Assembly (NCBI RefSeq): GCF_018885265.1
Contig: NZ_CP076538.1
Location: 1,462,001 to 1,526,000, forward strand
Source: Amycolatopsis aidingensis
GTDB taxonomy: Bacteria > Actinomycetota > Actinomycetes > Mycobacteriales > Pseudonocardiaceae
Direction: 5' to 3'
DNA: 64,000 nucleotides
In this document: positions 1 to 64,000 of the stretch, one piece after another
Layout: every line of letters begins with the position of its first letter
Position numbering within the stretch: position 1 is the stretch's first letter
The notes under the pieces: model-generated
Seen by the model: only the letters and a program-made list of their open reading frames with translations
The model's database searches: none
Told to the model about the DNA's origin: nothing
Translations under genes and position numbers: made by a program

Positions 1-16
1 TGTGACGAGCGTCACG
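1..16. promoter_or_regulatory. CRP/GlxR-type operator upstream of rpfB
   Basis: The first 16 bases are TGTGA-N6-TCACG, one base away from the perfect CRP-family palindrome TGTGA-N6-TCACA. Mycobacterial CRP (Rv3676) controls rpfA and corynebacterial GlxR controls rpf genes, so a cAMP-receptor-type site near an rpf gene fits. It lies about 275 bp before the rpfB start. The window edge hides anything further upstream, so the site could also serve a divergent gene. Confidence 0.5.
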
Positions 17-291
17 AGATTCCGGGGGGTGTTTGCGCAACCCGGCAGGCTTCGTTACTGTCCCGTGATCGTGCCGGTTGGTAGCTCAGCGTGGAGCTTC
101 GGCAGGTACGCCCACAGTCACGTCAGTGCACGTCGGGGAACGCGGCACCGGGTTCGTCCCGGGTCGCTGGGGATGGCGCTGACTGCGGGAGCCGGACACA
201 ACGGCACGCTCGACGAGCGGGCCGAGAGGAAGGCAGTAGCTCACCCGGGCTCATTGGGCCTTTGGGCTTTTTCGCGAAAGGGATCGACCCT
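17..291 (+). promoter_or_regulatory. long structured 5' leader of rpfB
   Basis: About 275 bases lie between the CRP-like site and the rpfB GTG with no convincing coding content. The leader is GC-rich with several self-complementary stretches. Just before the start codon, CCTTT (259-263) can pair with AAAGG (277-281), next to a run of five T at 268-272. In M. tuberculosis the rpfB-ksgA-ispE mRNA leader is described as an RNA switch, so a regulatory leader is plausible. No known riboswitch consensus is recognised here. Confidence 0.4.
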
Positions 292-1776
292 GTGACTGGT
301 AGATACGGGCACGCTGGTGCGGGCTCTGGGGGCCTCGCGACGCTGGAGCGCCCGGACGGTGACGACTCCGGCGACTTCGACTACTTCGGCTACTCGCCGG
401 AGCCCAACATCACCCCACAGGATGTGTTCGCCGCACTCGGGCCGGACGCCGACGACCTGATGGCCGAGGCCTCGGTCGACGTGGACGAGCTGATCCGGCT
501 GGTCAACGCCGAGACCACCATGCTGCCGCCGATCGTCATTCCGGACGAGGCCAGCGAGGACCGGGTCGGCAAGACGGGTAAGAAAGCCAAGGCCAAGACC
601 AAGACCGAGGAAGCAGCGGACGACCTCGAGGACGGCCTGGTCGCGGCCACCAAGAGCTGGAAGAAACGCTTCCTCAAGGGCACCATCCTCGCCGTCCTGA
701 TCACGCTGACCGGCGGTGGCGCCGCCGCGCTCGCGATGAACAAGAACGTCACCGTCAACGTCGACGGTGAGAACCAGACCGTGCGCAGCTTCGGCGACAC
801 GGTCGGCGAGGTGCTGGACGACGCCGGTCTCTCGGTCGGGGCGCACGACGCGCTCTCGCCCTCCCCACAGACCCAGGTCGGCGACGGTGGGGTCATCAAG
901 CTGGAGCGGGGACGCAAGCTCAACGTCGTCGTGGACGGCACCGAGCGCGAGTCCTGGGTGCGCGCGACCACCGTCGGCGAGGCGCTGCAGCAGCTGGAGC
1001 TGTCCCATGTGCTGCGGGGCGGCAACGCCTGGATGTCGGCGCCCGCGGACGGCGAGGTCCCGCTCGAGGGGATGACCCTCGAGGTCAAGACGCTGAAGAA
1101 CATCACCCTCTACGACGGCGGTAACGAGCCTCGCGAGCTGACCACGCACGCGGTCACCACCAAGGAGCTGCTCGGCGAGCTGCAGCTGACCCTCGGCCCG
1201 GAGGACGAGGCCGAGGGCGGCCTCGACTACAAGCTGCTGGACGGTGCCGAGGTGCACATCAGCCGTACCGGCGTCTCGGTGGTGAACGAGACCGAGACGA
1301 TCGAGCCGGAAGTCCAGAAGATCAACGACTCGACCATGGAGAAGGGCACCGAGAAGGTCGAGGAAGAGGGCGAAGCGGGCGAGAAGATCGTCACCTACCG
1401 GGTGACGAAGAAGAACGACAAGGAAGTCGCCCGCGAGGAGCTCTCCACCAAGATCGTCAAGGAGGCCAAGCCCAAGGTCGTCCGGGTCGGCACCAAGGAG
1501 CCGGAGGTTCCGCCGGTGACCGGCGGCGCGGTATGGGACCGGCTGGCGGAGTGTGAGTCCGGCGGCAACTGGTCCATCAACACCGGGAACGGCTACTACG
1601 GCGGCCTGCAGTTCAACAAGGGCACCTGGGACGCCTACGGGGGCAGCCAGTACGCCGCCTACCCGCACCAGGCGAGCCGGGAGCAGCAGATCGCCATCGC
1701 CACCAAGCTGCGCGACGCGCGTGGCGGGTACGGTGCCTGGCCGTCCTGCTCGAGCAAGCTGGGCCTCCCGCGCTGA
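292..1776 (+). CDS. rpfB: resuscitation-promoting factor RpfB
   Basis: Secreted or membrane-anchored muralytic enzyme that cleaves peptidoglycan glycan strands and supports resuscitation and growth. From the GTG at 292 the protein has 494 residues: a cytoplasmic N-terminal extension of about 130 residues with a Lys-rich stretch, one membrane segment (about 130-149), three DUF348 repeats, a G5 domain (about 325-400), and a C-terminal RPF transglycosylase domain (about 412-494). The domain carries the hallmark AECESGGNW, with E422 the expected catalytic Glu. An in-frame start at 91 exists, but the 67 extra residues lie in the leader and look non-coding. It is followed after 30 bp by ksgA, as in the mycobacterial rpfB-ksgA-ispE operon, although here ispE sits about 6 kb away. 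Confidence 0.95.
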
Positions 1777-1806
1777 GCCTGCTGCGCCAGGTCCTAAGCT
1801 TGGCCG

Positions 1807-2667
1807 GTGGCTGAGTCGTCGGAAACCCTCCTGCTCGGGCCGTCCGAGATCCGGGGGCTGGCCGGCGAGCTGCACATCCGCCCGACCAAGAAGCTCGGGC
1901 AGAACTTCGTGCACGACCCGAACACCGTGCGCCGGATCGTCGAGCTCGCCGGGGTCGGCGCCGCGGATGTGGTGCTGGAGGTCGGTCCCGGGCTCGGTTC
2001 GCTGACCCTCGGCCTGCTCGATACCGGGGCGCGGGTGGCCGCCGTTGAGGTGGATCCGGTGCTGGCCGCCCGGCTGCCGGAGACCGTGCGGCGGCACGCG
2101 CCAGGGGTGTCCGGGCAGCTGACCGTGCTTCCCGCCGACGCGCTGCGACTGGCCGCAGCCGACTTGCCCGAGCCGCCCTCGGCACTGGTGGCCAACCTGC
2201 CCTACAACGTGGCCGTGCCCGTGGTGCTGCATCTGCTGGCCGAGCTGCCCTCGCTGGACCGCGGGCTGGTGATGGTGCAGACCGAGGTGGCCGACCGGAT
2301 GGCGGCGGGCCCCGGCAGCAGGGTCTACGGGGTGCCGAGCGTGAAGCTGGCCTGGTACGGGCGGGCACGGAAGGTGGCAGCCGTGCCGCGGTCGGTGTTC
2401 TGGCCGGTGCCCAATGTCGACTCCGCCCTGGTGGCCTTCGAACGGTCCACGCCTCCTGCCGGGGCGGACCGGGGCACCGTGTTCGCCGCCATCGACGCCG
2501 CCTTCGCCCAGCGGCGCAAGACCCTCCGCGCCGCGCTGGCCGGCTGGGCCGGCTCGGCGGCTCGCGCCGAGGCCCTGCTCACCGCCGCCGCCATCGACCC
2601 GCGCACCCGCGGCGAGCAGCTCACCATCCACGACTTCGCCCGCCTCGCCGCTGTGGGGCGGGTGTGA
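1807..2667 (+). CDS. ksgA: 16S rRNA (adenine1518-N6/adenine1519-N6)-dimethyltransferase KsgA
   Basis: SAM-dependent methyltransferase that dimethylates two adjacent adenines in the 3' hairpin of 16S rRNA during 30S maturation. The 286 residues match family length. Visible motifs are the SAM-binding [10 protein letters not shown] (about residue 58) and the catalytic NLPYN (N130), then the C-terminal helical domain with the QRRKTLR stretch typical of RsmA. GTG start. It directly follows rpfB and is probably co-transcribed. Unlike mycobacteria, the next gene is not ispE: a SAM riboswitch and metN follow, which is notable because KsgA itself consumes SAM. Confidence 0.95.
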
Positions 2668-2720
2668 TGTCGGTCAAGAGGCTTGCGTTGCCGGGGGCTT
2701 TTCCGGTCTACTTTTAGCGG

Positions 2721-2811
2721 TATCCATCCCGAGCGGCTGAGAGACCTGGATCGCAGATGCCGCAGCAACCACCCGGAGGCGGGCAGGTGCTACAGCCAGG
2801 ACCGATGGAGG
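2721..2811 (+). promoter_or_regulatory. SAM riboswitch (SAM-I/SAM-IV clan)
   Basis: The stretch has the S-box layout: GAGCGGCTGAGAGA near 2731, then GCCGCAGCAACC near 2759, then GGTGCTA at 2786-2792. It is closed by a P1 helix of TCCATC (2723-2728) with GATGGA (2804-2809). The 3' P1 strand overlaps the ribosome binding site GGAGGA (2807-2812) of the leader ORF starting at 2817. SAM binding would therefore be expected to hinder translation of that ORF. Its position upstream of a methionine-type ABC ATPase supports the identification. Confidence 0.85.
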
Positions 2812-2816
2812 AATCC

Positions 2817-2909
2817 GTGTACAGGTCCCGAATGCTCACCCGGCGCCGAGTAGTCGACGAGTGCCGTCGCACGGTCAGTGCGTGTCGTCGCCAGACCGCC
2901 TTCGCCTGA
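2817..2909 (+). CDS. Cys/Arg-rich leader peptide (30 aa)
   Basis: A 30-codon ORF starts with GTG at 2817, four bases after GGAGGA. It contains the stretch MLTRRRVVDECRR followed by SACRR, so two Cys (C16, C23) are each followed by Arg-Arg. This resembles the actinobacterial putative leader peptides (motif LTxRxxVDxxR..SAxCR) found before sulfur-metabolism genes, where ribosome stalling at Cys codons acts as a cysteine-responsive attenuator. It lies between a SAM riboswitch and metN. Its own initiation site overlaps the riboswitch P1 helix. Confidence 0.65.
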   Translation: MYRSRMLTRRRVVDECRRTVSACRRQTAFA

Positions 2910-2968
2910 TTCCGTTTCCCGTACTTCTGCCGCACCGCGCACAGCAAGCGGTGCACCCCGGTGACGGT

Positions 2969-2991
2969 GGCGCGCCGGACACGGCCGCGCC
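2969..2991 (+). promoter_or_regulatory. hairpin just upstream of metN ribosome binding site
   Basis: GGCGCG (2969-2974) and CGCGCC (2986-2991) form a 6-bp GC stem with an 11-base loop, ending ten bases before the TGGAG of metN. A second stem, GCACCG/CGGTGC, can form at about 2930-2953. Together they could be the attenuator controlled by ribosome position on the leader peptide. This is inference from complementarity only. Confidence 0.35.
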
Positions 2992-3009
2992 CGTGTGCTT
3001 TGGAGCATC

Positions 3010-4020
3010 GTGATCACAGTCGAAAACCTCAGTAAGTCCTTCCGCAGCGATCGCGCCGCCGTGGTGGCGTTGCGCGATGTCAGCCTCGAGATCGGTGCGG
3101 GTTCCCTCTACGGCGTCCTCGGCCCCGCGGGCGCGGGCAAGTCCACCCTCGCGCGGTGCGTGGCACTGCAGGAGCGGCCGGATCGCGGCACGGTCCGGCT
3201 GGACGGGCTGAATACCGGAACCCTGGACGGGCGACGGTTACGCGAGTTACGCCGACAGGTCGGGGTGGTGGACACCCAGGCCGGGTTGCACGCCGAGCGC
3301 ACCGTGGCCGGGAACGTCGCCGCGCCGCTGGAGCGGCTCAGGGTGGACGGCCCCGGGCGGCGGGACCGGGTGGGCAAGCTGCTGGACCTCGCCGGGCTCA
3401 CCCGGCGGGCCACGCAGAGCCCCGGTGAGCTTTCGGTCGGCCAGCGCAGGCGCACCGAGATCGCCAGGGCATTGGTCACCGGACCTTCCGTGCTGCTCGC
3501 CGACGACCCGACCGCGGGGGTCGACACCGAGGAGTCCGCCGCCGTGCTGACCGTGCTGGACCGGGCCCGTGCCGAGCTCGGCGTCACCGTGGTGCTCACC
3601 ACCCCGGACGGGAACGTGGCCCGCCGGGTGTGCGAGGACGTCGCGTTGCTGGACCAGGGGGCGCTGGTGGAAAGCGGCAACCTGCTCGGCCTGCTTTCCG
3701 ATCCGGGCAGCAGGGCCGCGCGTCAGCTGCTGCCCGCGATCGAGACGAGCCCGGCGCAGGCCGCGGCCTACGACCGGGTGGTGGACGTGGTGCTGGTGGG
3801 CTTCGCCGCCGTGGGCGCCCTGCTGCCGGAGGCCGCGGGCCGGTTCGGCACCGAGTTCGCCACCATCGGCGGTGGGCTCACCAGGGTCGGCGACACCCCC
3901 GTCGCCCGGTTCCGGCTCGGCCTGCGCGGGGACCAGGCCGATGCGGCACTGTCCTGGATCGCCGAGCGGGGCGCGCACGTCAGCCACGCGGCGCGCGGCC
4001 TGCAGGGCGTCGCGGCCTGA
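3010..4020 (+). CDS. metN: MetN-like methionine ABC transporter ATP-binding protein (orphan)
   Basis: Cytoplasmic ATPase subunit expected to drive methionine uptake. From the GTG at 3010 (TGGAG at 3001-3005, 4-base spacing) it has 336 residues: Walker A GPAGAGKST (about 38-46), a signature LSVGQ in place of LSGGQ, Walker B LLADDPTAGVD, and a C-terminal NIL-type ligand-sensing region (about 255-330) typical of MetN. A GTG at 2995 is an alternative start. No MetI permease or MetQ binding protein is adjacent, since the next genes are on the other strand. Two TTA leucine codons (3238-3240, 3247-3249) are rare for such a high-GC genome. Expression is probably governed by the upstream SAM riboswitch and leader peptide. 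Confidence 0.85.
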   Translation: MITVENLSKSFRSDRAAVVALRDVSLEIGAGSLYGVLGPAGAGKSTLARCVALQERPDRGTVRLDGLNTGTLDGRRLRELRRQVGVVDTQAGLHAERTVAGNVAAPLERLRVDGPGRRDRVGKLLDLAGLTRRATQSPGELSVGQRRRTEIARALVTGPSVLLADDPTAGVDTEESAAVLTVLDRARAELGVTVVLTTPDGNVARRVCEDVALLDQGALVESGNLLGLLSDPGSRAARQLLPAIETSPAQAAAYDRVVDVVLVGFAAVGALLPEAAGRFGTEFATIGGGLTRVGDTPVARFRLGLRGDQADAALSWIAERGAHVSHAARGLQGVAA

Positions 4021-4038
4021 GGCTCCAGGGGAACCTGG

Positions 4039-4503
4039 TCACCAGCCGTTGCGTAGGAAGCTGCGTTCGCTGAAGTCCTCGTCGTCGTGGTCCTCGGCTT
4101 CGGTGGTGGGCCGGGTCCCCCGAGCTGCGCCTTCCCCGGCCGGTGCTGCCCCGGCCCGTGCTTCCTCGGCCTGTGCTTCCTCGGCCTCGGCCTCCGCCAT
4201 GCCGCGGGCGATGCCGGGGCCACTGGCGGCGAACAGCTCCCGCACCTCGGGGGCGGCCTCGGCGCGGCCCATGGCCACGTCCGTCCAGGTGGCGCGGCCT
4301 TCCTCGACCGCACGCGCCACCGCTTTCAGCTTCTCCGGCGCGTCCTCCCGCCGGGCCGCCTCGGCGAGCTGCTCGGGGTCGACCGCGGGTGTGTCCGGGA
4401 CCTCCATCTGCTCGACCCGGATTCGCTGCGTGCGGAAGTCGGCGAGCGCGGACTCGAAGGAGTTCAGCGCCGACCGCATGTGTGGTGGAACGTAGTCAGG
4501 CAC
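4039..4503 (-). CDS. small acidic ESX-module protein, unknown function
   Basis: A 154-residue protein starting at the GTG at 4503, well served by GAGGAG five bases upstream. This start overlaps the end of the upstream WXG-type gene by 8 bases, so translation is probably coupled. It is hydrophilic, rich in Glu and Ala, with helical stretches and no signal peptide or membrane segment; the tail is low-complexity and acidic. No family is recognised. Position directly after an ESX-type substrate suggests a partner or chaperone role, and a similar arrangement recurs at 50434. Confidence 0.7.
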   Translation of the reverse strand: MPDYVPPHMRSALNSFESALADFRTQRIRVEQMEVPDTPAVDPEQLAEAARREDAPEKLKAVARAVEEGRATWTDVAMGRAEAAPEVRELFAASGPGIARGMAEAEAEEAQAEEARAGAAPAGEGAARGTRPTTEAEDHDDEDFSERSFLRNGW

Positions 4504-5644
4504 TGGGCCTCCTCGGGTCGGGGCCGACACTGTAGTCCTCCTCGGGCACCTCACTCAGCGCGTCGGCGTCGGAGAGCGCGGCCAGGTCCGCTGTGATGCT
4601 CACCCCGGTCTGCACCTGCTCGACCTTGTCCATGATCGGGGCCATCTTCTCCTCGACCTTCCCTTCGACGAACCCCATCGGGTCCTGCGCGGCCTCGACC
4701 ACGGTCCGGACCTGCTCGATCACAGTGTTCAGCGAGTCGATGAGAGCCTTGGCCTCGTTGATGATGTCGATGGCCGCGCGCACCGCGTCGATGATCTTGA
4801 TCCAGCCGTAGCCCGGGACCCACGAGGACGCCGCGGCCTGCGCGATCTTGTCCACCGCTCGCTTGAGTGTGGTGACCATGAACTCGGCGACCCGTTCGAC
4901 CTCACCGGCCACGGCGGTGTAGACGTGGCCGACCAGCCGGTTGATCGGCCCCTCCAGCTCGATCGCGCTGGCGATCTTGTTCGCGTGCTCCTGGAAGGCG
5001 GCCGCCGCGCCACCGCTCCAGTTCGCGTCCAGCCTGCCGAGCTGCGAGGTGAGGTTGCCCGCGACGACCTCCGCCCCGTTTCCGGTCTGGGTGAGCACCT
5101 CACCGGCGCGGGAGAGCTCGGTCCAGTTCCCGGACATCGGCTCGACGAGTGCGCTGACCGGGCTCCAGCCGGTGAGGAAGGCGATCGCGTCGTCGACGCC
5201 GTTGATCAGCCCGCCGACCTCGTCGAGCAGCCCGCGGATATCCGCGTCCTGGTGCTCGGGCGCGTCGAGCGAGGGTTCCTCGCCCGGCGAGTAGGAGACG
5301 GGGTCCGGGAAGTCCTTGTACCCGGTCGGCCTTCCGGGCATGGTCGGGTCGTTGAACTCCTGGTAGGCCGCCTCCTCCTGGCCGGTGTACATCCAGGCCG
5401 CGCGATTGAGCTCAGTGGACATGCCGTTGAACAGGTCCACCCGGTTGGCGAGACGGACGGACGTCTCGTGCGCGTAGGTGTCCACCGGTGTCTTGATCCA
5501 GGACATCACTCCGGTGAACCCGGTGTCCGGCCGTGCCTCCTTGTGGACGTGCCCCATCAACGAGGCCGTCTGGTTCGCGAGTTCACCGGCAAGGACCGAA
5601 AACCCGGCCAGATGTCCTTCCTTGACCGAGAATCCATCCGGCAT
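4496..5644 (-). CDS. WXG100-like ESX (type VII) secretion substrate candidate
   Basis: A 382-residue mostly helical protein without a Sec signal. The middle carries a WXG-type hairpin: a helix, then the turn NWSGGAAAAFQ, then a second helix, as in WXG100 proteins that leave the cell through ESX systems. A more N-terminal helical region (residues 1-110) may be a second, degenerate WXG fold. The C-terminal half has long amphipathic helices (DAVRAAIDIINEAKALID). ATG at 5644 preceded by a G-run. No ESX core components (EccC, MycP) are in the window, so the secretion machinery must be elsewhere. Confidence 0.7.
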   Translation of the reverse strand: MPDGFSVKEGHLAGFSVLAGELANQTASLMGHVHKEARPDTGFTGVMSWIKTPVDTYAHETSVRLANRVDLFNGMSTELNRAAWMYTGQEEAAYQEFNDPTMPGRPTGYKDFPDPVSYSPGEEPSLDAPEHQDADIRGLLDEVGGLINGVDDAIAFLTGWSPVSALVEPMSGNWTELSRAGEVLTQTGNGAEVVAGNLTSQLGRLDANWSGGAAAAFQEHANKIASAIELEGPINRLVGHVYTAVAGEVERVAEFMVTTLKRAVDKIAQAAASSWVPGYGWIKIIDAVRAAIDIINEAKALIDSLNTVIEQVRTVVEAAQDPMGFVEGKVEEKMAPIMDKVEQVQTGVSITADLAALSDADALSEVPEEDYSVGPDPRRPSA

Positions 5645-5776
5645 GTTCCCCCCTAGAATGTTGTGGCCGCCCGATTGACCGGTTCAGCTGATCTACTGGG
5701 ACTGCGCAGCACCATAGCCGAGGATGGCGTCGGTCGCGTGGCGAACGCCGAATCCAACGTAGAGGGATGGAGAAAG

Positions 5777-6325
5777 GTGACGATGAGCCGAGCGGGAAAG
5801 CTCATTACCGTCATCGCGATCGCGGGCACCGTGGGGCTCGCAGGCTGCGGTGGTGGCGAGGGCGGATCGTCCGATCAGGACCCTGCGTCCGGACAGTCCA
5901 CATCGGGTGGAGCTCCGCCCGCAGGGCAGGCTTCCTGGCAGCAGCAGGACCCGTGCGGCCTGCTGACGGCGGAGGACACGGCCGAGTATCTCGGTGCCGG
6001 TGCCGGCGAGGGCAGGCGGACCGACGATATGGGCAGGCCGCGCTGCGAGTGGAGCGGCGAGGGCGCGGGCCGGATCAAGCTCACCATCTGGCAGCCACCG
6101 GCCCCGGACATCGTCACCGGCGGGGGCAAGGACACGGTCCCGGTCGGGGACACCACCGGCTACATCACCTCCGAGACCGAGCTCAGCTGCCATATGGACG
6201 TGCAGGCCGAACCCGCGTTCCTCCAGTTCGATGTGCGCACCTCCGACACCGAGGCCGGTCAGCGGGACTTCTGCGCGAAGGTGGCGCAGACCGCGCAGCA
6301 GGTGCTGACCACGCTCGGCTGGTGA
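5777..6325 (+). CDS. DUF3558 family lipoprotein
   Basis: A secreted lipoprotein of about 182 residues. The N-terminus is a short Sec signal ending in the lipobox LAGC, followed by a Gly/Ser/Pro-rich linker. The body begins DPCGLLT, the usual start of DUF3558 domains, with Cys residues that probably form disulfides (C in DPCG, RCEW, LSCHM, DFCAK). The start is either GTG 5777 or ATG 5783. Such lipoproteins are common in Pseudonocardiaceae next to ESX genes; their function is not established. Confidence 0.8.
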   Translation: MTMSRAGKLITVIAIAGTVGLAGCGGGEGGSSDQDPASGQSTSGGAPPAGQASWQQQDPCGLLTAEDTAEYLGAGAGEGRRTDDMGRPRCEWSGEGAGRIKLTIWQPPAPDIVTGGGKDTVPVGDTTGYITSETELSCHMDVQAEPAFLQFDVRTSDTEAGQRDFCAKVAQTAQQVLTTLGW

Positions 6326-6338
6326 CCCGGCCGGGTCA
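6323..6338. terminator. palindrome spanning two convergent stop codons
   Basis: TGACCCGG-CCGGGTCA is a perfect 16-bp palindrome whose two ends are the stop codons of the lipoprotein (6323-6325) and of the convergent MFS gene (6336-6338). It may act as a small bidirectional terminator; there is no T-run. Confidence 0.4.
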
Positions 6339-7769
6339 GCCCTGCCGCCCGCCGCGCGCGAGCAGCGCGACGCCCAGTGCGGCCGCCGCGACCACCCCCG
6401 CGCCCCAGCCACTGGCCACGGCGTAACCGTGCACGGTCGCGGCTGCCGGGCTGCCCGACCCGGTGACCGCGTCGGTGGCCGCCGCCGCGATCGCGTTCAG
6501 GGTCGCGGTGCCGAGTGAGGCACCCACCTGCTGCGAAGTGGTGATGAACGCCGAGGCCGCGCCGGTCTCATGGGTGGCGACTCCGCTGGTCGCGGTGTTC
6601 AGCACGGTCGGCATGGCAAGGCCCGCCCCGCAGCCGAGCAGCACCTCGGCAGGCAGCACCAGGCCGAGATAGGAGCTGTCCGGGGTCAACTGGGTCAGCA
6701 CGGCCAGCCCGAGGGCGAGCAGCAGCAACCCGCCCGCCAGCAGGGGCCGTGGTCCGGTACGGGGCAGCAGCCTGCCGGACAGCCGGGTCGCGACCAGGAT
6801 GTTCGCCCCCACCAGCGGCAGGAAGGCCAGCCCTGCGACCAGTGGGCCGTAACCCATGATCGCCTGTAGCTGGAAGGTGAGGAACAGGAACATCCCGAAC
6901 ATCCCGAAGGCGGCGAGCCCGACGGTCAGGAAGGCGGCGGCCCGGGACCGGTGGGTGACCACCCCGAGCGGCAGCAGGGGGTGCGCCGCCCGCCGCTGCC
7001 GGAAGGTGAAGGCCACCAGCAGCACCACGGCCGCCGCGAGCATCCCGAGCACCGGCGCCGACCCCCAGCCGTTCTCGCCGGCCTCGGCCAGCCCGTAGAC
7101 CAGCGCGACGATCCCGCCACCGCCGAGCACGGCGGAGATCCAGTCCAGCCGAGTCTCCCGGTGCCCGCGCACCCTGGGCACCAGCACCCAGGCCGTGGCG
7201 AAGGCGATAACGGCGATCGGCAGGTTGATGTAGAGGCACCAGCGCCAGTTCAGGTACTCCGTCAGGGCCCCGCCCGCGACCAGCCCGAGCGCGGCCCCGG
7301 ACATCATGATCGCGCCGAAGATCCCGAACGCCCGCGCCCGCTCCCGCGGCTCGGTGAAGGTCAGGGTCAGCAGGGACATGGTGGAAGGGGCCAGCAGCGC
7401 GGCGAAAACGCCCTGCCCCGCCCGTGCGGCGATCAGCAGTTCGGTGCTGCCCGCGGCGCCGCCGAGGGCGGAGGCCAGTGCGAACCCCGCCATCCCGGCC
7501 AGCAGGGTGGTGCGTCTGCCGAGCCGGTCGGCCAGCCGCCCGCCGAGCAGCAGCAGGCCACCGAAGGCCAGGGTGTAGGCGGTGATGGTCCACTGCCGCG
7601 CGGTGTCGGACATGCCGAGGTCACGCTGGGCGGAGGGCAGGGCGATGGTCACCACGGTCATGTCGATGACGACCAGCAGCTGCGCGAGGCCGAGCGCGGC
7701 CAGGGTCAGCCATCGGCGCCGGGCCTGCTCCCGATCGGCGGCGGGCGCACTGGTGATCAGCGAGGTCAA
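6336..7769 (-). CDS. MFS drug efflux transporter (DHA2, 14-TM type)
   Basis: Inner-membrane proton-driven exporter, probably for drugs or antibiotics. With the TTG start at 7769 (AGAGGGG upstream) it has 477 residues; an ATG at 7835 would lie inside the operator and is less likely. Typical features are the motif-A region GGRLADRLGRR, 14 predicted membrane segments, and the DHA2 loop after TM6. It diverges from a TetR gene across a palindromic operator at 7833-7858, the common repressor/pump arrangement. Confidence 0.9.
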   Translation of the reverse strand: MTSLITSAPAADREQARRRWLTLAALGLAQLLVVIDMTVVTIALPSAQRDLGMSDTARQWTITAYTLAFGGLLLLGGRLADRLGRRTTLLAGMAGFALASALGGAAGSTELLIAARAGQGVFAALLAPSTMSLLTLTFTEPRERARAFGIFGAIMMSGAALGLVAGGALTEYLNWRWCLYINLPIAVIAFATAWVLVPRVRGHRETRLDWISAVLGGGGIVALVYGLAEAGENGWGSAPVLGMLAAAVVLLVAFTFRQRRAAHPLLPLGVVTHRSRAAAFLTVGLAAFGMFGMFLFLTFQLQAIMGYGPLVAGLAFLPLVGANILVATRLSGRLLPRTGPRPLLAGGLLLLALGLAVLTQLTPDSSYLGLVLPAEVLLGCGAGLAMPTVLNTATSGVATHETGAASAFITTSQQVGASLGTATLNAIAAAATDAVTGSGSPAAATVHGYAVASGWGAGVVAAAALGVALLARGGRQG

Positions 7770-7832
7770 GGAGGGATCCCCTCTACGGCGTGAATGGGGC
7801 AAGGCACAGCGGGTAAGCTGCGAGACGAGGAC

Positions 7833-7903
7833 CATTACTTACCGGCCGGCAAGTAATGGTGAGACCAGGCTAGCGAAAACTAGCCGGTCGTCAAGTAAGT
7901 TTT
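7833..7903. promoter_or_regulatory. TetR operator region between MFS pump and its regulator
   Basis: CATTACTT (7833-7840) and AAGTAATG (7851-7858) flank ACCGGCCGGC, giving a near-perfect 26-bp palindrome. A second, looser element at 7876-7903 has AAAACT at one end, AGTTTT at the other, and a CCGG core with CAAGTAAGT, sharing the AAGTAA half-site. Both lie between the divergent pump and TetR genes, so they are probable binding sites for the adjacent repressor. Confidence 0.7.
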
Positions 7904-7932
7904 GGCGTCCGAGCGTGCGGGAGAAGGTGGCG

Positions 7933-8511
7933 ATGGCTGGACGGCGCACCGACACCAGGGAGAACATCCAGCGGATCGCGCTCGAGTTGTTCACCGAGCA
8001 GGGCTACGAACGCACCTCGTTGCGGGAGATCGCCGATCGGCTTGGTGTCACCAAGGCCGCGCTCTACTACCACTACCGCACCAAGGACGACATCATCCGC
8101 GGCCTGATCGACGACCTCGGTGAGCAGCTGGACGAGGTGATCGCCTGGGGGCGGACCCAGCGGGACCCGGACCAGCTGCGGATCGGCGTGTTGCAGCGGT
8201 TCGCCGCGCTGGTGGAGAGCAGGGTCGGCGCGCTGATGCGCTGCATGCAGCAGAACCAGGCCGCGATGCGGGAGCTGGACGTCAAACATGTGCTGACCGG
8301 TCGGCTGTCCGAACTGTCCGAACTGCTCTGCGCGCAGGAGACCGACCCGGCCACGCAGCTGCGCATCCGGCTCTCGCTGATCGCCGTACTGTTCGGGCAC
8401 AACATGATGTTCGGTGGCGGGATCAGCGTGCCCTACGACTCCGAGGTCGTCCTCGGCGTCGCGGTGGACCTGGCCGCCACACGTGAGCCGGCGCCGCCGA
8501 CAGCCACGTAG
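7933..8511 (+). CDS. TetR family repressor of the adjacent MFS pump
   Basis: A 192-residue transcriptional regulator. The N-terminal HTH is evident (TSLREIADRLGVTKAALYYH, about residues 30-50), followed by a ligand-binding helical domain with hydrophobic and Met-rich segments (ALMRCMQQNQAAM). ATG at 7933 follows GAAGG at 7923-7927. It is divergent from the MFS gene and most likely represses the pump and itself through the 7833-7903 sites. It ends nine bases before ispE. Confidence 0.9.
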   Translation: MAGRRTDTRENIQRIALELFTEQGYERTSLREIADRLGVTKAALYYHYRTKDDIIRGLIDDLGEQLDEVIAWGRTQRDPDQLRIGVLQRFAALVESRVGALMRCMQQNQAAMRELDVKHVLTGRLSELSELLCAQETDPATQLRIRLSLIAVLFGHNMMFGGGISVPYDSEVVLGVAVDLAATREPAPPTAT

Positions 8512-8520
8512 GCTGGACTC

Positions 8521-9486
8521 GTGCTCGCCGTCGTCCCGCCACCAGTCACCGTCCGGGTGCCCGCGAAGGTCAACCTGCACCTGTCGGTCGGCGACGCACG
8601 CGCGGACGGCTACCACGAGCTGACCACCATCTTCCAGGCATTGTCGCTGTGCGACGAGGTCACCGTGGCCGCAGCCGAGGAACCCGGGATCGAGGTGTAC
8701 GGCGAGGGGCAGGGCTCCGTGCCGACCGGTGGCAACAATCTCGCCTGGCGGGCCGTGCAGGCACTGGCCGCGGAGGCGGGCAGGCCGGAGGACGAGCTCA
8801 AGGTCCGGGTCGTACTGCGCAAGGGAATCCCGGTGGCGGGCGGGATGGCGGGCGGCAGCGCTGATGCCGCGGCCACCCTGGTGGGACTGGCCTCGCTGTG
8901 GCGGCTCGAGCTCACCAGGGACGAGCTGGCCGAGATCGGCGCCAAGCTGGGCAGCGATGTGCCCTTCGCGCTCTACGGCGGTACCGCGCTGGGCACCGGG
9001 CGGGGTGAGCAGCTGGTCCCGGTGCTGGCCCGGCACACCTTCCACTGGGTACTGGCCTTCGACCAGCGCGGACTTTCCACCCCGCGGGTGTTCGGCGAGC
9101 TGGACCGGCTGCGATCGGCGGGCGACCCACCCCGGGTCGGCTCGCATGATCCGGTGGTGGAGGCGCTGGCCTCCGGCGACCCGCGCCAGCTCGCCCTGCT
9201 ACTCGGAAACGACCTGCAGGCGGCCGCGGTGTCCCTGCGGCCGGGGCTGCGCCGCACGCTGCGGGCCGGGGTCAGCGCGGGGGCGCTGGCCGGGACCGTG
9301 TCCGGTTCCGGGCCGACCTGCGCGTTCCTGTGCGTGGACGCCGAATCGGCGCTGGCGGTGGCCGCCGAGCTCTCCGGGGCCGGGGTGTGCCGCACGGTGC
9401 GGGTGGCACACGGCCCGGTGCCGGGCGCCAGGGTGATGGGCGGCGACGAGTCGCCACGCCCCGTGCCGCCCCAGGCCCATGCCTGA
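8521..9486 (+). CDS. ispE: 4-diphosphocytidyl-2-C-methyl-D-erythritol kinase IspE
   Basis: Phosphorylates CDP-methylerythritol in the MEP route to isoprenoid precursors. The 321 residues carry GHMP kinase motifs: [12 protein letters not shown] near the N-terminus, the ATP loop [15 protein letters not shown] (about 107-121), and the C-terminal [15 protein letters not shown] start, nine bases after the TetR gene. In mycobacteria it directly follows ksgA; here metN, an ESX module, a lipoprotein and an efflux pair have been inserted between them. Confidence 0.95.
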
Positions 9487-9552
9487 GATTCTGTGCGGTG
9501 CATGGCGGAGCACGGATGACTTCCCCTATCTGGAAAGGGTCTAGCGGTTTCG

Positions 9553-11337
9553 ATGGCCAACCTGATCAACCTGGAGTCGGTGAGCAAGTCCTACGGGGTG
9601 CGCCCGTTGCTGGACAAGGTGTCGCTCGGGGTCGGTGCGGGCCAGCGGATCGGCGTGGTCGGCCTCAACGGTGGCGGGAAGACCACGCTGCTCGAGGTGC
9701 TCGCCGGGATCACTGAGCCGGACGCGGGCAGGGTGAGCCGGGTCGGTGGGCTGCGGCTGGGTGTGGTCACCCAGCGCACGGACCTGCCCGAGGGCAGCAC
9801 CGTGGGTGAGGTCGTACTGGCTGACTACACCGCCGAGTACGAGTGGGCGGCCGACCCGCGCGTTCGGTCTATTGTGGACGGACTGGGGATTTCGGCGCTG
9901 GGGCTGGACAACGCGACCTCGACACTGTCCGGAGGGGAGCGCAGGAGGGTCGCGCTGGCCGCCGCGCTGGTGGCCGAGCTCGACCTCGTGGTGCTGGACG
10001 AGCCGACCAACCACCTCGACGTCGAGGGCGTGCGCTGGCTGGCCGAGCATCTCAAGGCCCGCAAGACCGCGCTGGTGGTGGTCACCCACGACCGCTGGTT
10101 CCTGGACACGGTCTGCGGCCGTACCTGGGAGGTGGTGGGCGGCCGGGTCGAGCAGTACGAGGGCGGTTACGCGGACTGGGTCTACGCTCGCGCCGAGCGC
10201 GCCCGGCTGGCCGCGAACGCGGAGGAGAAGCGCAAGAACCTGGCACGCAAGGAACTCGCCTGGTTGCAGCGTGGCGCCAAGGCCCGCACCTCGAAGCCGC
10301 GCTACCGGGTGGAGGCGGCCGAGGCGCTGATCGCCGATGTGCCGCCGCCAAGGGATACGGTGGAGCTGCTCACCTTTGCCAAGCGCAGGCTGGGCAAGAC
10401 CGTGCTGGAACTGGAGGACGTCACCCTCACCGCGGGGGATCGCCCGCTGCTGGCGGACGCCACCTGGCGGGTCGGCCCCGGCGACCGGATCGGCCTGGTC
10501 GGGGTGAACGGCTCGGGTAAGACCACCCTGCTGCGCCTGCTGGCCGGGGAGACCGAGCCCGCCGTGGGCAGGCGTATCCAGGGCAAGACGGTGCGGCTGG
10601 CGCACCTGCGCCAGGAACTGGACGATCTTCCTGGGGACCTGCGGGTGTTGCAGGCCGTGGAGGAGATCGCCGCCAGGGTCACCATCGGCAAGCAGGAGCT
10701 TTCCGCATCCCAGCTGGCCGAGAAGCTCGGCTTCCCGCCAGCCCGGCAGTGGACACCGGTGCGGGACCTCTCCGGTGGCGAGCGCAGGCGGCTCCAGCTG
10801 GTCCGGCTGCTGATGGCCGAGCCGAACGTGCTGCTGCTGGACGAGCCCACCAACGACCTGGACATCGACACCCTGCAGCAGCTGGAGGACCTGCTCGACT
10901 CCTGGCCGGGCACGCTGGTGGTGGTCTCGCACGACCGCTACCTGGTGGAGCGGGTATGCGACGCCGTGGTGGCGCTGTTCGGCGACGGGAAGGTGACCCA
11001 CCTGCCCGGCGGGATCGAGGAGTACCTCTCCCGCCGGTCCGCGGCGGCCGAAGCGCGGCCGCAGGGCAAGCAACAGGGCAAGCAGCAGGAGCAGGCGAAG
11101 CCGGGCGCGGCGAAGTCGAGTGCCGCCGAGTGGCGGGCCGCGGCCAAGGAGCTGTCCAAGCTGGAACGGCGGCTGGACACCTTGCACAAGAAGGAAACCG
11201 AGCTGCACGACGCCCTCGCCGCGGCGGCCACCGACCCGGACCGGTTGCAGGAGCTGAACAACGAGCTCAAGGCGGTGCTCGCGGAGAAGGACGAAGTGGA
11301 GGAACGCTGGCTGGAGACCTCCGAGGTTGTCGAGTAA
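9553..11337 (+). CDS. ABC-F family ATPase (ribosome-associated, Uup/EttA type)
   Basis: Soluble protein of 594 residues with two ABC cassettes and no membrane segment. Walker A motifs are GLNGGGKTT (about 37) and GVNGSGKTT (about 318). Both signatures are LSGGE, and both Walker B motifs end in DEPTN. The inter-cassette linker (about 220-285) is Arg/Lys-rich, as in ABC-F proteins that contact the ribosomal exit site. The C-terminus has a Gln/Lys-rich segment and a coiled coil (LSKLERRLDTLHKKE), as in Uup. A housekeeping translation role is likely; antibiotic resistance by target protection cannot be excluded. Confidence 0.88.
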   Translation: MANLINLESVSKSYGVRPLLDKVSLGVGAGQRIGVVGLNGGGKTTLLEVLAGITEPDAGRVSRVGGLRLGVVTQRTDLPEGSTVGEVVLADYTAEYEWAADPRVRSIVDGLGISALGLDNATSTLSGGERRRVALAAALVAELDLVVLDEPTNHLDVEGVRWLAEHLKARKTALVVVTHDRWFLDTVCGRTWEVVGGRVEQYEGGYADWVYARAERARLAANAEEKRKNLARKELAWLQRGAKARTSKPRYRVEAAEALIADVPPPRDTVELLTFAKRRLGKTVLELEDVTLTAGDRPLLADATWRVGPGDRIGLVGVNGSGKTTLLRLLAGETEPAVGRRIQGKTVRLAHLRQELDDLPGDLRVLQAVEEIAARVTIGKQELSASQLAEKLGFPPARQWTPVRDLSGGERRRLQLVRLLMAEPNVLLLDEPTNDLDIDTLQQLEDLLDSWPGTLVVVSHDRYLVERVCDAVVALFGDGKVTHLPGGIEEYLSRRSAAAEARPQGKQQGKQQEQAKPGAAKSSAAEWRAAAKELSKLERRLDTLHKKETELHDALAAAATDPDRLQELNNELKAVLAEKDEVEERWLETSEVVE

Positions 11338-11369
11338 GCCTGGTCACGGCCGGTGGGTAGGGTTAACGC

Positions 11370-13067
11370 ATGAGTCGGTTCGTGGAAACGATGGTCGCGT
11401 CGGCGACGGCGCCGGCGGATGGCGGCCGGCAGCGCGGCATGGTCACCGGCGAGCCGGGGGAGCCGGTCCGCCGGACCTGGGGTGAGGTGCACGAACGGGC
11501 CCGCCGGGCGGCGGGCGCGCTGGTCGATGGCGGGCTCGGCAGGGGAGACGCGGTGGCCGTGCTGGCCGCAGCTCCCGCGCTGATCGCGCCGACCGTGCAG
11601 GCCGTCTGGCTGGCCGGCGGCAGCGTCACCATGCTGCACCAGCCGACCCCGCGCACCGATCTTGCCGAGTGGGCCGAGGACACCGTGCGGGTGCTCGGCA
11701 TGATCGGTTCCCGGCTGGTGCTGCTGGGCGAGCCCTTCGACCAGCTCGCACCGGTGCTCACCGAGCACGGGATCGCCTTCCGGATGATCACCGACCTGCT
11801 CGAAGGGGAGCCGCTGGCCGAGCCGGTGCCGACCGGCGAGGACGACCTGGCGCTGCTGCAGCTCACCAGCGGTTCCACCGCGGAGCCCAAGGCGGTGCGG
11901 ATCACCCACCGCAACCTGCTGGCGAACATGAGCGCGATGGTCGAGGCCGCGGAGTTCGTCTTCGCCGAGGACGTGATGGTGTCCTGGCTGCCGACCTTCC
12001 ATGACATGGGCATGGTGGGCTTCCTGACCCTGCCGATGACCTTCGGGGTCGAGCTGATCAAGGTGACCCCGGTCGAGTTCCTTTCCGGGCCGCTGATCTG
12101 GCCCGAGCTGATCAGCAGGTACCGCGGTACCGCCACCGCCGCGCCCAACTTCGCCTACGCCATCGTGGGCCGCCGGATGGCCAAGGTCGATGACGACACC
12201 GCCTACGACCTCACCAGCCTGCGCATCGCGCTGAACGGGGCCGAACCGATCGACGAGGGCGCGGTCCGCACCTTCACCGAAGCCGGTGCCCGGTTCGGGC
12301 TGGACCCCAGGGCGGTGTTCCCCGCGTACGGGATGGCCGAGTCGACGCTGGCGGTGTCCTTCGTGCCGGTGGGCACGGGGCTTTCCGTGGACGTGGTCGA
12401 GGCGCATGCACTGGAGGCCGAGCAGCGCGCGGTCCCGGTACCCGAGGACGACCCGCGCCGCGGGACCGAGGAGGTCCGCTCCTTCGCCAGGCTGGGCAGG
12501 CCGCTGCCCGGCCTGGAGGCCGAGATCGTGGACGAGCGGGGCAACCGGCTGGCCGAGCGCGAGGTCGGCGAGATCCGGCTGCGCGGCGTGGCGGTGACCC
12601 CGGGCTACCTCACCATGGACGGTCCGATGCCCACCCAGGACGCCGATGGCTGGCTCGCAACCGGTGACCTCGGCTACCTGGTGGACGGCCAGATCATCAT
12701 CTGCGGCCGGGCCAAGGATGTGATCATCATGGGCGGCCGCAACATCTACCCGACCGACATCGAACGCGCCGCAACCTCGGTGGATGGGGTACGGGCCGGC
12801 AACGCGGTGGCCGTGCGGATCGACGCGGGCACCAAGCGGGAGCGGTTCGCCGTGGTGCTGGAGTCGAAGCTGGCCGGGGAGGCCGAGGCCGAGCGCGCGC
12901 TGGCCAAGGAGGTCTCCGCGCGGGTGCGGGACGCGGTGGAGATCCGTCCCTACTCCGTGGTCGTGCTGGCGCCGGGCAACCTGCCCAAGACGCCTTCGGG
13001 CAAGGTGAAGCGGGCGGCCACGGCCAGCCAGTACGCCGAGCGGATCGCGGGGAACTCGGGTTCGTAG
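11370..13067 (+). CDS. fatty acyl-AMP ligase / acyl-CoA synthetase (pks16-like)
   Basis: ANL-superfamily adenylating enzyme of 565 residues. Motifs seen are the P-loop LTSGSTAEPKAV (about 168), SWLPTFHDMGM, the Y-G-x-AE motif AYGMAEST, the hinge-region TGDLGYL, and the C-terminal Lys in PKTPSGKVKR. The HDMGM element and overall layout resemble fatty acyl-AMP ligases. Position between ispE and pth matches M. tuberculosis Rv1013 (annotated pks16). It probably activates a long-chain acid for a lipid or polyketide enzyme; the acceptor is unknown. Confidence 0.85.
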   Translation: MSRFVETMVASATAPADGGRQRGMVTGEPGEPVRRTWGEVHERARRAAGALVDGGLGRGDAVAVLAAAPALIAPTVQAVWLAGGSVTMLHQPTPRTDLAEWAEDTVRVLGMIGSRLVLLGEPFDQLAPVLTEHGIAFRMITDLLEGEPLAEPVPTGEDDLALLQLTSGSTAEPKAVRITHRNLLANMSAMVEAAEFVFAEDVMVSWLPTFHDMGMVGFLTLPMTFGVELIKVTPVEFLSGPLIWPELISRYRGTATAAPNFAYAIVGRRMAKVDDDTAYDLTSLRIALNGAEPIDEGAVRTFTEAGARFGLDPRAVFPAYGMAESTLAVSFVPVGTGLSVDVVEAHALEAEQRAVPVPEDDPRRGTEEVRSFARLGRPLPGLEAEIVDERGNRLAEREVGEIRLRGVAVTPGYLTMDGPMPTQDADGWLATGDLGYLVDGQIIICGRAKDVIIMGGRNIYPTDIERAATSVDGVRAGNAVAVRIDAGTKRERFAVVLESKLAGEAEAERALAKEVSARVRDAVEIRPYSVVVLAPGNLPKTPSGKVKRAATASQYAERIAGNSGS

Positions 13068-13071
13068 CCGT

Positions 13072-13099
13072 TACTTGGGGACGACTACTTGGGGACGAC
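13072..13099. repeat. tandem 14-bp duplication at a gene end
   Basis: TACTTGGGGACGAC occurs twice without a gap, at 13072-13085 and 13086-13099. The second copy encodes the last residues of the small DivIVA-domain protein; the first lies just beyond its stop codon. It looks like a recent slippage duplication. Confidence 0.7.
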
Positions 13100-13447
13100 C
13101 CTGCGCCACAGCGGCTTGCGGGCGTGGCTGTGCTCCAGAGCGGGGGCGATGTAGGGACTTCCCGGCCCGGCGGTGCCCGCGGATACGCCCACCTGCTGGG
13201 CGGCCAGGGTGCTCTCCACCAGCCGGAGGAAAGCGTCCACGGCGGCCTCGTCGTAGCCGCGCCTGCCCAGCGGCGCACGGCTGAAGGAGACCTCGTGCAC
13301 GACGGCGGCCGAGATGTTGTCCTCGCCCTCCAACGTGGCGGCTACCCGGTCCAGGAACTTGTCGACCTGGACCTCGTTGTAGCCCCTGGTGCCGAGCGCG
13401 GCCCTGGGAAAGCGCACGTTGTGGACGTCCTCAGCGGTCACTGCCAT
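13085..13447 (-). CDS. small protein with two DivIVA-type N-domain repeats (copy A)
   Basis: A 120-residue cytoplasmic protein. It has two copies of the short DivIVA N-terminal motif: ALGTRGYNEVQVDKFLDRV at about residues 17-35 and PLGRRGYDEAAVDAFLRLV at about 59-77. The RGY...VD.FL pattern is the membrane-curvature-binding part of DivIVA/Wag31. The long DivIVA coiled coil is missing; a short basic tail (HARKPLWRRVV) follows. ATG at 13447 after a G-run. It lies 31 bp downstream of a paralogue on the same strand, probably as one operon. Function unknown; a polar or septal membrane adaptor is conceivable. Confidence 0.75.
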   Translation of the reverse strand: MAVTAEDVHNVRFPRAALGTRGYNEVQVDKFLDRVAATLEGEDNISAAVVHEVSFSRAPLGRRGYDEAAVDAFLRLVESTLAAQQVGVSAGTAGPGSPYIAPALEHSHARKPLWRRVVPK

Positions 13448-13478
13448 GATTGCCCCCGGGGGATGGGAGTTGGATGGG

Positions 13479-13856
13479 TTACAGGTGTTCCCTGTCCGGT
13501 GCGGGCCGGGAGGTGACCCGGTCTGCGTGGCCTTGGTGCTCGTCCACTGCGGGCGAGTCCTCCCGCGCGGCAGGCACGCGGTGCGCGTCCCCGCTCAGCC
13601 CGCTGCGGCCGAGCAGTTCCTCCTCGGCGGCGTCAAGGAAAGCGTCGACCTCCCGCTCGTCGTAGCCCCGCCTGCCGATGATGGGCCGGGAGAACTCGAC
13701 ATGGTGGATCTCGGCCGCGGTCAGGTCGTCCTGGCCGGACAATGTCTGCGCGATGCGCCGGACGAAGGCGTCGACTTCCTCCTTGGCGTAACCACGGCGG
13801 CCGATCGGGGCGGTGCCGAAGTCCATGCTGTGGGCATCGTCGGCGGTCAGCGACAT
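13479..13856 (-). CDS. small protein with two DivIVA-type N-domain repeats (copy B)
   Basis: A 125-residue paralogue of the next gene. Repeats are [19 protein letters not shown] (about 17-35) and [19 protein letters not shown] (about 59-77), each preceded by a F/S-rich beta-like strand (MDFGTA, VEFSRP). The C-terminal 45 residues are hydrophilic and probably disordered. No signal, membrane segment or coiled coil. The tandem arrangement suggests local duplication of a two-repeat unit. Confidence 0.75.
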
Positions 13857-14051
13857 CGGGGCTCTCTTCCAGGCGGGCGGTATGCGTGCCGCCTTCCGTG
13901 GTAGCCGGTCACGGACCGATCACGCCAGGGGCGGGCACCGCGTCGACTCGAATAGGGGCGTAAGTGACCGCGTTTGGGTGAGCGCTCGGATACGCACCGT
14001 TAACTACCCACACCGCTCGGGGGTGATCAGGATCTCCATGCGCGCTGCCGG

Positions 14052-14645
14052 TCAGGCAACGTGGAAGGTGTTCTGCGCGGCGGCCAGGCCGCTGGCGACC
14101 AGCGCCTCGGCGGCGTCCGCGCAGCGATCGAGGTGCAGCGGGAGTTCCTTGCGCTGCACGACCGAGAAGTCCTTCAGCACGTAGTCCGCGGGGTCCATCC
14201 GGCCGGAAGGGCGGTCGACGCCGAACCGGATCCGGTAGTAGTCCTTCGTGCCCAGTGACTTCGTGATGGAGCGGAGTCCATTGTGGCCGTTGTCGCCGCC
14301 GCCGAACTTCAGCCGCAGCGCGCCGAAGGGCAGGTCGAGCTCGTCGTGCACGACGACCACCGATTCCGGGCCCACCTTGAAGAACCGCGCGGTGCCTGCC
14401 ACCGGCCCGCCGGAGAGGTTCATGTACGAACGCGGTTTCACCAGCACGACCTTGCGCCCGGCGAGCCTGCCCTCCAGCACCTCGGCCCCGCCCTTGTGCG
14501 CCTTGAACTTTCCGCCGATCCGGGCCGCCAGCTCGTCCAGTACGAGGAACCCGACATTGTGCCGGTTGCCCGCATAGCGGGGCCCCGGATTGCCGAGGCC
14601 GACGAGCAGCACCAGCTCGCCGGCCCCGGGCAGATCCTGCGTCAC
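14052..14645 (-). CDS. pth: peptidyl-tRNA hydrolase Pth
   Basis: Releases tRNA from peptidyl-tRNA that has dropped off the ribosome. From the GTG at 14645 it is 197 residues, close to the family norm; the upstream in-frame ATG at 14705 would extend into the rplY end. Motifs: [19 protein letters not shown] with the catalytic His, HDELDLPFG with the conserved Asp, and [12 protein letters not shown]. It lies 10 bp after rplY, as in mycobacteria. Confidence 0.95.
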
Positions 14646-14655
14646 AGGTCCGACC

Positions 14656-15303
14656 CTACTCGGCGGCGGACTCGCCCTCCGCCTTGTCCTCGACCACGCC
14701 GGCACCCTCGGTGTCGACGTCGGCCTCCATCGACTCCTCGGTCGGCGCCTCGTTCACGCCGACCACCAGGTACTCGGGGTCGGTGGTCAGCTCGGCGCCA
14801 GGGGGCAGCGGGACCTGCGCGGCCAGGATCTGGGTGCCTGCCTCGGCACCCTCGACGGAGACCTCGACCTGCTCCGGGATGTGCAGCGCCTCGACCTCGA
14901 TCTGCACATGGTCCAGCTCGTGGTGGACCAGGGTGCCCGGGGCCGGGTTGCCGGTCAGCACGACCGGGATGTCCACGGTGACCTTCTCGCCCCGCTTCAC
15001 CACGAGCAGGTCCACGTGCTCGATGTAGTTCTTCAGCGGGTGCACGGTGATGGTCTTGGTCAGGGCGAGCTCGGTGCCCTTCTCGGCCTTCTCCTTGGCG
15101 CCCGCGACATCCAGGGTGAGCACGGCGTTCTGGCCGTTGTCCCGGATGACCCTGGCGAACTCCACGGCGGGCAGGGAGAGATGCCGCGGGTCGGCGCCGT
15201 GGCCGTAGAGCACCGCGGGGATCTTGCCTGCGCGGCGGGTGCGGCGCGCTGCGCCCTTGCCGAACTCGGTGCGCGGTTCGACGGTCAGACGTACCTCGGA
15301 CAC
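14656..15303 (-). CDS. rplY: 50S ribosomal protein L25/general stress protein Ctc
   Basis: 215-residue two-domain L25 (Ctc type) that binds 5S rRNA. The N-terminal L25 domain (about 1-95) includes [24 protein letters not shown]; the C-terminal TL5-like beta domain (about 100-190) follows. The final 25 residues are acidic and disordered, as in many actinobacterial versions. Transcribed before pth. Confidence 0.95.
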
Positions 15304-15502
15304 GGTGGTGCTCTCCTTGCGTGGGGATCAGGCCTGTTGCGGGTGGTTGTTCGGCGGCGAATCCACGGTGCCGCAGGCACGACGTGCGCAGCGCGTGGCA
15401 ACTCGAGCCGCCGCGTCGATCACGTCGGGCACCGGGGGAGCCCGCCTCGCCGAGACAACCTGCACAGTCTAGAGCAGGCTTTTTGCCGTCCCCACAGGGG
15501 CC

Positions 15503-16381
15503 TTACTCGCCGGCCAGTTCGCGGATGACCGAGGCGAAGTCCTCCATCGCCGGTTCGAACACGGTCAGGTAGCTGAAGCCGTAGCGCTCCCGGCGTTCCC
15601 GCAGCAGGTCGGCCATCCTGGCAGGCTCGCCGGCCAGCAGCTGGGGCGCGGCGAGCAGTTCCTCCGGGCCGAGGCCCAGCTGCGGGATCTGCGCCGCCCA
15701 GCTTTCCAGGCCCGCTCGCGGGTCCTCGGTCCGCAGCACGTGCTGGACCAGCAGGTTCGGCTCGATCTCCGCCACACGCTCGCCTGCCTGCTCGTGCAAG
15801 AAGGCCACGCGCTCGGCCAGCTCCGCCGCGGTGGCCAGCCGGAAGGTGCCGGGTGGGTGGCCGGGCACCTGGCGCAGTCCGCTGAATCCGGCGATCGTGG
15901 CGTGCCGGGCGGCCAGGCTGAGCATCCCGTCGCTGTTGCCCGCGATCAGCAGCGGGGGAGCGGGGGCGTCCTCCTCGGCGAACCGGCTCCGCAGCTCCGC
16001 CAGTGCTCGTTCGAGGAAGTCGATGCGCTCGGCGGCAGGCCACCATGGCAGGCCCGCGTCCTCGAACTCCGATTTCATGTGCCCGGCGCCGACACCCAGA
16101 TCGAGCCGCCCGCCGGTGAGTTCCGCCGTGGTGCGGACCTCCCTGGCCAGCAGCGTCGGGTTGTAGAACGGCACATTCAGTACGAACGGCACGAACCGGA
16201 CTCGTTCGGTCACCGCGGCCGCGGCGGCGAACGCCGGAAACGGGGCGGGCCTGCCGGGGCCGAGGTGATCGGATACGGCGACGACGTCGTAGCCGAGCTC
16301 CTCCGCCCGGAGGCATTTCGCGTACCACTCCGCGGGGCTGCCGATCGTGCGCAGGCTTACCCCGAACCGAAACCGTCGCAT
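15503..16381 (-). CDS. LLM class F420-dependent oxidoreductase
   Basis: A 292-residue luciferase-like monooxygenase-fold protein. Typical elements are the N-terminal strand RFRFGVSL, VSDHLGPGRPAPF, the LLAREVRTTAELTGGRLDLGVGAG segment, and a C-terminal helix region. Actinomycete members usually use coenzyme F420 rather than FMN. The substrate is unknown. It sits between rplY and prs, in a place occupied by the lipoprotein gene lpqT in M. tuberculosis. Confidence 0.8.
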   Translation of the reverse strand: MRRFRFGVSLRTIGSPAEWYAKCLRAEELGYDVVAVSDHLGPGRPAPFPAFAAAAAVTERVRFVPFVLNVPFYNPTLLAREVRTTAELTGGRLDLGVGAGHMKSEFEDAGLPWWPAAERIDFLERALAELRSRFAEEDAPAPPLLIAGNSDGMLSLAARHATIAGFSGLRQVPGHPPGTFRLATAAELAERVAFLHEQAGERVAEIEPNLLVQHVLRTEDPRAGLESWAAQIPQLGLGPEELLAAPQLLAGEPARMADLLRERRERYGFSYLTVFEPAMEDFASVIRELAGE

Positions 16382-16436
16382 GCCGGCGAACCTACCCGCG
16401 GCCCGCAGCCCCCGCCGCCCCGTTCGCTCACGGCAG

Positions 16437-17417
16437 TCAGGCGCTGCCGTCGAAGAGGCTGGTGACGGAGCCGTCCTCGAAGACCTCCTGGATCGCGCGG
16501 GCCAGCAGTGGCGCGATGGACAGCACGGTCATCTTCGGGAACCGCTTCTCCTCCGGGATCGGCAGCGTGTTGGTGACGATCACCTCGCGGGCCTTGCAGT
16601 TGGCCAGCCGCTCGGTGGCCGGGTCGGAGAGGATCCCGTGCGTGGAGGCGATCACCACGTCCGAGGCGCCGGCGTCGAGCAGGGCCTCGGTGGCCTTCAC
16701 GATCGTGCCGCCGGTGTCGATCATGTCGTCGATCAGCACGCACAGCCTGCCCTGCACGTGGCCGACCACCCGGTTGGCCACGGCCTGGTTCGGCTGCTCG
16801 GGGTCGCGGGTCTTGTGGATGAACGCGATCGGCCGGTCGCCGAGCTGCTGTGCCCACTTCTCGGCCAGCCGCACCCGGCCGGAGTCCGGGGAGACGACCG
16901 TGATGTCGGCCTTGCCGTAGGTCGCGGTGATGTGGTCGGCCAGCACCGTCTGCGCGAGCAGGTGGTCCACCGGGCCGTCGAAGAAGCCCTGGATCTGCGC
17001 GGTGTGCAGGTCCACGGTGAGGATCCGGTCCGCGCCAGCGGTCTTGAACAGGTCGGCGACCAGCCGCGCCGAGATGGGCTCGCGGCCCTTGTGCTTCTTG
17101 TCCTGCCGCGCGTACGGGTAGAACGGCATGATCACGGTGATCCGCTTGGCGCTACCGCGCTTGAGCGCGTCCACCATGATCAGCTGTTCCATCACCCACT
17201 CGTTGATCGGGGTGCAGTGGCTCTGGATCACGAACGCATCGGAACCGCGCACGGACTCCTGGTACCGCACGAAGATCTCGCCATTGGCGAAGTTGTGCGC
17301 GGTCTGCGGGGTGACCGTGACGCCGAGGTGCTTGGCCACCTCGTCGGCCAGCTCGGGGTGCGCTCGCCCGGAGAACAGCATCAGGTTTTTCTTCGGTGTA
17401 CCGGACTTTGGGCTCAT
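16437..17417 (-). CDS. prs: ribose-phosphate pyrophosphokinase PrsA
   Basis: Makes PRPP from ribose-5-phosphate and ATP for nucleotide, His and Trp synthesis and, in actinomycetes, cell-wall decaprenyl-phosphoryl arabinose. 326 residues with [16 protein letters not shown] near the N-terminus, the flexible-loop [33 protein letters not shown], and the PRPP-binding loop [13 protein letters not shown]. Its ATG (17415-17417) overlaps the glmU TGA in an ATGA, so translation is coupled to glmU. Confidence 0.97.
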
Positions 17418-18916
17418 TGTTGCGACTCCCCGTCGTCTGCTGCGTTCTCCAGGTGCCCCTGGTTGTGCTGATCTTCCTGCTGTGCGGCGAGGGCGGCCTC
17501 GGCAGCCTCCGCCGCTGAGCTGCCCGGCCTGCGCCGCGCGACCCAGCCCTCGATATTGCGCTGCGGACCCCCTGAGACTGCCAGCGCTCCCGGCGGCACG
17601 TTCCGCCGCACCACCGTCCCTGCCCCGCTGTAGGCACCATCACCGACGGTGACCGGCGCTACGAACATGTTGTCCGATCCGGTTCGGACATGCGAACCGA
17701 TCGTGGTGTGCTGCTTGCGCTCCCCGTCGTAGTTGACGAAGACGCTGGAAGCGCCGATGTTGCTGTACTCGCCGATGGTCGCGTCCCCGACGTAGGTCAG
17801 GTGCGGCACCTTGGTGCCCTTGCCGATATCGGCCTTCTTCGTCTCCACGAAGGTGCCGATCTTCCCTTCGTCCCCGAGCCGGGTGCCCGGCCGCAGATAG
17901 GCGAACGGCCCGACCGAGCAGCCCGCTCCCAGCACTGCCCCGGACCCGTGGGTGCGGACCACGCTGGCCCCCGCACCGACCGTGACATCGGTGAGCGTGG
18001 TGTCCGGGCCGATGGTGGCGCCCTCGCCGACGGTCGTGCCGCCGTGCAGCTGCACCCCCGGTGCGATGGTGACGTCGCGGGCCAGGGTCACCCCGGCGTC
18101 CAGCCAGGTGGTCGCGGGGTCGACCACGGTGACCCCGGCGCGCTGCCAGTGCCGCACGAGCCGCCGGTTCAGCTCGGCGCCGACCGTGGCCAGCTGGACC
18201 CGGTCGTTCACCCCCTCGGTCAGCCACGGGTCGTCCACCACCAGCGCGCCCGCCTTCCTGCCGTCGTCACGGGCGATCCCGAGCACGTCGGTCAGGTACA
18301 GCTCACCCTGCGCGTTGTCGGTGGAGAGCCGGGAGAGCGCGTCGGCGAGCACCGCGGCGTCGAAGGCGTACACCCCGGAGTTGATCTCGGTGATGCTCAG
18401 CTGCTCCTGGGTCGCGTCCTTGTGCTCCACGATCCCGGTCACCGCACCGGTGGCGTCCCGGACGATCCGCCCGTAGCCGGAGGGTTCCGCGACCACCGCG
18501 GTGAGCACGGTGACCGCGTTGCCGCTGTCCCGGTGCTCGGCAAGCAGTTCGGTGAGCGTTGCGGTGTCCAGCAGCGGGGTGTCCCCGTAGCTGACCAGCA
18601 CGGTTCCGGTGAGGTCGGCGGGCAGTTCGGCGAGCGCGCAGGACACCGCGTGCCCGGTGCCGCGCTGGCTTTCCTGCACCGCGGTGGACACCGGCCGTCC
18701 GAGCGCCTTGCCCACCTGGTCCAGCTGCTCGGTGACCGCCTCGCGCCCGTGCCCGACCACCACCAGCAGGTGCTCGGGGCTCAGCCCGGCCGCGGCGCGC
18801 ACGGCGTGCTCGACCAGCGACCGCCCCGCGATCGGGTGCAGCACCTTCGGGGTGGCGGAACGCATCCGGGTGCCCTCACCGGCGGCGAGGATCAACGTGC
18901 TCAACGGGCCGGTCAC
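17414..18916 (-). CDS. glmU: bifunctional GlmU (GlcN-1-P acetyltransferase / GlcNAc-1-P uridyltransferase)
   Basis: Makes UDP-GlcNAc for peptidoglycan. From the GTG at 18916 (GAGGAG four bases upstream) it is 500 residues: an N-terminal pyrophosphorylase domain with [20 protein letters not shown] and a C-terminal left-handed beta-helix of hexapeptide repeats with the acetyltransferase region [16 protein letters not shown] tail of about 30 residues is Glu/Gln-rich and disordered, as in other actinobacterial GlmU. It overlaps prs by 4 bases; the two form an operon. Confidence 0.97.
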
Positions 18917-18967
18917 GGCACTCCTCAAGATCGAAACAGGGGTGGGAACTCGTACCGGGGCACGATC

Positions 18968-20731
18968 CTACGTGTGGTCTTCCAAGCCCCACGTCGGGTC
19001 GGTCTCGGCTTCGTACTCAGGCGGTTCGCCCTCGTCCTCGCCCGCGCCGAGGGTGGCCGAGGCCACCTGGTTACCACCGCGGCGCTTTGCCTGGTACATG
19101 GCCGCGTCGGCCCGGGAGAGGACCTGCTCGGCGCGTTCCTGCGGGCGCAGCGAGACCAGGCCGACGGAAAGCGTGACTCCGTGTGAAAGATGGTGCGGCA
19201 GCGCGGCAACGGCACTGACCGCCCGGCCCAGTGCCTGCTTGGCGGCAGAGACCGGCGCACCCGGCAGCAGGGCGATGAACTCGTCCCCGCCGTACCGGGC
19301 CACCAGGTCGTCCCCGCGCAGCGCATCCCGGAGCGTGCTGGCCACCACCCGCAGCACGTCATCGCCCTCGGCATGGGAATGCCGGTCGTTCACGTCCTTG
19401 AAGCCGTCCAGGTCGACCAGTGCCACGGCGAGCGGCTGGGAGGTGGCCGTGCCCGCGAGGGTGCGCAGCCGCTCGTCCAGTGCCCGCCGGTTGGGCAGGC
19501 CGGTCAGCGGGTCCTGCAGGGCCTGCTGGGTGATCGCGCCGTGTTCGGCGGAGAGCCGCTCGTGCTCGCGGCGCGTGTTCAGGGTGGCGATCTGCGACTC
19601 GCGCAGCGACCACAGCTCGGCCTCCAGCGCGCCAGCGTAGTCGGCGAGCAGGCCGCCCGGCTTGCCTGCCACCTCGATCCGGCCCTCGGCCTCCCCGGTT
19701 CCCCCGCCATCGGCAGGCTGCCCGGCCTGCCCCGGCTCGGTCTCGCCGAGCCGGGCCAGCTCGCGCATCAGGTTGAGCCGCATCGAGGGCTGCGAGTTGT
19801 CCTCGGCGTGCATATGCCGGGTGGTGTGCAGGGTATCCACCGCTTCCGCGCGGCGGCCGTCGTTGTCCAGGCAGCGGGCCAGCGCGATGGTCACGATCAC
19901 ATGCTCGTGCGGCCAGCCGTCCGTGCTCAGCAGCTCCCGCAGCCGGTCGATATGCGCGGCGCTCGGTGCGGCCAGCGCCAGCGCGGCAGCCAGCACCCCG
20001 ACCTGGTCGACGGCGGCGATCCCGGCCCGGCGGGGGAACAGCGACTCGGCGAACGGCGCCTCCACCGCGATGGCCATCGAGGCGGCCGTGCGGAACTTCT
20101 CACCCGCCTCGTCGTAGCGCCCGACGCGCTCCAGCCGCAGCCCCCAGCCGAGTAGCATCTTGATCCGGTTGATCAGTTGCAGGGTGATCTCGTGCGGGCC
20201 CGCGCTGTCCCGGATCGCCTGGTGCGCGCGGGAGATCACCTCCTCGGCCGCCTCGTACACGCCGAGCTGGTTGAGCACGATCCAGCAGTCGATCAGTGCA
20301 GAGGACAGCAGCCGGTCCCATGCCCTGCGGCCCAGTTGCAGGTCCGGGGTGGCGGCGTCGTCCAGGATGGCCAGTGCCCGTGCGATCTCGGTGAGTGCGG
20401 CGTCCTCCTGCCCGGCCAGCACCAGCAGCCTGCCGCGCAGGGCGTGCGCGTCCGAGCGCAGCAGCGCCAGCCCGTGCCTGCGGGTGTGCGCGAGCATCTC
20501 GTCCAGCCGGGGCTCGGCCTCGGTCGCGAGGCCCTTGGTGACCAGCCTGGCGAGCGCGGCGGCGCGCAGCAGCTGCGCGACGAGCACCGGCTCGCCACGG
20601 CGCTGGGCCTCCTCCAGCATCTCGTCCAGGGTGGCGATCACCGACAGCTGCTCGCCCCGGTCGCTGCGCTGGACGGCGGCGATCAGTTCGCGGGCACGAC
20701 CGAGCAGCCAGGCATCGGACATGTCGCCCAA
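18968..20731 (-). CDS. diguanylate cyclase with TPR-like N-terminal domain
   Basis: 587 residues with no membrane segments. Residues 1 to about 390 are helical and TPR-like (repeated Ala/Leu-rich hairpins). Residues about 415-560 form a GGDEF domain with an intact RYGGDEF active site. An RxxD inhibitory site (RGDD) stands five residues before it, as needed for product inhibition by c-di-GMP. It should therefore be an active, feedback-controlled synthase in the cytoplasm. ATG at 20731. It separates glmU from tRNA-Gln and has no counterpart in the mycobacterial block. Confidence 0.88.
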   Translation of the reverse strand: MGDMSDAWLLGRARELIAAVQRSDRGEQLSVIATLDEMLEEAQRRGEPVLVAQLLRAAALARLVTKGLATEAEPRLDEMLAHTRRHGLALLRSDAHALRGRLLVLAGQEDAALTEIARALAILDDAATPDLQLGRRAWDRLLSSALIDCWIVLNQLGVYEAAEEVISRAHQAIRDSAGPHEITLQLINRIKMLLGWGLRLERVGRYDEAGEKFRTAASMAIAVEAPFAESLFPRRAGIAAVDQVGVLAAALALAAPSAAHIDRLRELLSTDGWPHEHVIVTIALARCLDNDGRRAEAVDTLHTTRHMHAEDNSQPSMRLNLMRELARLGETEPGQAGQPADGGGTGEAEGRIEVAGKPGGLLADYAGALEAELWSLRESQIATLNTRREHERLSAEHGAITQQALQDPLTGLPNRRALDERLRTLAGTATSQPLAVALVDLDGFKDVNDRHSHAEGDDVLRVVASTLRDALRGDDLVARYGGDEFIALLPGAPVSAAKQALGRAVSAVAALPHHLSHGVTLSVGLVSLRPQERAEQVLSRADAAMYQAKRRGGNQVASATLGAGEDEGEPPEYEAETDPTWGLEDHT

Positions 20732-20857
20732 CGCCGGGCGGTGGGTATCGCGTGGCTCCGTGTCCCGCGAGTCGGCTTCCCCTGCGTTCGGGGCCTCGTC
20801 GTGCAGCCGCCTGCACCCCCTCGTGCCAGTACTTCACCGTCGTTGCCGAAGGAACCG

Positions 20858-20929
20858 CTCCGCCGCCAGGATTCGAACCTGAACTGTCAGAACCAAAATC
20901 TGAAGTGCTGCCAATTACACTACGGCGGA
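20858..20929 (-). tRNA. tRNA-Gln (anticodon TTG)
   Basis: 72 nt cloverleaf on the minus strand. Acceptor TCCGCCG pairs with CGGCGGA, the anticodon stem TCAGA/TCTGA encloses loop TTTTGGT giving TTG, and the T-arm is TCAGG-TTCGAAT-CCTGG. CCA is not encoded. Confidence 0.95.
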
Positions 20930-21112
20930 TCGCGCCTGGTCAGGATAGTCACACCGGATCCGTGCCGAGCACGGTGGCCGGTTGGCGTGCCGGACATCCC
21001 CTGGCCACAGCCGCTGACCTGCCCGAACGGGCACGATGACACCCCGGCCGCGAGGGTGACCGGGGCGCCTGGCCACGTTTCGACTCTACCCCGATCCGGG
21101 AAACCTCCTGTA

Positions 21113-21125
21113 CCGTAACTTACGG
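21113..21125. promoter_or_regulatory. inverted repeat upstream of desaturase
   Basis: CCGTAA-C-TTACGG is a perfect 13-bp inverted repeat, 43 bp before the desaturase start, followed by the related CGTAGGTAAGG. Its position suits a repressor site for lipid desaturase control, possibly by the TetR encoded at 22167. Otherwise the 239 bp between tRNA-Gln and the desaturase show nothing recognisable. Confidence 0.45.
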
Positions 21126-21168
21126 AAACGTAGGTAAGGTGACCCTTGCTTGATACTCAGGGAAAGAA

Positions 21169-22143
21169 GTGACGCGCATGACGGCCACGCTCGACCGTTC
21201 CGCCAACACTGGGGAGCAGCCATCCGGTGGCGGTAAGAAGCCGATACTCAGCGGCCGCCGCTCGATGCCCGTGCACGTGACCGTGTACCTCGGGGTGCTC
21301 GTGCCGCTGCTGGCCCTCGCCGCGGCCGTCCCCTTCGCCTGGGGATGGGGGCTGACCTGGGTCGACGTCGGCATCTTCGTGGCGTTCTACTGCTTCTCCG
21401 GGCTGGGGATCACGGTGGCCTTCCACCGGCACTTCACGCACGGCTCGTTCAAGGCCAAGCGCTGGCTGCGGGTGCTGATGGCGATCGCGGGCAGTATGGC
21501 CGTCCAGGGTCCGCTGATCACCTGGGTGGCCGACCACCGGCGGCACCACGCCTTCTCCGACCGGGAAGGCGACCCGCACTCGCCCTGGCTGTTCGGCACC
21601 GGCCCGGTCGCGATCGCCAAGGGCTTCTGGCACGCGCATATGGGCTGGCTGTTCGAACGGGACACCAGCAATGTGCAGCGGTTCGCGCCCGACCTGGTCA
21701 AGGACCCCGCACTGAACCGGGTCGACCGGCTGTTCTGGCTGTGGACGGCGCTCAGCCTGGTACTGCCCGGGGTGTTCGGCGCGCTGCTCACCTGGTCGGT
21801 ATGGGGCGGGGTGACCGCGTTCTTCTGGGCCGGCCTGGTCCGGGTCTGCGTGCTGCACCACGTCACCTGGTCGGTGAACTCGATCTGCCACATGATCGGC
21901 GAACGCCCGTTCACCGCCCGCGACCGCTCGGCGAACTTCTGGCCGCTGGCGATCTTCTCCTTCGGTGAGTCCTGGCACAACCTGCATCACGCCGACCCCA
22001 CCTCGGCCCGGCACGGGGTGCGGCGTGGCCAGATCGACATCTCGGCGCGGCTCATCTGGCTGTTCGAGAAGTTCGGCTGGGCCTACAACGTCCGCTGGCC
22101 GACCGCGCAGCGGCTGGCCAGGCTGTCCACCCCGTCCGCCTAG
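21169..22143 (+). CDS. membrane acyl-CoA/acyl-lipid delta-9 desaturase
   Basis: Di-iron fatty acid desaturase of 324 residues. The three His boxes are present: HRHFTH (about 82), HRRHH (about 124) and HNLHH (about 268), with four hydrophobic segments between them, matching the stearoyl-CoA desaturase (DesA3-like) family. GTG at 21169 has AGGG six bases upstream; ATG 21178 is an alternative. It introduces a double bond into saturated acyl chains to adjust membrane fluidity. A TetR gene follows after 23 bp. Confidence 0.92.
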   Translation: MTRMTATLDRSANTGEQPSGGGKKPILSGRRSMPVHVTVYLGVLVPLLALAAAVPFAWGWGLTWVDVGIFVAFYCFSGLGITVAFHRHFTHGSFKAKRWLRVLMAIAGSMAVQGPLITWVADHRRHHAFSDREGDPHSPWLFGTGPVAIAKGFWHAHMGWLFERDTSNVQRFAPDLVKDPALNRVDRLFWLWTALSLVLPGVFGALLTWSVWGGVTAFFWAGLVRVCVLHHVTWSVNSICHMIGERPFTARDRSANFWPLAIFSFGESWHNLHHADPTSARHGVRRGQIDISARLIWLFEKFGWAYNVRWPTAQRLARLSTPSA

Positions 22144-22166
22144 ACACCGGCCGCTACCCTTTGCGG

Positions 22167-22835
22167 GTGGCGGCGAGACGGCGAGCGAAACGCGACGCGG
22201 CCACCGGGGTGCGCCCGGCGACCCCGGTGACCAGGGTCCGGATGAGCGGGACCGAACGCAGGCAGCAGTTGCTCAACGTGGCCAGGGAGCTGTTCGCCGA
22301 GAAGGGCTTCGACGGGGCCTCGGTCGAGGAGATCGCGCACCGGGCGAACGTCTCCAAGCCCGTGGTGTACGAGCACTTCGGCGGCAAGGAGGGGATCTAC
22401 GCGGTCGTCGTCGACCGGGAGACCCAGCTGCTGCTGGACCGGATGGTGTCCACCCTGCACGGTGGCCATCCGCGGGCGATGCTCGAGCAGGCGGCGGTGG
22501 CGCTGCTGTCCTACGTCGAGGAGTCCCACGACGGCTTCCGCATCCTGGTGCGCGATTCCCCGGTGGCCAGCTCGACCGGCACCTTCTCCACCCTGCTCAA
22601 CGACATCGCCGGGCAGGTGGAGCACATCCTCGGCAAGCAGTTCGCCGCCCGTGGCTACGACGACAAGCTGGCCGCCCTGTATGCGCAGGCGCTGGTCGGC
22701 ATGGTCGCGCTGACCGGCCAGTGGTGGCTGGACGCGCGCAAGCCCAAGCGGGACGAGGTCGCCGCGCACCTGGTCAACCTCGCCTGGAACGGCCTCTCCC
22801 ACCTGGAGCACAAGCCCCGCCTGCACGTTCAGTGA
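22167..22835 (+). CDS. TetR family regulator (Rv1019-like position)
   Basis: About 222 residues from the GTG at 22167. After a basic N-terminal tail comes a clear HTH (ASVEEIAHRANVSKPVVYEH). The C-terminal domain resembles TetR proteins with a hydrophobic acyl or drug pocket (LVGMVALTGQWWLD). Immediately downstream of the desaturase, it may control it through the 21113 inverted repeat. In M. tuberculosis a TetR gene (Rv1019) sits at the same place between glmU and mfd, so this is probably the conserved core regulator. Confidence 0.85.
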   Translation: MAARRRAKRDAATGVRPATPVTRVRMSGTERRQQLLNVARELFAEKGFDGASVEEIAHRANVSKPVVYEHFGGKEGIYAVVVDRETQLLLDRMVSTLHGGHPRAMLEQAAVALLSYVEESHDGFRILVRDSPVASSTGTFSTLLNDIAGQVEHILGKQFAARGYDDKLAALYAQALVGMVALTGQWWLDARKPKRDEVAAHLVNLAWNGLSHLEHKPRLHVQ

Positions 22836-22838
22836 CGG

Positions 22839-23714
22839 TCAACGGCGGGACTTGCGGCGGGTGCGGCCGAGGGTGATACCCAGGGTGACCAGGGCGGCGA
22901 GGGCGAGCAGCAGCGGGATCGCGCCGATCGTGTCCACCCAGGAGGCCAGCACCGACTGGATCTCGCCCGCCGCGTCCACGATGGGGTCCTCGGCGGAACC
23001 ACCCCCGTGGAACAGGCGCAGCTCGTGCACCCCGTAGTAACCCACGTACAGCCCGGCCAGCACCAGCAGGCCGCCGCCGATCCGGTTCACGTAGGGCAGG
23101 ATCCGGCGTGCCCCGGTGGCCACCGCCGACCTGGCCAGCGCGACGGCCACGGCGAGCACTCCGACGACCAGGGTCATGCCAAGCCCGTAGGCGAGGTAGG
23201 CGGTGACCCCCTCGGTCACCGAACCGGTGCGGAAGGTCGATGCGGTCACCGCGAGGAACGGCCCGATCGTGCAGGACAGCGAGGCGATCGCGTACGCGAA
23301 GCCGTAGCCGAGCATGGAGCCCAGCCGCGCGGTCGGCGCCCCCTTGCCCGGTTTCGGCAGCAGCAGGGTGATCTCCTTGCCTGCCAGCATCCAGCCACCA
23401 AGCGCCACCAGCGCGAGGCCGATCACCACGGTCACCGCCGGCAGGTACTGCTGCACCGAGCTGGCCAGCGGCGCGACCACCAGGCCGAAGGCGCCGAACA
23501 CGACCAGGAAGCCGACCGCCATGGTCGCGGTCGCGGCGAGTGCCCTGCCGATCGCGGCGGTGCGGGCCTGCCTGCCGGCATCCGCCGCGCCGTCCTCGGT
23601 GCCGTCCCCGGCGACCACCAGCGTCAGGTAGGCGGGCAGCATGGCGAACCCGCACGGGTTCACCGTCGCCACCATGCCCGCCGCGAGGGCGAAGCCGAGC
23701 GTGTCCAGATTCAT
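22839..23714 (-). CDS. ccdA: CcdA-type thiol-disulfide membrane transporter
   Basis: Integral membrane protein of 291 residues and about six segments. It carries electrons from cytoplasmic thioredoxin across the membrane. The two redox Cys are visible in NPCGFAMLPAYL (about residue 21) and SLSCTIGPF (about 150). The C-terminal extension with a seventh segment and basic tail is usual in actinobacteria. It follows the TlpA-like gene by 7 bp, so the pair forms one reductive pathway for secreted proteins or cytochrome c maturation. ATG at 23714. Confidence 0.88.
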   Translation of the reverse strand: MNLDTLGFALAAGMVATVNPCGFAMLPAYLTLVVAGDGTEDGAADAGRQARTAAIGRALAATATMAVGFLVVFGAFGLVVAPLASSVQQYLPAVTVVIGLALVALGGWMLAGKEITLLLPKPGKGAPTARLGSMLGYGFAYAIASLSCTIGPFLAVTASTFRTGSVTEGVTAYLAYGLGMTLVVGVLAVAVALARSAVATGARRILPYVNRIGGGLLVLAGLYVGYYGVHELRLFHGGGSAEDPIVDAAGEIQSVLASWVDTIGAIPLLLALAALVTLGITLGRTRRKSRR

Positions 23715-23721
23715 CGGCGGG

Positions 23722-24333
23722 TCACGCGCCGGCGAGCCGGCCGACCCGCTCGGTCAGCTCGGACTCCGACAGCTGGTTCTTGACCACCTCGACGCTGCCG
23801 TCCGCACCGATGAAGGCGTAGGCGGGCTGGTACGTGACCTCGAACCGTCCCCACACCTCCGCCCCGGTGTCCTGCAGGTGCGTGAAGCCGCCCAGCCCGT
23901 ACTTGCCGACGAACTCCTTCATCTTGTCCACCGAGTCCTGCGCGGCGACGCCGAGGAAGGTGACCTCACCCGCGTTGGCGCTCGCGGTCTTCGCCACGGT
24001 CGGGGCCTCCGCACGGCATTTCGGGCACCAGGGCGCCCAGAACCACAGCACCGCGGGCTTGCCTGCCAGGCTCTCCCCGGAGAACTCGGTCCCCTCCAGT
24101 GTGGTGCTGGTGAACTTCAGCTGCTCCGGCACGGTGACCGCGGGCTCGGTCGTGCCCTCCGCGCTCGGTGCGGAGCCGGTCGTACTGCCCGGTGCGGCCG
24201 AAGTGTTCGACGTTGCCGACGTCTCGGCGGCGCCCGGGTCCTGCTGGGCGGCCTGGTCCGCGCCGCAGCCGAGCAGGACCGTGGCGGCGAGCGAGGAGAC
24301 GGCCACCGCACCGGCCTTGCGCGCGCGAAGCAT
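23722..24333 (-). CDS. TlpA/ResA-like thioredoxin-fold lipoprotein
   Basis: About 203 residues from the ATG at 24333, which has GGAGG six bases upstream. Signal peptide with lipobox LLGC, a Ser/Thr/Ala-rich linker (about 25-65), then a thioredoxin fold with WAPWCPKCRAEAP (CPKC redox pair) and the cis-Pro region TYQPAYAFI. It is anchored outside the membrane and is expected to be kept reduced by the adjacent CcdA, acting as an extracytoplasmic disulfide reductase. Confidence 0.88.
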   Translation of the reverse strand: MLRARKAGAVAVSSLAATVLLGCGADQAAQQDPGAAETSATSNTSAAPGSTTGSAPSAEGTTEPAVTVPEQLKFTSTTLEGTEFSGESLAGKPAVLWFWAPWCPKCRAEAPTVAKTASANAGEVTFLGVAAQDSVDKMKEFVGKYGLGGFTHLQDTGAEVWGRFEVTYQPAYAFIGADGSVEVVKNQLSESELTERVGRLAGA

Positions 24334-24407
24334 CGGGTACCTCCAGTTCTGCTGTCCCATTCGGCCATCCTGGAGCAGTCGGCGGGCCGATGGGGCGATC
24401 GGCGGCA

Positions 24408-24959
24408 TTACGGACCTGTGACATCCGGCAGCCCGGCCCGCCTGCGCAGCGAACGCAGCAGCGCGCGCAGCAGGTCGGCGAGCTGATCCCGGTCCTGCGC
24501 GGACAGCTCGGCGAGCAACTCGTCCTCGTGCCGCAGCAACAGGTCCACGGTCCGCTCGATGGTGGCGTGCCCTTCCGCGGTGAGCTCGATGAACACGCCC
24601 CTGCGGTCCTCGGTGGACCGCACCCTGCGGACCAGCCCGGCCTTCTCCGCGCGGGCCACCCGCTGGGACACCGCCCCCGCGGTCACCAGCATGCGGTGCG
24701 CCAGCTCGCTCGCGGTCAGCCGGTACGGCTCCCCGGCCCGGCGCAGGGCGCTGAGCAGATCCCTGGTCGCCGAATCCATCCCGAGCCGGAGCATCGTCTC
24801 CCGCCGGTCCTCCTCCAGCAGCTTGCTGATCTGCCAGATCCTGGTGATCACACCGATCGAGGACACCGGCGTGCCGGGGCGCTCGCGCAGCCAGGCCAGC
24901 TGGATCTCGTCCACCGCGTCGCTTGACGGGCTGTTCGCGCCGCCCCTAGTGTCGTTCAT
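24408..24959 (-). CDS. MarR family regulator
   Basis: 183 residues from the ATG at 24959. Winged-helix region with LTASELAHRMLVTAGAVSQRVARAEKAGLVRR and the wing STEDRRGVFIELT. It diverges from an SDR gene with only 33 bp between the start codons; the palindrome at 24968-24981 lies in that gap and is its probable site, so it likely represses both genes. Confidence 0.88.
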   Translation of the reverse strand: MNDTRGGANSPSSDAVDEIQLAWLRERPGTPVSSIGVITRIWQISKLLEEDRRETMLRLGMDSATRDLLSALRRAGEPYRLTASELAHRMLVTAGAVSQRVARAEKAGLVRRVRSTEDRRGVFIELTAEGHATIERTVDLLLRHEDELLAELSAQDRDQLADLLRALLRSLRRRAGLPDVTGP

Positions 24960-24967
24960 GGTAGAAA

Positions 24968-24981
24968 CTTTAACACTAAAG
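24968..24981. promoter_or_regulatory. MarR operator candidate
   Basis: CTTTA-ACAC-TAAAG, a perfect 5+5 inverted repeat in an AT-rich 33-bp gap between divergent marR and SDR starts. Binding there would block both promoters. Confidence 0.6.
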
Positions 24982-24992
24982 GACTTATTCTC

Positions 24993-25724
24993 ATGGAGCA
25001 CCCCAGGCAAGTTCTGGTAACCGGCGGTGGAACGGGGATCGGCTACGCGGTAGCCGCGCTGTTCGCCAAGTCCGGGGACCACGTCACCATTACCGGTCGC
25101 AGGGAGGCGGTGTTACGTGAGTCCGCCACTTTGCTGGGGACCCGTTATGTCGCATTCGACGCCGCCGATCCCGATGCCGTACGGGCGGCCCTCGGAGAAT
25201 TGCCGGACCGGATCGACGTGCTGGTGAACAATGCGGGCGGAAATACCGATATCGGTACGGATGCCCCGGCCGGGGACGATCTCGCCGGGATCGCCGCGGC
25301 CTGGCGGTCCAATCTGGACGCCAACCTGCTCAGTGCCGTGCTGATGACCACCGCCGTGCGTCCCCGGCTCGGCGAGGGCGGGCGCGTGGTCACCATCGGT
25401 TCCATCGCCGCCCGCACCGGAGCCGGTTCCTATGGCGCGGCCAAGGCCGCGGTGGAGGCGTGGAACGCCGAACTGGCGGCCGGTCTCGGCCCGCACGGGA
25501 TCACCGCGAACGTGGTGGCCCCCGGCCTGGTCGAGGAGACCGAGTTCTTCGGCGGCCTGCTGAGCCCGCAGCGCCGGGCACGGCTGGTCGAGGACACCTT
25601 CACCAAGCGGGCCGGCATCCCGGCCGACGTGGCCGCCACCGTGGAGTTCCTGGCAAGCCCTGGCGCCGGCCACGTCACCGGCCAGGTGCTGCACGTCAAC
25701 GGCGGCGCCTACCTCGGCCACTGA
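24993..25724 (+). CDS. short-chain dehydrogenase/reductase (SDR)
   Basis: 243 residues, classical SDR: cofactor loop TGGGTGIG (about 10-17), NNAGG, catalytic Ser in IGSIAAR, and YGAAK with the active-site Tyr and Lys. An Arg in TGRRE after the second strand suggests NADP(H). Divergent from marR and probably regulated by it. One TTA leucine codon at 25113-25115. Substrate unknown. The gene ends at the palindromic repeat starting at 25734. Confidence 0.88.
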   Translation: MEHPRQVLVTGGGTGIGYAVAALFAKSGDHVTITGRREAVLRESATLLGTRYVAFDAADPDAVRAALGELPDRIDVLVNNAGGNTDIGTDAPAGDDLAGIAAAWRSNLDANLLSAVLMTTAVRPRLGEGGRVVTIGSIAARTGAGSYGAAKAAVEAWNAELAAGLGPHGITANVVAPGLVEETEFFGGLLSPQRRARLVEDTFTKRAGIPADVAATVEFLASPGAGHVTGQVLHVNGGAYLGH

Positions 25725-25733
25725 GGCAGCGCC

Positions 25734-25810
25734 CTGAACGTGGCTTTCCGGACGTTCAGCGTTGCGAACGGCACTATTGAGACGTCTGATGTCTCGAACG
25801 CCACGTTCAG
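25734..25810. repeat. modular palindromic intergenic repeat, copy 1
   Basis: 77 bp with perfect 11-bp inverted ends CTGAACGTGGC and GCCACGTTCAG. Inside are GGACGTTCAGCGT, GCGAACGGCACTATTG, and a short hairpin GAGACGTCTGATGTCTC. It lies between convergent genes (SDR + and dehydrogenase -). Copy 2 at 33610 shares the left module and carries the middle module inverted. Possibly a bidirectional terminator or a dispersed non-coding repeat. Confidence 0.75.
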
Positions 25811-25821
25811 CATCTTTGGGC

Positions 25822-27027
25822 TCAGGCCGGGGTGACCCGCAGCAGCTTGTCGTTGGTGCCGTTGGAGGTGGTGACGTACAGCGCTCCGTCCGGTCCACTG
25901 CGGACGGCGCGCAGCCTGCCGTAGGTGTCGCCGAACTCCGGGGGCAGGGTCACCTCGGCGACCTCGCCCGCCTCGTCCAGCCGGAACAGCAGCATCTTCT
26001 GCCCGCGCAGTGCCACCACGGCCAGCCGGTTCTCCAGCTCGCCCCACTGCGGCCCGGTGAGGAAGGCGGCCCCGCACGGCGCCTGGGTCACGTCCCCCGA
26101 GGTCCACAGCTCCGGTACGGCATCGGGGAACCGGTCCAGGTCGGTCATCGGCACGTCCTCGTCGTAGTCCTCGACGGTGCCACCCTGCGAGGGGTCCCAG
26201 CCGTAGTTGCCGCCGGGCCGCAGCCGGTTGAGCTCGTCGTGTGCGGTGGGGCCGTGCTCGGAGGTGTAGACCGCGCCGGTCTCCGGGTGCACCGCGACAC
26301 CCTGCACGTTGCGGTGCCCGTAGGTGTAGACCCGTCGCTGGGCCGGGTCCTGCGCGCCGGCGAAGGGGTTGCCCGGCAGCGGCTCCCCGGTGTCCAGGTC
26401 GATGCGCAGCACCTTGCCGCCGAGGCTGCCGAGGTCCTGCGGGATGCTCGGGTCCTCCGCGGTGTCCCCGGTGCCGACCAGCAGCGCCCCGTCCGCGGCG
26501 ATGGTCGGGCGGCAGCCGGAGTGCCGCCCGCTCTGGTTCACCGGCAGCCCGGTGAGCAGGTCGCCCACCCTGCTCGCGCTGCTCCCGTCCGGCGCCAGCG
26601 TCCAGGTGACCAGCCGGACGTCCACCGCACGCCCGTTCTCCTCGTAGGTCTGGCAGGTGGTGAACCGGCGGGACTCGGCGAAGTCGGGATGCACCACCAT
26701 GCCCAGCAGACCGCCCTCCCCACGCACGTGCACATCGGAGAGATCGGCGTCCACCTCGGTCACCGTGGACCCCGGCGCGGTGCCGGAGACCAGCGCCAGC
26801 CGGGCGGGCCGCTGGGTGACCAGTACCTTCCCGCTGGGCAGGAAACCGATATCCCAGCCGTGTTCCAGGCCGTCGGTGACCTCCTGCACGGTGAACAGCT
26901 CCCCGGAGCGCGGGGTCGGCGGGGCCTGCCCGGCACCCTCGCCCGCCTCGGTCGGTGTCTCGGTGCAGGCCGCCGCGAGGCCGGCCATGGCGAGCAGAAC
27001 GGCGGTTCCGGCGAGTCGCGCACGCAT
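25822..27027 (-). CDS. secreted PQQ-dependent aldose (glucose/sorbosone-type) dehydrogenase lipoprotein
   Basis: 401 residues from the ATG at 27027. Signal peptide with lipobox LAAAC, then a six-bladed propeller domain of the soluble aldose-sugar dehydrogenase family: WDIGFLPSGKVLVTQRPARL, GLLGMVVHPDF, VYTYGHRNVQGVAVHPETG, SEHGPTAHDELN, NYGWDPSQGG. These enzymes use PQQ and calcium to oxidise aldoses. No PQQ synthesis genes are in the window. The substrate is not fixed by sequence. Confidence 0.82.
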   Translation of the reverse strand: MRARLAGTAVLLAMAGLAAACTETPTEAGEGAGQAPPTPRSGELFTVQEVTDGLEHGWDIGFLPSGKVLVTQRPARLALVSGTAPGSTVTEVDADLSDVHVRGEGGLLGMVVHPDFAESRRFTTCQTYEENGRAVDVRLVTWTLAPDGSSASRVGDLLTGLPVNQSGRHSGCRPTIAADGALLVGTGDTAEDPSIPQDLGSLGGKVLRIDLDTGEPLPGNPFAGAQDPAQRRVYTYGHRNVQGVAVHPETGAVYTSEHGPTAHDELNRLRPGGNYGWDPSQGGTVEDYDEDVPMTDLDRFPDAVPELWTSGDVTQAPCGAAFLTGPQWGELENRLAVVALRGQKMLLFRLDEAGEVAEVTLPPEFGDTYGRLRAVRSGPDGALYVTTSNGTNDKLLRVTPA

Positions 27028-27108
27028 GCCCCCAGGATGCCCCCGCCGGTGTCGGTTCGCCGTATGAAGGCGAGCATGATCCGCTCCGCACCCCGCGGGT
27101 CGCCGGAC

Positions 27109-27121
27109 GTACCCTGGGTAC
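27109..27121. promoter_or_regulatory. palindrome upstream of mfd
   Basis: GTACCC-T-GGGTAC, a perfect 13-bp palindrome 60 bp before the mfd GTG. It does not match the LexA box known in actinobacteria. Possible operator of unknown regulator, or fortuitous. Confidence 0.3.
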
Positions 27122-27180
27122 AGCCCCTCGCCCCGCTGGTCCCGGCGAGGGTGTCGCCTGGTTTGTGAGGGGATCTTCCG

Positions 27181-30100
27181 GTGACCGAAGGTTGCTTGTC
27201 CGGACTGCTGTCCGCCGTCCTGCCCGACCCCGCCCTGCAAGGGGTGGTGAGCCGCGCGGGCGCGCCGATACTCGACCTGGAGGGTACGAACGCCAGCAGG
27301 CAGCTGGTCGCGGCCGCGCTCGCCTCGGCCGAGGGCGCGAACCGGCCGGTGCTGGCGGTCACCGCCACCGGGCGGGAGGCCGACGAGCTGACCGCCGCGC
27401 TGACCGACCTGCTCGGCCCCGGCACCGTGGCCGCCTTCCCATCCTGGGAGACCTTGCCGCATGAGCGGCTCTCCCCGCGGGCCGACACGGTCGGCAGGCG
27501 GCTGGAGGTGTTGCACCGGCTGAACCAGCCGGACCGGGACGGCCTGCGGGTGGTGGTCGCCACCGTGCGCAGCCTGATCCAGCCGATGGCCCCCGGGCTC
27601 GGCTCGCTCGCCCCCGTCGAGCTGCGGGTGGGCCATGAGCAGGAGTTCGAGCAGGTGCTCGAGCGGCTGATCGAACTGGCCTACACCCGGGTGGACATGG
27701 TGGAGAAGCGCGGGGAGTTCGCCGTGCGCGGCGGCATCCTGGACATCTTCGGGCCCACCGCCGAGCATCCGCACCGGGTGGAGTTCTGGGGCGACGAGGT
27801 CAGCGAGATCCGCATGTTCGCGGTCTCCGACCAGCGGTCCCTGCCGGGGGAGGCGGCCGAGGTCGAGGCCATCACCGCCCCGCCATGCCGGGAACTGCTG
27901 CTCACTGGCAGGGTGAAAAGCGTGGCGCGCGGGCTCGCCGAGACCTACGCCGCCGATGCACACCTAGCCGAGATGCTGGCGAAGCTGGCCGACGGGATCC
28001 CCTGCGAGGGCATGGAAGCGCTGATCCCGGTGCTGTGCGAGGGCGAGCTGGAACTGCTCACCGACGCCATGCCGGCCGGCACGCATGTGCTGCTGGCCGA
28101 TCCGGAGAAGATCCGCACCCGTGCGCACGACCTGGTCCGCACCGGGCAGGAGTTCCTGGAGGCCTCCTGGTCGGTGGCCGCCGAGGGCGGCAAGGCCCCG
28201 ATCGACCTCGGCGCCTCGGCCTACCGCGACCTCGCCGTGGTGCAGCGGCACGCCACCGAGGCGGGCCGGGCCTGGTGGACGTTGTCCCAGCTGACCAGCG
28301 AGAGCGCCGGGGTCTACCGGGTGGCGATCGAGGCCGCGCCCGGTTACCGCGGGGAGTTCGAGCGGGCCGCGAGCGAGCTGCGCGCGCATACCGCGTCCGG
28401 GGGGACCGCCGTGCTGGTGGTGGCCGGCGCGGGGACCGCGGCGCGGGCGGTGGAGCAGCTGTCCGCGGCCGAGGTGCCCGCGGCACTGGCGGCCGAAGGG
28501 CTGGCCGAGCCGCCGAAACCCGGGGTGGTGACGGTGACCCGCGGCGGGCTAGCCGGGGGGTTCGTGGCCCCGGAGCGGGCACTGGTGGTGCTCGCCGAGG
28601 CCGACCTCACCGGCCGCGGCTCCAGCACCGGACCGTCCACACGGGACATGAACACCAAGATGCCCTCCCGGCGGCGTAACGCGGTGGACCCGCTGGCGCT
28701 CAAGGCCGGCGACTATGTCGTGCACGACCAGCACGGCATCGGCCGGTTCGTGGAGATGATGCAGCGCACCGTGGGCGGGGCCACCAGGGAGTACCTGGTG
28801 CTGGAGTACGCCTCGTCCAAGCGCGGTCACCCCGGCGACCGGCTGTTCGTGCCCACCGACCAGCTGGACGAGGTGTCCCGCTACGTCGGCGGCGAGCTGC
28901 CGACGCTGAACAAGCTCGGCGGCTCGGACTGGAAGAACACCAAGGCCAAGGCGCGCAAGGCGGTCAAGGAGATCGCCGCCGAGCTGGTCCAGCTGTACGC
29001 CGCGCGGCAGGCCGCGCCAGGGCACGCCTTCGGGGCGGACACCCCGTGGCAGGCCGAGCTGGAGGACGCCTTCCCGTTCGTGGAGACCGGCGACCAGCTC
29101 GCCGCGATCGACGAGGTCAAGGACGATATGGCGCGCAGCGTGCCGATGGACAGGGTGATCTGCGGGGACGTCGGCTACGGCAAGACCGAGATCGCGGTGC
29201 GTGCCGCGTTCAAGGCCGTGCAGGACGGCAAGCAGGTGGTGGTGCTGGTGCCGACCACCCTGCTCGCCCAGCAGCACCTGAACACCTTCACCGAGCGGAT
29301 GCAGGCCTTCCCGGTGACCATCAAGGGTTTCTCCCGGTTCACCGACCCGCACGAGGCTGAGCAGACCACCGCCGCCCTGGCCGATGGCGAGGTGGACATC
29401 GTGATCGGCACGCACCGGCTGTTGCAGACCGGGATCCGGTACAAGGACCTCGGGCTGATCATCGTGGACGAGGAGCAGCGGTTCGGCGTCGAGCACAAGG
29501 AGCACATCAAGGCGCTGCGCACGCATGTGGATGTGCTGACCATGTCGGCGACCCCGATCCCGCGGACGCTGGAGATGAGCCTTGCCGGGATCAGGGAGAT
29601 GTCCACCATCCTGACCCCGCCGGAGGACAGGCACCCGATCCTGACCTATGTCGGCGCCTACGACGACAAGCAGGTCGGCGCGGCCATCCGGCGTGAGCTG
29701 CTGCGTGACGGCCAGGTGTTCTACGTGCACAACCGGGTGTCCTCGATCGAGAAGGCCGCGCGCAGGCTGCGCGAGCTGGTGCCGGAGGCCAGGATCGTCA
29801 CCGCGCACGGACAGATGAACGAGCACAAGCTCGAACAGATCATCGCCGGGTTCTGGGAACGCGAGTACGACGTGCTGGTGTGCACCACGATCGTGGAGAC
29901 CGGGCTGGACATCTCCAACGCCAACACCCTGATCGTGGAGCGTGGCGACATGCTCGGCCTCGCCCAGCTGCACCAGCTGCGCGGCCGGGTCGGCAGGGGC
30001 AGGGAGCGCGGGTACGCCTACTTCCTGTACCCGCCGGAGTCCCCGCTGACCGAGACCGCGCACGACCGGCTGGCGACCATCGCGCAGAACACCGAGCTCG

Positions 30101-30771
30101 GCGCGGGCATGGCGGTGGCCATGAAGGACCTGGAGATCCGGGGCGCGGGCAACATCCTCGGCGCCGAGCAGTCGGGGCATATCGCGGGGGTCGGCTTCGA
30201 CCTGTACGTGCGGCTGGTCGGCGAAGCGGTGGACGCCTTCCGCAAGGACGCGGGGGCAGGCTCCGGCGAGGAGGAGAGCACCCCCACCGAGGTCCGGGTC
30301 GACCTGCCGATCGACGCGCACATCCCGCACGACTACGTGCCGGGGGAGCGGTTGCGGCTGGAGGCGTATCGCAAGATCGCCGCCGCCCCGGACGGCGCGG
30401 GCCTCGAGGAGGTACGTGCCGAGCTGGTCGACCGCTACGGCCAGCCGCCGGCCCCGGTGGGCAGGCTGCTCGCGGTGGCGCGGTTCCGGCATGCCTGCCG
30501 GGCGGCGGGGGTTACCGAGGTGACCTTGCAGGGCAACAACATCCGGATCACCCCGCTGGCGCTGGCGGAGTCGCAGCTGGTGCGGCTGAAGCGGCTGTAC
30601 CCCAAGGCCGTCTACAAGTCGGTGACCAGCACGGTGTCGGTGCCCAAGCCGACCGAGGGGCCTGCCGGTGGCCGGATCGGTGCGCCCCCGCTGCGCGACG
30701 AGGCCCTGCTGGAGTGGTGCACCCAGCTGCTGACCTCGCTGACCAAGCAACCGGCCGCGGTGAGATCGTGA
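27181..30771 (+). CDS. mfd: transcription-repair coupling factor Mfd
   Basis: 1196-residue DNA translocase that removes RNA polymerase stalled at lesions and recruits UvrA. Order: UvrB-like N-terminal region, CarD-like RNA polymerase interaction domain starting [17 protein letters not shown] (about 503), RecG-like helicase core with Walker [17 protein letters not shown] (about 661), DEEQ box [14 protein letters not shown], motif [14 protein letters not shown], and a C-terminal TRCF domain. GTG start preceded by GAGGGG. Same order as in mycobacteria (mfd, then mazG). Confidence 0.97.
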
Positions 30772-30831
30772 CCGGTTTCCCGCCGGTACGGTGTTGCCCT
30801 CGCCAGGTCGAACTGTGAGAAGGTACGCGTT

Positions 30832-31800
30832 GTGATGAGGATCATCGGCCGCCCACGGGCTTTGTTTTCCGTTCTTGCCGCGTCGGCACTGCTGCTCACC
30901 GGGTGCGGGTCCGGTCCGAGCCAGGTCGACTCCGCCGCAATCGTCGGGGACAGTTCCGTCCCGCTCGGCGAGGTGCAGCACGAGATCCAGTGGCTGCTGG
31001 ACAACGTGCCCGCCGCGCAGCAGGCGAAGCAGCAGCGCAAGTTCGGCAACGAGTCCCGCAAGATCGTGCAGGGCCGGATCGTGCACGAGCTGCTGGAGGT
31101 GGCCGCGCAGCGGGAGGGCCTGCGGGTCGACGCGAGCGAGGCCACCGAGCTGATCGAGAGCAGCGGGGGCCTGGATGCGGCGGCCAAGGCCGTGCAGATC
31201 GAGCCGAGCAGGGTGCACCAGGTGGCCACCGACCAGCTGATGCTGCAGCAGCTCGGGCAGAAGTACCTGCAGCGCCTTTCGGTGGACCTGATCGGCACCA
31301 CGATCACCGAGGAGGCGCCGGGATCCACCGCCGAGGACAAGGCGCGGGCGCTCGGCCGCAAGCTGGCCGCCGATCCGCGGGGCGCCGAGCAGTTGCTGCG
31401 TGCTGAAGGCAGGCAGGTGCTCGACCGGCGGTTCGTACTGGCCGAGGCCGTACAGAGCAGCCCGGAGCTGGCGACCAGCGCGGTGTTCGGCGCCAGGGAG
31501 GGCACGGTGCTGGTGATCCAGCCCAGCAGGCAGCAGGGTGGCTGGCTGGTGGCCCTGATCCGGGACCGGGACACCTCCGGGTCGGCCTCCGGTGGCGCGG
31601 CCGCGCAGGCGCAGCAGCCGTCCAACCCGCAGCTGCTGTACTCGGTCGGGGTGCGGCTGCTGCAACCGATCGCCGACGAGCTCGGGATCAAGGTCAACCC
31701 CCGGTACGGCGTGTGGGATTCGGCCGCCATGACCATCGTTTCCCGCGCCGAGGAGCTGACCGGTTACCAGTTCGAGGCGCGTATTAACGTGCAGCCATGA
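30832..31800 (+). CDS. SurA-N-like lipoprotein (putative extracytoplasmic chaperone)
   Basis: 322 residues. Signal peptide with lipobox LLTGC at about 21-25, then a helical region typical of SurA/PrsA N-terminal chaperone domains (SSVPLGEVQHEIQWLLDNVP..., QGRIVHELLEVAAQREGL). No parvulin isomerase domain is evident. It probably assists folding of exported proteins. GTG 30832 or ATG 30835 start. It ends in an ATGA overlap with mazG. Confidence 0.72.
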   Translation: MMRIIGRPRALFSVLAASALLLTGCGSGPSQVDSAAIVGDSSVPLGEVQHEIQWLLDNVPAAQQAKQQRKFGNESRKIVQGRIVHELLEVAAQREGLRVDASEATELIESSGGLDAAAKAVQIEPSRVHQVATDQLMLQQLGQKYLQRLSVDLIGTTITEEAPGSTAEDKARALGRKLAADPRGAEQLLRAEGRQVLDRRFVLAEAVQSSPELATSAVFGAREGTVLVIQPSRQQGGWLVALIRDRDTSGSASGGAAAQAQQPSNPQLLYSVGVRLLQPIADELGIKVNPRYGVWDSAAMTIVSRAEELTGYQFEARINVQP

Positions 31801-32765
31801 CCCTGCCGCACCCCACCGTGGTGCTCGCGCCCGCGGCCATGCCCGGCGTGCTGCCCGCGGCCGCCTGGCCCGCACTGCGCGCCGCCGACGCGGTGTACGC
31901 CGCCCCCGACCTGCCGGAGGCCACCGCGGCGGCCCTGGACGCCAAGCCCGCGCCCGCCCCCGCCGAGCTGGTGCGGCAGCGTGCCGTCGCGCTGGTCGCG
32001 GCCACGGCCGAGGAGCCGGGGGCCGCGGCGCTGATCGCGGCCGGGGCCACGGTGGTCGCCGCCCCCGCACCCTGGCTGGTGCGGGCCGCGGAGGTGATGG
32101 ACCGGCTGCGCTCGCCGGGCGGATGCCCCTGGGACGCGGTGCAGACCCACGAGTCGCTGCGGCAGTACCTGGTCGAGGAGACCTACGAGCTGCTCGACTC
32201 GATCGAGGACGGCGACCGCACCGCGATGCGCGAGGAGCTCGGTGACGTGCTGTTGCAGGTGCTCTTCCACGCCAGGGTGGCCGCCGAGCATCCTGCCGAT
32301 CCCTTCGGTATCGAGGACGTCGCCAGCGTGCTGGTGGACAAGCTGGTCGGCAGGCATCCGCATGTGTTCGCCGGGGCCGAGGTGGTGCACTCCGCCGAGC
32401 ACCAGCAGACCCGCTGGGAGGAACTGAAGCAGGACGAGAAGCGCCGGGAGTCCATTATGGACGGCGTGGCCTTCGGGCAGCCCGCGGCGGCGCTGGCGGG
32501 GAAGCTGGGGCAGCGCACCGGCCGGGCCGAGCTGCCGTTCGACCTGCTCCCCGCGGGATCGGACGAGGGCGCGAAGCTGTTCCGGCTGGCCGCGGCGGCC
32601 CGCAGGGCCGGAATCGACCCCGAGGGCGAGCTGCGGGCGGTGGCCAAGGAGTTCGCGCGCCGGGTCCGGTCGGCCGAGCGGGCCGCCCGCGCGGACGGCC
32701 GGGACCCGGCGACCCTGGACGCGGACGGCTGGCGCCGCTACTGGCCGGGTCCGCCCGGCACGTAA
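31797..32765 (+). CDS. mazG: nucleoside triphosphate pyrophosphohydrolase MazG
   Basis: 322 residues. The N-terminal ~95 residues are an Ala-rich actinobacterial extension; the MazG core starts at LRSPGGCPWDAVQTHESLRQYL, with the metal-binding EETYELLDSI and EELGDVLLQVLFHA. It hydrolyses (d)NTPs to monophosphates, clearing damaged nucleotides. Start overlaps the upstream lipoprotein stop; eno follows further on, as in Rv1021-Rv1023. Confidence 0.93.
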   Translation: MTLPHPTVVLAPAAMPGVLPAAAWPALRAADAVYAAPDLPEATAAALDAKPAPAPAELVRQRAVALVAATAEEPGAAALIAAGATVVAAPAPWLVRAAEVMDRLRSPGGCPWDAVQTHESLRQYLVEETYELLDSIEDGDRTAMREELGDVLLQVLFHARVAAEHPADPFGIEDVASVLVDKLVGRHPHVFAGAEVVHSAEHQQTRWEELKQDEKRRESIMDGVAFGQPAAALAGKLGQRTGRAELPFDLLPAGSDEGAKLFRLAAAARRAGIDPEGELRAVAKEFARRVRSAERAARADGRDPATLDADGWRRYWPGPPGT

Positions 32766-32774
32766 CCTGAACGA

Positions 32775-33605
32775 GTGGCCGAACCCGCTCAGCCCGGGCC
32801 GGCGGTGACCGAGCCCGCCGCCCGCCCGCCGCGCCGCTACCTGGGCCGGATCGTGCTCACCCTGGCGCTGATCGGCACCGCGATCACGCTGATCCTCACC
32901 ATTGGCGTGCACCGCGACGGGGCAGGGGACGAGCGGCCATTGACCGTGCCGGAGCAGCGGCCCGAGCCGCGGGCGGCCGCGCCCCAGGCCGCGCTGGCCG
33001 CCCCGGAGGACCGGCCACAGGAATCCGACCAGGAGGAGCTGGACGCCTGGGCAGCCAGGGTCGCCGAGGCCACCAGGGTGCCGGCCAGGGTGCTCGCGGC
33101 CTACGGGCGGGCCGAGATGTGGATGCGCAACGAGCGGCCCGAGTGCAACCTTTCCTGGGGAACCCTGGCCGGGATCGGCAGGGTGGAGTCCCGGCACGGC
33201 AACTTCGGCGGCGCGCGGATCGGCACGGACGGCCGGGCCACCCAGCCGATCGTCGGAGTCCCACTGGACGGCTCACCCGGGGTCCGGGAGGTGCCGGACA
33301 CCGACGAGGGGGAGCTGGACGGCGACCAGACCTGGGACCGGGCCGTCGGCCCCTTGCAGTTCCTCCCGGAGACCTGGCGGGAGTGGGGCGTGCGGGCCAC
33401 CAGGGACAGCAGGCAGCCCAACCCGCAGAACATCGACGACGCCGCGGTGACCGCGGCCCGCTACCTGTGTGCCGATGGGCGGGACCTGGCCGATCCGAAC
33501 GGCTGGTGGGACGCGGTGCTGACCTACAACCGTTCCGTCTCCTACGCCCAGGACGTGTTCAGCGGCGCCGATGCCTACGCCGCGGCCACCCTCCCCCTCC
33601 GCTAG
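32775..33605 (+). CDS. membrane-anchored lytic transglycosylase (LpqU/MltB-like), paralogue 1
   Basis: 276 residues. N-terminal membrane anchor (about 24-44, IVLTLALIGTAITLILTI), a Pro/Ala/Glu linker, then an MltB-type transglycosylase domain (about 100-270) with IGRVESRHGNFGG (probable catalytic Glu), WDRAVGPLQFLPETWREWG, and NIDDAAVTAARYLC. It cleaves peptidoglycan. Nine bases after mazG, at the place of lpqU in mycobacteria. A second, related gene lies at 38291. Confidence 0.88.
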   Translation: MAEPAQPGPAVTEPAARPPRRYLGRIVLTLALIGTAITLILTIGVHRDGAGDERPLTVPEQRPEPRAAAPQAALAAPEDRPQESDQEELDAWAARVAEATRVPARVLAAYGRAEMWMRNERPECNLSWGTLAGIGRVESRHGNFGGARIGTDGRATQPIVGVPLDGSPGVREVPDTDEGELDGDQTWDRAVGPLQFLPETWREWGVRATRDSRQPNPQNIDDAAVTAARYLCADGRDLADPNGWWDAVLTYNRSVSYAQDVFSGADAYAAATLPLR

Positions 33606-33609
33606 GAAC

Positions 33610-33690
33610 CCCTGAACGTGGCTTTCCGGACGTTCAACGTCCCAATAGTGCCGTTCGCGACGGTGAGCGTCGCGAACATGCCGTTCAGGG
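33610..33690. repeat. modular palindromic intergenic repeat, copy 2
   Basis: 81 bp with inverted ends CCCTGAACG and CGTTCAGGG. The left module CTGAACGTGGCTTTCCGG is identical to copy 1 at 25734. The middle CCCAATAGTGCCGTTCGCGA is the reverse complement of the corresponding module of copy 1. Again it lies between convergent genes (transglycosylase + and TPR protein -). Confidence 0.75.
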
Positions 33691-33712
33691 CATTCGAGGG
33701 GTGGTGCGCTGC

Positions 33713-34123
33713 TCAGCTGTCGCGCAGCGCGATCCGGGCGCTGATCTCGCCCACGGCGTCCTGATACTCCGGCAGCGGGTACATGGCCCATGCCATCCGT
33801 ATCTGCCCCAGCGCCTCCACCAGCCTGCCGAGCCGTTGCAGGGTCCTGCCCAGCATGAACCGGGCGTAGTGGTCGGCGGGGTCCAGCTCGATCGTCCGGG
33901 TCAGCGCGGTCTCCGCACGCCGCAGCTGAGCCGAGTGGAAGTACGCGCGGCCGGCGAGCAACTGCACGCTCGGCTTGTCCGGTTCGGCGTGCAGTACCGG
34001 CGCCAGCGCCCGCAACGCCTCCAGGGGCTTGCGCCGCACCAGTTCCTCGGCCCGGCGAAACGCATGGAACGGGGAGTCTCGCGAGTCACCATCCGGGTCG
34101 GCTGCTGGTTCCTGGTCAACCAT
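33713..34123 (-). CDS. TPR-repeat protein
   Basis: 136 residues from the ATG at 34123, cytoplasmic. Two to three tetratricopeptide units: KPSVQLLAGRAYFHSAQLRRAETALTR and DHYARFMLGRTLQRLGRLVEALGQ (key G/A/Y/A positions kept). Likely a protein-interaction adaptor. It diverges from the gene at 34271. Confidence 0.75.
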   Translation of the reverse strand: MVDQEPAADPDGDSRDSPFHAFRRAEELVRRKPLEALRALAPVLHAEPDKPSVQLLAGRAYFHSAQLRRAETALTRTIELDPADHYARFMLGRTLQRLGRLVEALGQIRMAWAMYPLPEYQDAVGEISARIALRDS

Positions 34124-34270
34124 GGTGCTCTCGACGGTACCCCGCACATTGCCGAATCTCGACCTTTTCCGGCGCACGGCGGGCCTTTGCGGGTTTCTCC
34201 GCCATCCGGTTAACGGCCGGGCAGGCCATGTCGATCAACAGTCGGTAGCGGCGTTCACGGGGGGTGGCTC

Positions 34271-35158
34271 GTGCACACAGATTCACCGGGGCGGCCCGAA
34301 ACCGGGCGGCCGGAGCAGGTGCGGCGCGGTGCGGCTGGCTGGCGGACGGCCCTGCTGCTGGTGCTGCTCCTCGCCGGAACGGTGCTCTCCGCGCACCTGA
34401 TGCGCGCCCAGCCGGACACTCCGCGGGCGGACCAGGACACGAGGCGGCTGACCCAGGCCGTCGACCTCGCCGAGCCGTTCGCCGGCACCCCCGTGCGGGA
34501 CTGGGCGGATGGTGCGGACGGCATCGTGCCACCGCCGGCCCGCGCGGTCGGTGACTTCGACGCCGAACAGGTCCGGGCGGCGCTGGCGCGGGTACGCGAG
34601 ATCCTGGTCGCGGCCAGGCTGGACCGCAGCCTGATCGAGGGCGGGGACGTCGACCCGCTGGTCTCCCTGCTCGCCGAGAGCCAGCAAACGGAGGTCCGGG
34701 GCATGCTCACCACAACCGCGTGGGACGACACCTACGCCACCCGGATCGCGCCGGGGTTCCGGCTCGCGGAGGCCGAGCCCAAGGTGCGCGGCCGGATGTC
34801 CGTGCGACCGGGGGACCGCGAGGGCTCGCTGACGATCAAGACCGACTACACCTTCGCCTACGCCTTCGACATCGACGACCCCGCGCGGGTGCGCGACCAG
34901 CTGGACCTGGTCGCCGGGGTTCGCTGGGAACTGGATTTCTTGCTGTACGAGGGGGAGCGGTGGTTCCCAGAGGACCGCGGGATCATGCTCGGCAGCGGCC
35001 GGGGCAGCAGGTTCGCCGTGGCCTGTGCCCCCGCGGTCGAGGGCCTGCTCGCGCCCGCGCTCGGCGAGCCCGCTTCCACGCCGGGTTCGACCGAGCTCAC
35101 GGCGCGGGAGTTCTTCGACCCGGCACGACCGCTGCCCGAGGACAAGGGCTGTGCCTGA
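34271..35158 (+). CDS. membrane-anchored hypothetical protein
   Basis: 295 residues with one N-terminal membrane segment (about 25-44, TALLLVLLLAGTVLSAHLM), the remainder extracytoplasmic. No recognised domain. A central beta-rich section (about 175-225, SLTIKTDYTFAYAFDI) and a single late Cys pair are visible. GTG start after a G-run. It diverges from the TPR gene across 147 bp. Function unknown. Confidence 0.65.
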   Translation: MHTDSPGRPETGRPEQVRRGAAGWRTALLLVLLLAGTVLSAHLMRAQPDTPRADQDTRRLTQAVDLAEPFAGTPVRDWADGADGIVPPPARAVGDFDAEQVRAALARVREILVAARLDRSLIEGGDVDPLVSLLAESQQTEVRGMLTTTAWDDTYATRIAPGFRLAEAEPKVRGRMSVRPGDREGSLTIKTDYTFAYAFDIDDPARVRDQLDLVAGVRWELDFLLYEGERWFPEDRGIMLGSGRGSRFAVACAPAVEGLLAPALGEPASTPGSTELTAREFFDPARPLPEDKGCA

Positions 35159-35216
35159 CCCGGCACCGGCCGGGGAGTTGCGGCTGCCGATCATCGGCAT
35201 GATGGACTTATCCGCC

Positions 35217-35678
35217 ATGAGCGACGACCAGGACAACACTCCGCGATATCTCGGCCTCGCGCCGTATCTGTACTACACCGACGCCACCGAGGCGCTGGAA
35301 TGGCTGGTGCGGGTGTTCGGGTTCACCGAGAAGGTGCGCTACGAGGACGCCGCGGGGGCGGTGTTCCAGGCCACCGTGACCGCGGGCGGCGCGGAGATCC
35401 AGCTGACCTCGGTCGGTCCCGAGTACTGGGAGGCCAAGGGCGTGGACGGCCCGGTGGGCCAGCTCAACGTCGTGTACGTGGACGATGTGGACGCGCAGCA
35501 CGCCAGGGTCAGCGCCGCGCTCGGGGACCACGTCGAGGTGTCCCAGCCGCAGGACCAGCCCTACGGCGCGCGGCTGTTCACCGTGCAGGACATCGGCGGG
35601 AACAGCTGGACCTTCTGGCAGCATGTCTCGGACACCGTCGAACTGCCCTCCGGCTGGCGGGAGGTACGCGCGGATTGA
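35217..35678 (+). CDS. VOC (glyoxalase/bleomycin-resistance fold) protein
   Basis: 153 residues from the ATG at 35217. A single VOC beta-alpha-beta-beta-beta unit pair: LAPYLYYTDATEALEWLVRVFGFTEKVRYED and YGARLFTVQDIGGNSWTFWQH. Proteins of this type include small-molecule binding and resistance proteins; the conserved C-terminal GGNSWTFWQH resembles PhnB-like members. Function not assignable. Confidence 0.8.
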   Translation: MSDDQDNTPRYLGLAPYLYYTDATEALEWLVRVFGFTEKVRYEDAAGAVFQATVTAGGAEIQLTSVGPEYWEAKGVDGPVGQLNVVYVDDVDAQHARVSAALGDHVEVSQPQDQPYGARLFTVQDIGGNSWTFWQHVSDTVELPSGWREVRAD

Positions 35679-35775
35679 GTTCCTCCGCGTGCTACCTGCG
35701 AGCCTCCAACGGGTGATCTCGGCCTGCCGCTACGCTGGGTGCCGACGTCGCTGGCACAACCGGGTGAGGAGTTAA

Positions 35776-37065
<1,290 letters not shown>

Positions 37066-37071
37066 TCGACC

Positions 37072-37590
37072 GTGGCGGAACGGGGCAGGCCACGGCGCAG
37101 GAGTACGGGAGGACGGGCCCAGGGCTCGTCCTCCCGGCGCCCCGAGCGGGCGCGGCGCGAAGGGCGCAGGGCACGGCTGCGCCGAGGGCTCAGCGCGAAG
37201 CGCGCCTCCGGCGCGGCCAAGGTGCTCGGTCTCTCCAACACCCGCCGGGCCGCGGTGGTGGCGATCGTGCTGTGCGCGCTGGCGTTCACCATCGCGGTGC
37301 CGTTGCGGACCTACCTGACCCAGCGTTCCGAGGTCGCGGTGCAGGAGCAGCGGATGGCGGAGCTGCAGCGGGAGGTCGCCCGGCTCGAGGCACGCAAGGC
37401 CGAGCTGTCCGATCCGGCCGAGATCCAGGCCGAGGCCCGGCGCAGGCTGCGGTTCGTGATGCCCGGCGAGACCCCGTTCATGGTGCAGCTGCCGGAGGAC
37501 GAGCAGCGTGCGCAGCAGCCGGACGGCGGGCAGCAGCCCACCCCGAAGGGCACCTGGTACGAGCGGCTCTGGGACAGCGTCTCCGGTTAG
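37072..37590 (+). CDS. FtsB/DivIC-like septum protein
   Basis: 172 residues. Basic cytoplasmic N-terminus (about 1-58), one membrane segment (about 60-80), then a coiled coil (QEQRMAELQREVARLEARKAEL) ending in the FtsB/DivIC feature EAEARRRLRFVMPGE. It would link FtsL and FtsQ-type proteins in the divisome. Matches Rv1024, which follows eno in mycobacteria. Confidence 0.85.
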   Translation: MAERGRPRRRSTGGRAQGSSSRRPERARREGRRARLRRGLSAKRASGAAKVLGLSNTRRAAVVAIVLCALAFTIAVPLRTYLTQRSEVAVQEQRMAELQREVARLEARKAELSDPAEIQAEARRRLRFVMPGETPFMVQLPEDEQRAQQPDGGQQPTPKGTWYERLWDSVSG

Positions 37591-37647
37591 GTCCCTGCGG
37601 TGATCCCGCTGGCGCGCTCCCGCGCGGCCGGTCCTAAGCTCACCCGG

Positions 37648-38154
37648 GTGAGCAGTACCGAGTTGCCCCAGCTTGAGCCGGTGTCCGAAGCCGACCGGGC
37701 GGTGATCGCGGAGCAGCTCGGCCGGCCGCCACGTGCCCTGCGCGCGGTGGCCGCACGATGCCCGAGCGGGCACCCCGCGGTGGTCCAGACGAATCCCCGG
37801 CTGGAGAACGGCACCCCCTTCCCGACCCTCTACTACCTGACCTGCCCCCGGCTGTGCTCGCTGGTGGGCAAGCTGGAAGCGTCCGGGATCATGCGCGAGA
37901 TGACCGAGCGGCTCGGTACCGATCCCGGGCTGGCGGCGGCCTACCGGCGGACGCACGAGTCCTACCTCGCCCAGCGGGACGCGATCGAGCCGCTGGGGCA
38001 CCAGGTCACCGCGGGCGGCATGCCGAACCGGGTGAAGTGCCTGCACGTGCATCTCGCGCACACCCTCGCCTGCGGGCGGGGCGTGAACCCCTTCGGCGAC
38101 GAAACCCTCGAACTGCTCGCCGCGGAGTGGCCCGCGGGAGACTGCGCGCGGTAA
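37648..38154 (+). CDS. DUF501 family protein
   Basis: 168 residues from the GTG at 37648 (in-frame GTG 37600 also possible). Conserved DUF501 features include PRLENGTPFPTLYYLTCPRLCSLVGKLE and a Cys/His set NRVKCLHVHLAHTLACGRGVNPFGDE. Function unknown; position matches Rv1025 between the FtsB-like gene and ppx. Confidence 0.85.
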   Translation: MSSTELPQLEPVSEADRAVIAEQLGRPPRALRAVAARCPSGHPAVVQTNPRLENGTPFPTLYYLTCPRLCSLVGKLEASGIMREMTERLGTDPGLAAAYRRTHESYLAQRDAIEPLGHQVTAGGMPNRVKCLHVHLAHTLACGRGVNPFGDETLELLAAEWPAGDCAR

Positions 38155-38290
38155 CGCCCGACCGGCGGAAACGGATACCTCGTCGGGGACGGCGCCCGAG
38201 TTCGGCCCTGGTGGGTCGTTCTACAGAGTTTTCACACGGGCTGAACAACCATCGAGGTGTACCGCAGTCGTTGGCAGGGGAGTGTGGGAC

Positions 38291-39439
38291 GTGCGGGTGA
38301 AGCGGGTACCGGGGAGCGTCGGGGGCGCGATCCGAAGATTCGCGGTGCGGCACAAGGCGGCCACCGCCATGCTCGGCGGCACCCTCGCCGTGCTGCCCGC
38401 CTTCGCCGCCAGCGGCGGCACCGCGAACTGGGCGAACACCGCCAGCACCGAGCACACCGCGAACCTTGCCCTGGTCGGCGGCTACGACCCGGGGATCAGC
38501 CGGGTCGGGGTGGACGGCAGCCTGCCCGAGCAGCCCGACCCGGAGACCCTGCCTGCCTACGAGCTGCCGAGTGGCCCGTTGGGGATTCCGGGGTCGGCGT
38601 TGCGGGCGTATCGGAACGCGGCGGAGATGTTGGGGGCGGAGCAGCCGGGGTGCCGGATCGACTGGGCGTTGATCGCGAGTATCGGGCGGATCGAGTCGAA
38701 TCATGCTCGTGGTGGGTATGTGGATGCGGATGGGAATACGCTGGAGCCGATTTTGGGTCCGGTTTTGAATGGTGTGGGTCCGGTGGCGGCGATTCCGGAC
38801 ACGGATGGTGGGCGGTTTGACGGGGATGTGGTGTGGGATCGGGCGGTGGGTCCGACGCAGTTCATTCCGTCGACGTGGCGGGGGTATGCGGCGGATGGTA
38901 ATGGTGATGGGGTTTCGGATCCGAACAATATTTACGACGCGACCGTGGCGACGGGGCGGTATTTGTGTTCGGGTGGGTTGGATATGACGGTGGATGGTGA
39001 GTTGCGGGCGGCGGTGTTCCGGTACAACAATTCGCAGACGTATGTGAACACGGTGATCCTGTGGGCGGAGGCCTACCGGCAGGGCGTGCAGCCCACCCCG
39101 GACAGCGACGTCCCCGTCGGCGCGCCCGAGGTGAACACCACGAGCCCGGCTCCCGACGCCGTGGCCCCGCCGCCTACCCCGGCACCGAGCCTGCCCGGCT
39201 CCACCGGCGGCCCGAACCCGCCGACCAGCCGTCCTGGCAACTCGCTGCCAGGGGAGAACTCCTCGGAGTCGATGTCCTCGTCCTCGTCCGGGCAGGAGCC
39301 GCCCACCTGCGGGACGACCACGACCACCTCGTCCACCACGACGACGACCTCGACCACCAGGAACCCGGACTGCGAGGACGAGGACGACGATCCCGAGGAG
39401 GGCCCGTCCGGCGAGGTGACCGGCACGCCGACGAACTGA
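38291..39439 (+). CDS. secreted lytic transglycosylase, paralogue 2, with mosaic codon usage
   Basis: About 382 residues. A signal-anchor (about 25-45), then a transglycosylase domain (about 95-260) with IGRIESNHARGG, WDRAVGPTQFIPSTWRGYA and NIYDATVATGRYLC, closely like the gene at 32775. A Pro/Ser/Thr-rich tail with a TTTTTSSTTTTTSTT stretch and an acidic end follows, suiting a cell-wall spacer. Possible starts are GTG 38282, 38291 and 38297; AGGGGA at 38275 favours 38291. The domain itself is written in G/T-ending codons, unlike its flanks. It is inserted between the DUF501 gene and ppx. Confidence 0.88.
   Translation: MRVKRVPGSVGGAIRRFAVRHKAATAMLGGTLAVLPAFAASGGTANWANTASTEHTANLALVGGYDPGISRVGVDGSLPEQPDPETLPAYELPSGPLGIPGSALRAYRNAAEMLGAEQPGCRIDWALIASIGRIESNHARGGYVDADGNTLEPILGPVLNGVGPVAAIPDTDGGRFDGDVVWDRAVGPTQFIPSTWRGYAADGNGDGVSDPNNIYDATVATGRYLCSGGLDMTVDGELRAAVFRYNNSQTYVNTVILWAEAYRQGVQPTPDSDVPVGAPEVNTTSPAPDAVAPPPTPAPSLPGSTGGPNPPTSRPGNSLPGENSSESMSSSSSGQEPPTCGTTTTTSSTTTTTSTTRNPDCEDEDDDPEEGPSGEVTGTPTN
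38575..39062 (+). other. segment with anomalous codon usage inside the transglycosylase gene
   Basis: From about 38575 to 39062 codons end mostly in G or T: ttg for Leu, ggg/ggt for Gly, gat, aat, tat, att, gtg and ccg. The flanks and nearly every other gene here use C-ending codons (ctg/ctc, ggc, gac, aac, tac, atc). The switch is sharp on both sides and coincides with the transglycosylase domain. This points to domain replacement by recombination with foreign DNA or a divergent paralogue. Confidence 0.75.
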
Positions 39440-39466
39440 GCTATGGCCGGTGGTTACCCTTTGGCC

Positions 39467-40420
39467 ATGCCTCGTGTTGCCGCCATCGACTGTGGAACCA
39501 ACTCCATCCGCCTGCTGGTCGCCGAGCTGACCATCCGGCACGACGGCACCGTCGACCTGCGTGACCTGCATCGGGAGATGCGGATCGTGCGGCTCGGCCA
39601 GGGGGTGGACGCGACCGGGCGGCTGGCCCCGGAGGCACTGGAGCGCACCAGGGCGGCGCTGGTCGACTACGCCGCGGCCGCCCGGCGCAAGGGTGCCGAG
39701 CAGGTACGCATGGTGGCGACCTCGGCCACCAGGGACGCGAGTAACCGGGACGAGTTCTTCGCCATGACCCGCGAGGTGCTCGGCGTCGAGGCCGAGGTGA
39801 TCACCGGTGACGAGGAGGCGCGGCTGTCCTTCACCGGCGCGGTCGGCGAGCAGGACCCCGATGACGGCCCGTTCCTGGTCGTCGATGTCGGCGGCGGCTC
39901 GACCGAACTGGTGCTCGGGACCTGGGACGGGCGGCAGGCCGAGGTCATCGCGGCCCGTTCGGTGGACATCGGCTGCGTGCGGATCACCGAGCGTGCGCTG
40001 CGCACCGACCCGCCGACCGCGGCCGAGGTCGCCGCGGCCAGGGAACTGGCGGCCGAGATCCTTGCCAAGGCATACGACGTGGTGGATGTGGCGCGGGCCA
40101 GCACCTGGATCGGCGTGGCGGGCACCATCACCACCCTGTCCGCGGTGGCGCAGGAGCTACCGGAGTACGACTCCGAGCGCACCCACCTCTCCCGGCTGTC
40201 CCGTGCGGACATCGACGGGGTCGCCGGGAAGCTACTCGGCGTGAACCACGACACCCGGGCCGCGAATCCGGTGATCCACCCCGGCCGGGTAGACGTCATC
40301 GGCGGCGGTGCGGTGATCGTGCAGGTGCTCGCCGGGCAACTCGTCGAGCGCGGCGGGCCCGCCGACCTGGTGGTCAGCGAGCACGACATCCTGGACGGCA
40401 TCGCGCTCAGCCTGGCCTGA
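39467..40420 (+). CDS. ppx: exopolyphosphatase/GppA family phosphatase
   Basis: 317 residues from the ATG at 39467. ASKHA-fold Ppx/GppA domain: VAAIDCGTNSIRLLVAE, MVATSATRDASN, EARLSFTGAV, and the second phosphate loop VVDVGGGSTELVLG. It removes phosphate from polyphosphate or pppGpp; the short two-domain form lacks the C-terminal HD domain. Position equals Rv1026, ending the conserved block. Confidence 0.92.
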   Translation: MPRVAAIDCGTNSIRLLVAELTIRHDGTVDLRDLHREMRIVRLGQGVDATGRLAPEALERTRAALVDYAAAARRKGAEQVRMVATSATRDASNRDEFFAMTREVLGVEAEVITGDEEARLSFTGAVGEQDPDDGPFLVVDVGGGSTELVLGTWDGRQAEVIAARSVDIGCVRITERALRTDPPTAAEVAAARELAAEILAKAYDVVDVARASTWIGVAGTITTLSAVAQELPEYDSERTHLSRLSRADIDGVAGKLLGVNHDTRAANPVIHPGRVDVIGGGAVIVQVLAGQLVERGGPADLVVSEHDILDGIALSLA

Positions 40421-40510
40421 ACCGGCCACCCCTACTTTCGTCGGGTCTTGCGGACCTGCGCGTGTGCCTCCCGGCAGGGCGGCCTCCACCACTGCCGAGG
40501 AGGAAAACGC

Positions 40511-42244
40511 GTGAGAAGATCAAAGATTTTCCTGGCGGCGCTGGCCGTACCCCTGGTCGGCGGGATCACCGCGGTCGCCGCGCCCACCGCGACGGCGCAA
40601 CCACAGCTGGCCGGACCGGCCACCGAGTTCACCGTGCTGGCCGCCGAGGGGCAGGGCGTCGGCGCGGCCGAGCGGGCGGTCCGCGAAGCGGGCGGAACGG
40701 TGTTGCGCAGCAACGCGGCGGTCGGCCTGCTCACCGTGAGCGCACCGGCCCGTGGCTTCACCGAGCGGGTGGCGGCGGCGCCCGAGCTGTTCGGGGCCGC
40801 GCAGGCCCGGCCGATCGGTAAGGCACCGACGAAGGAGGCTCCGCCGGAGTCGGACCAGGTGGAGAAGGAGCATCATCGGGTCGCGCCCGGCCACTCACGT
40901 CCCGGCCGGAAACCGGCCGAGCCGGTCGGCACCGACCCGCTGGACGACAAGCTCTGGGGGCTGAAGTCCACCCGCTCCGACCTGGCCAGGACCAAGCAGC
41001 CGGGGGACCGGCGGGTCAAGGTCGGCGTGATCGACACCGGCATCGACGGCTCGCATCCGGACATCGCCCCGAACTTCGACGCGGCGGCCTCGCGTAACTT
41101 CACCAGGGACATCCCGGCCGACGAGAACGGCACCGAGGTGGACGGGCCCTGTGAGTTCCGTGGTTGCGTCGACCCTGCCGACCACGATGACAACGGGCAT
41201 GGGACGCATGTCGCGGGCACCATCGCGGCGGCGGCCAACGACTTCGGTGTCTCCGGTGTGGCGCCGAACGTGAGCCTGGTGAACATCCGGGCCGGGCAGG
41301 ACTCCGGGTACTTCTTCCTGCAGCCCGCGGTGGACGCGCTCACCTATGCCGGTGACGCGGGCATCGACGTGGTGAACATGTCCTTCTACATCGACCCGTG
41401 GCTGTACAACTGCACCGCCAACCCGGCCGACACACCGGAGCAGCAGCGGGCGCAGCGCACCACCATCGCCGCGGTCAACCGGGCGCTGAACTACGCGCAC
41501 CGCAACGGCGTCACCCTGGTCGCCTCGCTCGGCAACTCGCATATCGACCTCGGCGACCCGCCGCCGGACAGCAGCAGCCCGAACTTCCCGGCAGGCAACG
41601 AGCACGACCGGGACATCGACAACGACAGCTGCTTCACGTTGCCGATCGAGGGCTCGCATGTGCTCGGGGTGGCCTCCTTCGGGCCGTCCCAGGCCAAGGC
41701 CGACTACTCCAACTACGGCCAGGAGCAGATCTCGGTGTCCGCCCCCGGCGGGTACTACCGGGACTTCTTCGGCACCGACTGGTTCCGCACCAACGAGAAC
41801 CTGATCCTCTCGGCGTACCCGCACAATGTGGCGGTGGCCGAGGGTGCGGTGGACGAGGACGGCAACGTCACGCCCGAGGGCGAGGCACTCGGCGTGCAGA
41901 AGGCCACCGCCCCGGACGGCCGGGTGGGGTACTACCAGTACCTGCAGGGCACCTCGATGGCCTCGCCGCACGCCAGTGGGGTGGCCGCACTGATCGTGTC
42001 CGAGTACGGCAAGTGGCGGCGCGGCGGCTTCGGCCTGGCGCCGAATACCGTGCAGCGCGTGCTCGAGGGCACGGCGGCCGAGATCCCGTGCCCGGTGCCG
42101 CGCACCGTCGACTACCTGGACGAGGGCCGGGACGAGTCGTACACCGCGACCTGCACCGGTACCCCGGAATTCAACGGCTTCTACGGTCATGGCGCCGTGG
42201 ACGCCTTCTCCGCCGTGACCCGTGGCGCCCGTTACCTCCACTGA
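40511..42244 (+). CDS. secreted subtilisin-like serine protease (S8)
   Basis: 577 residues from the GTG at 40511, which has GAGGAGG seven bases upstream. Sec signal peptide (RRSKIFLAALAVPLVGG...TATAQ), an I9-like propeptide region (about 30-115), then the S8 domain with catalytic Asp in VGVIDTGIDGSHPD, His in NGHGTHVAGTIA and Ser in GTSMASPHASGVAAL. An inserted loop with Cys residues lies between the His and Ser blocks. It ends ahead of a strong hairpin. Confidence 0.93.
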   Translation: MRRSKIFLAALAVPLVGGITAVAAPTATAQPQLAGPATEFTVLAAEGQGVGAAERAVREAGGTVLRSNAAVGLLTVSAPARGFTERVAAAPELFGAAQARPIGKAPTKEAPPESDQVEKEHHRVAPGHSRPGRKPAEPVGTDPLDDKLWGLKSTRSDLARTKQPGDRRVKVGVIDTGIDGSHPDIAPNFDAAASRNFTRDIPADENGTEVDGPCEFRGCVDPADHDDNGHGTHVAGTIAAAANDFGVSGVAPNVSLVNIRAGQDSGYFFLQPAVDALTYAGDAGIDVVNMSFYIDPWLYNCTANPADTPEQQRAQRTTIAAVNRALNYAHRNGVTLVASLGNSHIDLGDPPPDSSSPNFPAGNEHDRDIDNDSCFTLPIEGSHVLGVASFGPSQAKADYSNYGQEQISVSAPGGYYRDFFGTDWFRTNENLILSAYPHNVAVAEGAVDEDGNVTPEGEALGVQKATAPDGRVGYYQYLQGTSMASPHASGVAALIVSEYGKWRRGGFGLAPNTVQRVLEGTAAEIPCPVPRTVDYLDEGRDESYTATCTGTPEFNGFYGHGAVDAFSAVTRGARYLH

Positions 42245-42258
42245 TAAACCCCTGCTGT

Positions 42259-42301
42259 GAGTGGCCCGTTCCCTGCGAAATCCGCAGGGAACGGGCCACT
42301 C
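42259..42301. terminator. long hairpin terminator after the protease gene
   Basis: A perfect 19-bp stem: left arm 42259-42277 (GAGTGGCCCGTTCCCTGCG), loop AAATC, right arm 42283-42301. There is no T-run, as usual for actinomycete terminators. It sits between the protease gene and convergent small genes. The following 210 bp hold nothing recognisable. Confidence 0.75.
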
Positions 42302-42512
42302 GCTGCGTACCGGAGCCCCGGGCGACCCGGCCCCGGCAAGGAACAGGGGAGTCGCCCGGGACTTGCCGTTCCGGCGGGCCAGCGCCGGAGCGGCCCCCAC
42401 TCGGGGGGTTGAGGTGGGCCCCGGCGCGGGAGTGAAGGAGGACGCACCGGAGCCCGTGCTGCCGGTACCGAGGGGAAGCGGGGAACCGGCAGCAGACCCA
42501 GGGATTCGGCAG

Positions 42513-42716
42513 TCACGGCACCGCCCCCGTCGACTGGGCACCGCGGGCAGCCTCGTGGTGCTGCTCGCATCCCGTGGCGTGACCGGAGGTCTGGTACACG
42601 GTCCGGCAGTGGTAACAGGTCCGAGCCTGCCGCGTGAGGCGTGACCACTCCGCCAGCTCGGCCTTACTTGCGCGCAGCCGCGCGAACTGGGGCGGCGGTG
42701 TCTGTTTGCGCCTCAC
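42513..42716 (-). CDS. small zinc-ribbon-like protein
   Basis: 67 residues from a GTG at 42716 that overlaps the TGA of the preceding gene (GTGA). The body ARLRASKAELAEWSRLTRQ is followed by CYHC and later GCEQHH, a plausible Cys/His metal site. Too short to assign; overlap and Cys/His content support it being real. Confidence 0.5.
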   Translation of the reverse strand: MRRKQTPPPQFARLRASKAELAEWSRLTRQARTCYHCRTVYQTSGHATGCEQHHEAARGAQSTGAVP

Positions 42717-42967
42717 CGCCAGCCACCCCAGCCGCCGCGCGCCGGGGACGCGGCGGCCCGCTCGGCCCGCCGCCGCGCCTGGTGAGCCACGCACTCCGCG
42801 CACTTCGGCGGGTCTTCGGCTGTCAAGTCCGCGTGCACGATCCGCTCGTCGATGCACGCGATGATCGCCCGGATCCCGCCGTTCTCCCGACCGCGGGAGT
42901 AGCCGGTGATGTAGTGCAACTCGCCCCGCCAAGGCAACCATCCAGTCGGGCCGCCCACGCTGACCAC
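42713..42967 (-). CDS. small Cys-containing protein, unknown function
   Basis: 84 residues from the GTG at 42967. Contains ELHYITGYSRGRENGG, IIACIDERIVHADLTAEDPPKCAECVAHQ (CxxC) and an Ala/Arg-rich tail. A TAA codon closes the frame 33 bases upstream. It is divergent from the XRE regulator and coupled to the next small gene. Such pairs next to XRE/TPR regulators are seen in Pseudonocardiaceae; role unknown. Confidence 0.55.
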   Translation of the reverse strand: MVSVGGPTGWLPWRGELHYITGYSRGRENGGIRAIIACIDERIVHADLTAEDPPKCAECVAHQARRRAERAAASPARGGWGGWR

Positions 42968-43082
42968 CGCCTTCCATGCCTGGTAGGGGTAGTGTCTGCG
43001 TTACAGGGCGTGATATGAGGAGCCTGCCGAGGTGACCATGTGGCGAGGTAGCCACAGGAGGTGGCCAGAATGGGAGAAGGCG

Positions 43083-44309
43083 ATGGGTGAGCAGACGATC
43101 GGGCCGCTGCTCCGCAGCCTTCGCCAGCGCGCCGGCAGGTCACAATCGGAGCAAGCCTCCCTGCTATCCACGCTCGCCGAACGAGCAGTCACCCGAAACG
43201 AAGTCTCCCGATGGGAAAGTGAACGGCGTCTGCTTACCCCGTGGTGGCAGCAGCACTACGCGGCGACCTTCGGCGTGGCGGTGGAACAGCTACGACACGC
43301 GGTAGCAGCAACAAAGGCGGCCCGCCGAGGTGACCAGGAGGACGGACCGGTGCATCGGCGACAGTTCATCGGCGCGATGGCGGGCCTCGCGTTGCCGTTG
43401 GTGGAGCGGCCGACTGAGGGCACCAGACTCGGGCCGAGCGATCTTGAGCAGTTGCACCGTCACACCGCCCGGCTGCGTCGCCTGGACAATGTTCTGGGCG
43501 GTGCGGACACCTACCAGCTGTATGCCTCACAGGCTCTTGCTACGGAGCACTTGTTGGCGCAGGCCAGCTGCACGGAGGACGTCGGTCGGCAGCTGCGGTC
43601 CCTGCTGAGCGAACATCACCAGATGGCTGGCTGGGCCGCCTTTGATGCTGGCTACCACGCACAGGCACACAAGCACTACACCACCAGTCTCAGCGCAGCT
43701 CGGGAAGCTGGCGATGCCGCGCTCGCCGGAAACGCACTGGCTCTCGTCGCTTATCAGCAGACCACGGCGGCGAGCGACGGCACAGTGACCGCCCAGCAAT
43801 CGCATGAAACGGTCCGTGGCACCGCTACCCCGCGAGTCCAAGCCCTGCTGCTCGAGCGCAAAGCCTTCAGCCACGCCGTCGCCGGAGACGCGCAACAGGC
43901 CGATCGTGCGCTGGGGCTGGCGCGTGAAGCCTTATTGCGCATCGAGGGCCGACCGGAACCGGACTGGGTGTTCTGGGTGGATGAAAAGGAGATCGACATC
44001 ATGGCGGGCCGGTGCTGGACGGAACTTCGCCGACCGCTTCGGGCGGTGCCAGTACTGGAGTCGGTGCTTACTCAGTTCGACGACACCCATAGCCGCGACA
44101 AGGCGCTCTACCTGACCTGGCTCGCAGGCTCTTACCTCCAGGCCCGCGAAGTCGAACAGGCTGCCTCGGTGCTCACCCGCGCGCATCAGTTGTCCGCAGG
44201 GGTCGCCTCGGTCCGTCCCAGCGCACGTATCGCCAGCGTCGCGGGGAAACTCGCTCGCCACCGCGCCGTGCCGGAGGTTGCCGCGGCGCTGGACCAAATG
44301 CATGGTTAG
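43083..44309 (+). CDS. XRE-family regulator with TPR-like sensor domain
   Basis: 408 residues from the ATG at 43083 (GAGAAGG upstream; a GTG at 43032 would add 17 residues). The N-terminal HTH comprises LLRSLRQRAGRSQSEQASLL and RNEVSRWESERR. After a twin-Arg/hydrophobic patch (HRRQFIGAMAGLALPL), the remaining ~300 residues are helical TPR-like repeats, as in NsdA-type actinomycete regulators. It probably senses a peptide or small molecule and controls development or secondary metabolism. It holds a TTA codon (43932-43934). The 115-bp upstream gap has the inverted repeat GTGGC/GCCAC. Its stop overlaps that of cutA. Confidence 0.82.
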   Translation: MGEQTIGPLLRSLRQRAGRSQSEQASLLSTLAERAVTRNEVSRWESERRLLTPWWQQHYAATFGVAVEQLRHAVAATKAARRGDQEDGPVHRRQFIGAMAGLALPLVERPTEGTRLGPSDLEQLHRHTARLRRLDNVLGGADTYQLYASQALATEHLLAQASCTEDVGRQLRSLLSEHHQMAGWAAFDAGYHAQAHKHYTTSLSAAREAGDAALAGNALALVAYQQTTAASDGTVTAQQSHETVRGTATPRVQALLLERKAFSHAVAGDAQQADRALGLAREALLRIEGRPEPDWVFWVDEKEIDIMAGRCWTELRRPLRAVPVLESVLTQFDDTHSRDKALYLTWLAGSYLQAREVEQAASVLTRAHQLSAGVASVRPSARIASVAGKLARHRAVPEVAAALDQMHG

Positions 44310-44632
44310 GTCTCGGGCGCGGTGCTGGTCTCCAGCCATCGCAGGTAGGTCTCCGACCCGCGATTCAGCTTGATTGCGGTGACCTCCGGGTTTGTCCATG
44401 CGTGCTCAACGACCAGATGCGCCTCCAGGTCGGCGTAACGGGCGCTGGTCGTCTTGAAGGTGGCCATCCACTCCTCACCCTCGCCCTGCTCGCCGAGGTG
44501 CCAGAAGAACGACGTCACCGGGCCGTGGACCTGTGCGGTTGCTGCCAGCTTCGCACCAACTGCCGAAGCAGCCAACCGAGCAGCCGTTTCCCGGTCGGGC
44601 GTCGTTGTCGTCACCAGCAAGTGATCAGTCAT
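44306..44632 (-). CDS. cutA: CutA1-like divalent-ion tolerance protein
   Basis: 108 residues, small trimeric ferredoxin-like fold protein. Conserved pattern: LLVTTTTPDRETAARLA at the start, VTSFFWHLGEQ, and EEWMATFKTTSARY before the last strands. Linked to metal tolerance in E. coli, though the true role is unsure. Its TAA shares bases with the TAG of the convergent XRE gene (TTAG). Confidence 0.82.
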   Translation of the reverse strand: MTDHLLVTTTTPDRETAARLAASAVGAKLAATAQVHGPVTSFFWHLGEQGEGEEWMATFKTTSARYADLEAHLVVEHAWTNPEVTAIKLNRGSETYLRWLETSTAPET

Positions 44633-44640
44633 GCATTCGA

Positions 44641-44902
44641 GGATACGAGGTCGGGCTACTCGAACAGGGCACCGACGGGGTGTGGTGGTACTCCGGCAGC
44701 ACAGAAGGTTCGAGTCGATCGCCGGTGTGCGTGGGGACCACGGCTGCCTGATGTCGGGTGAGGAGCAAGGTTCACCTACGACGGCCACCACTTAGTGCAG
44801 GATCCGGGCGCTGAGGTGCCGATCGACGTGATGTGCGAAGCGGTGTGCCAGTACGTAGCCACGGGCCAGCGGCCGACCTGCGTGGACTGGCGCCCGGCAT
44901 GA
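44641..44902 (+). pseudogene. decayed Imm1-family immunity protein
   Basis: Two fragments in different frames. 44641-44751 reads GYEVGLLEQGTDGVWWYSGS and stops; 44771-44902 reads FTYDGHHLVQDPGAEVPIDV followed by QYVATGQRPTCVDW and stops. The D..G.WWYSG and TGQRPT.V.W signatures are those of Imm1-type immunity proteins common beside WXG/ESX or polymorphic toxins. The start is missing, and a frame change and in-frame stop lie between. The next 105 bp to 45007 show nothing recognisable. Confidence 0.55.
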
Positions 44903-45007
44903 GCGTTCCGGGAGACGGAGTGGTCCCGTTCCGGCGTGGGCGGGACACCAGTGCCTGCTGGCCTGGCCATCCGGTCCCACGGCCGGGACGGGCTGGATCG
45001 ACTCGGT

Positions 45008-46504
45008 CTACCTGTTCGAGCTGGCGGCGATGAACGCGCCCAGGTCGCGGCCCTGCTGCTGGCGGCTGGGCTCGTGCACGTACATCATGTGGCCTGCGGG
45101 GTAGTACGCCGTTTCCACGTTCTCCCGCAGCTCGGCGGGGATCTTCAGGTTCGCCAGCACGTGTTCGGCCGCGTAGTACGGCGTGGCGCCGTCGTAATGG
45201 CCCAGCGCCACATGCACCTTCAGGTGCGGGTTGGCACGCATCGCGGAACTGAGGTCGTCCACAACGGACACCGACCGACCGGTGTAGTCGGCGTATGCCC
45301 ACGCCTTGTTCACGTCAATGGACAGGATCTGGTACGGCAGGTCGTTGGCGTAGCCCAGCTCGGCGCGCACGTAGTGGTTGAATGCCGCGGAGTAGGCGCC
45401 GATGATCCGGGAGATCGAGGCGTCATCGCTCATCAGCTCCCTGCCGCCGTCCGGCTCCCAGGTGGTGAACCGGCCGTCCATCCGGCCGGTGACCAGCCCG
45501 CGCTCCCGCAGCAGCTCGGTGAAGAAGCGCAGGTGCTCGATGCGCAGGTTCACCCGGTCTACATAGGACTCACTCAGCCCGGTGAGCGCGGCGAGCCTGC
45601 GCACCGCCTCGGTACGCTCGGCCTCGGTCAGCCGTGCCCCGCGCTGCAGCGCCCATGGCAGGTCCCTGGAGGCGAACTCCTCGGCCTCAGCCAGCAATTC
45701 CGCCAGCGGCCGGTTGCCGTGCACACCATGGTAGTGCGCGATGGCCGCATAGGTGGGTACGTACAGGGAGTACGGCAGGTCGTTGCCAGTCACGAACCGG
45801 ATGGTGCCCATGTCCAGCACCGAGGAGATCAGCAGCAGCCCGTTCAGGAAGAGCCCGTGCTGGTCCTGTAGGTGCGCGGCGAGGCCGGCCGCACGCAGCG
45901 TGCCGTAGGACTCGCCGGCCACGAACTTCGGCGAGAGCCAGCGTTCGTTGCGGGACACCCACAGCCGGATGATCTCGCTGATCGACTCGATGTCCGGTGC
46001 GACATCGTGGTACTCCTTCGGCTTCTCACCGGTGACGGCCCGGGAGTAGCCGGTGGAGACCGGGTCGATGAACACCAGGTCGCTGTGCGCCAGCAGGGTG
46101 TCCGGGTTGTCGGCCAGCTGGTACGGCGGCGGCTCGGGGGCGTTCACGTCTCCGGAGATCGCCCGCCGCGGCCCGAGCACTCCCATGTGCAGCCAGACGC
46201 TGGACGAGCCGGGGCCGCCGTTGAAGGCGAAGGTGACCGGCCGGGAACCGGGCTCGGCCCCGTCCAGGGTGTAGGAGGTGAGGAACACCTCGGCCTTGGC
46301 GAGATGTCCCTCGAACTTGTCCTCGGTCTGGACCTCCTTGCGCAGCACGATGCGACCCGTACGGGTGGTGTACGCCAGCTCGCGGCCGTCGATGGTGATG
46401 GTGTGCTGCCGGGTGACCAGGTCGTCGGTGGGCTCGTCCCGCTTGGCGTCCTGCTCGGCTTGTGGCTCTGCGGCCGCTGAGGTGTCCGTGGAGGTCTGTG
46501 CCAT
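45008..46504 (-). CDS. serine carboxypeptidase-like S10 peptidase
   Basis: 498 residues, alpha/beta-hydrolase fold. Oxyanion motif FNGGPGSSSVWLHMG (about 94), DPVSTGYSR, nucleophile motif VAGESYGTLRA, and the late His in YPAGHMMYVH. No signal peptide is visible: the first 30 residues are hydrophilic, so it may be cytoplasmic, unlike eukaryotic S10 enzymes. It trims C-terminal residues from peptides. ATG at 46504. Confidence 0.85.
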   Translation of the reverse strand: MAQTSTDTSAAAEPQAEQDAKRDEPTDDLVTRQHTITIDGRELAYTTRTGRIVLRKEVQTEDKFEGHLAKAEVFLTSYTLDGAEPGSRPVTFAFNGGPGSSSVWLHMGVLGPRRAISGDVNAPEPPPYQLADNPDTLLAHSDLVFIDPVSTGYSRAVTGEKPKEYHDVAPDIESISEIIRLWVSRNERWLSPKFVAGESYGTLRAAGLAAHLQDQHGLFLNGLLLISSVLDMGTIRFVTGNDLPYSLYVPTYAAIAHYHGVHGNRPLAELLAEAEEFASRDLPWALQRGARLTEAERTEAVRRLAALTGLSESYVDRVNLRIEHLRFFTELLRERGLVTGRMDGRFTTWEPDGGRELMSDDASISRIIGAYSAAFNHYVRAELGYANDLPYQILSIDVNKAWAYADYTGRSVSVVDDLSSAMRANPHLKVHVALGHYDGATPYYAAEHVLANLKIPAELRENVETAYYPAGHMMYVHEPSRQQQGRDLGAFIAASSNR

Positions 46505-46536
46505 GTCTCCAACCTAGATCAAGGGACAATGTCGGC

Positions 46537-47238
46537 GTGAGCACCGTTCCTGCCTCGCTGGCCGAGCTCGACGCCGCGGTCGGCCAGTGCCGGGCCTGTC
46601 CGCGGCTGGTGGCCTGGCGCGAGCAGGTGGCCGAGACCAAGCGGGCCGCCTTCGCGGGCGAGGAGTACTGGGGGCGCCCGGTGCCAGGGTTCGGCCCCTC
46701 AGACGCGGCGCTGGCGGTGGTCGGGCTGGCCCCGGCGGCGCACGGCGGGAACCGGACCGGACGGATGTTCACCGGGGACCGTTCCGGCGATGTGCTGTTC
46801 CAGGCGCTCTACGACGTCGGGCTCGCCTCCCAGCCGGAGTCCACGCACCGCGGCGACGGGCTGGAGCTGCGGGGCACCCGGGTGACCGCCCCGGTGCACT
46901 GCGCACCGCCGGCCAACCAGCCGACCCCGGCCGAGCGGGACGCCTGCCGCCCATGGCTGGTGCGGGAGCTGGAGCTGCTCCGGCCGACCCTGCGCGCCGT
47001 GGTCGTGCTCGGCGGTTTCGGCTGGCAGGCGCTGCTGCCGGTGCTGGCGGAGTGCGGCTGGGCCGTGCCGCGGCCCCGGCCCCGGTTCGGGCACGGGGTA
47101 CGGGTCGTGCTGGGCGGGCTGCCGGTGTTCGGCTGCTATCACGTGTCCCAGCGCAACACCCAGACCGGTACCCTGACCCCGGCGATGCTGCGTGCCGTGC
47201 TGCACGAGGCGAGCGCCGCCGCGGGCCTCGCGCGGTAG
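46537..47238 (+). CDS. family 5 (UDGb-type) uracil-DNA glycosylase
   Basis: 233 residues from the GTG at 46537. Iron-sulfur Cys in CRACPRLVAWREQ, plus later Cys; active-site region VVGLAPAAHGGNRTGRMFTGDRSGDVLF; Cys in HCAPPANQPTPAE. Excises uracil and other deaminated bases from DNA. Divergent from the S10 peptidase gene. Confidence 0.9.
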   Translation: MSTVPASLAELDAAVGQCRACPRLVAWREQVAETKRAAFAGEEYWGRPVPGFGPSDAALAVVGLAPAAHGGNRTGRMFTGDRSGDVLFQALYDVGLASQPESTHRGDGLELRGTRVTAPVHCAPPANQPTPAERDACRPWLVRELELLRPTLRAVVVLGGFGWQALLPVLAECGWAVPRPRPRFGHGVRVVLGGLPVFGCYHVSQRNTQTGTLTPAMLRAVLHEASAAAGLAR

Positions 47239-47352
47239 CCGCCGGCGCACCCCGGGTGAGGGAACTGAATCGTTTCGGTAGTCACGGCGACGCTGGTCAC
47301 AGCGGATCGGGGTCCCCGAGCGACCTGCCCCGATGGGTGGGAGTATGACGGT

Positions 47353-48678
47353 ATGGCCGCAGCGAAGTCGGAACCGACTCGGATCTTGATCCTCGGTGGT
47401 GGATACGTCGGGCTCTACACGGCGTTGGGACTGCAGAAGAAGCTCCGGGCCAACGAGGCGTCCGTCACCGTCGTCGATCCCCAGCCGCATATGACGTACC
47501 AGCCGTTCCTGCCGGAGGCGGCGGCCGGTGCCATCGAGCCCCGGCATGTCGTCGTCCCGCTGCGGCGGGTGCTCAAGCGCTGCCATGTGCTGACCGCGCG
47601 GGTCACCGGTATCGAGCACGAGCGCAAGTCCGTCACGGTGGAGGCCGCCGACGGGCACACCGAGCAGCTGTCCTACGACGTGCTGGTGGTGGCGCTGGGC
47701 TCGGTCGCCCGGATTCTGCCGATTCCCGGCCTCGCCGAGCAGGGGATCGCCTTCAAGACCATCGGCGAGGCGATCTACCTGCGCAACCACGTGATGACCA
47801 AGCTGGACGAGGCGGCGAGCACGCTCGACCCCGAGCTGCGCAAGCGTTTGCTCACCTTCACCGTCGTCGGCGGCGGGTTCGCGGGTATCGAGGCGCTGGC
47901 CGAGCTGGAGGACATGACCCGGTTCGCCACCCGGTACTACGAGAACATCGAGCCGGACGACGTCCGCTGGGTGCTGGTGGAGGCGGCAGGCCGGATCCTG
48001 CCCGAGGTACGCGAGACCCTCGGCGTGTGGACCGCGGAGCAGCTGGAGAAGCGCGGTATCGAGGTCTACCTCTCCACGGCGGCCAAGTCTTTCGAGAACG
48101 GGCATGTGCAGCTGTCCGACGGGACGGAGTTCGAGAGCGACACGATCATCTGGACCGCCGGGGTCAAGGCCAACCCGGTGCTCGCGGGCTCCGACCTGCC
48201 GGTGGACAAGCGTGGCCGGGTGCAGGCCACCGCCGGCCTGCAGATCGTCGGCCACCCGGACGCCTGGACGGCCGGGGACAACGCCGCGGTCCCGGACCTC
48301 TCACGCACCGAGGAGGACCCCACCGCCACCTGCCCGCCGAACGCGCAGCACGCCGTCCGCCAGGCCCGGCATCTCGCGAAGAACATCATCCGGGTGCTCC
48401 GTGGCGGGCAGCCGAAGGACTACTTCCACAAGAACCTCGGCGCGGTCGCCAGCCTCGGGCTGCACAAGGGCGTCGCGGACGCCCTGCGCCTGAAGATCAA
48501 GGGCTTCCCGGCCTGGGTCTTCCACCGCGCCTATCACGTCAAGGCGATGCCGACCTTCAACCGCAAGGTCCGGATCACCATCGACTGGCTGCTCGGCGGC
48601 CTGTTCCGCCGCGAGGTCATCTCGCTCGGGCAGATCAACAACCCGAAGGAAGAGTTCGCCAGGGCGTCCAAGTCCTGA
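47353..48678 (+). CDS. ndh: type II NADH dehydrogenase (NDH-2)
   Basis: 441 residues, FAD-dependent, no proton pumping; passes electrons from NADH to menaquinone. Two Rossmann motifs, ILGGGYVGLYTALGL (about 17) and VVGGGFAGIEALAELE (about 171), plus the quinone-side AGDNAAVPD and CPPNAQHAVRQA. The C-terminal amphipathic region anchors it to the membrane. Followed 24 bp later by the tRNA gene. Confidence 0.92.
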   Translation: MAAAKSEPTRILILGGGYVGLYTALGLQKKLRANEASVTVVDPQPHMTYQPFLPEAAAGAIEPRHVVVPLRRVLKRCHVLTARVTGIEHERKSVTVEAADGHTEQLSYDVLVVALGSVARILPIPGLAEQGIAFKTIGEAIYLRNHVMTKLDEAASTLDPELRKRLLTFTVVGGGFAGIEALAELEDMTRFATRYYENIEPDDVRWVLVEAAGRILPEVRETLGVWTAEQLEKRGIEVYLSTAAKSFENGHVQLSDGTEFESDTIIWTAGVKANPVLAGSDLPVDKRGRVQATAGLQIVGHPDAWTAGDNAAVPDLSRTEEDPTATCPPNAQHAVRQARHLAKNIIRVLRGGQPKDYFHKNLGAVASLGLHKGVADALRLKIKGFPAWVFHRAYHVKAMPTFNRKVRITIDWLLGGLFRREVISLGQINNPKEEFARASKS

Positions 48679-48702
48679 ACCGGCTTGCCATAAGCTGTAG
48701 GT

Positions 48703-48776
48703 GCCCCCGTAGCCCAACCGGCAGAGGCGGTCGACTTAAAATCGACGCAGTGCGGGTTCGAATCCCGTCGGGGGCA
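48703..48776 (+). tRNA. tRNA-Leu-like, anticodon TAA, short variable arm
   Basis: 74-nt cloverleaf: acceptor GCCCCCG/CGGGGGC, D-arm GCCCAACCGGCAGAGGC, anticodon stem GTCGA/TCGAC around loop CTTAAAA (anticodon TAA), variable GCAGT, T-arm GCGGG-TTCGAAT-CCCGT. The anticodon reads UUA (Leu). The short class I variable loop is unlike ordinary leucine tRNAs (85 nt or more with a long arm), including bldA. Identity is therefore uncertain. A recombinase relic abuts its 3' end. Confidence 0.8.
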
Positions 48777-48778
48777 CG

Positions 48779-49140
48779 TACAGCATCTACACTCTCGGCG
48801 CCCGCTCGCTGAGCAGGCGTTCCGGGTGCAATCGGCACGACTTCGGTGGCGCCTTCCGTTGCCCGGGTGATCTGGAACAACCGGCGCAGCAGTACCTCCG
48901 GTGCGTGGGCAAGGCTGACTGCGAGGTACGGCGGCAGGTCCAGCAGGGCGGTGTCCTCGGGACTGGGCAGGCCTGGCTCCACCTCGCCTGCGGCGTCCAA
49001 CTCCGTGAGTGCGGACTCCCGGCGCCGCGCGAGATCGGCGACCACGATCTCGCGTCGACGGGGCCCGGATACCCGGTCCGCGAAGAAGTCGGGACACGGC
49101 GTCCAGGATGGCGTCTTCGTGAAGGTGCATAGAGACCGTC
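48779..49140 (-). pseudogene. C-terminal remnant of a large serine recombinase
   Basis: Minus strand, decaying. TVSMHLHEDAILDAVSR lies in one frame; shifting by one gives DFFADRVSGPRRREIVVADL, matching the HEDAILDAVSRFFADRVFGPDRR region of actinomycete recombinases. A deletion follows, then ALTELDAAGE and LLDLPPYLAVSLAHAPEVLLRRLFQIT. The remaining frame runs into the tRNA. So a frameshift, an internal deletion and loss of the N-terminal catalytic half are all visible. From 49141 to 49336 nothing else is recognisable. Confidence 0.7.
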
Positions 49141-49336
49141 AGGCGCCGACACAGTCGAGATAAGAAGCCCCGTGTCCGGCTTCCGGGAACTCTACGCGCG
49201 GGCTGGCTGATCATGCGCACTTTGGGGACGCGAAAAAGATCGTCGTCCTCAGATGCGCGGAATCGTGAGTGGGCGACGGTCGGCGGTTCGTGTGCTAGTC
49301 TGCCCGGCTGGAGGGCACGTTTCGAGCGGGGGCGGT

Positions 49337-50431
49337 ATGTCGGGATTCGTCGCTGAGCCGGATGCGATTACCAGCTATGGCAGGATGGTCGCGGCCCACT
49401 CGCAGTACGCCGAGCGGGCTCATCTGTATGGTGCGCAAGAGGCGCACGTGGATGACAAGAGTATCGGCATCGGAGTCGACGTTTTCGGCGTAATCTATGG
49501 CGCGCACTATGAAGCACAAGGACAGGTCTGTGAGGCGGTGCGGCGCCTGGGTTTTCTCTGCCGTGACGCGGGCGCAGGTGTGCTCAAGGCCGCCGAACAC
49601 TACCGGACCACCGACGTCGCTGCGGCCGAGCGGATGGACAACACCTACCCAGGTACGGATAGCCGACCAGTGCCGATGGGGCCGCCCGCGCGTGGCATCA
49701 AGGAGTACATCGACCCGACCGGTCGTCTGACTCCTCCTTCAGAGCCGCCGGATTTCGAAGATCCCGGTGGCATCGTGGATACGATCACTGACCTTCTCAG
49801 CCCTGGAAAGTGGATCCAGGAGGTGCTTGACGCGGTTATCGGTGTCAACCCGGTGGAAAAGTCCGTCGAAGTCTACACCGGCGACTGGAAAGCCGTAGCG
49901 AAGGCGGCCAGTGCCTTTCACTGCCTTTCCTATTTCTGTGCGGACACGAGTCGTAACATCGGCGACAACATGGCACTTCTGCGGGACACGTACTGGCAGG
50001 GGCATGCGGCCGCCGCCGCGGACAGCTATTTTTCCGGCTTGGCGACCGCCCTCGACAGCTACCGTGAAGGTTGTGCGAAACTCCGCGACGAGTACGGCAA
50101 GATGGCCACTGGTATAGCGGGTCTGACCAAGTCGGGAACGGATGCGGTTACGGACGTCATGGACAATGCGTTCTGGGCGGCGCTCGAGGTGGCGGCTGGG
50201 ACTGTGTTGAGTGAGACTGTGATTGGTCCTGCTCTTTTGTGGTCATTGGCGGCCTTCCAGTGCAGTCGAATAGTGGAGCGCTGGTCTGACGCGACCGCCA
50301 GCTTTGAGAAGGCGAAGCATATCGCTCACACATTCAACGGAGTTGTGGCGATCGTGACGGCCGACGATTCGTTTTTCAAAGGTCATCCGCTTCCCAGTGC
50401 GGCATACAGTCATCCGGCGGTAGGGGAGTAG
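49337..50431 (+). CDS. WXG100-like ESX substrate candidate (second module)
   Basis: 364 residues without Sec signal. Helical throughout: an N-terminal helical unit (about 5-100), a Pro-rich spacer (about 110-150), and a WXG-like hairpin centred on DTYWQGHAAAAADSYFSGL. Then comes a hydrophobic Gly/Ala stretch (about 285-310) that could insert in a membrane. Same design as the gene at 4496: helical unit, spacer, W-x-G turn, long tail. Base composition is less GC-biased than the core genes. Two bases before the next gene. Confidence 0.65.
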   Translation: MSGFVAEPDAITSYGRMVAAHSQYAERAHLYGAQEAHVDDKSIGIGVDVFGVIYGAHYEAQGQVCEAVRRLGFLCRDAGAGVLKAAEHYRTTDVAAAERMDNTYPGTDSRPVPMGPPARGIKEYIDPTGRLTPPSEPPDFEDPGGIVDTITDLLSPGKWIQEVLDAVIGVNPVEKSVEVYTGDWKAVAKAASAFHCLSYFCADTSRNIGDNMALLRDTYWQGHAAAAADSYFSGLATALDSYREGCAKLRDEYGKMATGIAGLTKSGTDAVTDVMDNAFWAALEVAAGTVLSETVIGPALLWSLAAFQCSRIVERWSDATASFEKAKHIAHTFNGVVAIVTADDSFFKGHPLPSAAYSHPAVGE

Positions 50432-50433
50432 GC

Positions 50434-50853
50434 ATGAACTTCGAATGGTCGTCCTCCGCGAGCACCTTCGGCGAGTCTGGCGGGAATCCCGCGCTGCACA
50501 AACATCGGCGGGAGCTGCTGGAGAAGCTCGCGAGCAACCGCACCAACCCCGCGCTCGCCGAGATGGCGAGGGGGTTGCTCAGCGGAAGGACCACGCCACG
50601 GCAGGTCATCGCGTCCGGTGCCTACGACGAGTTACTCGCGCCGCATGTTCGGCAGTTCACTTCCTGGTACACGTCACTTTCGGAAGACGAGAAGGAAGCA
50701 GCGGCGCAACGAGGGCAGGAGCATCTGGACAACCTCGCTCGCCGGGACGCACCACGAGCACAACCTGCCCGGGAGTCTCCGGAGACTCGGAGACCGGCCG
50801 CGCGCGGCGACGAGGAGCCGTCGTACGACGAGACCGATTGGACCTCGGAATGA
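50434..50853 (+). CDS. small hydrophilic ESX-module protein, unknown function
   Basis: 139 residues; helical N-terminal two-thirds (HRRELLEKLASNRTNPALAE, SWYTSLSEDEKEAAAQ) and an acidic disordered tail ending DETDWTSE. No signal or membrane segment. It starts two bases after the WXG-like gene and overlaps the next by ATGA. Its place and composition parallel the 4039-4503 protein of the first ESX module, although sequence similarity is not obvious. Confidence 0.7.
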   Translation: MNFEWSSSASTFGESGGNPALHKHRRELLEKLASNRTNPALAEMARGLLSGRTTPRQVIASGAYDELLAPHVRQFTSWYTSLSEDEKEAAAQRGQEHLDNLARRDAPRAQPARESPETRRPAARGDEEPSYDETDWTSE

Positions 50854-51224
50854 GCCCTTCGTCTTTTCTTGGGCCGCCGGACAACGAGGATGACTTCGGT
50901 ATCGATCCGAATGCCAATCGACCCGGGGCAACGCGGGACGCGTCCGGCAAGACCTTCCGGGAGAGCTTCCTCAGCGACTGGAGATTTTACTCCTCGCTTG
51001 TCTTCCTATCCGGTATTTTTCTCATCTTCTGCATCGGTGGCGTGGCCGTGCGGGGGAATCCGTTGCCCCTGCTCCCGGCCGGTGCGTTCGTCGTCGCGCT
51101 GTACTCGCTGTGGCGGTTGCGCACTGTGGCCACGCACCGCCAGCTCACGGTGTACGGCTGGCTGGCGGGCGGGGGCACTATCAGCGGTCTCGCCCTGATA
51201 GCCCTCATCGTGCGGTGGCTGTGA
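50850..51224 (+). CDS. small membrane protein of the ESX module
   Basis: 124 residues. Hydrophilic N-terminus (about 1-45) then three hydrophobic segments (SLVFLSGIFLIFCIGGVAV, LLPAGAFVVALYSLW, GGGTISGLALIALIVRWL). ATG overlaps the previous stop. Third gene of a tight operon, probably functioning with the two upstream proteins. No family recognised. Confidence 0.7.
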   Translation: MSPSSFLGPPDNEDDFGIDPNANRPGATRDASGKTFRESFLSDWRFYSSLVFLSGIFLIFCIGGVAVRGNPLPLLPAGAFVVALYSLWRLRTVATHRQLTVYGWLAGGGTISGLALIALIVRWL

Positions 51225-51230
51225 GCACCG

Positions 51231-51335
51231 TCAGCTCAGGACACCGTGCCCGCCCCGGGGGTGGTTATTGCGCACCGCGATCCGACCATCGTCCAGGATA
51301 GCGACCACCTGCGCGGCCTTTTCCCACCCGAGCCC
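51231..51335 (-). pseudogene. possible DUF397 remnant
   Basis: Minus-strand reading gives WEKAAQVVAILDDGRIAVRN then NHPRGGHGVLS and a stop. The V.ILDDGRIAVRN..P core resembles the middle of actinomycete DUF397 proteins, which normally partner XRE regulators. No start and no ends of the domain remain. The rest of the gap up to 51385 is featureless. Confidence 0.3.
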
Positions 51336-51385
51336 TGACCCACTTCGCCGACCACGGCATCCCACGGGGTCGAGCGGTTATGATC

Positions 51386-52117
51386 TCACGGTCCGACCTT
51401 CATCCTGCGTTCCAGCAAGTACTCGTAGAACGGCATCTCCTGCTCGTAGAAATCGGCCAGCACCGGGTGGTTTTCCACGGTGTTTTCGTATGCTTTTTCA
51501 GACTTGACGAAACCGTTGCTGTTACCGGCTTCGGCGTGCCAGCGAGCGGTTTTCGACCATTCCTGTGGCATGCCTGCCGACCAGTTCAGCGTATCCGGTC
51601 TGTGCGTAAGGCCGACCCGTTCGTTGTATGCCCGCACGGTCGGCTCCGGCTGCTCCAGCAGTAGGTCGGAGTCGACCACGATCGGCTCACGTCCAGTGGC
51701 CGCGGCAACCGCGAGGTAGAGTTCGTACAGTCGGGAGAATCCGATCTCGGGCAGCGTGACGTTCGGGTTCATCGCGAAATGTGAGGGGATCACCTCGCGT
51801 GGATGTCTGATGATGAAGGTGTGTTCGACCTCGCGTAGGAACTCGGCATCGGCAAGCACACCGGGGTAGCGGAAGTCGGTGGTGTCCTTGAAGAACACCC
51901 GGCTTTCCGTGCCAAGGTCTTTGATGGCGGCGATCAGCTCCGGCTCTGATTTCACCTCCCGGTCGGCCACCGTGCAGGTGCCGAAGTCGGCGAGCTGGCA
52001 GAACGGCTCGTGCAATGCCACGATATCATCGCGTTCCATCATCATTCGCAGGAATGCCGTCGAGCGCGAACGCGGCGCGCTCCATAGCGCTATCACGCGC
52101 TTGGGGTCAGTATTCAC
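51386..52117 (-). CDS. PAPS-dependent sulfotransferase
   Basis: 243 residues. 5'-phosphosulfate loop ALWSAPRSRSTAFLRMM near the N-terminus and the 3'-phosphate motif IIRHPREVIPS (about 100) identify a sulfotransferase-family protein that moves sulfate from PAPS to an acceptor, usually a hydroxyl or amine. GTG start. It lies 57 bp after the LysE gene on the same strand. The APS kinase domain encoded at 55131-58640 could supply its donor, so both are probably in one pathway. Confidence 0.85.
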   Translation of the reverse strand: MNTDPKRVIALWSAPRSRSTAFLRMMMERDDIVALHEPFCQLADFGTCTVADREVKSEPELIAAIKDLGTESRVFFKDTTDFRYPGVLADAEFLREVEHTFIIRHPREVIPSHFAMNPNVTLPEIGFSRLYELYLAVAAATGREPIVVDSDLLLEQPEPTVRAYNERVGLTHRPDTLNWSAGMPQEWSKTARWHAEAGNSNGFVKSEKAYENTVENHPVLADFYEQEMPFYEYLLERRMKVGP

Positions 52118-52174
52118 CTGATCAAAGGTACTGCCAATGGCGCATCGGGCGAAAGTGGGAATTGTCAGCCGCGG

Positions 52175-52801
52175 TCAGTCGATGGCGACCTTGGCCGCCA
52201 GGCCGAGGAACACCACCCCCGCCAACCGGTTCAGCCATTTCTCGGTCCGGTCGTCCTTGCGCAACCAGTCCCCGACCCGGCCACTTGCCAGCGCGACCAC
52301 GCTGTCCACCAGCAGGCCCATGATCACGAATGTCACGCCGAGCACAAGTAGCTGCATGGTGCTGTTGCCCTGCTCCGGACGGACGAACTGGGGCAGGAAC
52401 GCCAGGTAGAACACCACGATCTTGGGGTTGAGCACGTTGGTGATGATGGCGCGCTGGAAAACCGTCGACAGCGGCAACCGTTCCCCGGTGGTGAGCTGGG
52501 TGCCGCCCGCTCGCCAGGAGTCGATCAGGGTTCGCACGCCGAGGTAACCCAGGTACACCGCGCCCGCATAACGCAGCACGTCGTAGGCGATGGGGGAGGA
52601 GCTGACCAGGGTGGCAAGGCCCAGCACGACCGCGGTGGTGTGCACCAGCATGCCAACGGACATACCGACCGAGGCGAGCAGGCCCGCGCGGACGCCCTGG
52701 CTGACGGCGTTCGTCACGATGTAGACCATGTCCGCCCCGGGGACGACGCATATTAGCAGCACGGCGCCAAGGAACAACAGGTATGAGTCCAGGTCGATCA
52801 T
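52175..52801 (-). CDS. LysE/RhtB family amino-acid exporter
   Basis: 208 residues, five or six membrane segments. Typical N-terminal LLICVVPGADMVYIVTNAVSQG, the GAVYLGYLGVRTL segment, and NPKIVVFYLAFLPQF. Exports amino acids or derivatives. Divergent from the aldo/keto reductase and upstream of the sulfotransferase, so it may export the product of the local pathway. ATG at 52801. Confidence 0.9.
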   Translation of the reverse strand: MIDLDSYLLFLGAVLLICVVPGADMVYIVTNAVSQGVRAGLLASVGMSVGMLVHTTAVVLGLATLVSSSPIAYDVLRYAGAVYLGYLGVRTLIDSWRAGGTQLTTGERLPLSTVFQRAIITNVLNPKIVVFYLAFLPQFVRPEQGNSTMQLLVLGVTFVIMGLLVDSVVALASGRVGDWLRKDDRTEKWLNRLAGVVFLGLAAKVAID

Positions 52802-52803
52802 GG

Positions 52804-52838
52804 GTACAATATACTGGAAAACATAATTCAGTACAATA
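52804..52838. promoter_or_regulatory. repeats in the LysE/AKR divergent promoter
   Basis: GTACAATA occurs twice (52804-52811 and 52831-52838) and TACTG/CAGTA forms an inverted repeat between them (52812-52816, 52829-52833). The 66-bp gap is strikingly AT-rich for this genome. Likely a regulator site and promoters for both genes; no regulator gene is adjacent. Confidence 0.45.
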
Positions 52839-52867
52839 AACTAAATTGGCAGCGGAAGGGTGAAAGC

Positions 52868-53851
52868 ATGCGGTACCGCCGGTTCGGCAGGCTTGACTGG
52901 CAGGTCAGTGAGGTCGGCTATGGGATGTGGGGAATAGGTGGAGGCGAAGGCGGTTGGACCGGTGCGGACGATGAGAGCGGAATGCAGTCACTGCAGCTGT
53001 CCGTCGACCTGGGTTGCACCTTCTTCGATACGGCTTGGATTTACGGCCGCGGGCACAGCGAGCGACTGCTCGGCGAGTTGCTGCGGGCTAACCAGGACAA
53101 GCAGCTCACCATCGCCACCAAGATCCCGCCGAAGGACCGGAACTTCCCTTCAACCAGAGAGTCGAGGCTGGAGGACGTCTTCCCGGCCGATCATATCTGG
53201 GAATACACCGAGAAAAGCCTGGAAAACCTCGGCACCGGCAGCGTGGACCTGCTGCAGTTCCATGTCTGGGAGGACGCATGGGCCGATGACGAGCGCTGGC
53301 AGGAACCGGTCCGGGAGCTCAAGCGGCAGGGTCTGGTCAAAGGCGTCGGTATCAGCATCAACCGCTGGGAACCAACCAATGTGCTCAAGGCACTGAAAAC
53401 GGGCCTGATCGACTCGGTACAGGTGATCTACAACGTGTTCGACCAGAACCCGGAGGACGAGTTGTTCCCGGTGTGCCGGGACCAGGACATCGCGGTGATC
53501 GCACGGGTACCGTTCGACGAGGGGACGTTGACCGGCACGCTTACCAAAGACAGCACCTGGCCGGAAGGGGACTGGCGCAACAGCTATTTCGTCCCGGAGA
53601 ACCTGCACCCGGCGGTGGAACGCGCGGACCGGCTCAAGGAGCTGGTGCCGGACGGGATGACCCTGCCGGAACTGGTGCTGCGCTTCATCCTGGGCAACCC
53701 GGCCGTGTGCACCGTGATCCCGGGAATGCGCAAGGAGAAGCACGTCCGCGCCAACCTGGGAGTCAGCGACGGCACCGAGCTTCCCGCCGACCTCCTGGCC
53801 ACCCTGCGCACCCACCGCTGGGACCGGGAACCCACCTGGTGGTCCCAGTGA
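52868..53851 (+). CDS. aldo/keto reductase
   Basis: 327-residue TIM-barrel NADPH-dependent reductase. Catalytic tetrad visible: Asp and Tyr in FFDTAWIYGRG, Lys in IATKIPP, His in LLQFHVWED. GGAAGGG precedes the ATG. A carbonyl-reducing role is expected; next to a thioester-reductase NRPS it could turn the released aldehyde into an alcohol. Convergent with the ArgG-like gene; a strong hairpin separates them. Confidence 0.88.
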   Translation: MRYRRFGRLDWQVSEVGYGMWGIGGGEGGWTGADDESGMQSLQLSVDLGCTFFDTAWIYGRGHSERLLGELLRANQDKQLTIATKIPPKDRNFPSTRESRLEDVFPADHIWEYTEKSLENLGTGSVDLLQFHVWEDAWADDERWQEPVRELKRQGLVKGVGISINRWEPTNVLKALKTGLIDSVQVIYNVFDQNPEDELFPVCRDQDIAVIARVPFDEGTLTGTLTKDSTWPEGDWRNSYFVPENLHPAVERADRLKELVPDGMTLPELVLRFILGNPAVCTVIPGMRKEKHVRANLGVSDGTELPADLLATLRTHRWDREPTWWSQ

Positions 53852-53862
53852 CCGGCTGAGAT

Positions 53863-53897
53863 CGGGTAGCCGGAGGGATCCGCCCTCCGGCTACCCG
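53863..53897. terminator. bidirectional hairpin terminator
   Basis: CGGGTAGCCGGAGGG (53863-53877), loop ATCCG, CCCTCCGGCTACCCG (53883-53897): a perfect 15-bp stem between the convergent AKR and ArgG-like genes. Confidence 0.75.
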
Positions 53898-53910
53898 GCC
53901 GCGGCGGCTC

Positions 53911-55077
53911 TCAGGTCTGGACATGCCAGGCGTGGCCGCCGTTGGTGAACCGGGTCTGGCGCTCAGCGCCGGGGACATCGGCGACCTCGCTGACCCCGTT
54001 CACGATCACATTCCCCTTGTACAGGTTCACCTCGACCGTTCCGCTGGCCCGCTCGGTCAGCAGGTCCGCCGCGCTACGAGCGGCCAGTGCGGCAGGCTCG
54101 GTCAGCCTGCCTTCGTAGGTGTACCGGCCCAGCCGCTGGAACAGCTGCCTTGCCAGCTCGGTGCCCTCCTTGTCCAGGGTGGTCTGGTAAAGCGCGTTCA
54201 GGCACTGCCCGAGTACCTCAAGCCCTGGTGCCTCGTACACGCCACGGCACTTGGTGCCGTTGACCCGGTTCTCCACCACGCTGCGGAGCGAGATTCCGTT
54301 GCGCCTACCCGCAGCGTTCGCGGTCAGGATGGCCTGGACCGGATCCACGGGACTGCCGTTGATCTCCACCGGACGCCCGCCGGTGAACCGTACCCGGAAG
54401 GCCTCGACGGCGTCCTCGACCTGCTGCGGCCAGCTGGTCAGGATCGGCGAGACCACATCCGAGCGGGTGTCCAGGTCCTCGAGCTCGCCGCTCTCATGGG
54501 AGTATCCACCGAGGTTCCCGTCCACCGAATAGTCGGTGTAGTCGGCGAACACGGTCGGGTAGCCCTGTTCCAGCAGGTAGTCGGTCATCGACTCCCGGTT
54601 CGGGAAGCGTTCCAGCAGCCACGGGCGGGTCCATGGCGTGAACACGGTCAGTTCCGGCGCCAGCGCGGCGCTGTACCTGGCGAACCTCGTCTGGTCGTTG
54701 CCGCCGCCGACACAGCCGTGCACCAGCACCGCGCACCCGTCCTTACGCAGCTCATCCGCAAGGCCCTCGACCAGAACGCGGCGGGCCGCGCCGGTGGTGT
54801 TCCAGTATCCGCCCTCATAGGTTGCCTGGTATCTGATCAGGTCAAGGTAGACCGTCGCCATCTCCGCGCGCAGGTCGATCACCCGGTTTTCCAGGCCCAT
54901 CTTCCCGAACAGCTCGGACAGCTCGGCAGGGCCGAATGGGGTGTCCTGGCCGATATCGGCGATATACGACACGGTCTGCACGCCGTTGTCCGCCAGCCAG
55001 GCTCCGATCGTGGTCGCGGAGAGCCCGCCGGAAGCCAGTACGCCCACCCGCTTTTCGCGTAGTTCGGTCAAGTCCAT
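53911..55077 (-). CDS. argininosuccinate synthase-like ligase (divergent ArgG)
   Basis: 388 residues from the ATG at 55077 (GGGAG upstream). It follows ArgG from end to end: GNDQTRF (Asp/citrulline region), YSVDGNLGG followed by SHESGELED, ENRVNGTKCRGVYEAPGLEVL, and SGTVEVNLYKGNVIVNG. The ATP PP-loop, normally SGGLDTS, is SGGLSAT, so the invariant Asp is replaced; GxTGKGND has become GCVGGGND. This argues for changed substrate use or activity rather than arginine synthesis. It follows the NRPS-like gene by 53 bp on the same strand. Confidence 0.8.
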   Translation of the reverse strand: MDLTELREKRVGVLASGGLSATTIGAWLADNGVQTVSYIADIGQDTPFGPAELSELFGKMGLENRVIDLRAEMATVYLDLIRYQATYEGGYWNTTGAARRVLVEGLADELRKDGCAVLVHGCVGGGNDQTRFARYSAALAPELTVFTPWTRPWLLERFPNRESMTDYLLEQGYPTVFADYTDYSVDGNLGGYSHESGELEDLDTRSDVVSPILTSWPQQVEDAVEAFRVRFTGGRPVEINGSPVDPVQAILTANAAGRRNGISLRSVVENRVNGTKCRGVYEAPGLEVLGQCLNALYQTTLDKEGTELARQLFQRLGRYTYEGRLTEPAALAARSAADLLTERASGTVEVNLYKGNVIVNGVSEVADVPGAERQTRFTNGGHAWHVQT

Positions 55078-55130
55078 ATGCGCTCCCGTTCGGAGAGTAG
55101 ATGCTGACTCGCGTCCGGGCCCCGAGCGGC

Positions 55131-58100
55131 TCATGGCCGCACCCGGTCCATCACCAGGGAATAAACGGCGTTCACAGATTCGTCGATCGTCTGCGTATGG
55201 GTCGGAAGGACGACGTCCGCTTCGGTCGGCGGTTCGTATGGATCGTCCACACCGGTCAGGCCGCGCAGCTCGCCTGCGCGTTGCTTCGCATAGAGGCCCT
55301 TCACGTCACGCTTGCTGCAGGCCAGCACCGGCGCGGCCACGTAGACCTCGGCGAAGTCGATATCGCTGTTGAGGTGCTGGGCTCGTACCCGTTCCCGGTC
55401 GGCCGTGTACGGCGCGATCACCGGAACCAGCGTGATCACGCCGTGCATCGAGAGCATCGAAGCGACGAACCCGATCCGCCGCACGTTCTCCTCCCGGTCG
55501 GCGCGGCTGAAACCGAGGTCGCTGGTGAGGTTCCTGCGGATCTCGTCGCCGTCCAGCACCGCGACCCGGCGGCCCGCATCGCGCAGCAGGTTCGCAACGC
55601 CGCGTGCGATCGTCGACTTGCCCGAGCTCGGCAGTCCGGTGAGCCACACGGTGATGCCGTCGCCGGGTTGCGAGGCAGGCACCGATCGCTTGGCGCCGAG
55701 CGCGTAGCTGTGGAACACGTCGGTTCCGACCGGGACCGGGGCCAGCCCGTTGTGCCGGGCCACCCTTTCCGCACGCTCGGCCGGACAACGGCTGGACAGC
55801 TCCGAGAACAGCATCGGCAGGTCGGGCTCGGAAGCAGGCAGCATGGTCAGCACCCTGGCGACATCCCGGTCGTCCTCCGCGGCGGAACGCACCCGATCCA
55901 GGAAGTCCGGATAGGACACATCCGCCAGATCGAAGACCTTTCGAAACGCGTCGAGCACGTCATCGAGCCTGGTTGGTTCCTGCTGCCGGAGGTGGAAGTA
56001 ACCGGTCTCGCCACCGTTCACCGCGGCCAGCACCAGTTCCGACGCATGATCCACCGGCAGGTAGTCCAGTGCGACCTCACTGCGGAACGTCACCCCGGCC
56101 CGCACGCATGCGCGAACCAGCAGGTCGATCAGTCCATCCCGGCTGGGCACACCGTGCCGGGTATGCGGCATGACCTCGCCGAGCCGGTAGACCGCGACCG
56201 GCAGTCCGCGTTCGGCCGCCGCGTCCATCAGCCACTCGCCGACCAGCTTGGACTGGCTGTAGCCGTCGTCCGGACGGCTGGTCGCGGGCGCGGGCGCCTC
56301 GACCCCACCGTCCGGCAGCACGGTCAGGGTGGAGACGAAGTGCACCGGCTTGGTGTGCCCGGTGCTCGCCAGCCGCAGGATCTCGGTCGTGCCGGACACA
56401 TTGGCCGCCCGGTGCGCGGCATACTCACGCACCAGGTTCACCATCGCGCCGTTGTGCAACACCGTATCCACCACTGCGGCCAGGCGCTGGTACTCGCTTT
56501 CGGCCAGGCCCAACCGGGGTGCGCCGAGGTCTCCGGGCACGGCCACCACCCGGTGCGCCAGCTCCGGGGCCCACAGGCGGTACGCGCGCAGGTTGGCCAT
56601 GATTCTCGCCTGCGCCGCCGCCCGATCCTCGGCCCGGACCAGGCAATGCACCACGGCATCGGTGCCGCGCAACAGATCGTGCAGCAACTGGCCACCGACA
56701 AAACCGGTGGCGCCGGTGAGCAGCACGTTCCGTGGCGAGCCCGGTGCCGTCGTGGGCGCGGCCGGACGGATGTCCGCCGGCAGCATCGCGTCCTGTGCCA
56801 TCTCCTCGAAGGTGGACACGACTTCGCGCTCACCGCGGATCCGTGCGGCCTGGCCTGCGATGGTCGGGCAATGCACCAGGTCCCGTACGGTGAACCTGGT
56901 GCCGAAGCGCGCGTTCAACGCCAGGGCGAGCTTCTGTGCGGTCAGCGAGTCACCGCCGATGCGGAAGAAGTTGTCGTCCGCTCCGATCCGGACGCCGGGA
57001 ACCTGGCGGTGCCAGAGCTCCTGCACCTCGCGTTCCACGCCATGCAGGTCGGCGACCGCGGCGTCCGGGGTTCCGGCCATCGCGGCCAGCGCCAGCCGGT
57101 CGGTCTTGCCGTTCGGGGTCAACGGCATCCGGTCCAGTAGCACGAACCGTTTGGGCAGCAGGTAGGGCGGCAGCGCGCCGCGGGCGTGTTCCCGAACGAG
57201 TGCGTCGGTGACTGCGTTGTCGCAGGTCAGGTACGCTATCAGACTCCGGTTGCCCAGCTCGTCGTGCACGATCACCTTGGCCTCGCGTACGCCGGGATGG
57301 GCTTGCAGCACGAGTTCGATCTCGGACAGCTCGACTCGCACGCCGCCGATCTTGATCTGCTGATCCGAGCGTCCCTCGAATACCAGGTTGCCGTCGGTGC
57401 GCCAGCTGCCGTGGTCGCCGGTGCGGTACAGCTTCGCGCCCGGAATCTCCGGGAACGGATTGTCGACAAAGGCATTTGCCGTGCGCTCGGGGTCGTTGAG
57501 GTAACCGAGCCCGAGGCAGTCGCCGCCGATATGGATCTCGCCGACCGTCCCCGGCGGGACCAGTTCACCGTCCTCGTCGAGGACGACCACGTAGGTGTTG
57601 TCGATGGGCCTGCCGACCGGGATGGACTCCCGGTCGCTGTCGGTCACCGTATGGAACACCGAGCCAATCGAGCATTCGGTGGGCCCGTAGGTGTTCACGA
57701 TCCGTACTCCGGGCAGCATCGCCCGGAAATGCTGCACGGCGCGGGTGTTGATCTCCTCGCCGCCGATCAGGATGGTGCGCAGCGAAGCCAGCCGCGGCAC
57801 CAGTTCTGGTTCGGCGGCCGCCAGCTCCACCAGGGTGTTGAAAATCGAGGGCACGAAGTCGGTCATCGTCACGCCGTATCGCCAGACGGTGTCGATGGTG
57901 GCCGAAAGGTCCAGCACACCGTCGCGACGCGGAACCACGACCCGCGCGCCGTTGGTCAGCGGCCACAGCAGCTGCCATATCGAGGAATCGAACACATGCC
58001 TGCTGTTCTGCATCACCACCTCGTCGGCATGTCCGCCGAACCGCCTGGTCATGTACAGAAACCGGTTGAGCAGGCCACGGTGTATGTTCAGGGTGCACTT

Positions 58101-58640
58101 GGGAGCTCCGGTCGACCCCGAGGTGTAGAAGCCGTAGATCAGGTCGGTCATCCCTGCGGGGGCGCCGAAGTCGGCTTGCGGCCGCTCGGGCAGGGCGGCC
58201 GCGTCCACCGTGAGCCGCAGCCCCTCGGGCACCGCGTCCGCACGCGCTTCGGCGCCGTACAGCACGACCTTGGGGCGCAAGGTTTCGATCATTCCCGTCA
58301 GCCGGTTCGCCGGCCACAGGTCGTCGATCGGCACGAACGGCGCGCCCAGCTTCATCAGCGCGATGACGGACACCGGCAGGTCGAGTCCATTACGTACGAC
58401 GAGCGGAACGAAGTCGCCCCGGCCGACGCCCCGGGCGCGCAGCGTATCGGCGAGCGCGTTGGCACGCCGGTCCAGCGCCTGGTAGGACAGCGTCGCGTCC
58501 CCGAACGTGACGGCGGGGGACTCGGGGACCCGTGCCGCCTGTTCTTCGAATAATTGCAGAATTGTCCGGTTGGTTGGATATGGCTGAGCGTGGCCGCAGA
58601 ACTCGTTGAGTAGCTGCGCGCGGACTTCTGTTTTCACCAT
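55131..58640 (-). CDS. A-T-R nonribosomal synthetase fused to APS kinase
   Basis: 1169 residues, ATG at 58640 after GAGGGG. Domains: adenylation (about 20-510; YTSGSTGAPK, VFDSSIW, NTYGPTE, YRTGDHGS, GRSDQQIKIGGVRVE, PNGKTDR); carrier domain with GGDSL, Ser565; short-chain-type thioester reductase (about 636-980; LLTGATGFVGGQLL, YSQSKLVGEWL); and a complete APS kinase (about 990-1169; GLPSSGKST with Lys1008, DGDEIRRNL, GFSRADREENVRR, KRDVKGLYAKQRAGELRGLTG). There is no condensation domain, so one amino acid is activated, tethered and released by reduction to an aldehyde. The kinase would make PAPS. The predicted specificity pocket has Asp235 and Asp at position 278, suggesting but not proving a basic substrate. 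Signal and membrane segments are absent. Confidence 0.93.
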   Translation of the reverse strand: MVKTEVRAQLLNEFCGHAQPYPTNRTILQLFEEQAARVPESPAVTFGDATLSYQALDRRANALADTLRARGVGRGDFVPLVVRNGLDLPVSVIALMKLGAPFVPIDDLWPANRLTGMIETLRPKVVLYGAEARADAVPEGLRLTVDAAALPERPQADFGAPAGMTDLIYGFYTSGSTGAPKCTLNIHRGLLNRFLYMTRRFGGHADEVVMQNSRHVFDSSIWQLLWPLTNGARVVVPRRDGVLDLSATIDTVWRYGVTMTDFVPSIFNTLVELAAAEPELVPRLASLRTILIGGEEINTRAVQHFRAMLPGVRIVNTYGPTECSIGSVFHTVTDSDRESIPVGRPIDNTYVVVLDEDGELVPPGTVGEIHIGGDCLGLGYLNDPERTANAFVDNPFPEIPGAKLYRTGDHGSWRTDGNLVFEGRSDQQIKIGGVRVELSEIELVLQAHPGVREAKVIVHDELGNRSLIAYLTCDNAVTDALVREHARGALPPYLLPKRFVLLDRMPLTPNGKTDRLALAAMAGTPDAAVADLHGVEREVQELWHRQVPGVRIGADDNFFRIGGDSLTAQKLALALNARFGTRFTVRDLVHCPTIAGQAARIRGEREVVSTFEEMAQDAMLPADIRPAAPTTAPGSPRNVLLTGATGFVGGQLLHDLLRGTDAVVHCLVRAEDRAAAQARIMANLRAYRLWAPELAHRVVAVPGDLGAPRLGLAESEYQRLAAVVDTVLHNGAMVNLVREYAAHRAANVSGTTEILRLASTGHTKPVHFVSTLTVLPDGGVEAPAPATSRPDDGYSQSKLVGEWLMDAAAERGLPVAVYRLGEVMPHTRHGVPSRDGLIDLLVRACVRAGVTFRSEVALDYLPVDHASELVLAAVNGGETGYFHLRQQEPTRLDDVLDAFRKVFDLADVSYPDFLDRVRSAAEDDRDVARVLTMLPASEPDLPMLFSELSSRCPAERAERVARHNGLAPVPVGTDVFHSYALGAKRSVPASQPGDGITVWLTGLPSSGKSTIARGVANLLRDAGRRVAVLDGDEIRRNLTSDLGFSRADREENVRRIGFVASMLSMHGVITLVPVIAPYTADRERVRAQHLNSDIDFAEVYVAAPVLACSKRDVKGLYAKQRAGELRGLTGVDDPYEPPTEADVVLPTHTQTIDESVNAVYSLVMDRVRP

Positions 58641-58651
58641 TCGACCCCTCG

Positions 58652-58680
58652 CGATCGAGCGAAAGCATGAATTTCGATCG
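58652..58680. promoter_or_regulatory. inverted repeat upstream of the NRPS gene
   Basis: CGATCGA (58652-58658) and TCGATCG (58674-58680) are perfect inverted halves 15 bp apart, starting 12 bp before the NRPS start codon; they could form an operator or mRNA hairpin. The rest of the 426-bp divergent gap to 59066 has lower GC than the genes, no credible ORF, and presumably holds the promoters for the NRPS operon and the Liv-type operon. Confidence 0.4.
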
Positions 58681-59066
58681 AATGGGATGGATGCCGGCGC
58701 GTCAGTGGTTCGTCGGTGCAGCCTGCGGGCAGGGAAGCAGGCTCGGTCTCGGTTGGCGATTGCACCAGCATATCCCCTCAGTCTTCCGGGCAACGGCCCG
58801 GCGGAACGGGTTTACCATGTGACATACCATGATCGGAAGACTCCAACCTGGTGCAGCGGAAGTCGGAAGTCGCGGGTGGTGGTCGCTGTGTGGCATCGTT
58901 CGCAATTTTCACTGCGCCATACAGGTGAGAGATCACCTATGTTTGCACTACACGTCGTCGGATACGTATCGAACCCGGTATGATCCACTGCTGCTGATAC
59001 GGAAGTATTCGTTAACGTCCACCTGGTGATAAGACACACAAAAGAGGGCGTGACTGGGGGGTTGAG

Positions 59067-60275
59067 ATGCGTCGGACATTGGTGCTGATCACGGTCTTGA
59101 TCTTGTCGGGTTGTAGCATAAAAGACAGTACTTCCCATGGCTCGGATGAGTTCCGTATCGTGCCGGTTTCGTCGATCGGCCCGGAAGGAAAGGTCTCCTC
59201 GATCGACGCCGGGCGGAAACCCGACCGGGCGGAGGGCCTGGAGCAGGCAGCGGATCCGGGCGGAGACGGCAAGGCGACCTGCGAGCCGAGGAGCATCGCG
59301 GTGGCAGGCGCGATGACCGGCCCGGACGCGGCCTGGGGCCAGAGCATCCGATCCTCGGTGCGGATGGCGATCGACCGGCACAATCAGCACAATCCGGACT
59401 GCCAGGTGACACAGCGGAACTTCGACACCGAAGGCGATCCGCAGAAGGCCACCCAGGTCATCCCCGGCATCGTCAACGACGAGTCGATCATCGGTATGGT
59501 CGGACCTTTGTTCTCAGGGGAGAACAAAGCCACCGGCCAGGTGCTGAGCGAGGCAGGCCTGGTCTCGCTCAACTCCTCGGCGACCAATGTGTCGTTGTCG
59601 AAGAACGGCTGGCGGACCTTCTTCCGCGGCCTGGCCAACGATGATGTGCAGGGGACGGCCGTGGGCAGGTACCTGGCCGGCACGGCCGGGTACGGCTCGG
59701 TTTGTGTCGTTTCGGAAGACTCCGACTACGGTGCGGGCCTCGCCGAAGCGGTGCGGGAGGCCCTTGGCGCGGCCGACGAGGCCGCCTGCTCGGCCAGCAT
59801 CAAGAAGGGCGACAAGGACTTCTCGGCGGTGGTCTCGAAGATCAAGGCCGCAGGTCCGGACGCGGTGTTCTTCGCAGGTTTCTACGCCGAGGCGGCGTTG
59901 CTGGCTCGCCAGCTCGAGGACGGCGGGAGCACGGCCAGGTTCGTGACGGGCGACGCGGCCAACAACCAGCAGTTCGTCACCCAGGCCGGGGACGCCGCCG
60001 AAGGTGCCATTCTGACCTGCCCATGCGAACCGATCCCGGACTGGTTCGTGGCTGACTACACCGAGCACAACGGCCACCCACCCGGGCTCGCCTCGGTCGA
60101 GGCGTACGACCTGACGACGATCCTTCTCGAGGGCATTGACGCGGGTAGCACGACCCGTGCCGAACTGCTCGACTTTGTGGCTTCCTACCGGGGAGACGGC
60201 ATCGCCCGGACCTACGAATGGGACGAGAAAGGGGAACTCGTGTCCGCCCGGATCACGATGTACGAGGTCAAGTAG
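59067..60275 (+). CDS. branched-chain amino acid-type ABC substrate-binding lipoprotein
   Basis: 402 residues. Signal peptide with lipobox LILSGC (Cys16), a linker to about 70, then a Peripla_BP_6 (LivJ-type) two-lobe fold: IAVAGAMTGPDAAWGQSIRS, MVGPLFSGENKATGQVL, VCVVSEDSDYGAGLAEAV and DAVFFAGFYAEAALLARQL. It binds an amino-acid-like ligand outside the membrane and delivers it to the following permeases. Divergent from the NRPS-like operon. Confidence 0.88.
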   Translation: MRRTLVLITVLILSGCSIKDSTSHGSDEFRIVPVSSIGPEGKVSSIDAGRKPDRAEGLEQAADPGGDGKATCEPRSIAVAGAMTGPDAAWGQSIRSSVRMAIDRHNQHNPDCQVTQRNFDTEGDPQKATQVIPGIVNDESIIGMVGPLFSGENKATGQVLSEAGLVSLNSSATNVSLSKNGWRTFFRGLANDDVQGTAVGRYLAGTAGYGSVCVVSEDSDYGAGLAEAVREALGAADEAACSASIKKGDKDFSAVVSKIKAAGPDAVFFAGFYAEAALLARQLEDGGSTARFVTGDAANNQQFVTQAGDAAEGAILTCPCEPIPDWFVADYTEHNGHPPGLASVEAYDLTTILLEGIDAGSTTRAELLDFVASYRGDGIARTYEWDEKGELVSARITMYEVK

Positions 60276-60284
60276 GACAGCACC

Positions 60285-61277
60285 TTGATCGACTTCAACA
60301 TCGCGGGCCTTGCCGAGGGCTTCTGGCAGCTGACCATCGACGGGCTGAGCTACGGTGCGATCTACGCGCTGGTCGCGGTCGGCTACACACTCGTCTATGG
60401 CGTGGTGCGGCTCATCAACTTCGCCCACGCCGAGATCTTCATGCTGGGCATGTTCGGCCAGTACGCCGGTTTGCTGCTGCTGGGTTTCCGGCCGAGCGGC
60501 AACAGCTACGACCTGGGGACGGTCGCGACGGTCGGCTATCTCGCGGCGGCGATGCTGCTGGGTATGGCCGTCGCGGGCGCGGCGGCGGTCGGCCTGGAAC
60601 GGGTCGCCTACCGGCCGTTACGCAAACGCGGCGCCGATCGGCTGGCCTTCCTGATCAGCGCGGTCGGCATGTCCTTCGTCCTGCAGGAACTGGTGCATCT
60701 GGTGCTGCCCCAGCTGTGGCCCTCGCTCGGTGGCGCCGATGCGCAACAGCCGATCCGGCTGGTCGAGCAGACCGGGCAGTTCCGGATCTTCTCCGGGACG
60801 GTCACCAACCTGACCCTGGTGATCGTCGTGATCGCCGTGGTGTTGACGGCAGGCACCCAGCTGCTGCTCGACCGCACCAGACTCGGCCGTGGCATCCGGG
60901 CGACCGCGCAGGACCCGGAAACCGCCACCCTGATGGGCGTGTCCAGGGAACGGGTCATCATGCTGACCTTCCTGATCGGTGGGGTGCTGGCCGGAGCCGC
61001 GGCACTGCTGTACACACTGAAGATCCCGTCCGCGATCGTCTACTCCGGCGGGTTCCTGCTGGGAATCAAGGCCTTCACCGCCGCCGTACTCGGCGGCATC
61101 GGCAACGTACGTGGTGCCCTGCTCGGGGGGTTGCTGCTGGGCCTGCTGGAACTGTACGGCCAGGTGCTTTTCGGGGCGGAGTGGCGCGATGTCGTCGCGT
61201 TCGTGGTGCTGGTCGCGGTGTTGATGTTCCGGCCAACCGGGATTCTGCGGGAGAGCCTCGGGAAGGTGCGAGCATGA
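60285..61277 (+). CDS. LivH-type ABC transporter permease
   Basis: 330 residues, about eight membrane segments. LivH hallmarks: GLSYGAIYALVAVGYTLVYGVVRLINFAHAE at the N-terminus and ATAQDPETATLMGVSRERVI in the coupling region. TTG start at 60285, ten bases after the binding-protein gene. A TTA codon at 60618-60620. Its stop overlaps the next start (ATGA). Confidence 0.9.
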   Translation: MIDFNIAGLAEGFWQLTIDGLSYGAIYALVAVGYTLVYGVVRLINFAHAEIFMLGMFGQYAGLLLLGFRPSGNSYDLGTVATVGYLAAAMLLGMAVAGAAAVGLERVAYRPLRKRGADRLAFLISAVGMSFVLQELVHLVLPQLWPSLGGADAQQPIRLVEQTGQFRIFSGTVTNLTLVIVVIAVVLTAGTQLLLDRTRLGRGIRATAQDPETATLMGVSRERVIMLTFLIGGVLAGAAALLYTLKIPSAIVYSGGFLLGIKAFTAAVLGGIGNVRGALLGGLLLGLLELYGQVLFGAEWRDVVAFVVLVAVLMFRPTGILRESLGKVRA

Positions 61278-62374
61278 CCGGCACGGTCAGGACGTGGCCG
61301 CGACCGCTGCGCTGGGCCATGGCGGTGCTCGGGGTGGCCGCGCTGGCGGTACTGCCTATGTTCCCGCCGCCGTTGCTGGACACCCCTGGCACCTCGTTCT
61401 CCTGGGTGATGGCGCAGGTCGCGATGATCGCGCTGGTCGGGCTCGGGCTCAACGTCGTGGTCGGCCAGGCCGGGTTGCTGGACCTGGGATATGTCGGGTT
61501 CTATGCCGTCGGCGCCTATACGGTCGCGTTGCTGACCAGTTCGGAAAGCCCGTGGCACGCCGGTGGCCTGTTCGCATCGGGTTGGGCCTGGTTGGCGGCC
61601 CTGCCCCTGGCGGCGGCGATCACGGCGGTGTCCGGATTGCTGCTGGGCATGCCGACGCTGCGGCTACGCGGGGACTACCTGGCCATCGTCACGCTGGGGT
61701 TCGGAGAGATCGTGCGGCTGCTGGCCGAGAACCTCTCCGAGGTCACCAACGGCAGCCGCGGCCTGCGGGAGATCGCCTATCCGAACGTGGGGGCCTCGGC
61801 GGAGCGGCCGGAGGGCTACTTCGCCGCCGGTAACGTGATCGGCCCGATCGACGCCGGAGTGGCGTGGTTCTGGCTCGGGCTCGGGCTGATCCTCCTGGTG
61901 CTGGTGCTGGCCGGCAACCTGGAGCGCAGCCGGGTCGGCAGGGCGTGGATCGCGATCAGGGAGGACGAGGAGGCCGCCGAGATCATGGGGGTGCCCACGT
62001 TCCGGTTCAAGGTGTGGGCCTTCGTGGTCGGCGCGGCGCTGGGCGGGCTGTCCGGGGCGATCTACGCCGGGCAGGTGCAGTTCGTGAACCCGACGAACTT
62101 CAACATCATCAACTCGATGCTGTTCCTGTGCGCCGTCATCATCGGTGGCCGAGGCAACAAGTTCGGGGTGATCGTCGGCGCCTTCCTGATCGTGTACCTG
62201 CCGAACCGGTTCATGTCGGTCGAGCTGGGCGGGCAGCCGCTCGGGGACTACAAGTACCTGTTCTTCGGGATCGTGCTGGTGGCGTTGATGGTGTTCCGGC
62301 CGCAGGGTGTGCTCCCTGCACGCCGGGTCAGGTTGTGCTATCGGCCAGCAGATGATTCCGAACCACGTCGATGA
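61274..62374 (+). CDS. LivM-type ABC transporter permease, abnormal 3' end
   Basis: 366 residues, about nine to ten membrane segments; LGLNVVVGQAGLLDLGYVGFYAVGAYT, LRLRGDYLAIVTLGFGEI, and the coupling helix AIREDEEAAEIMGV. The last 15 residues (RVRLCYRPADDSEPRR) are unlike LivM tails and are read on the opposite strand of the convergent LysE gene, which overlaps by 47 bp. LivG and LivF ATPase genes, normally next, are absent. A rearrangement has probably joined this end to the LysE gene; an ATPase encoded elsewhere may still serve it. Confidence 0.85.
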   Translation: MTGTVRTWPRPLRWAMAVLGVAALAVLPMFPPPLLDTPGTSFSWVMAQVAMIALVGLGLNVVVGQAGLLDLGYVGFYAVGAYTVALLTSSESPWHAGGLFASGWAWLAALPLAAAITAVSGLLLGMPTLRLRGDYLAIVTLGFGEIVRLLAENLSEVTNGSRGLREIAYPNVGASAERPEGYFAAGNVIGPIDAGVAWFWLGLGLILLVLVLAGNLERSRVGRAWIAIREDEEAAEIMGVPTFRFKVWAFVVGAALGGLSGAIYAGQVQFVNPTNFNIINSMLFLCAVIIGGRGNKFGVIVGAFLIVYLPNRFMSVELGGQPLGDYKYLFFGIVLVALMVFRPQGVLPARRVRLCYRPADDSEPRR

Positions 62375-63008
62375 CGAGGAATCCGGCCAGTCCGCCGTAT
62401 ACCCCGGCGGAGAGCCGGTCCAGCAGCACGCGGACCCTGGAGCGCAGCAGCACCCAGTCCCTTACCGCACCGGCCGCATAGCCGACCGCGAGATCGGAGA
62501 GCAGCCCGAGCGCCTGCAGGACCACCCCGAGCATGAGCAGCTGGAAGACCGGGTTCGCCGTGGCCTCGCCGAGAAACTGGGGCAGGAAGGCCGTGAAGAA
62601 GAGCATGATCTTCGGGTTGGACAGATTCACCAGGAAGCCGCGCCGGAACACCCGCGCGGGCGCGGCGGATGCGGTCACCGGCGACCCGCTGGACCGCCAG
62701 GTCGTCCACGCGAGATAAGCCAGGTAGGCCGCGCCTGCCAGGCGGATCGCGTCGGCCGCGCTCGGCGCCGCGGCAAGGAAAGCGCCGAGCCCGAGTGCGG
62801 TGAGGATGACGTACACGCTCACGCCCGCGGTGATGCCGAAGGCCGCCAGGGTTGCCGCCCGCCTGCCGCCACCGAGGCCCGTGGCGATCATGAAGGCCAT
62901 GTCCGGGCCCGGCGCCAGCAGGATGACCATGACGGCGATGAGGAAGGCCGGAAGCACGCTGACGTCGATCAAGGTGTAACCGGTTGCCATGGGTCCGGAG
63001 GTTAGCAT
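62328..63008 (-). CDS. LysE/RhtB family exporter (second copy in window)
   Basis: 226 residues from the ATG at 63008 (GGAG seven bases upstream; ATG 62990 is the alternative). Six membrane segments: LIAVMVILLAPGPDMAFMIATGL, GAAYLAYLAWTTWR, NLSNPKIMLFFTAFLPQF. Exporter for amino acids or derivatives. Divergent from the CGNR gene, a common pairing that suggests control by it. The 3' end overlaps the LivM gene. Confidence 0.88.
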   Translation of the reverse strand: MLTSGPMATGYTLIDVSVLPAFLIAVMVILLAPGPDMAFMIATGLGGGRRAATLAAFGITAGVSVYVILTALGLGAFLAAAPSAADAIRLAGAAYLAYLAWTTWRSSGSPVTASAAPARVFRRGFLVNLSNPKIMLFFTAFLPQFLGEATANPVFQLLMLGVVLQALGLLSDLAVGYAAGAVRDWVLLRSRVRVLLDRLSAGVYGGLAGFLVIDVVRNHLLADSTT

Positions 63009-63010
63009 GA

Positions 63011-63043
63011 CGTAACTCCATGCAGCCCAAATGGTGGTTACAC
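63011..63043. promoter_or_regulatory. operator candidate between LysE and CGNR genes
   Basis: GTAAC (63012-63016) and GTTAC (63037-63041) flank CC and GG-rich inner arms (TCCA...TGG) in a 42-bp divergent gap that must contain both promoters. Confidence 0.45.
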
Positions 63044-63050
63044 TCCCAGA

Positions 63051-63566
63051 GTGCCTGAAGTCCCTGTGCTCGAGATGCGCGGCCTCGTCCAGTTGGTGAA
63101 CGAGTACGCTGACCGCCCGCGCGTCGTCAGCGGGGAGCGGGACATGCCCTATCCCGAGATCGCCGGTATCGCAGGCGTGCCCGCGGACCTGGCCGCCATG
63201 CCCCCGCGCGAGCTGGTGCCGGCGGCGAACGAGGCATACCGGGTCTTCTCCGCCGCACCGGAAGGGCACGCCCTGGAGGCATTGAACAGGCTCCTGCGGT
63301 CCACCGCTCCGGCACCGGTCGCGACGGAGCACGGTACCCGCTGGTCGGTCCGGGCGCCGTGGCACGTGCTACCCGGCGCCATGGCGATCTGCCTGCTCGA
63401 CTGGCTCGGCGCGCACGGGCAGCACCGGCTCGGCCTGTGCCACGCCGCGAACTGCACCGACGTCTACGCGGATGCCTCCCCTGCGGGGCGCAGGAGGTTC
63501 TGCTCCCCGACCTGCCTGAACCGGCACAAGGTCGCCGCGTATCGCAGCAGGTCGAAACGGCGGTAG
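63051..63566 (+). CDS. CGNR zinc-finger (ABATE-type) regulator
   Basis: 171 residues, GTG start. N-terminal helical ABATE-like ligand region, then a C-terminal zinc finger: LGLCHAANC, later FCSPTC, followed by LNRHKVAAYRSR. The first Cys pair fits the CGNR family with altered spacer residues (CHAANC). Probable DNA-binding stress-responsive regulator of the divergent LysE exporter. Confidence 0.82.
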   Translation: MPEVPVLEMRGLVQLVNEYADRPRVVSGERDMPYPEIAGIAGVPADLAAMPPRELVPAANEAYRVFSAAPEGHALEALNRLLRSTAPAPVATEHGTRWSVRAPWHVLPGAMAICLLDWLGAHGQHRLGLCHAANCTDVYADASPAGRRRFCSPTCLNRHKVAAYRSRSKRR

Positions 63567-63601
63567 GAAGGGCAGACCGTGAGGCCGGCCCCGCCTGCCG
63601 G

Positions 63602-64000
63602 TCAGCGTTCGCGCAGGCGCACTATCCGCAGCTCGGGTGAGGTCCGGATGTCCCACTCGCAGAACCGGGACCGTACCCACTTGCCCTGGGCGAACAGCCG
63701 GGTCTGGTCGGCGTGGTGCGGCGAGCTCGGATCGCTGGATTGCGAGTAGGTCAGCAGGGTGGCCGCGTCCGGGCAGTAACCGCGGCCGAACGAAACCGCC
63801 TGGATATGACTGGACCCGTGCACCACCTCGGTGTTGCCGCGTTCCGGATCCCACTCGGAAACGATCATGTTGAGCACACCCTGCGTCCCGTGCCCACCGT
63901 GCACCGGGATCCGGTCGCCGCCGCGCACCACGTAGTGGTTCTCGCCGAGTGGGGCGTCCGGTTCGATCCCCGCTGCCCGGAGTTCGGTGATGGCGTCGCC
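63602..64000 (-). CDS. penicillin/AHL acylase family enzyme, C-terminal part (cut by window end)
   Basis: The last 132 residues are inside the window; the reading frame stays open through 64000. It reads NHYVVRGGDRIPVHGGHG, VHGSSHIQAVSF and LTYSQSSDPSSPHHADQTRL, the C-terminal beta-chain end of the Ntn-hydrolase acylases (penicillin G acylase, PvdQ, AHL acylase). The catalytic Ser and signal peptide lie beyond the window. Such enzymes are exported and hydrolyse amide bonds of acylated compounds. Confidence 0.85.
   Translation of the reverse strand, partial: GDAITELRAAGIEPDAPLGENHYVVRGGDRIPVHGGHGTQGVLNMIVSEWDPERGNTEVVHGSSHIQAVSFGRGYCPDAATLLTYSQSSDPSSPHHADQTRLFAQGKWVRSRFCEWDIRTSPELRIVRLRER

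What the first reader, a model, noticed from the sequence alone, without database searches (positions are those of the whole stretch)
55131..58640. Single protein joining NRPS A-T-R modules to an APS kinase
The sequence shows an intact adenylation-carrier-thioester reductase assembly continuous in frame with a full APS kinase (P-loop GLPSSGKST, DGDEIRRNL, KRDVKGLYAK). I know of no described NRPS with a PAPS-producing kinase. Fusion implies that reductive release of an amino acyl group and PAPS supply belong to one pathway, perhaps with sulfation of the nascent product.
Basis: partly seen in the sequence, partly recalled or inferred. Interest (0 to 1): 0.92.

Follow-up and report, generated by a model that had tools for sequence, protein, structure and literature searches.

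The report
Reductase-type NRPS carrying built-in sulfate kinase
One bacterial protein both activates and reduces an amino acid and appears to make the sulfate donor PAPS, beside genes for an aldehyde reductase and a sulfotransferase, so it probably starts a small pathway to a sulfated amino alcohol; a peptide synthetase with a built-in PAPS kinase was already known from sulfazecin, so this is a new variant rather than a new kind.

Summary
Observation confirmed. Window 58640-55131 (-) is one stop-free 1169-aa frame: adenylation, carrier, thioester reductase and a complete APS kinase. It is not an assembly error: an independent protein, P0002 (71% identical), has the same order. Five close relatives stop after the reductase; for one (P0007) a separate APS kinase comes from a contig of the same length, so the kinase was probably fused from a neighbouring gene. 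Neighbours are an argininosuccinate-synthase-like protein, an aldo/keto reductase, a LysE exporter and a sulfotransferase. At 11 other loci of this A-T-R family the aldo/keto reductase is found in 9 and the sulfotransferase in 5; two of those five also hold sulfate-activation genes. Best reading: amino acid to amino aldehyde to amino alcohol to sulfate ester, with PAPS made on the synthetase. Substrate, product and all activities are untested. An A-T-R-kinase protein was not seen in the listings of six paper searches. New variant of a known kind.

The parts
55131..58640 (-). A-T-R-APS kinase fusion, 1169 aa (A about residues 31-512, T about 540-601, R about 638-940, kinase about 994-1169)
   Evidence: Pfam and NCBIfam hits over cut-off; stop-free frame; same architecture in P0002
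55134..55661 (-). APS kinase domain inside the fusion
   Evidence: PF01583 190.6 bits; aligns over its length to solved APS kinase 5cb6, the DGD and KGLYAK segments identical and the P-loop GKS/T retained; clade with separate APS kinases P0241-P0244 and P0279, support 97/99, bootstrap not settled
53911..55077 (-). Argininosuccinate-synthase-like protein, 388 aa (a longer 407-aa frame starts at 55134; ATG 55077 preceded by GGGAG is the likelier start)
   Evidence: PF00764 and PF20979; TIGR00032 244 bits, under its 268 cut-off; SGGLS in place of SGGLD; start context
52868..53851 (+). Aldo/keto reductase, proposed to reduce the released aldehyde to the alcohol
   Evidence: PF00248 172 bits; 60-71% identical copies near A-T-R genes elsewhere
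52175..52801 (-). LysE-type amino-acid exporter
   Evidence: PF01810 138 bits
51386..52117 (-). Sulfotransferase (Sulfotransfer_5), proposed to transfer sulfate from PAPS
   Evidence: PF19798 45.9 bits, cut-off 23.2; 40-53% identical copies at 5 other A-T-R loci
48703..48777 (+). tRNA-Leu (taa) at whose 3' end conserved synteny stops; left edge of the variable region that holds the cluster
   Evidence: ARAGORN; DNA similarity to two same-genus relatives ends at 48777 and 48787

Best explanation
The protein is a single-module, reductively releasing NRPS fused to an APS kinase; it probably starts a short pathway to a sulfated amino alcohol. Proposed steps: (1) the A domain adenylates one amino acid and loads it on the carrier; (2) the R domain releases it with NAD(P)H as the amino aldehyde; (3) the neighbouring aldo/keto reductase reduces it to the amino alcohol; (4) the C-terminal kinase turns APS from the cell's CysD/CysNC into PAPS; (5) the neighbouring sulfotransferase moves sulfate from PAPS to the alcohol; (6) the ArgG-like enzyme modifies the molecule further by adenylating a carbonyl oxygen, and a LysE carrier may export the product. 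Shown here: the domains, conserved motifs, gene neighbourhood, recurrence of parts of the set in unrelated genomes, and the separate-gene state of the kinase in relatives. Inferred: every reaction, their order, the substrate and the product.
For: Complete domains with conserved motifs: GGDSL in T, TGATGFVG and YxxxK in R, P-loop, DGD and KGLYAK in the kinase. AKR in 9 of 11 other A-T-R loci examined, sulfotransferase in 5 of 11. G093 carries sulfotransferase, AKR, ArgG-like, A-T-R, CysD and CysNC; G373 the same with a CysN cut by the contig end; G011 has a CysNC end 1.5 kb upstream of A-T-R, with a PLP-enzyme-like gene between. The host genome has two CysD-CysNC pairs and a normal ArgG elsewhere, so the cluster copies are additional. 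Specificity code DSWDLGTIGK in 56 of 64 aligned homologs, the window's included (positions placed by recalled motif anchoring). Equal source-contig lengths link A-T-R with ArgG-like in 13 cases and ArgG-like with a separate APS kinase in 2 (indirect, and rows were partly added because a match had been noticed).
Against: No substrate or activity is known. The sulfotransferases at other loci are only 40-53% identical; the window's one has no sequence match in the PDB at E <= 1 and its model is weak (pLDDT 55.6). In 6 of the 11 loci no sulfotransferase was found in the stretch held (G011's contig ends too soon to tell), so sulfation is not part of every pathway of this family. ArgG-like was found in only 2 of the 11. 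No AKR was found at G065 (its A-T-R lies at the end of its contig) or Embleya. The code is identical in only 2 of 9 more distant loci, G093 and G373; the other 7 differ at two positions, so these relatives, three of them with a sulfotransferase, may use other substrates. In the window AKR lies on the opposite strand to the other cluster genes.
Confidence: 0.5

Rival explanations
1. Sulfation happens on the carrier-bound aminoacyl group (N- or side-chain O-sulfation in trans, as SulN does in sulfazecin), and the sulfated residue is then released by the R domain.
For: SulN N-sulfonates a carrier-bound tripeptide with PAPS, in a cluster whose SulI contains an adenylylsulfate kinase (PMC11298585 passages); kinase, carrier and R share one chain here.
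Against: A-T-R and AKR occur together without a detected sulfotransferase in the G085, G496, G560 and Tistrella stretches, so reduction does not seem to depend on prior sulfation.
Confidence: 0.22
2. The kinase domain only adds general PAPS or balances APS, and the fusion has no pathway meaning.
For: PAPS diffuses freely; APS kinase also occurs in other fusions (for example CysNC in this genome).
Against: Two CysD-CysNC pairs exist elsewhere in the genome; two separate relatives of this kinase come from contigs of the same length as contigs with other cluster genes; a sulfotransferase is close by.
Confidence: 0.13
3. The kinase-like domain phosphorylates another substrate, such as a pathway alcohol, not APS.
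For: The phaseolotoxin cluster also contains a gene annotated adenylylsulfate kinase, phtS (PMC3639832 passage), whose substrate is not stated in that passage.
Against: Alignment along the whole domain with solved APS kinases and a score above the apsK cut-off; sulfotransferase in the same cluster.
Confidence: 0.08
4. The fusion is an assembly or sequencing artefact joining two genes.
For: Close relatives have A-T-R ending where the fusion begins.
Against: No stop or ATG at the junction; the host genome is held as one contig; the same fusion in independent P0002.
Confidence: 0.02

Closest known systems
SulI of the sulfazecin (monobactam) cluster, Paraburkholderia
   Same: One NRPS protein holding an initiation module and an adenylylsulfate kinase responsible for PAPS, with a separate sulfotransferase in the same cluster (PMC11298585 passages)
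   Different: No reductase is mentioned for SulI in those passages; its pathway continues on SulM (2984 residues) and ends in a beta-lactam-forming thioesterase. The window has no frame longer than 1220 aa. SulI's sequence and domain order were not compared here
Reductively releasing NRPSs such as MxcG (myxochelin)
   Same: A-T-R order; best NCBIfam hit (579 bits over residues 70-977 of the long frame)
   Different: Score far under the equivalog cut-off of 2300; no condensation domain; kinase added
Sulfate-activating genes in natural-product clusters (AcmW/AcmB with sulfotransferase AcmK, ascamycin)
   Same: Proposed dedicated PAPS supply for one sulfotransferase (PMC9113183 passages)
   Different: Separate proteins, nucleoside substrate
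Azinomycin aziridine route
   Same: Reported precedent for a sulfate ester displaced by a neighbouring amine (PMC9570651 passage; the primary paper was not seen)
   Different: Built on a different backbone; no evidence of ring closure here
Argininosuccinate synthase and ArgG-like nitrile synthetase (PDB 9leh/9lei)
   Same: Near whole-length match to argininosuccinate synthases; weak match to the nitrile synthetase
   Different: SGGLS replaces SGGLD, and V replaces T in HGCTGKGND

Membership tests
A-T-R (reductive release) NRPS | AMP-binding, PP-binding and thioester reductase domains in this order | tested here: met
A-T-R (reductive release) NRPS | Carrier serine, GxxGxxG and YxxxK of the reductase | tested here: met
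   GGDSL, TGATGFVG, GYSQSK; motif meaning recalled
A-T-R (reductive release) NRPS | NAD(P)H-dependent release of aldehyde or alcohol | not testable with these tools
   Needs assay
APS kinase (CysC, PF01583) | Score above curated cut-offs | tested here: met
   190.6 against 21.1; TIGR00455 200.7 against 138.7
APS kinase (CysC, PF01583) | P-loop, DGD and KGLY segments retained in alignment to solved enzymes | tested here: met
   5cb6, 2gks, 2pey alignments
APS kinase (CysC, PF01583) | APS phosphorylation | not testable with these tools
   Needs assay
SulI-type NRPS with built-in APS kinase | A-T module and APS kinase on one chain, sulfotransferase in the cluster | tested here: met
   for the window; for SulI
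SulI-type NRPS with built-in APS kinase | Partner SulM (2984 residues) with beta-lactam-forming thioesterase | tested here: not met
   No frame over 1220 aa in the window; the rest of the genome was not tested for it
SulI-type NRPS with built-in APS kinase | Sequence homology and domain order of SulI | not tested
   SulI sequence was not obtained
Argininosuccinate synthase | Equivalog score | tested here: not met
   TIGR00032 244.1 against cut-off 268.2
Argininosuccinate synthase | SGGLD P-loop aspartate | tested here: not met
   S in the window's protein and in 113 of the 120 listed homologs, the window's included (4 gaps, 1 each A, P, D); the genome's own ArgG has SGGLD
PAPS-dependent sulfotransferase (PF19798) | Score above curated cut-off | tested here: met
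   45.9 against 23.2; also four relatives and L019
PAPS-dependent sulfotransferase (PF19798) | Sulfotransferase fold | tested here: inconclusive
   Weak model; the top four Foldseek hits are sulfotransferases but none has E <= 0.001
Aziridine formation by sulfate displacement | Ring-forming enzymes of the azinomycin route | not tested
   No sequences of them were obtained

The most novel reading that the evidence does not exclude
The sulfate is not decoration but chemistry: the A-T-R/AKR/sulfotransferase set makes a 2-amino alcohol O-sulfate whose sulfate is either displaced (aziridine or other azacycle formation, or attachment of a guanidine or amidine made by the unusual ArgG-like enzyme) or acts as a warhead against PLP enzymes. 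A kinase on the synthetase would then match PAPS supply to the amino alcohol, giving a portable genetic module for activating a reduced amino acid by sulfation.
Probability: 0.25. Interest if true: 0.78.

Novelty: new variant of a known kind. Interest (0 to 1): 0.52.

Why it matters
A reductase-type NRPS with its own PAPS kinase points to sulfated amino alcohols as products or intermediates. I did not search specifically for other pathways to such compounds. The recurring A-T-R/AKR/sulfotransferase set, a specificity code largely shared among the closer relatives, and a family of ArgG-like enzymes lacking the P-loop aspartate give a tractable target: five genes, directly testable in vitro, and a search handle for related clusters.

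Tried and rejected
Assembly artefact: rejected (P0002, no stop at the junction). ATGA overlap of the NRPS and ArgG-like genes, as first noted in the notebook: dropped, because the shorter start at 55077 has a better ribosome site. Clean empty site: not shown; 13-15 kb beyond the tRNA in G492 and G550 were compared with about 75 kb beyond it here, similarity stops at 48777 and 48787 and does not resume, and no repeat of the tRNA end was found. One origin of the two fusions: the kinase tree does not place the two fused domains together, but support is too low to claim two events and the bootstrap had not settled. Full-length structure: pLDDT 41, useless with 7 rows. The genome-contig scan found only 2 loci. 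A paper search for the code DSWDLGTIGK and two variants found none. Substrate assignment from the code: not made; an acidic residue at the 278 position hints at a basic or polar side chain (recalled rule), no more. Rhizobitoxine-like ether formation (PLP enzyme at L016 and by look L017 and L020, desaturase at Tistrella) was considered from recall and not tested. In one search the column 'canon' came from a wrong reading frame; the correct own ArgG is, and only the homolog counts are used. The 11 loci of the neighbourhood counts are the A-T-R hits that I followed. Left out: the 37-39% hits among L009-L015 (G027 of these was blasted as L027, no AKR or sulfotransferase) and the other 54 of 56 plasmid records, of which 8 were listed, at 33-36% identity.
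Full report
OBSERVATION. The minus-strand frame 58640-55131 encodes 1169 residues without a stop. Pfam finds AMP-binding, AMP-binding_C, PP-binding, NAD_binding_4 and APS_kinase in that order, all well above the cut-offs, and NCBIfam agrees. Carrier, reductase and kinase motifs are complete. The unfused relatives end near the point where the kinase begins, and the junction holds no ATG.

IS THE FUSION REAL. A search with residues 600-1220 scored 7989 candidates (capped) and gave 1291 proteins at E <= 0.001; among the best 120, the only ones listed, P0002 (1199 aa, 67% over the searched part, 71% in the alignment) alone covers the whole, kinase included, besides the window's own entry. The next five relatives (67-76% in the alignment) end after the reductase. 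Fusions of other order or with other reductases would not necessarily appear. A search with the kinase domain alone among proteins of matching length returned separate kinases up to 82% identical; two of them, P0241 and P0244, come from contigs whose lengths equal those of contigs with an ArgG-like relative (8810 bp) or with both an A-T-R and an ArgG-like relative (13990 bp). In a tree of 49 kinase domains the two fused ones fall with P0241-P0244 and P0279 (97/99, bootstrap not settled), apart from the seven CysNC domains included. So a cluster-associated kinase gene was probably fused to A-T-R; whether once or twice is open.

NEIGHBOURS. 53911-55077 (-) is ArgG-like; 52868-53851 (+) aldo/keto reductase; 52175-52801 (-) LysE exporter; 51386-52117 (-) Sulfotransfer_5 protein. 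The genome has a second, normal ArgG (33% identical, SGGLD) and two CysD-CysNC pairs elsewhere. The variable region starts beyond a tRNA-Leu at 48703-48777: similarity to two same-genus relatives ends there, the left-flank gene is 88-92% identical in all 11 relatives examined while the best match to the right-flank permease is only 53-63%, and G+C falls from 0.707 (1-48777) to 0.657 (51386-58640). Of 80 genomes of the genus 4, its own included, match at E <= 1e-140, the other three at 41-43% identity; in a draw of 394 genomes of the class 2, its own included, match at E <= 1e-150. Both searches scored few candidates per genome, so these are lower bounds. It looks like an accessory, probably acquired, cluster.

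THE SET ELSEWHERE. Eleven other loci of the A-T-R family were examined: G065, G093, G011, G085, G373, G496, G560, Actinomadura sp. DC4 (L016), a Streptosporangiaceae MAG (L017), Embleya sp. NBC_00888 (L048) and Tistrella mobilis pTM3 (L049). AKR is next to A-T-R, or one gene away (G093, G373, with ArgG-like between), in 9; it is partial at G011, where the contig ends, and was not found at Embleya or at G065, whose A-T-R lies at the end of its contig. The sulfotransferase is present in 5 (G065, G093, G373, L016, L017), ArgG-like in 2 (G093, G373). A tblastn of the sulfotransferase, kinase and ArgG-like protein over all these stretches gave no others; the kinase hit only G011 and G093. CysD with CysNC was seen at G093, CysD with a cut CysN at G373, and a CysNC end at G011; CysD and CysN were not searched for at the other eight. 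G085, G496, G560 and Tistrella have AKR but no detected sulfotransferase in the 18-31 kb held, which suggests that AKR acts with A-T-R, before and independently of sulfation.

SPECIFICITY. The A-domain code, placed by recalled motif anchors, is DSWDLGTIGK in 56 of 64 homologs aligned, the window's included, and in Embleya and Tistrella. In nine further loci it is identical in 2 (G093, G373) and differs at two positions in 7, the first four letters staying DSWD or DPWD. The closer relatives probably share one substrate; the more distant ones, including the sulfotransferase-bearing L016, L017 and G065, may use related but different ones.

THE ArgG-LIKE ENZYME. It matches argininosuccinate synthases over most of its length but scores below the equivalog cut-off. 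Of the 120 listed homologs, the window's included, 113 carry serine where the P-loop aspartate stands, and 119 carry valine in HGCVGGGND, where the own ArgG has HGCTGKGND. From recalled knowledge of the synthase active site, the residues kept suggest that it still adenylates a carbonyl oxygen while using a nucleophile other than aspartate (inference). An ArgG-like nitrile synthetase with a solved structure is a weak match and a reminder that this fold does other chemistry (PMC13060819, passages and reference list).

MECHANISM AND WHAT IS KNOWN. The proposed order is amino acid, amino aldehyde, amino alcohol, amino alcohol sulfate, with PAPS formed by the fused kinase from APS of the host. [quoted passage not shown] That removes the claim that an NRPS with a PAPS kinase is undescribed. 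Ascamycin has separate AcmW/AcmB proposed to serve its sulfotransferase (PMC9113183, passages). A sulfate ester used as a leaving group for aziridine formation is reported for azinomycin (PMC9570651, passage). No paper with an A-T-R-APS kinase protein stood out in the listings (0 papers; 1; 3; 4; 8; 20 of 193 listed); the library holds open-licence papers only and most listed papers were not opened.

VERDICT. Real, well delimited, new to me in its domain combination and gene neighbourhood, but a variant of a described principle. Substrate, product and every catalytic step remain to be tested.

Noticed in passing
window 59067-61277 and beyond: Branched-chain-type ABC transporter genes right of the cluster: the permease is only 53-63% identical to its best match in 11 same-genus genomes, and the own genome has a second copy at 62%, so it is probably part of the same variable region.
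   Followed up: partly
window 62328-63005 (-) and 63051-63566 (+): A second LysE-type exporter next to a CGNR zinc-finger protein.
   Followed up: no
window 49253-50853 (+): Two frames between tRNA-Leu and the cluster, in DNA of lower G+C (0.637 for 48778-51385), with no Pfam or NCBIfam match.
   Followed up: no
L022 6559-9293 and L023 6605-9402 (own genome): Two CysD-CysNC sulfate-activation pairs, one followed by a gene with a below-cut-off LysR-type (LrhA) match; one may serve another specialised pathway.
   Followed up: no
L016 8530-9687, L017 1-879, L020 3353-4504: A Cys/Met-metabolism PLP enzyme (L016 by Pfam; L017 and L020 by sequence look) stands directly before A-T-R in these loci, as if a different downstream chemistry used the same building block.
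   Followed up: partly
L049 13380-22169 (Tistrella mobilis pTM3): A-T-R and AKR followed by a fatty-acid-desaturase-like protein and an ATP-grasp protein on a proteobacterial plasmid: same A-domain code, other phylum, other partners.
   Followed up: partly
L019 and L034: A closely shared cluster with a C-A-T NRPS (82% identical), a thioesterase-like frame (by sequence look), two acyl-CoA-dehydrogenase-like proteins and an aspartate kinase beside the A-T-R/AKR/ST/ArgG-like set.
   Followed up: no
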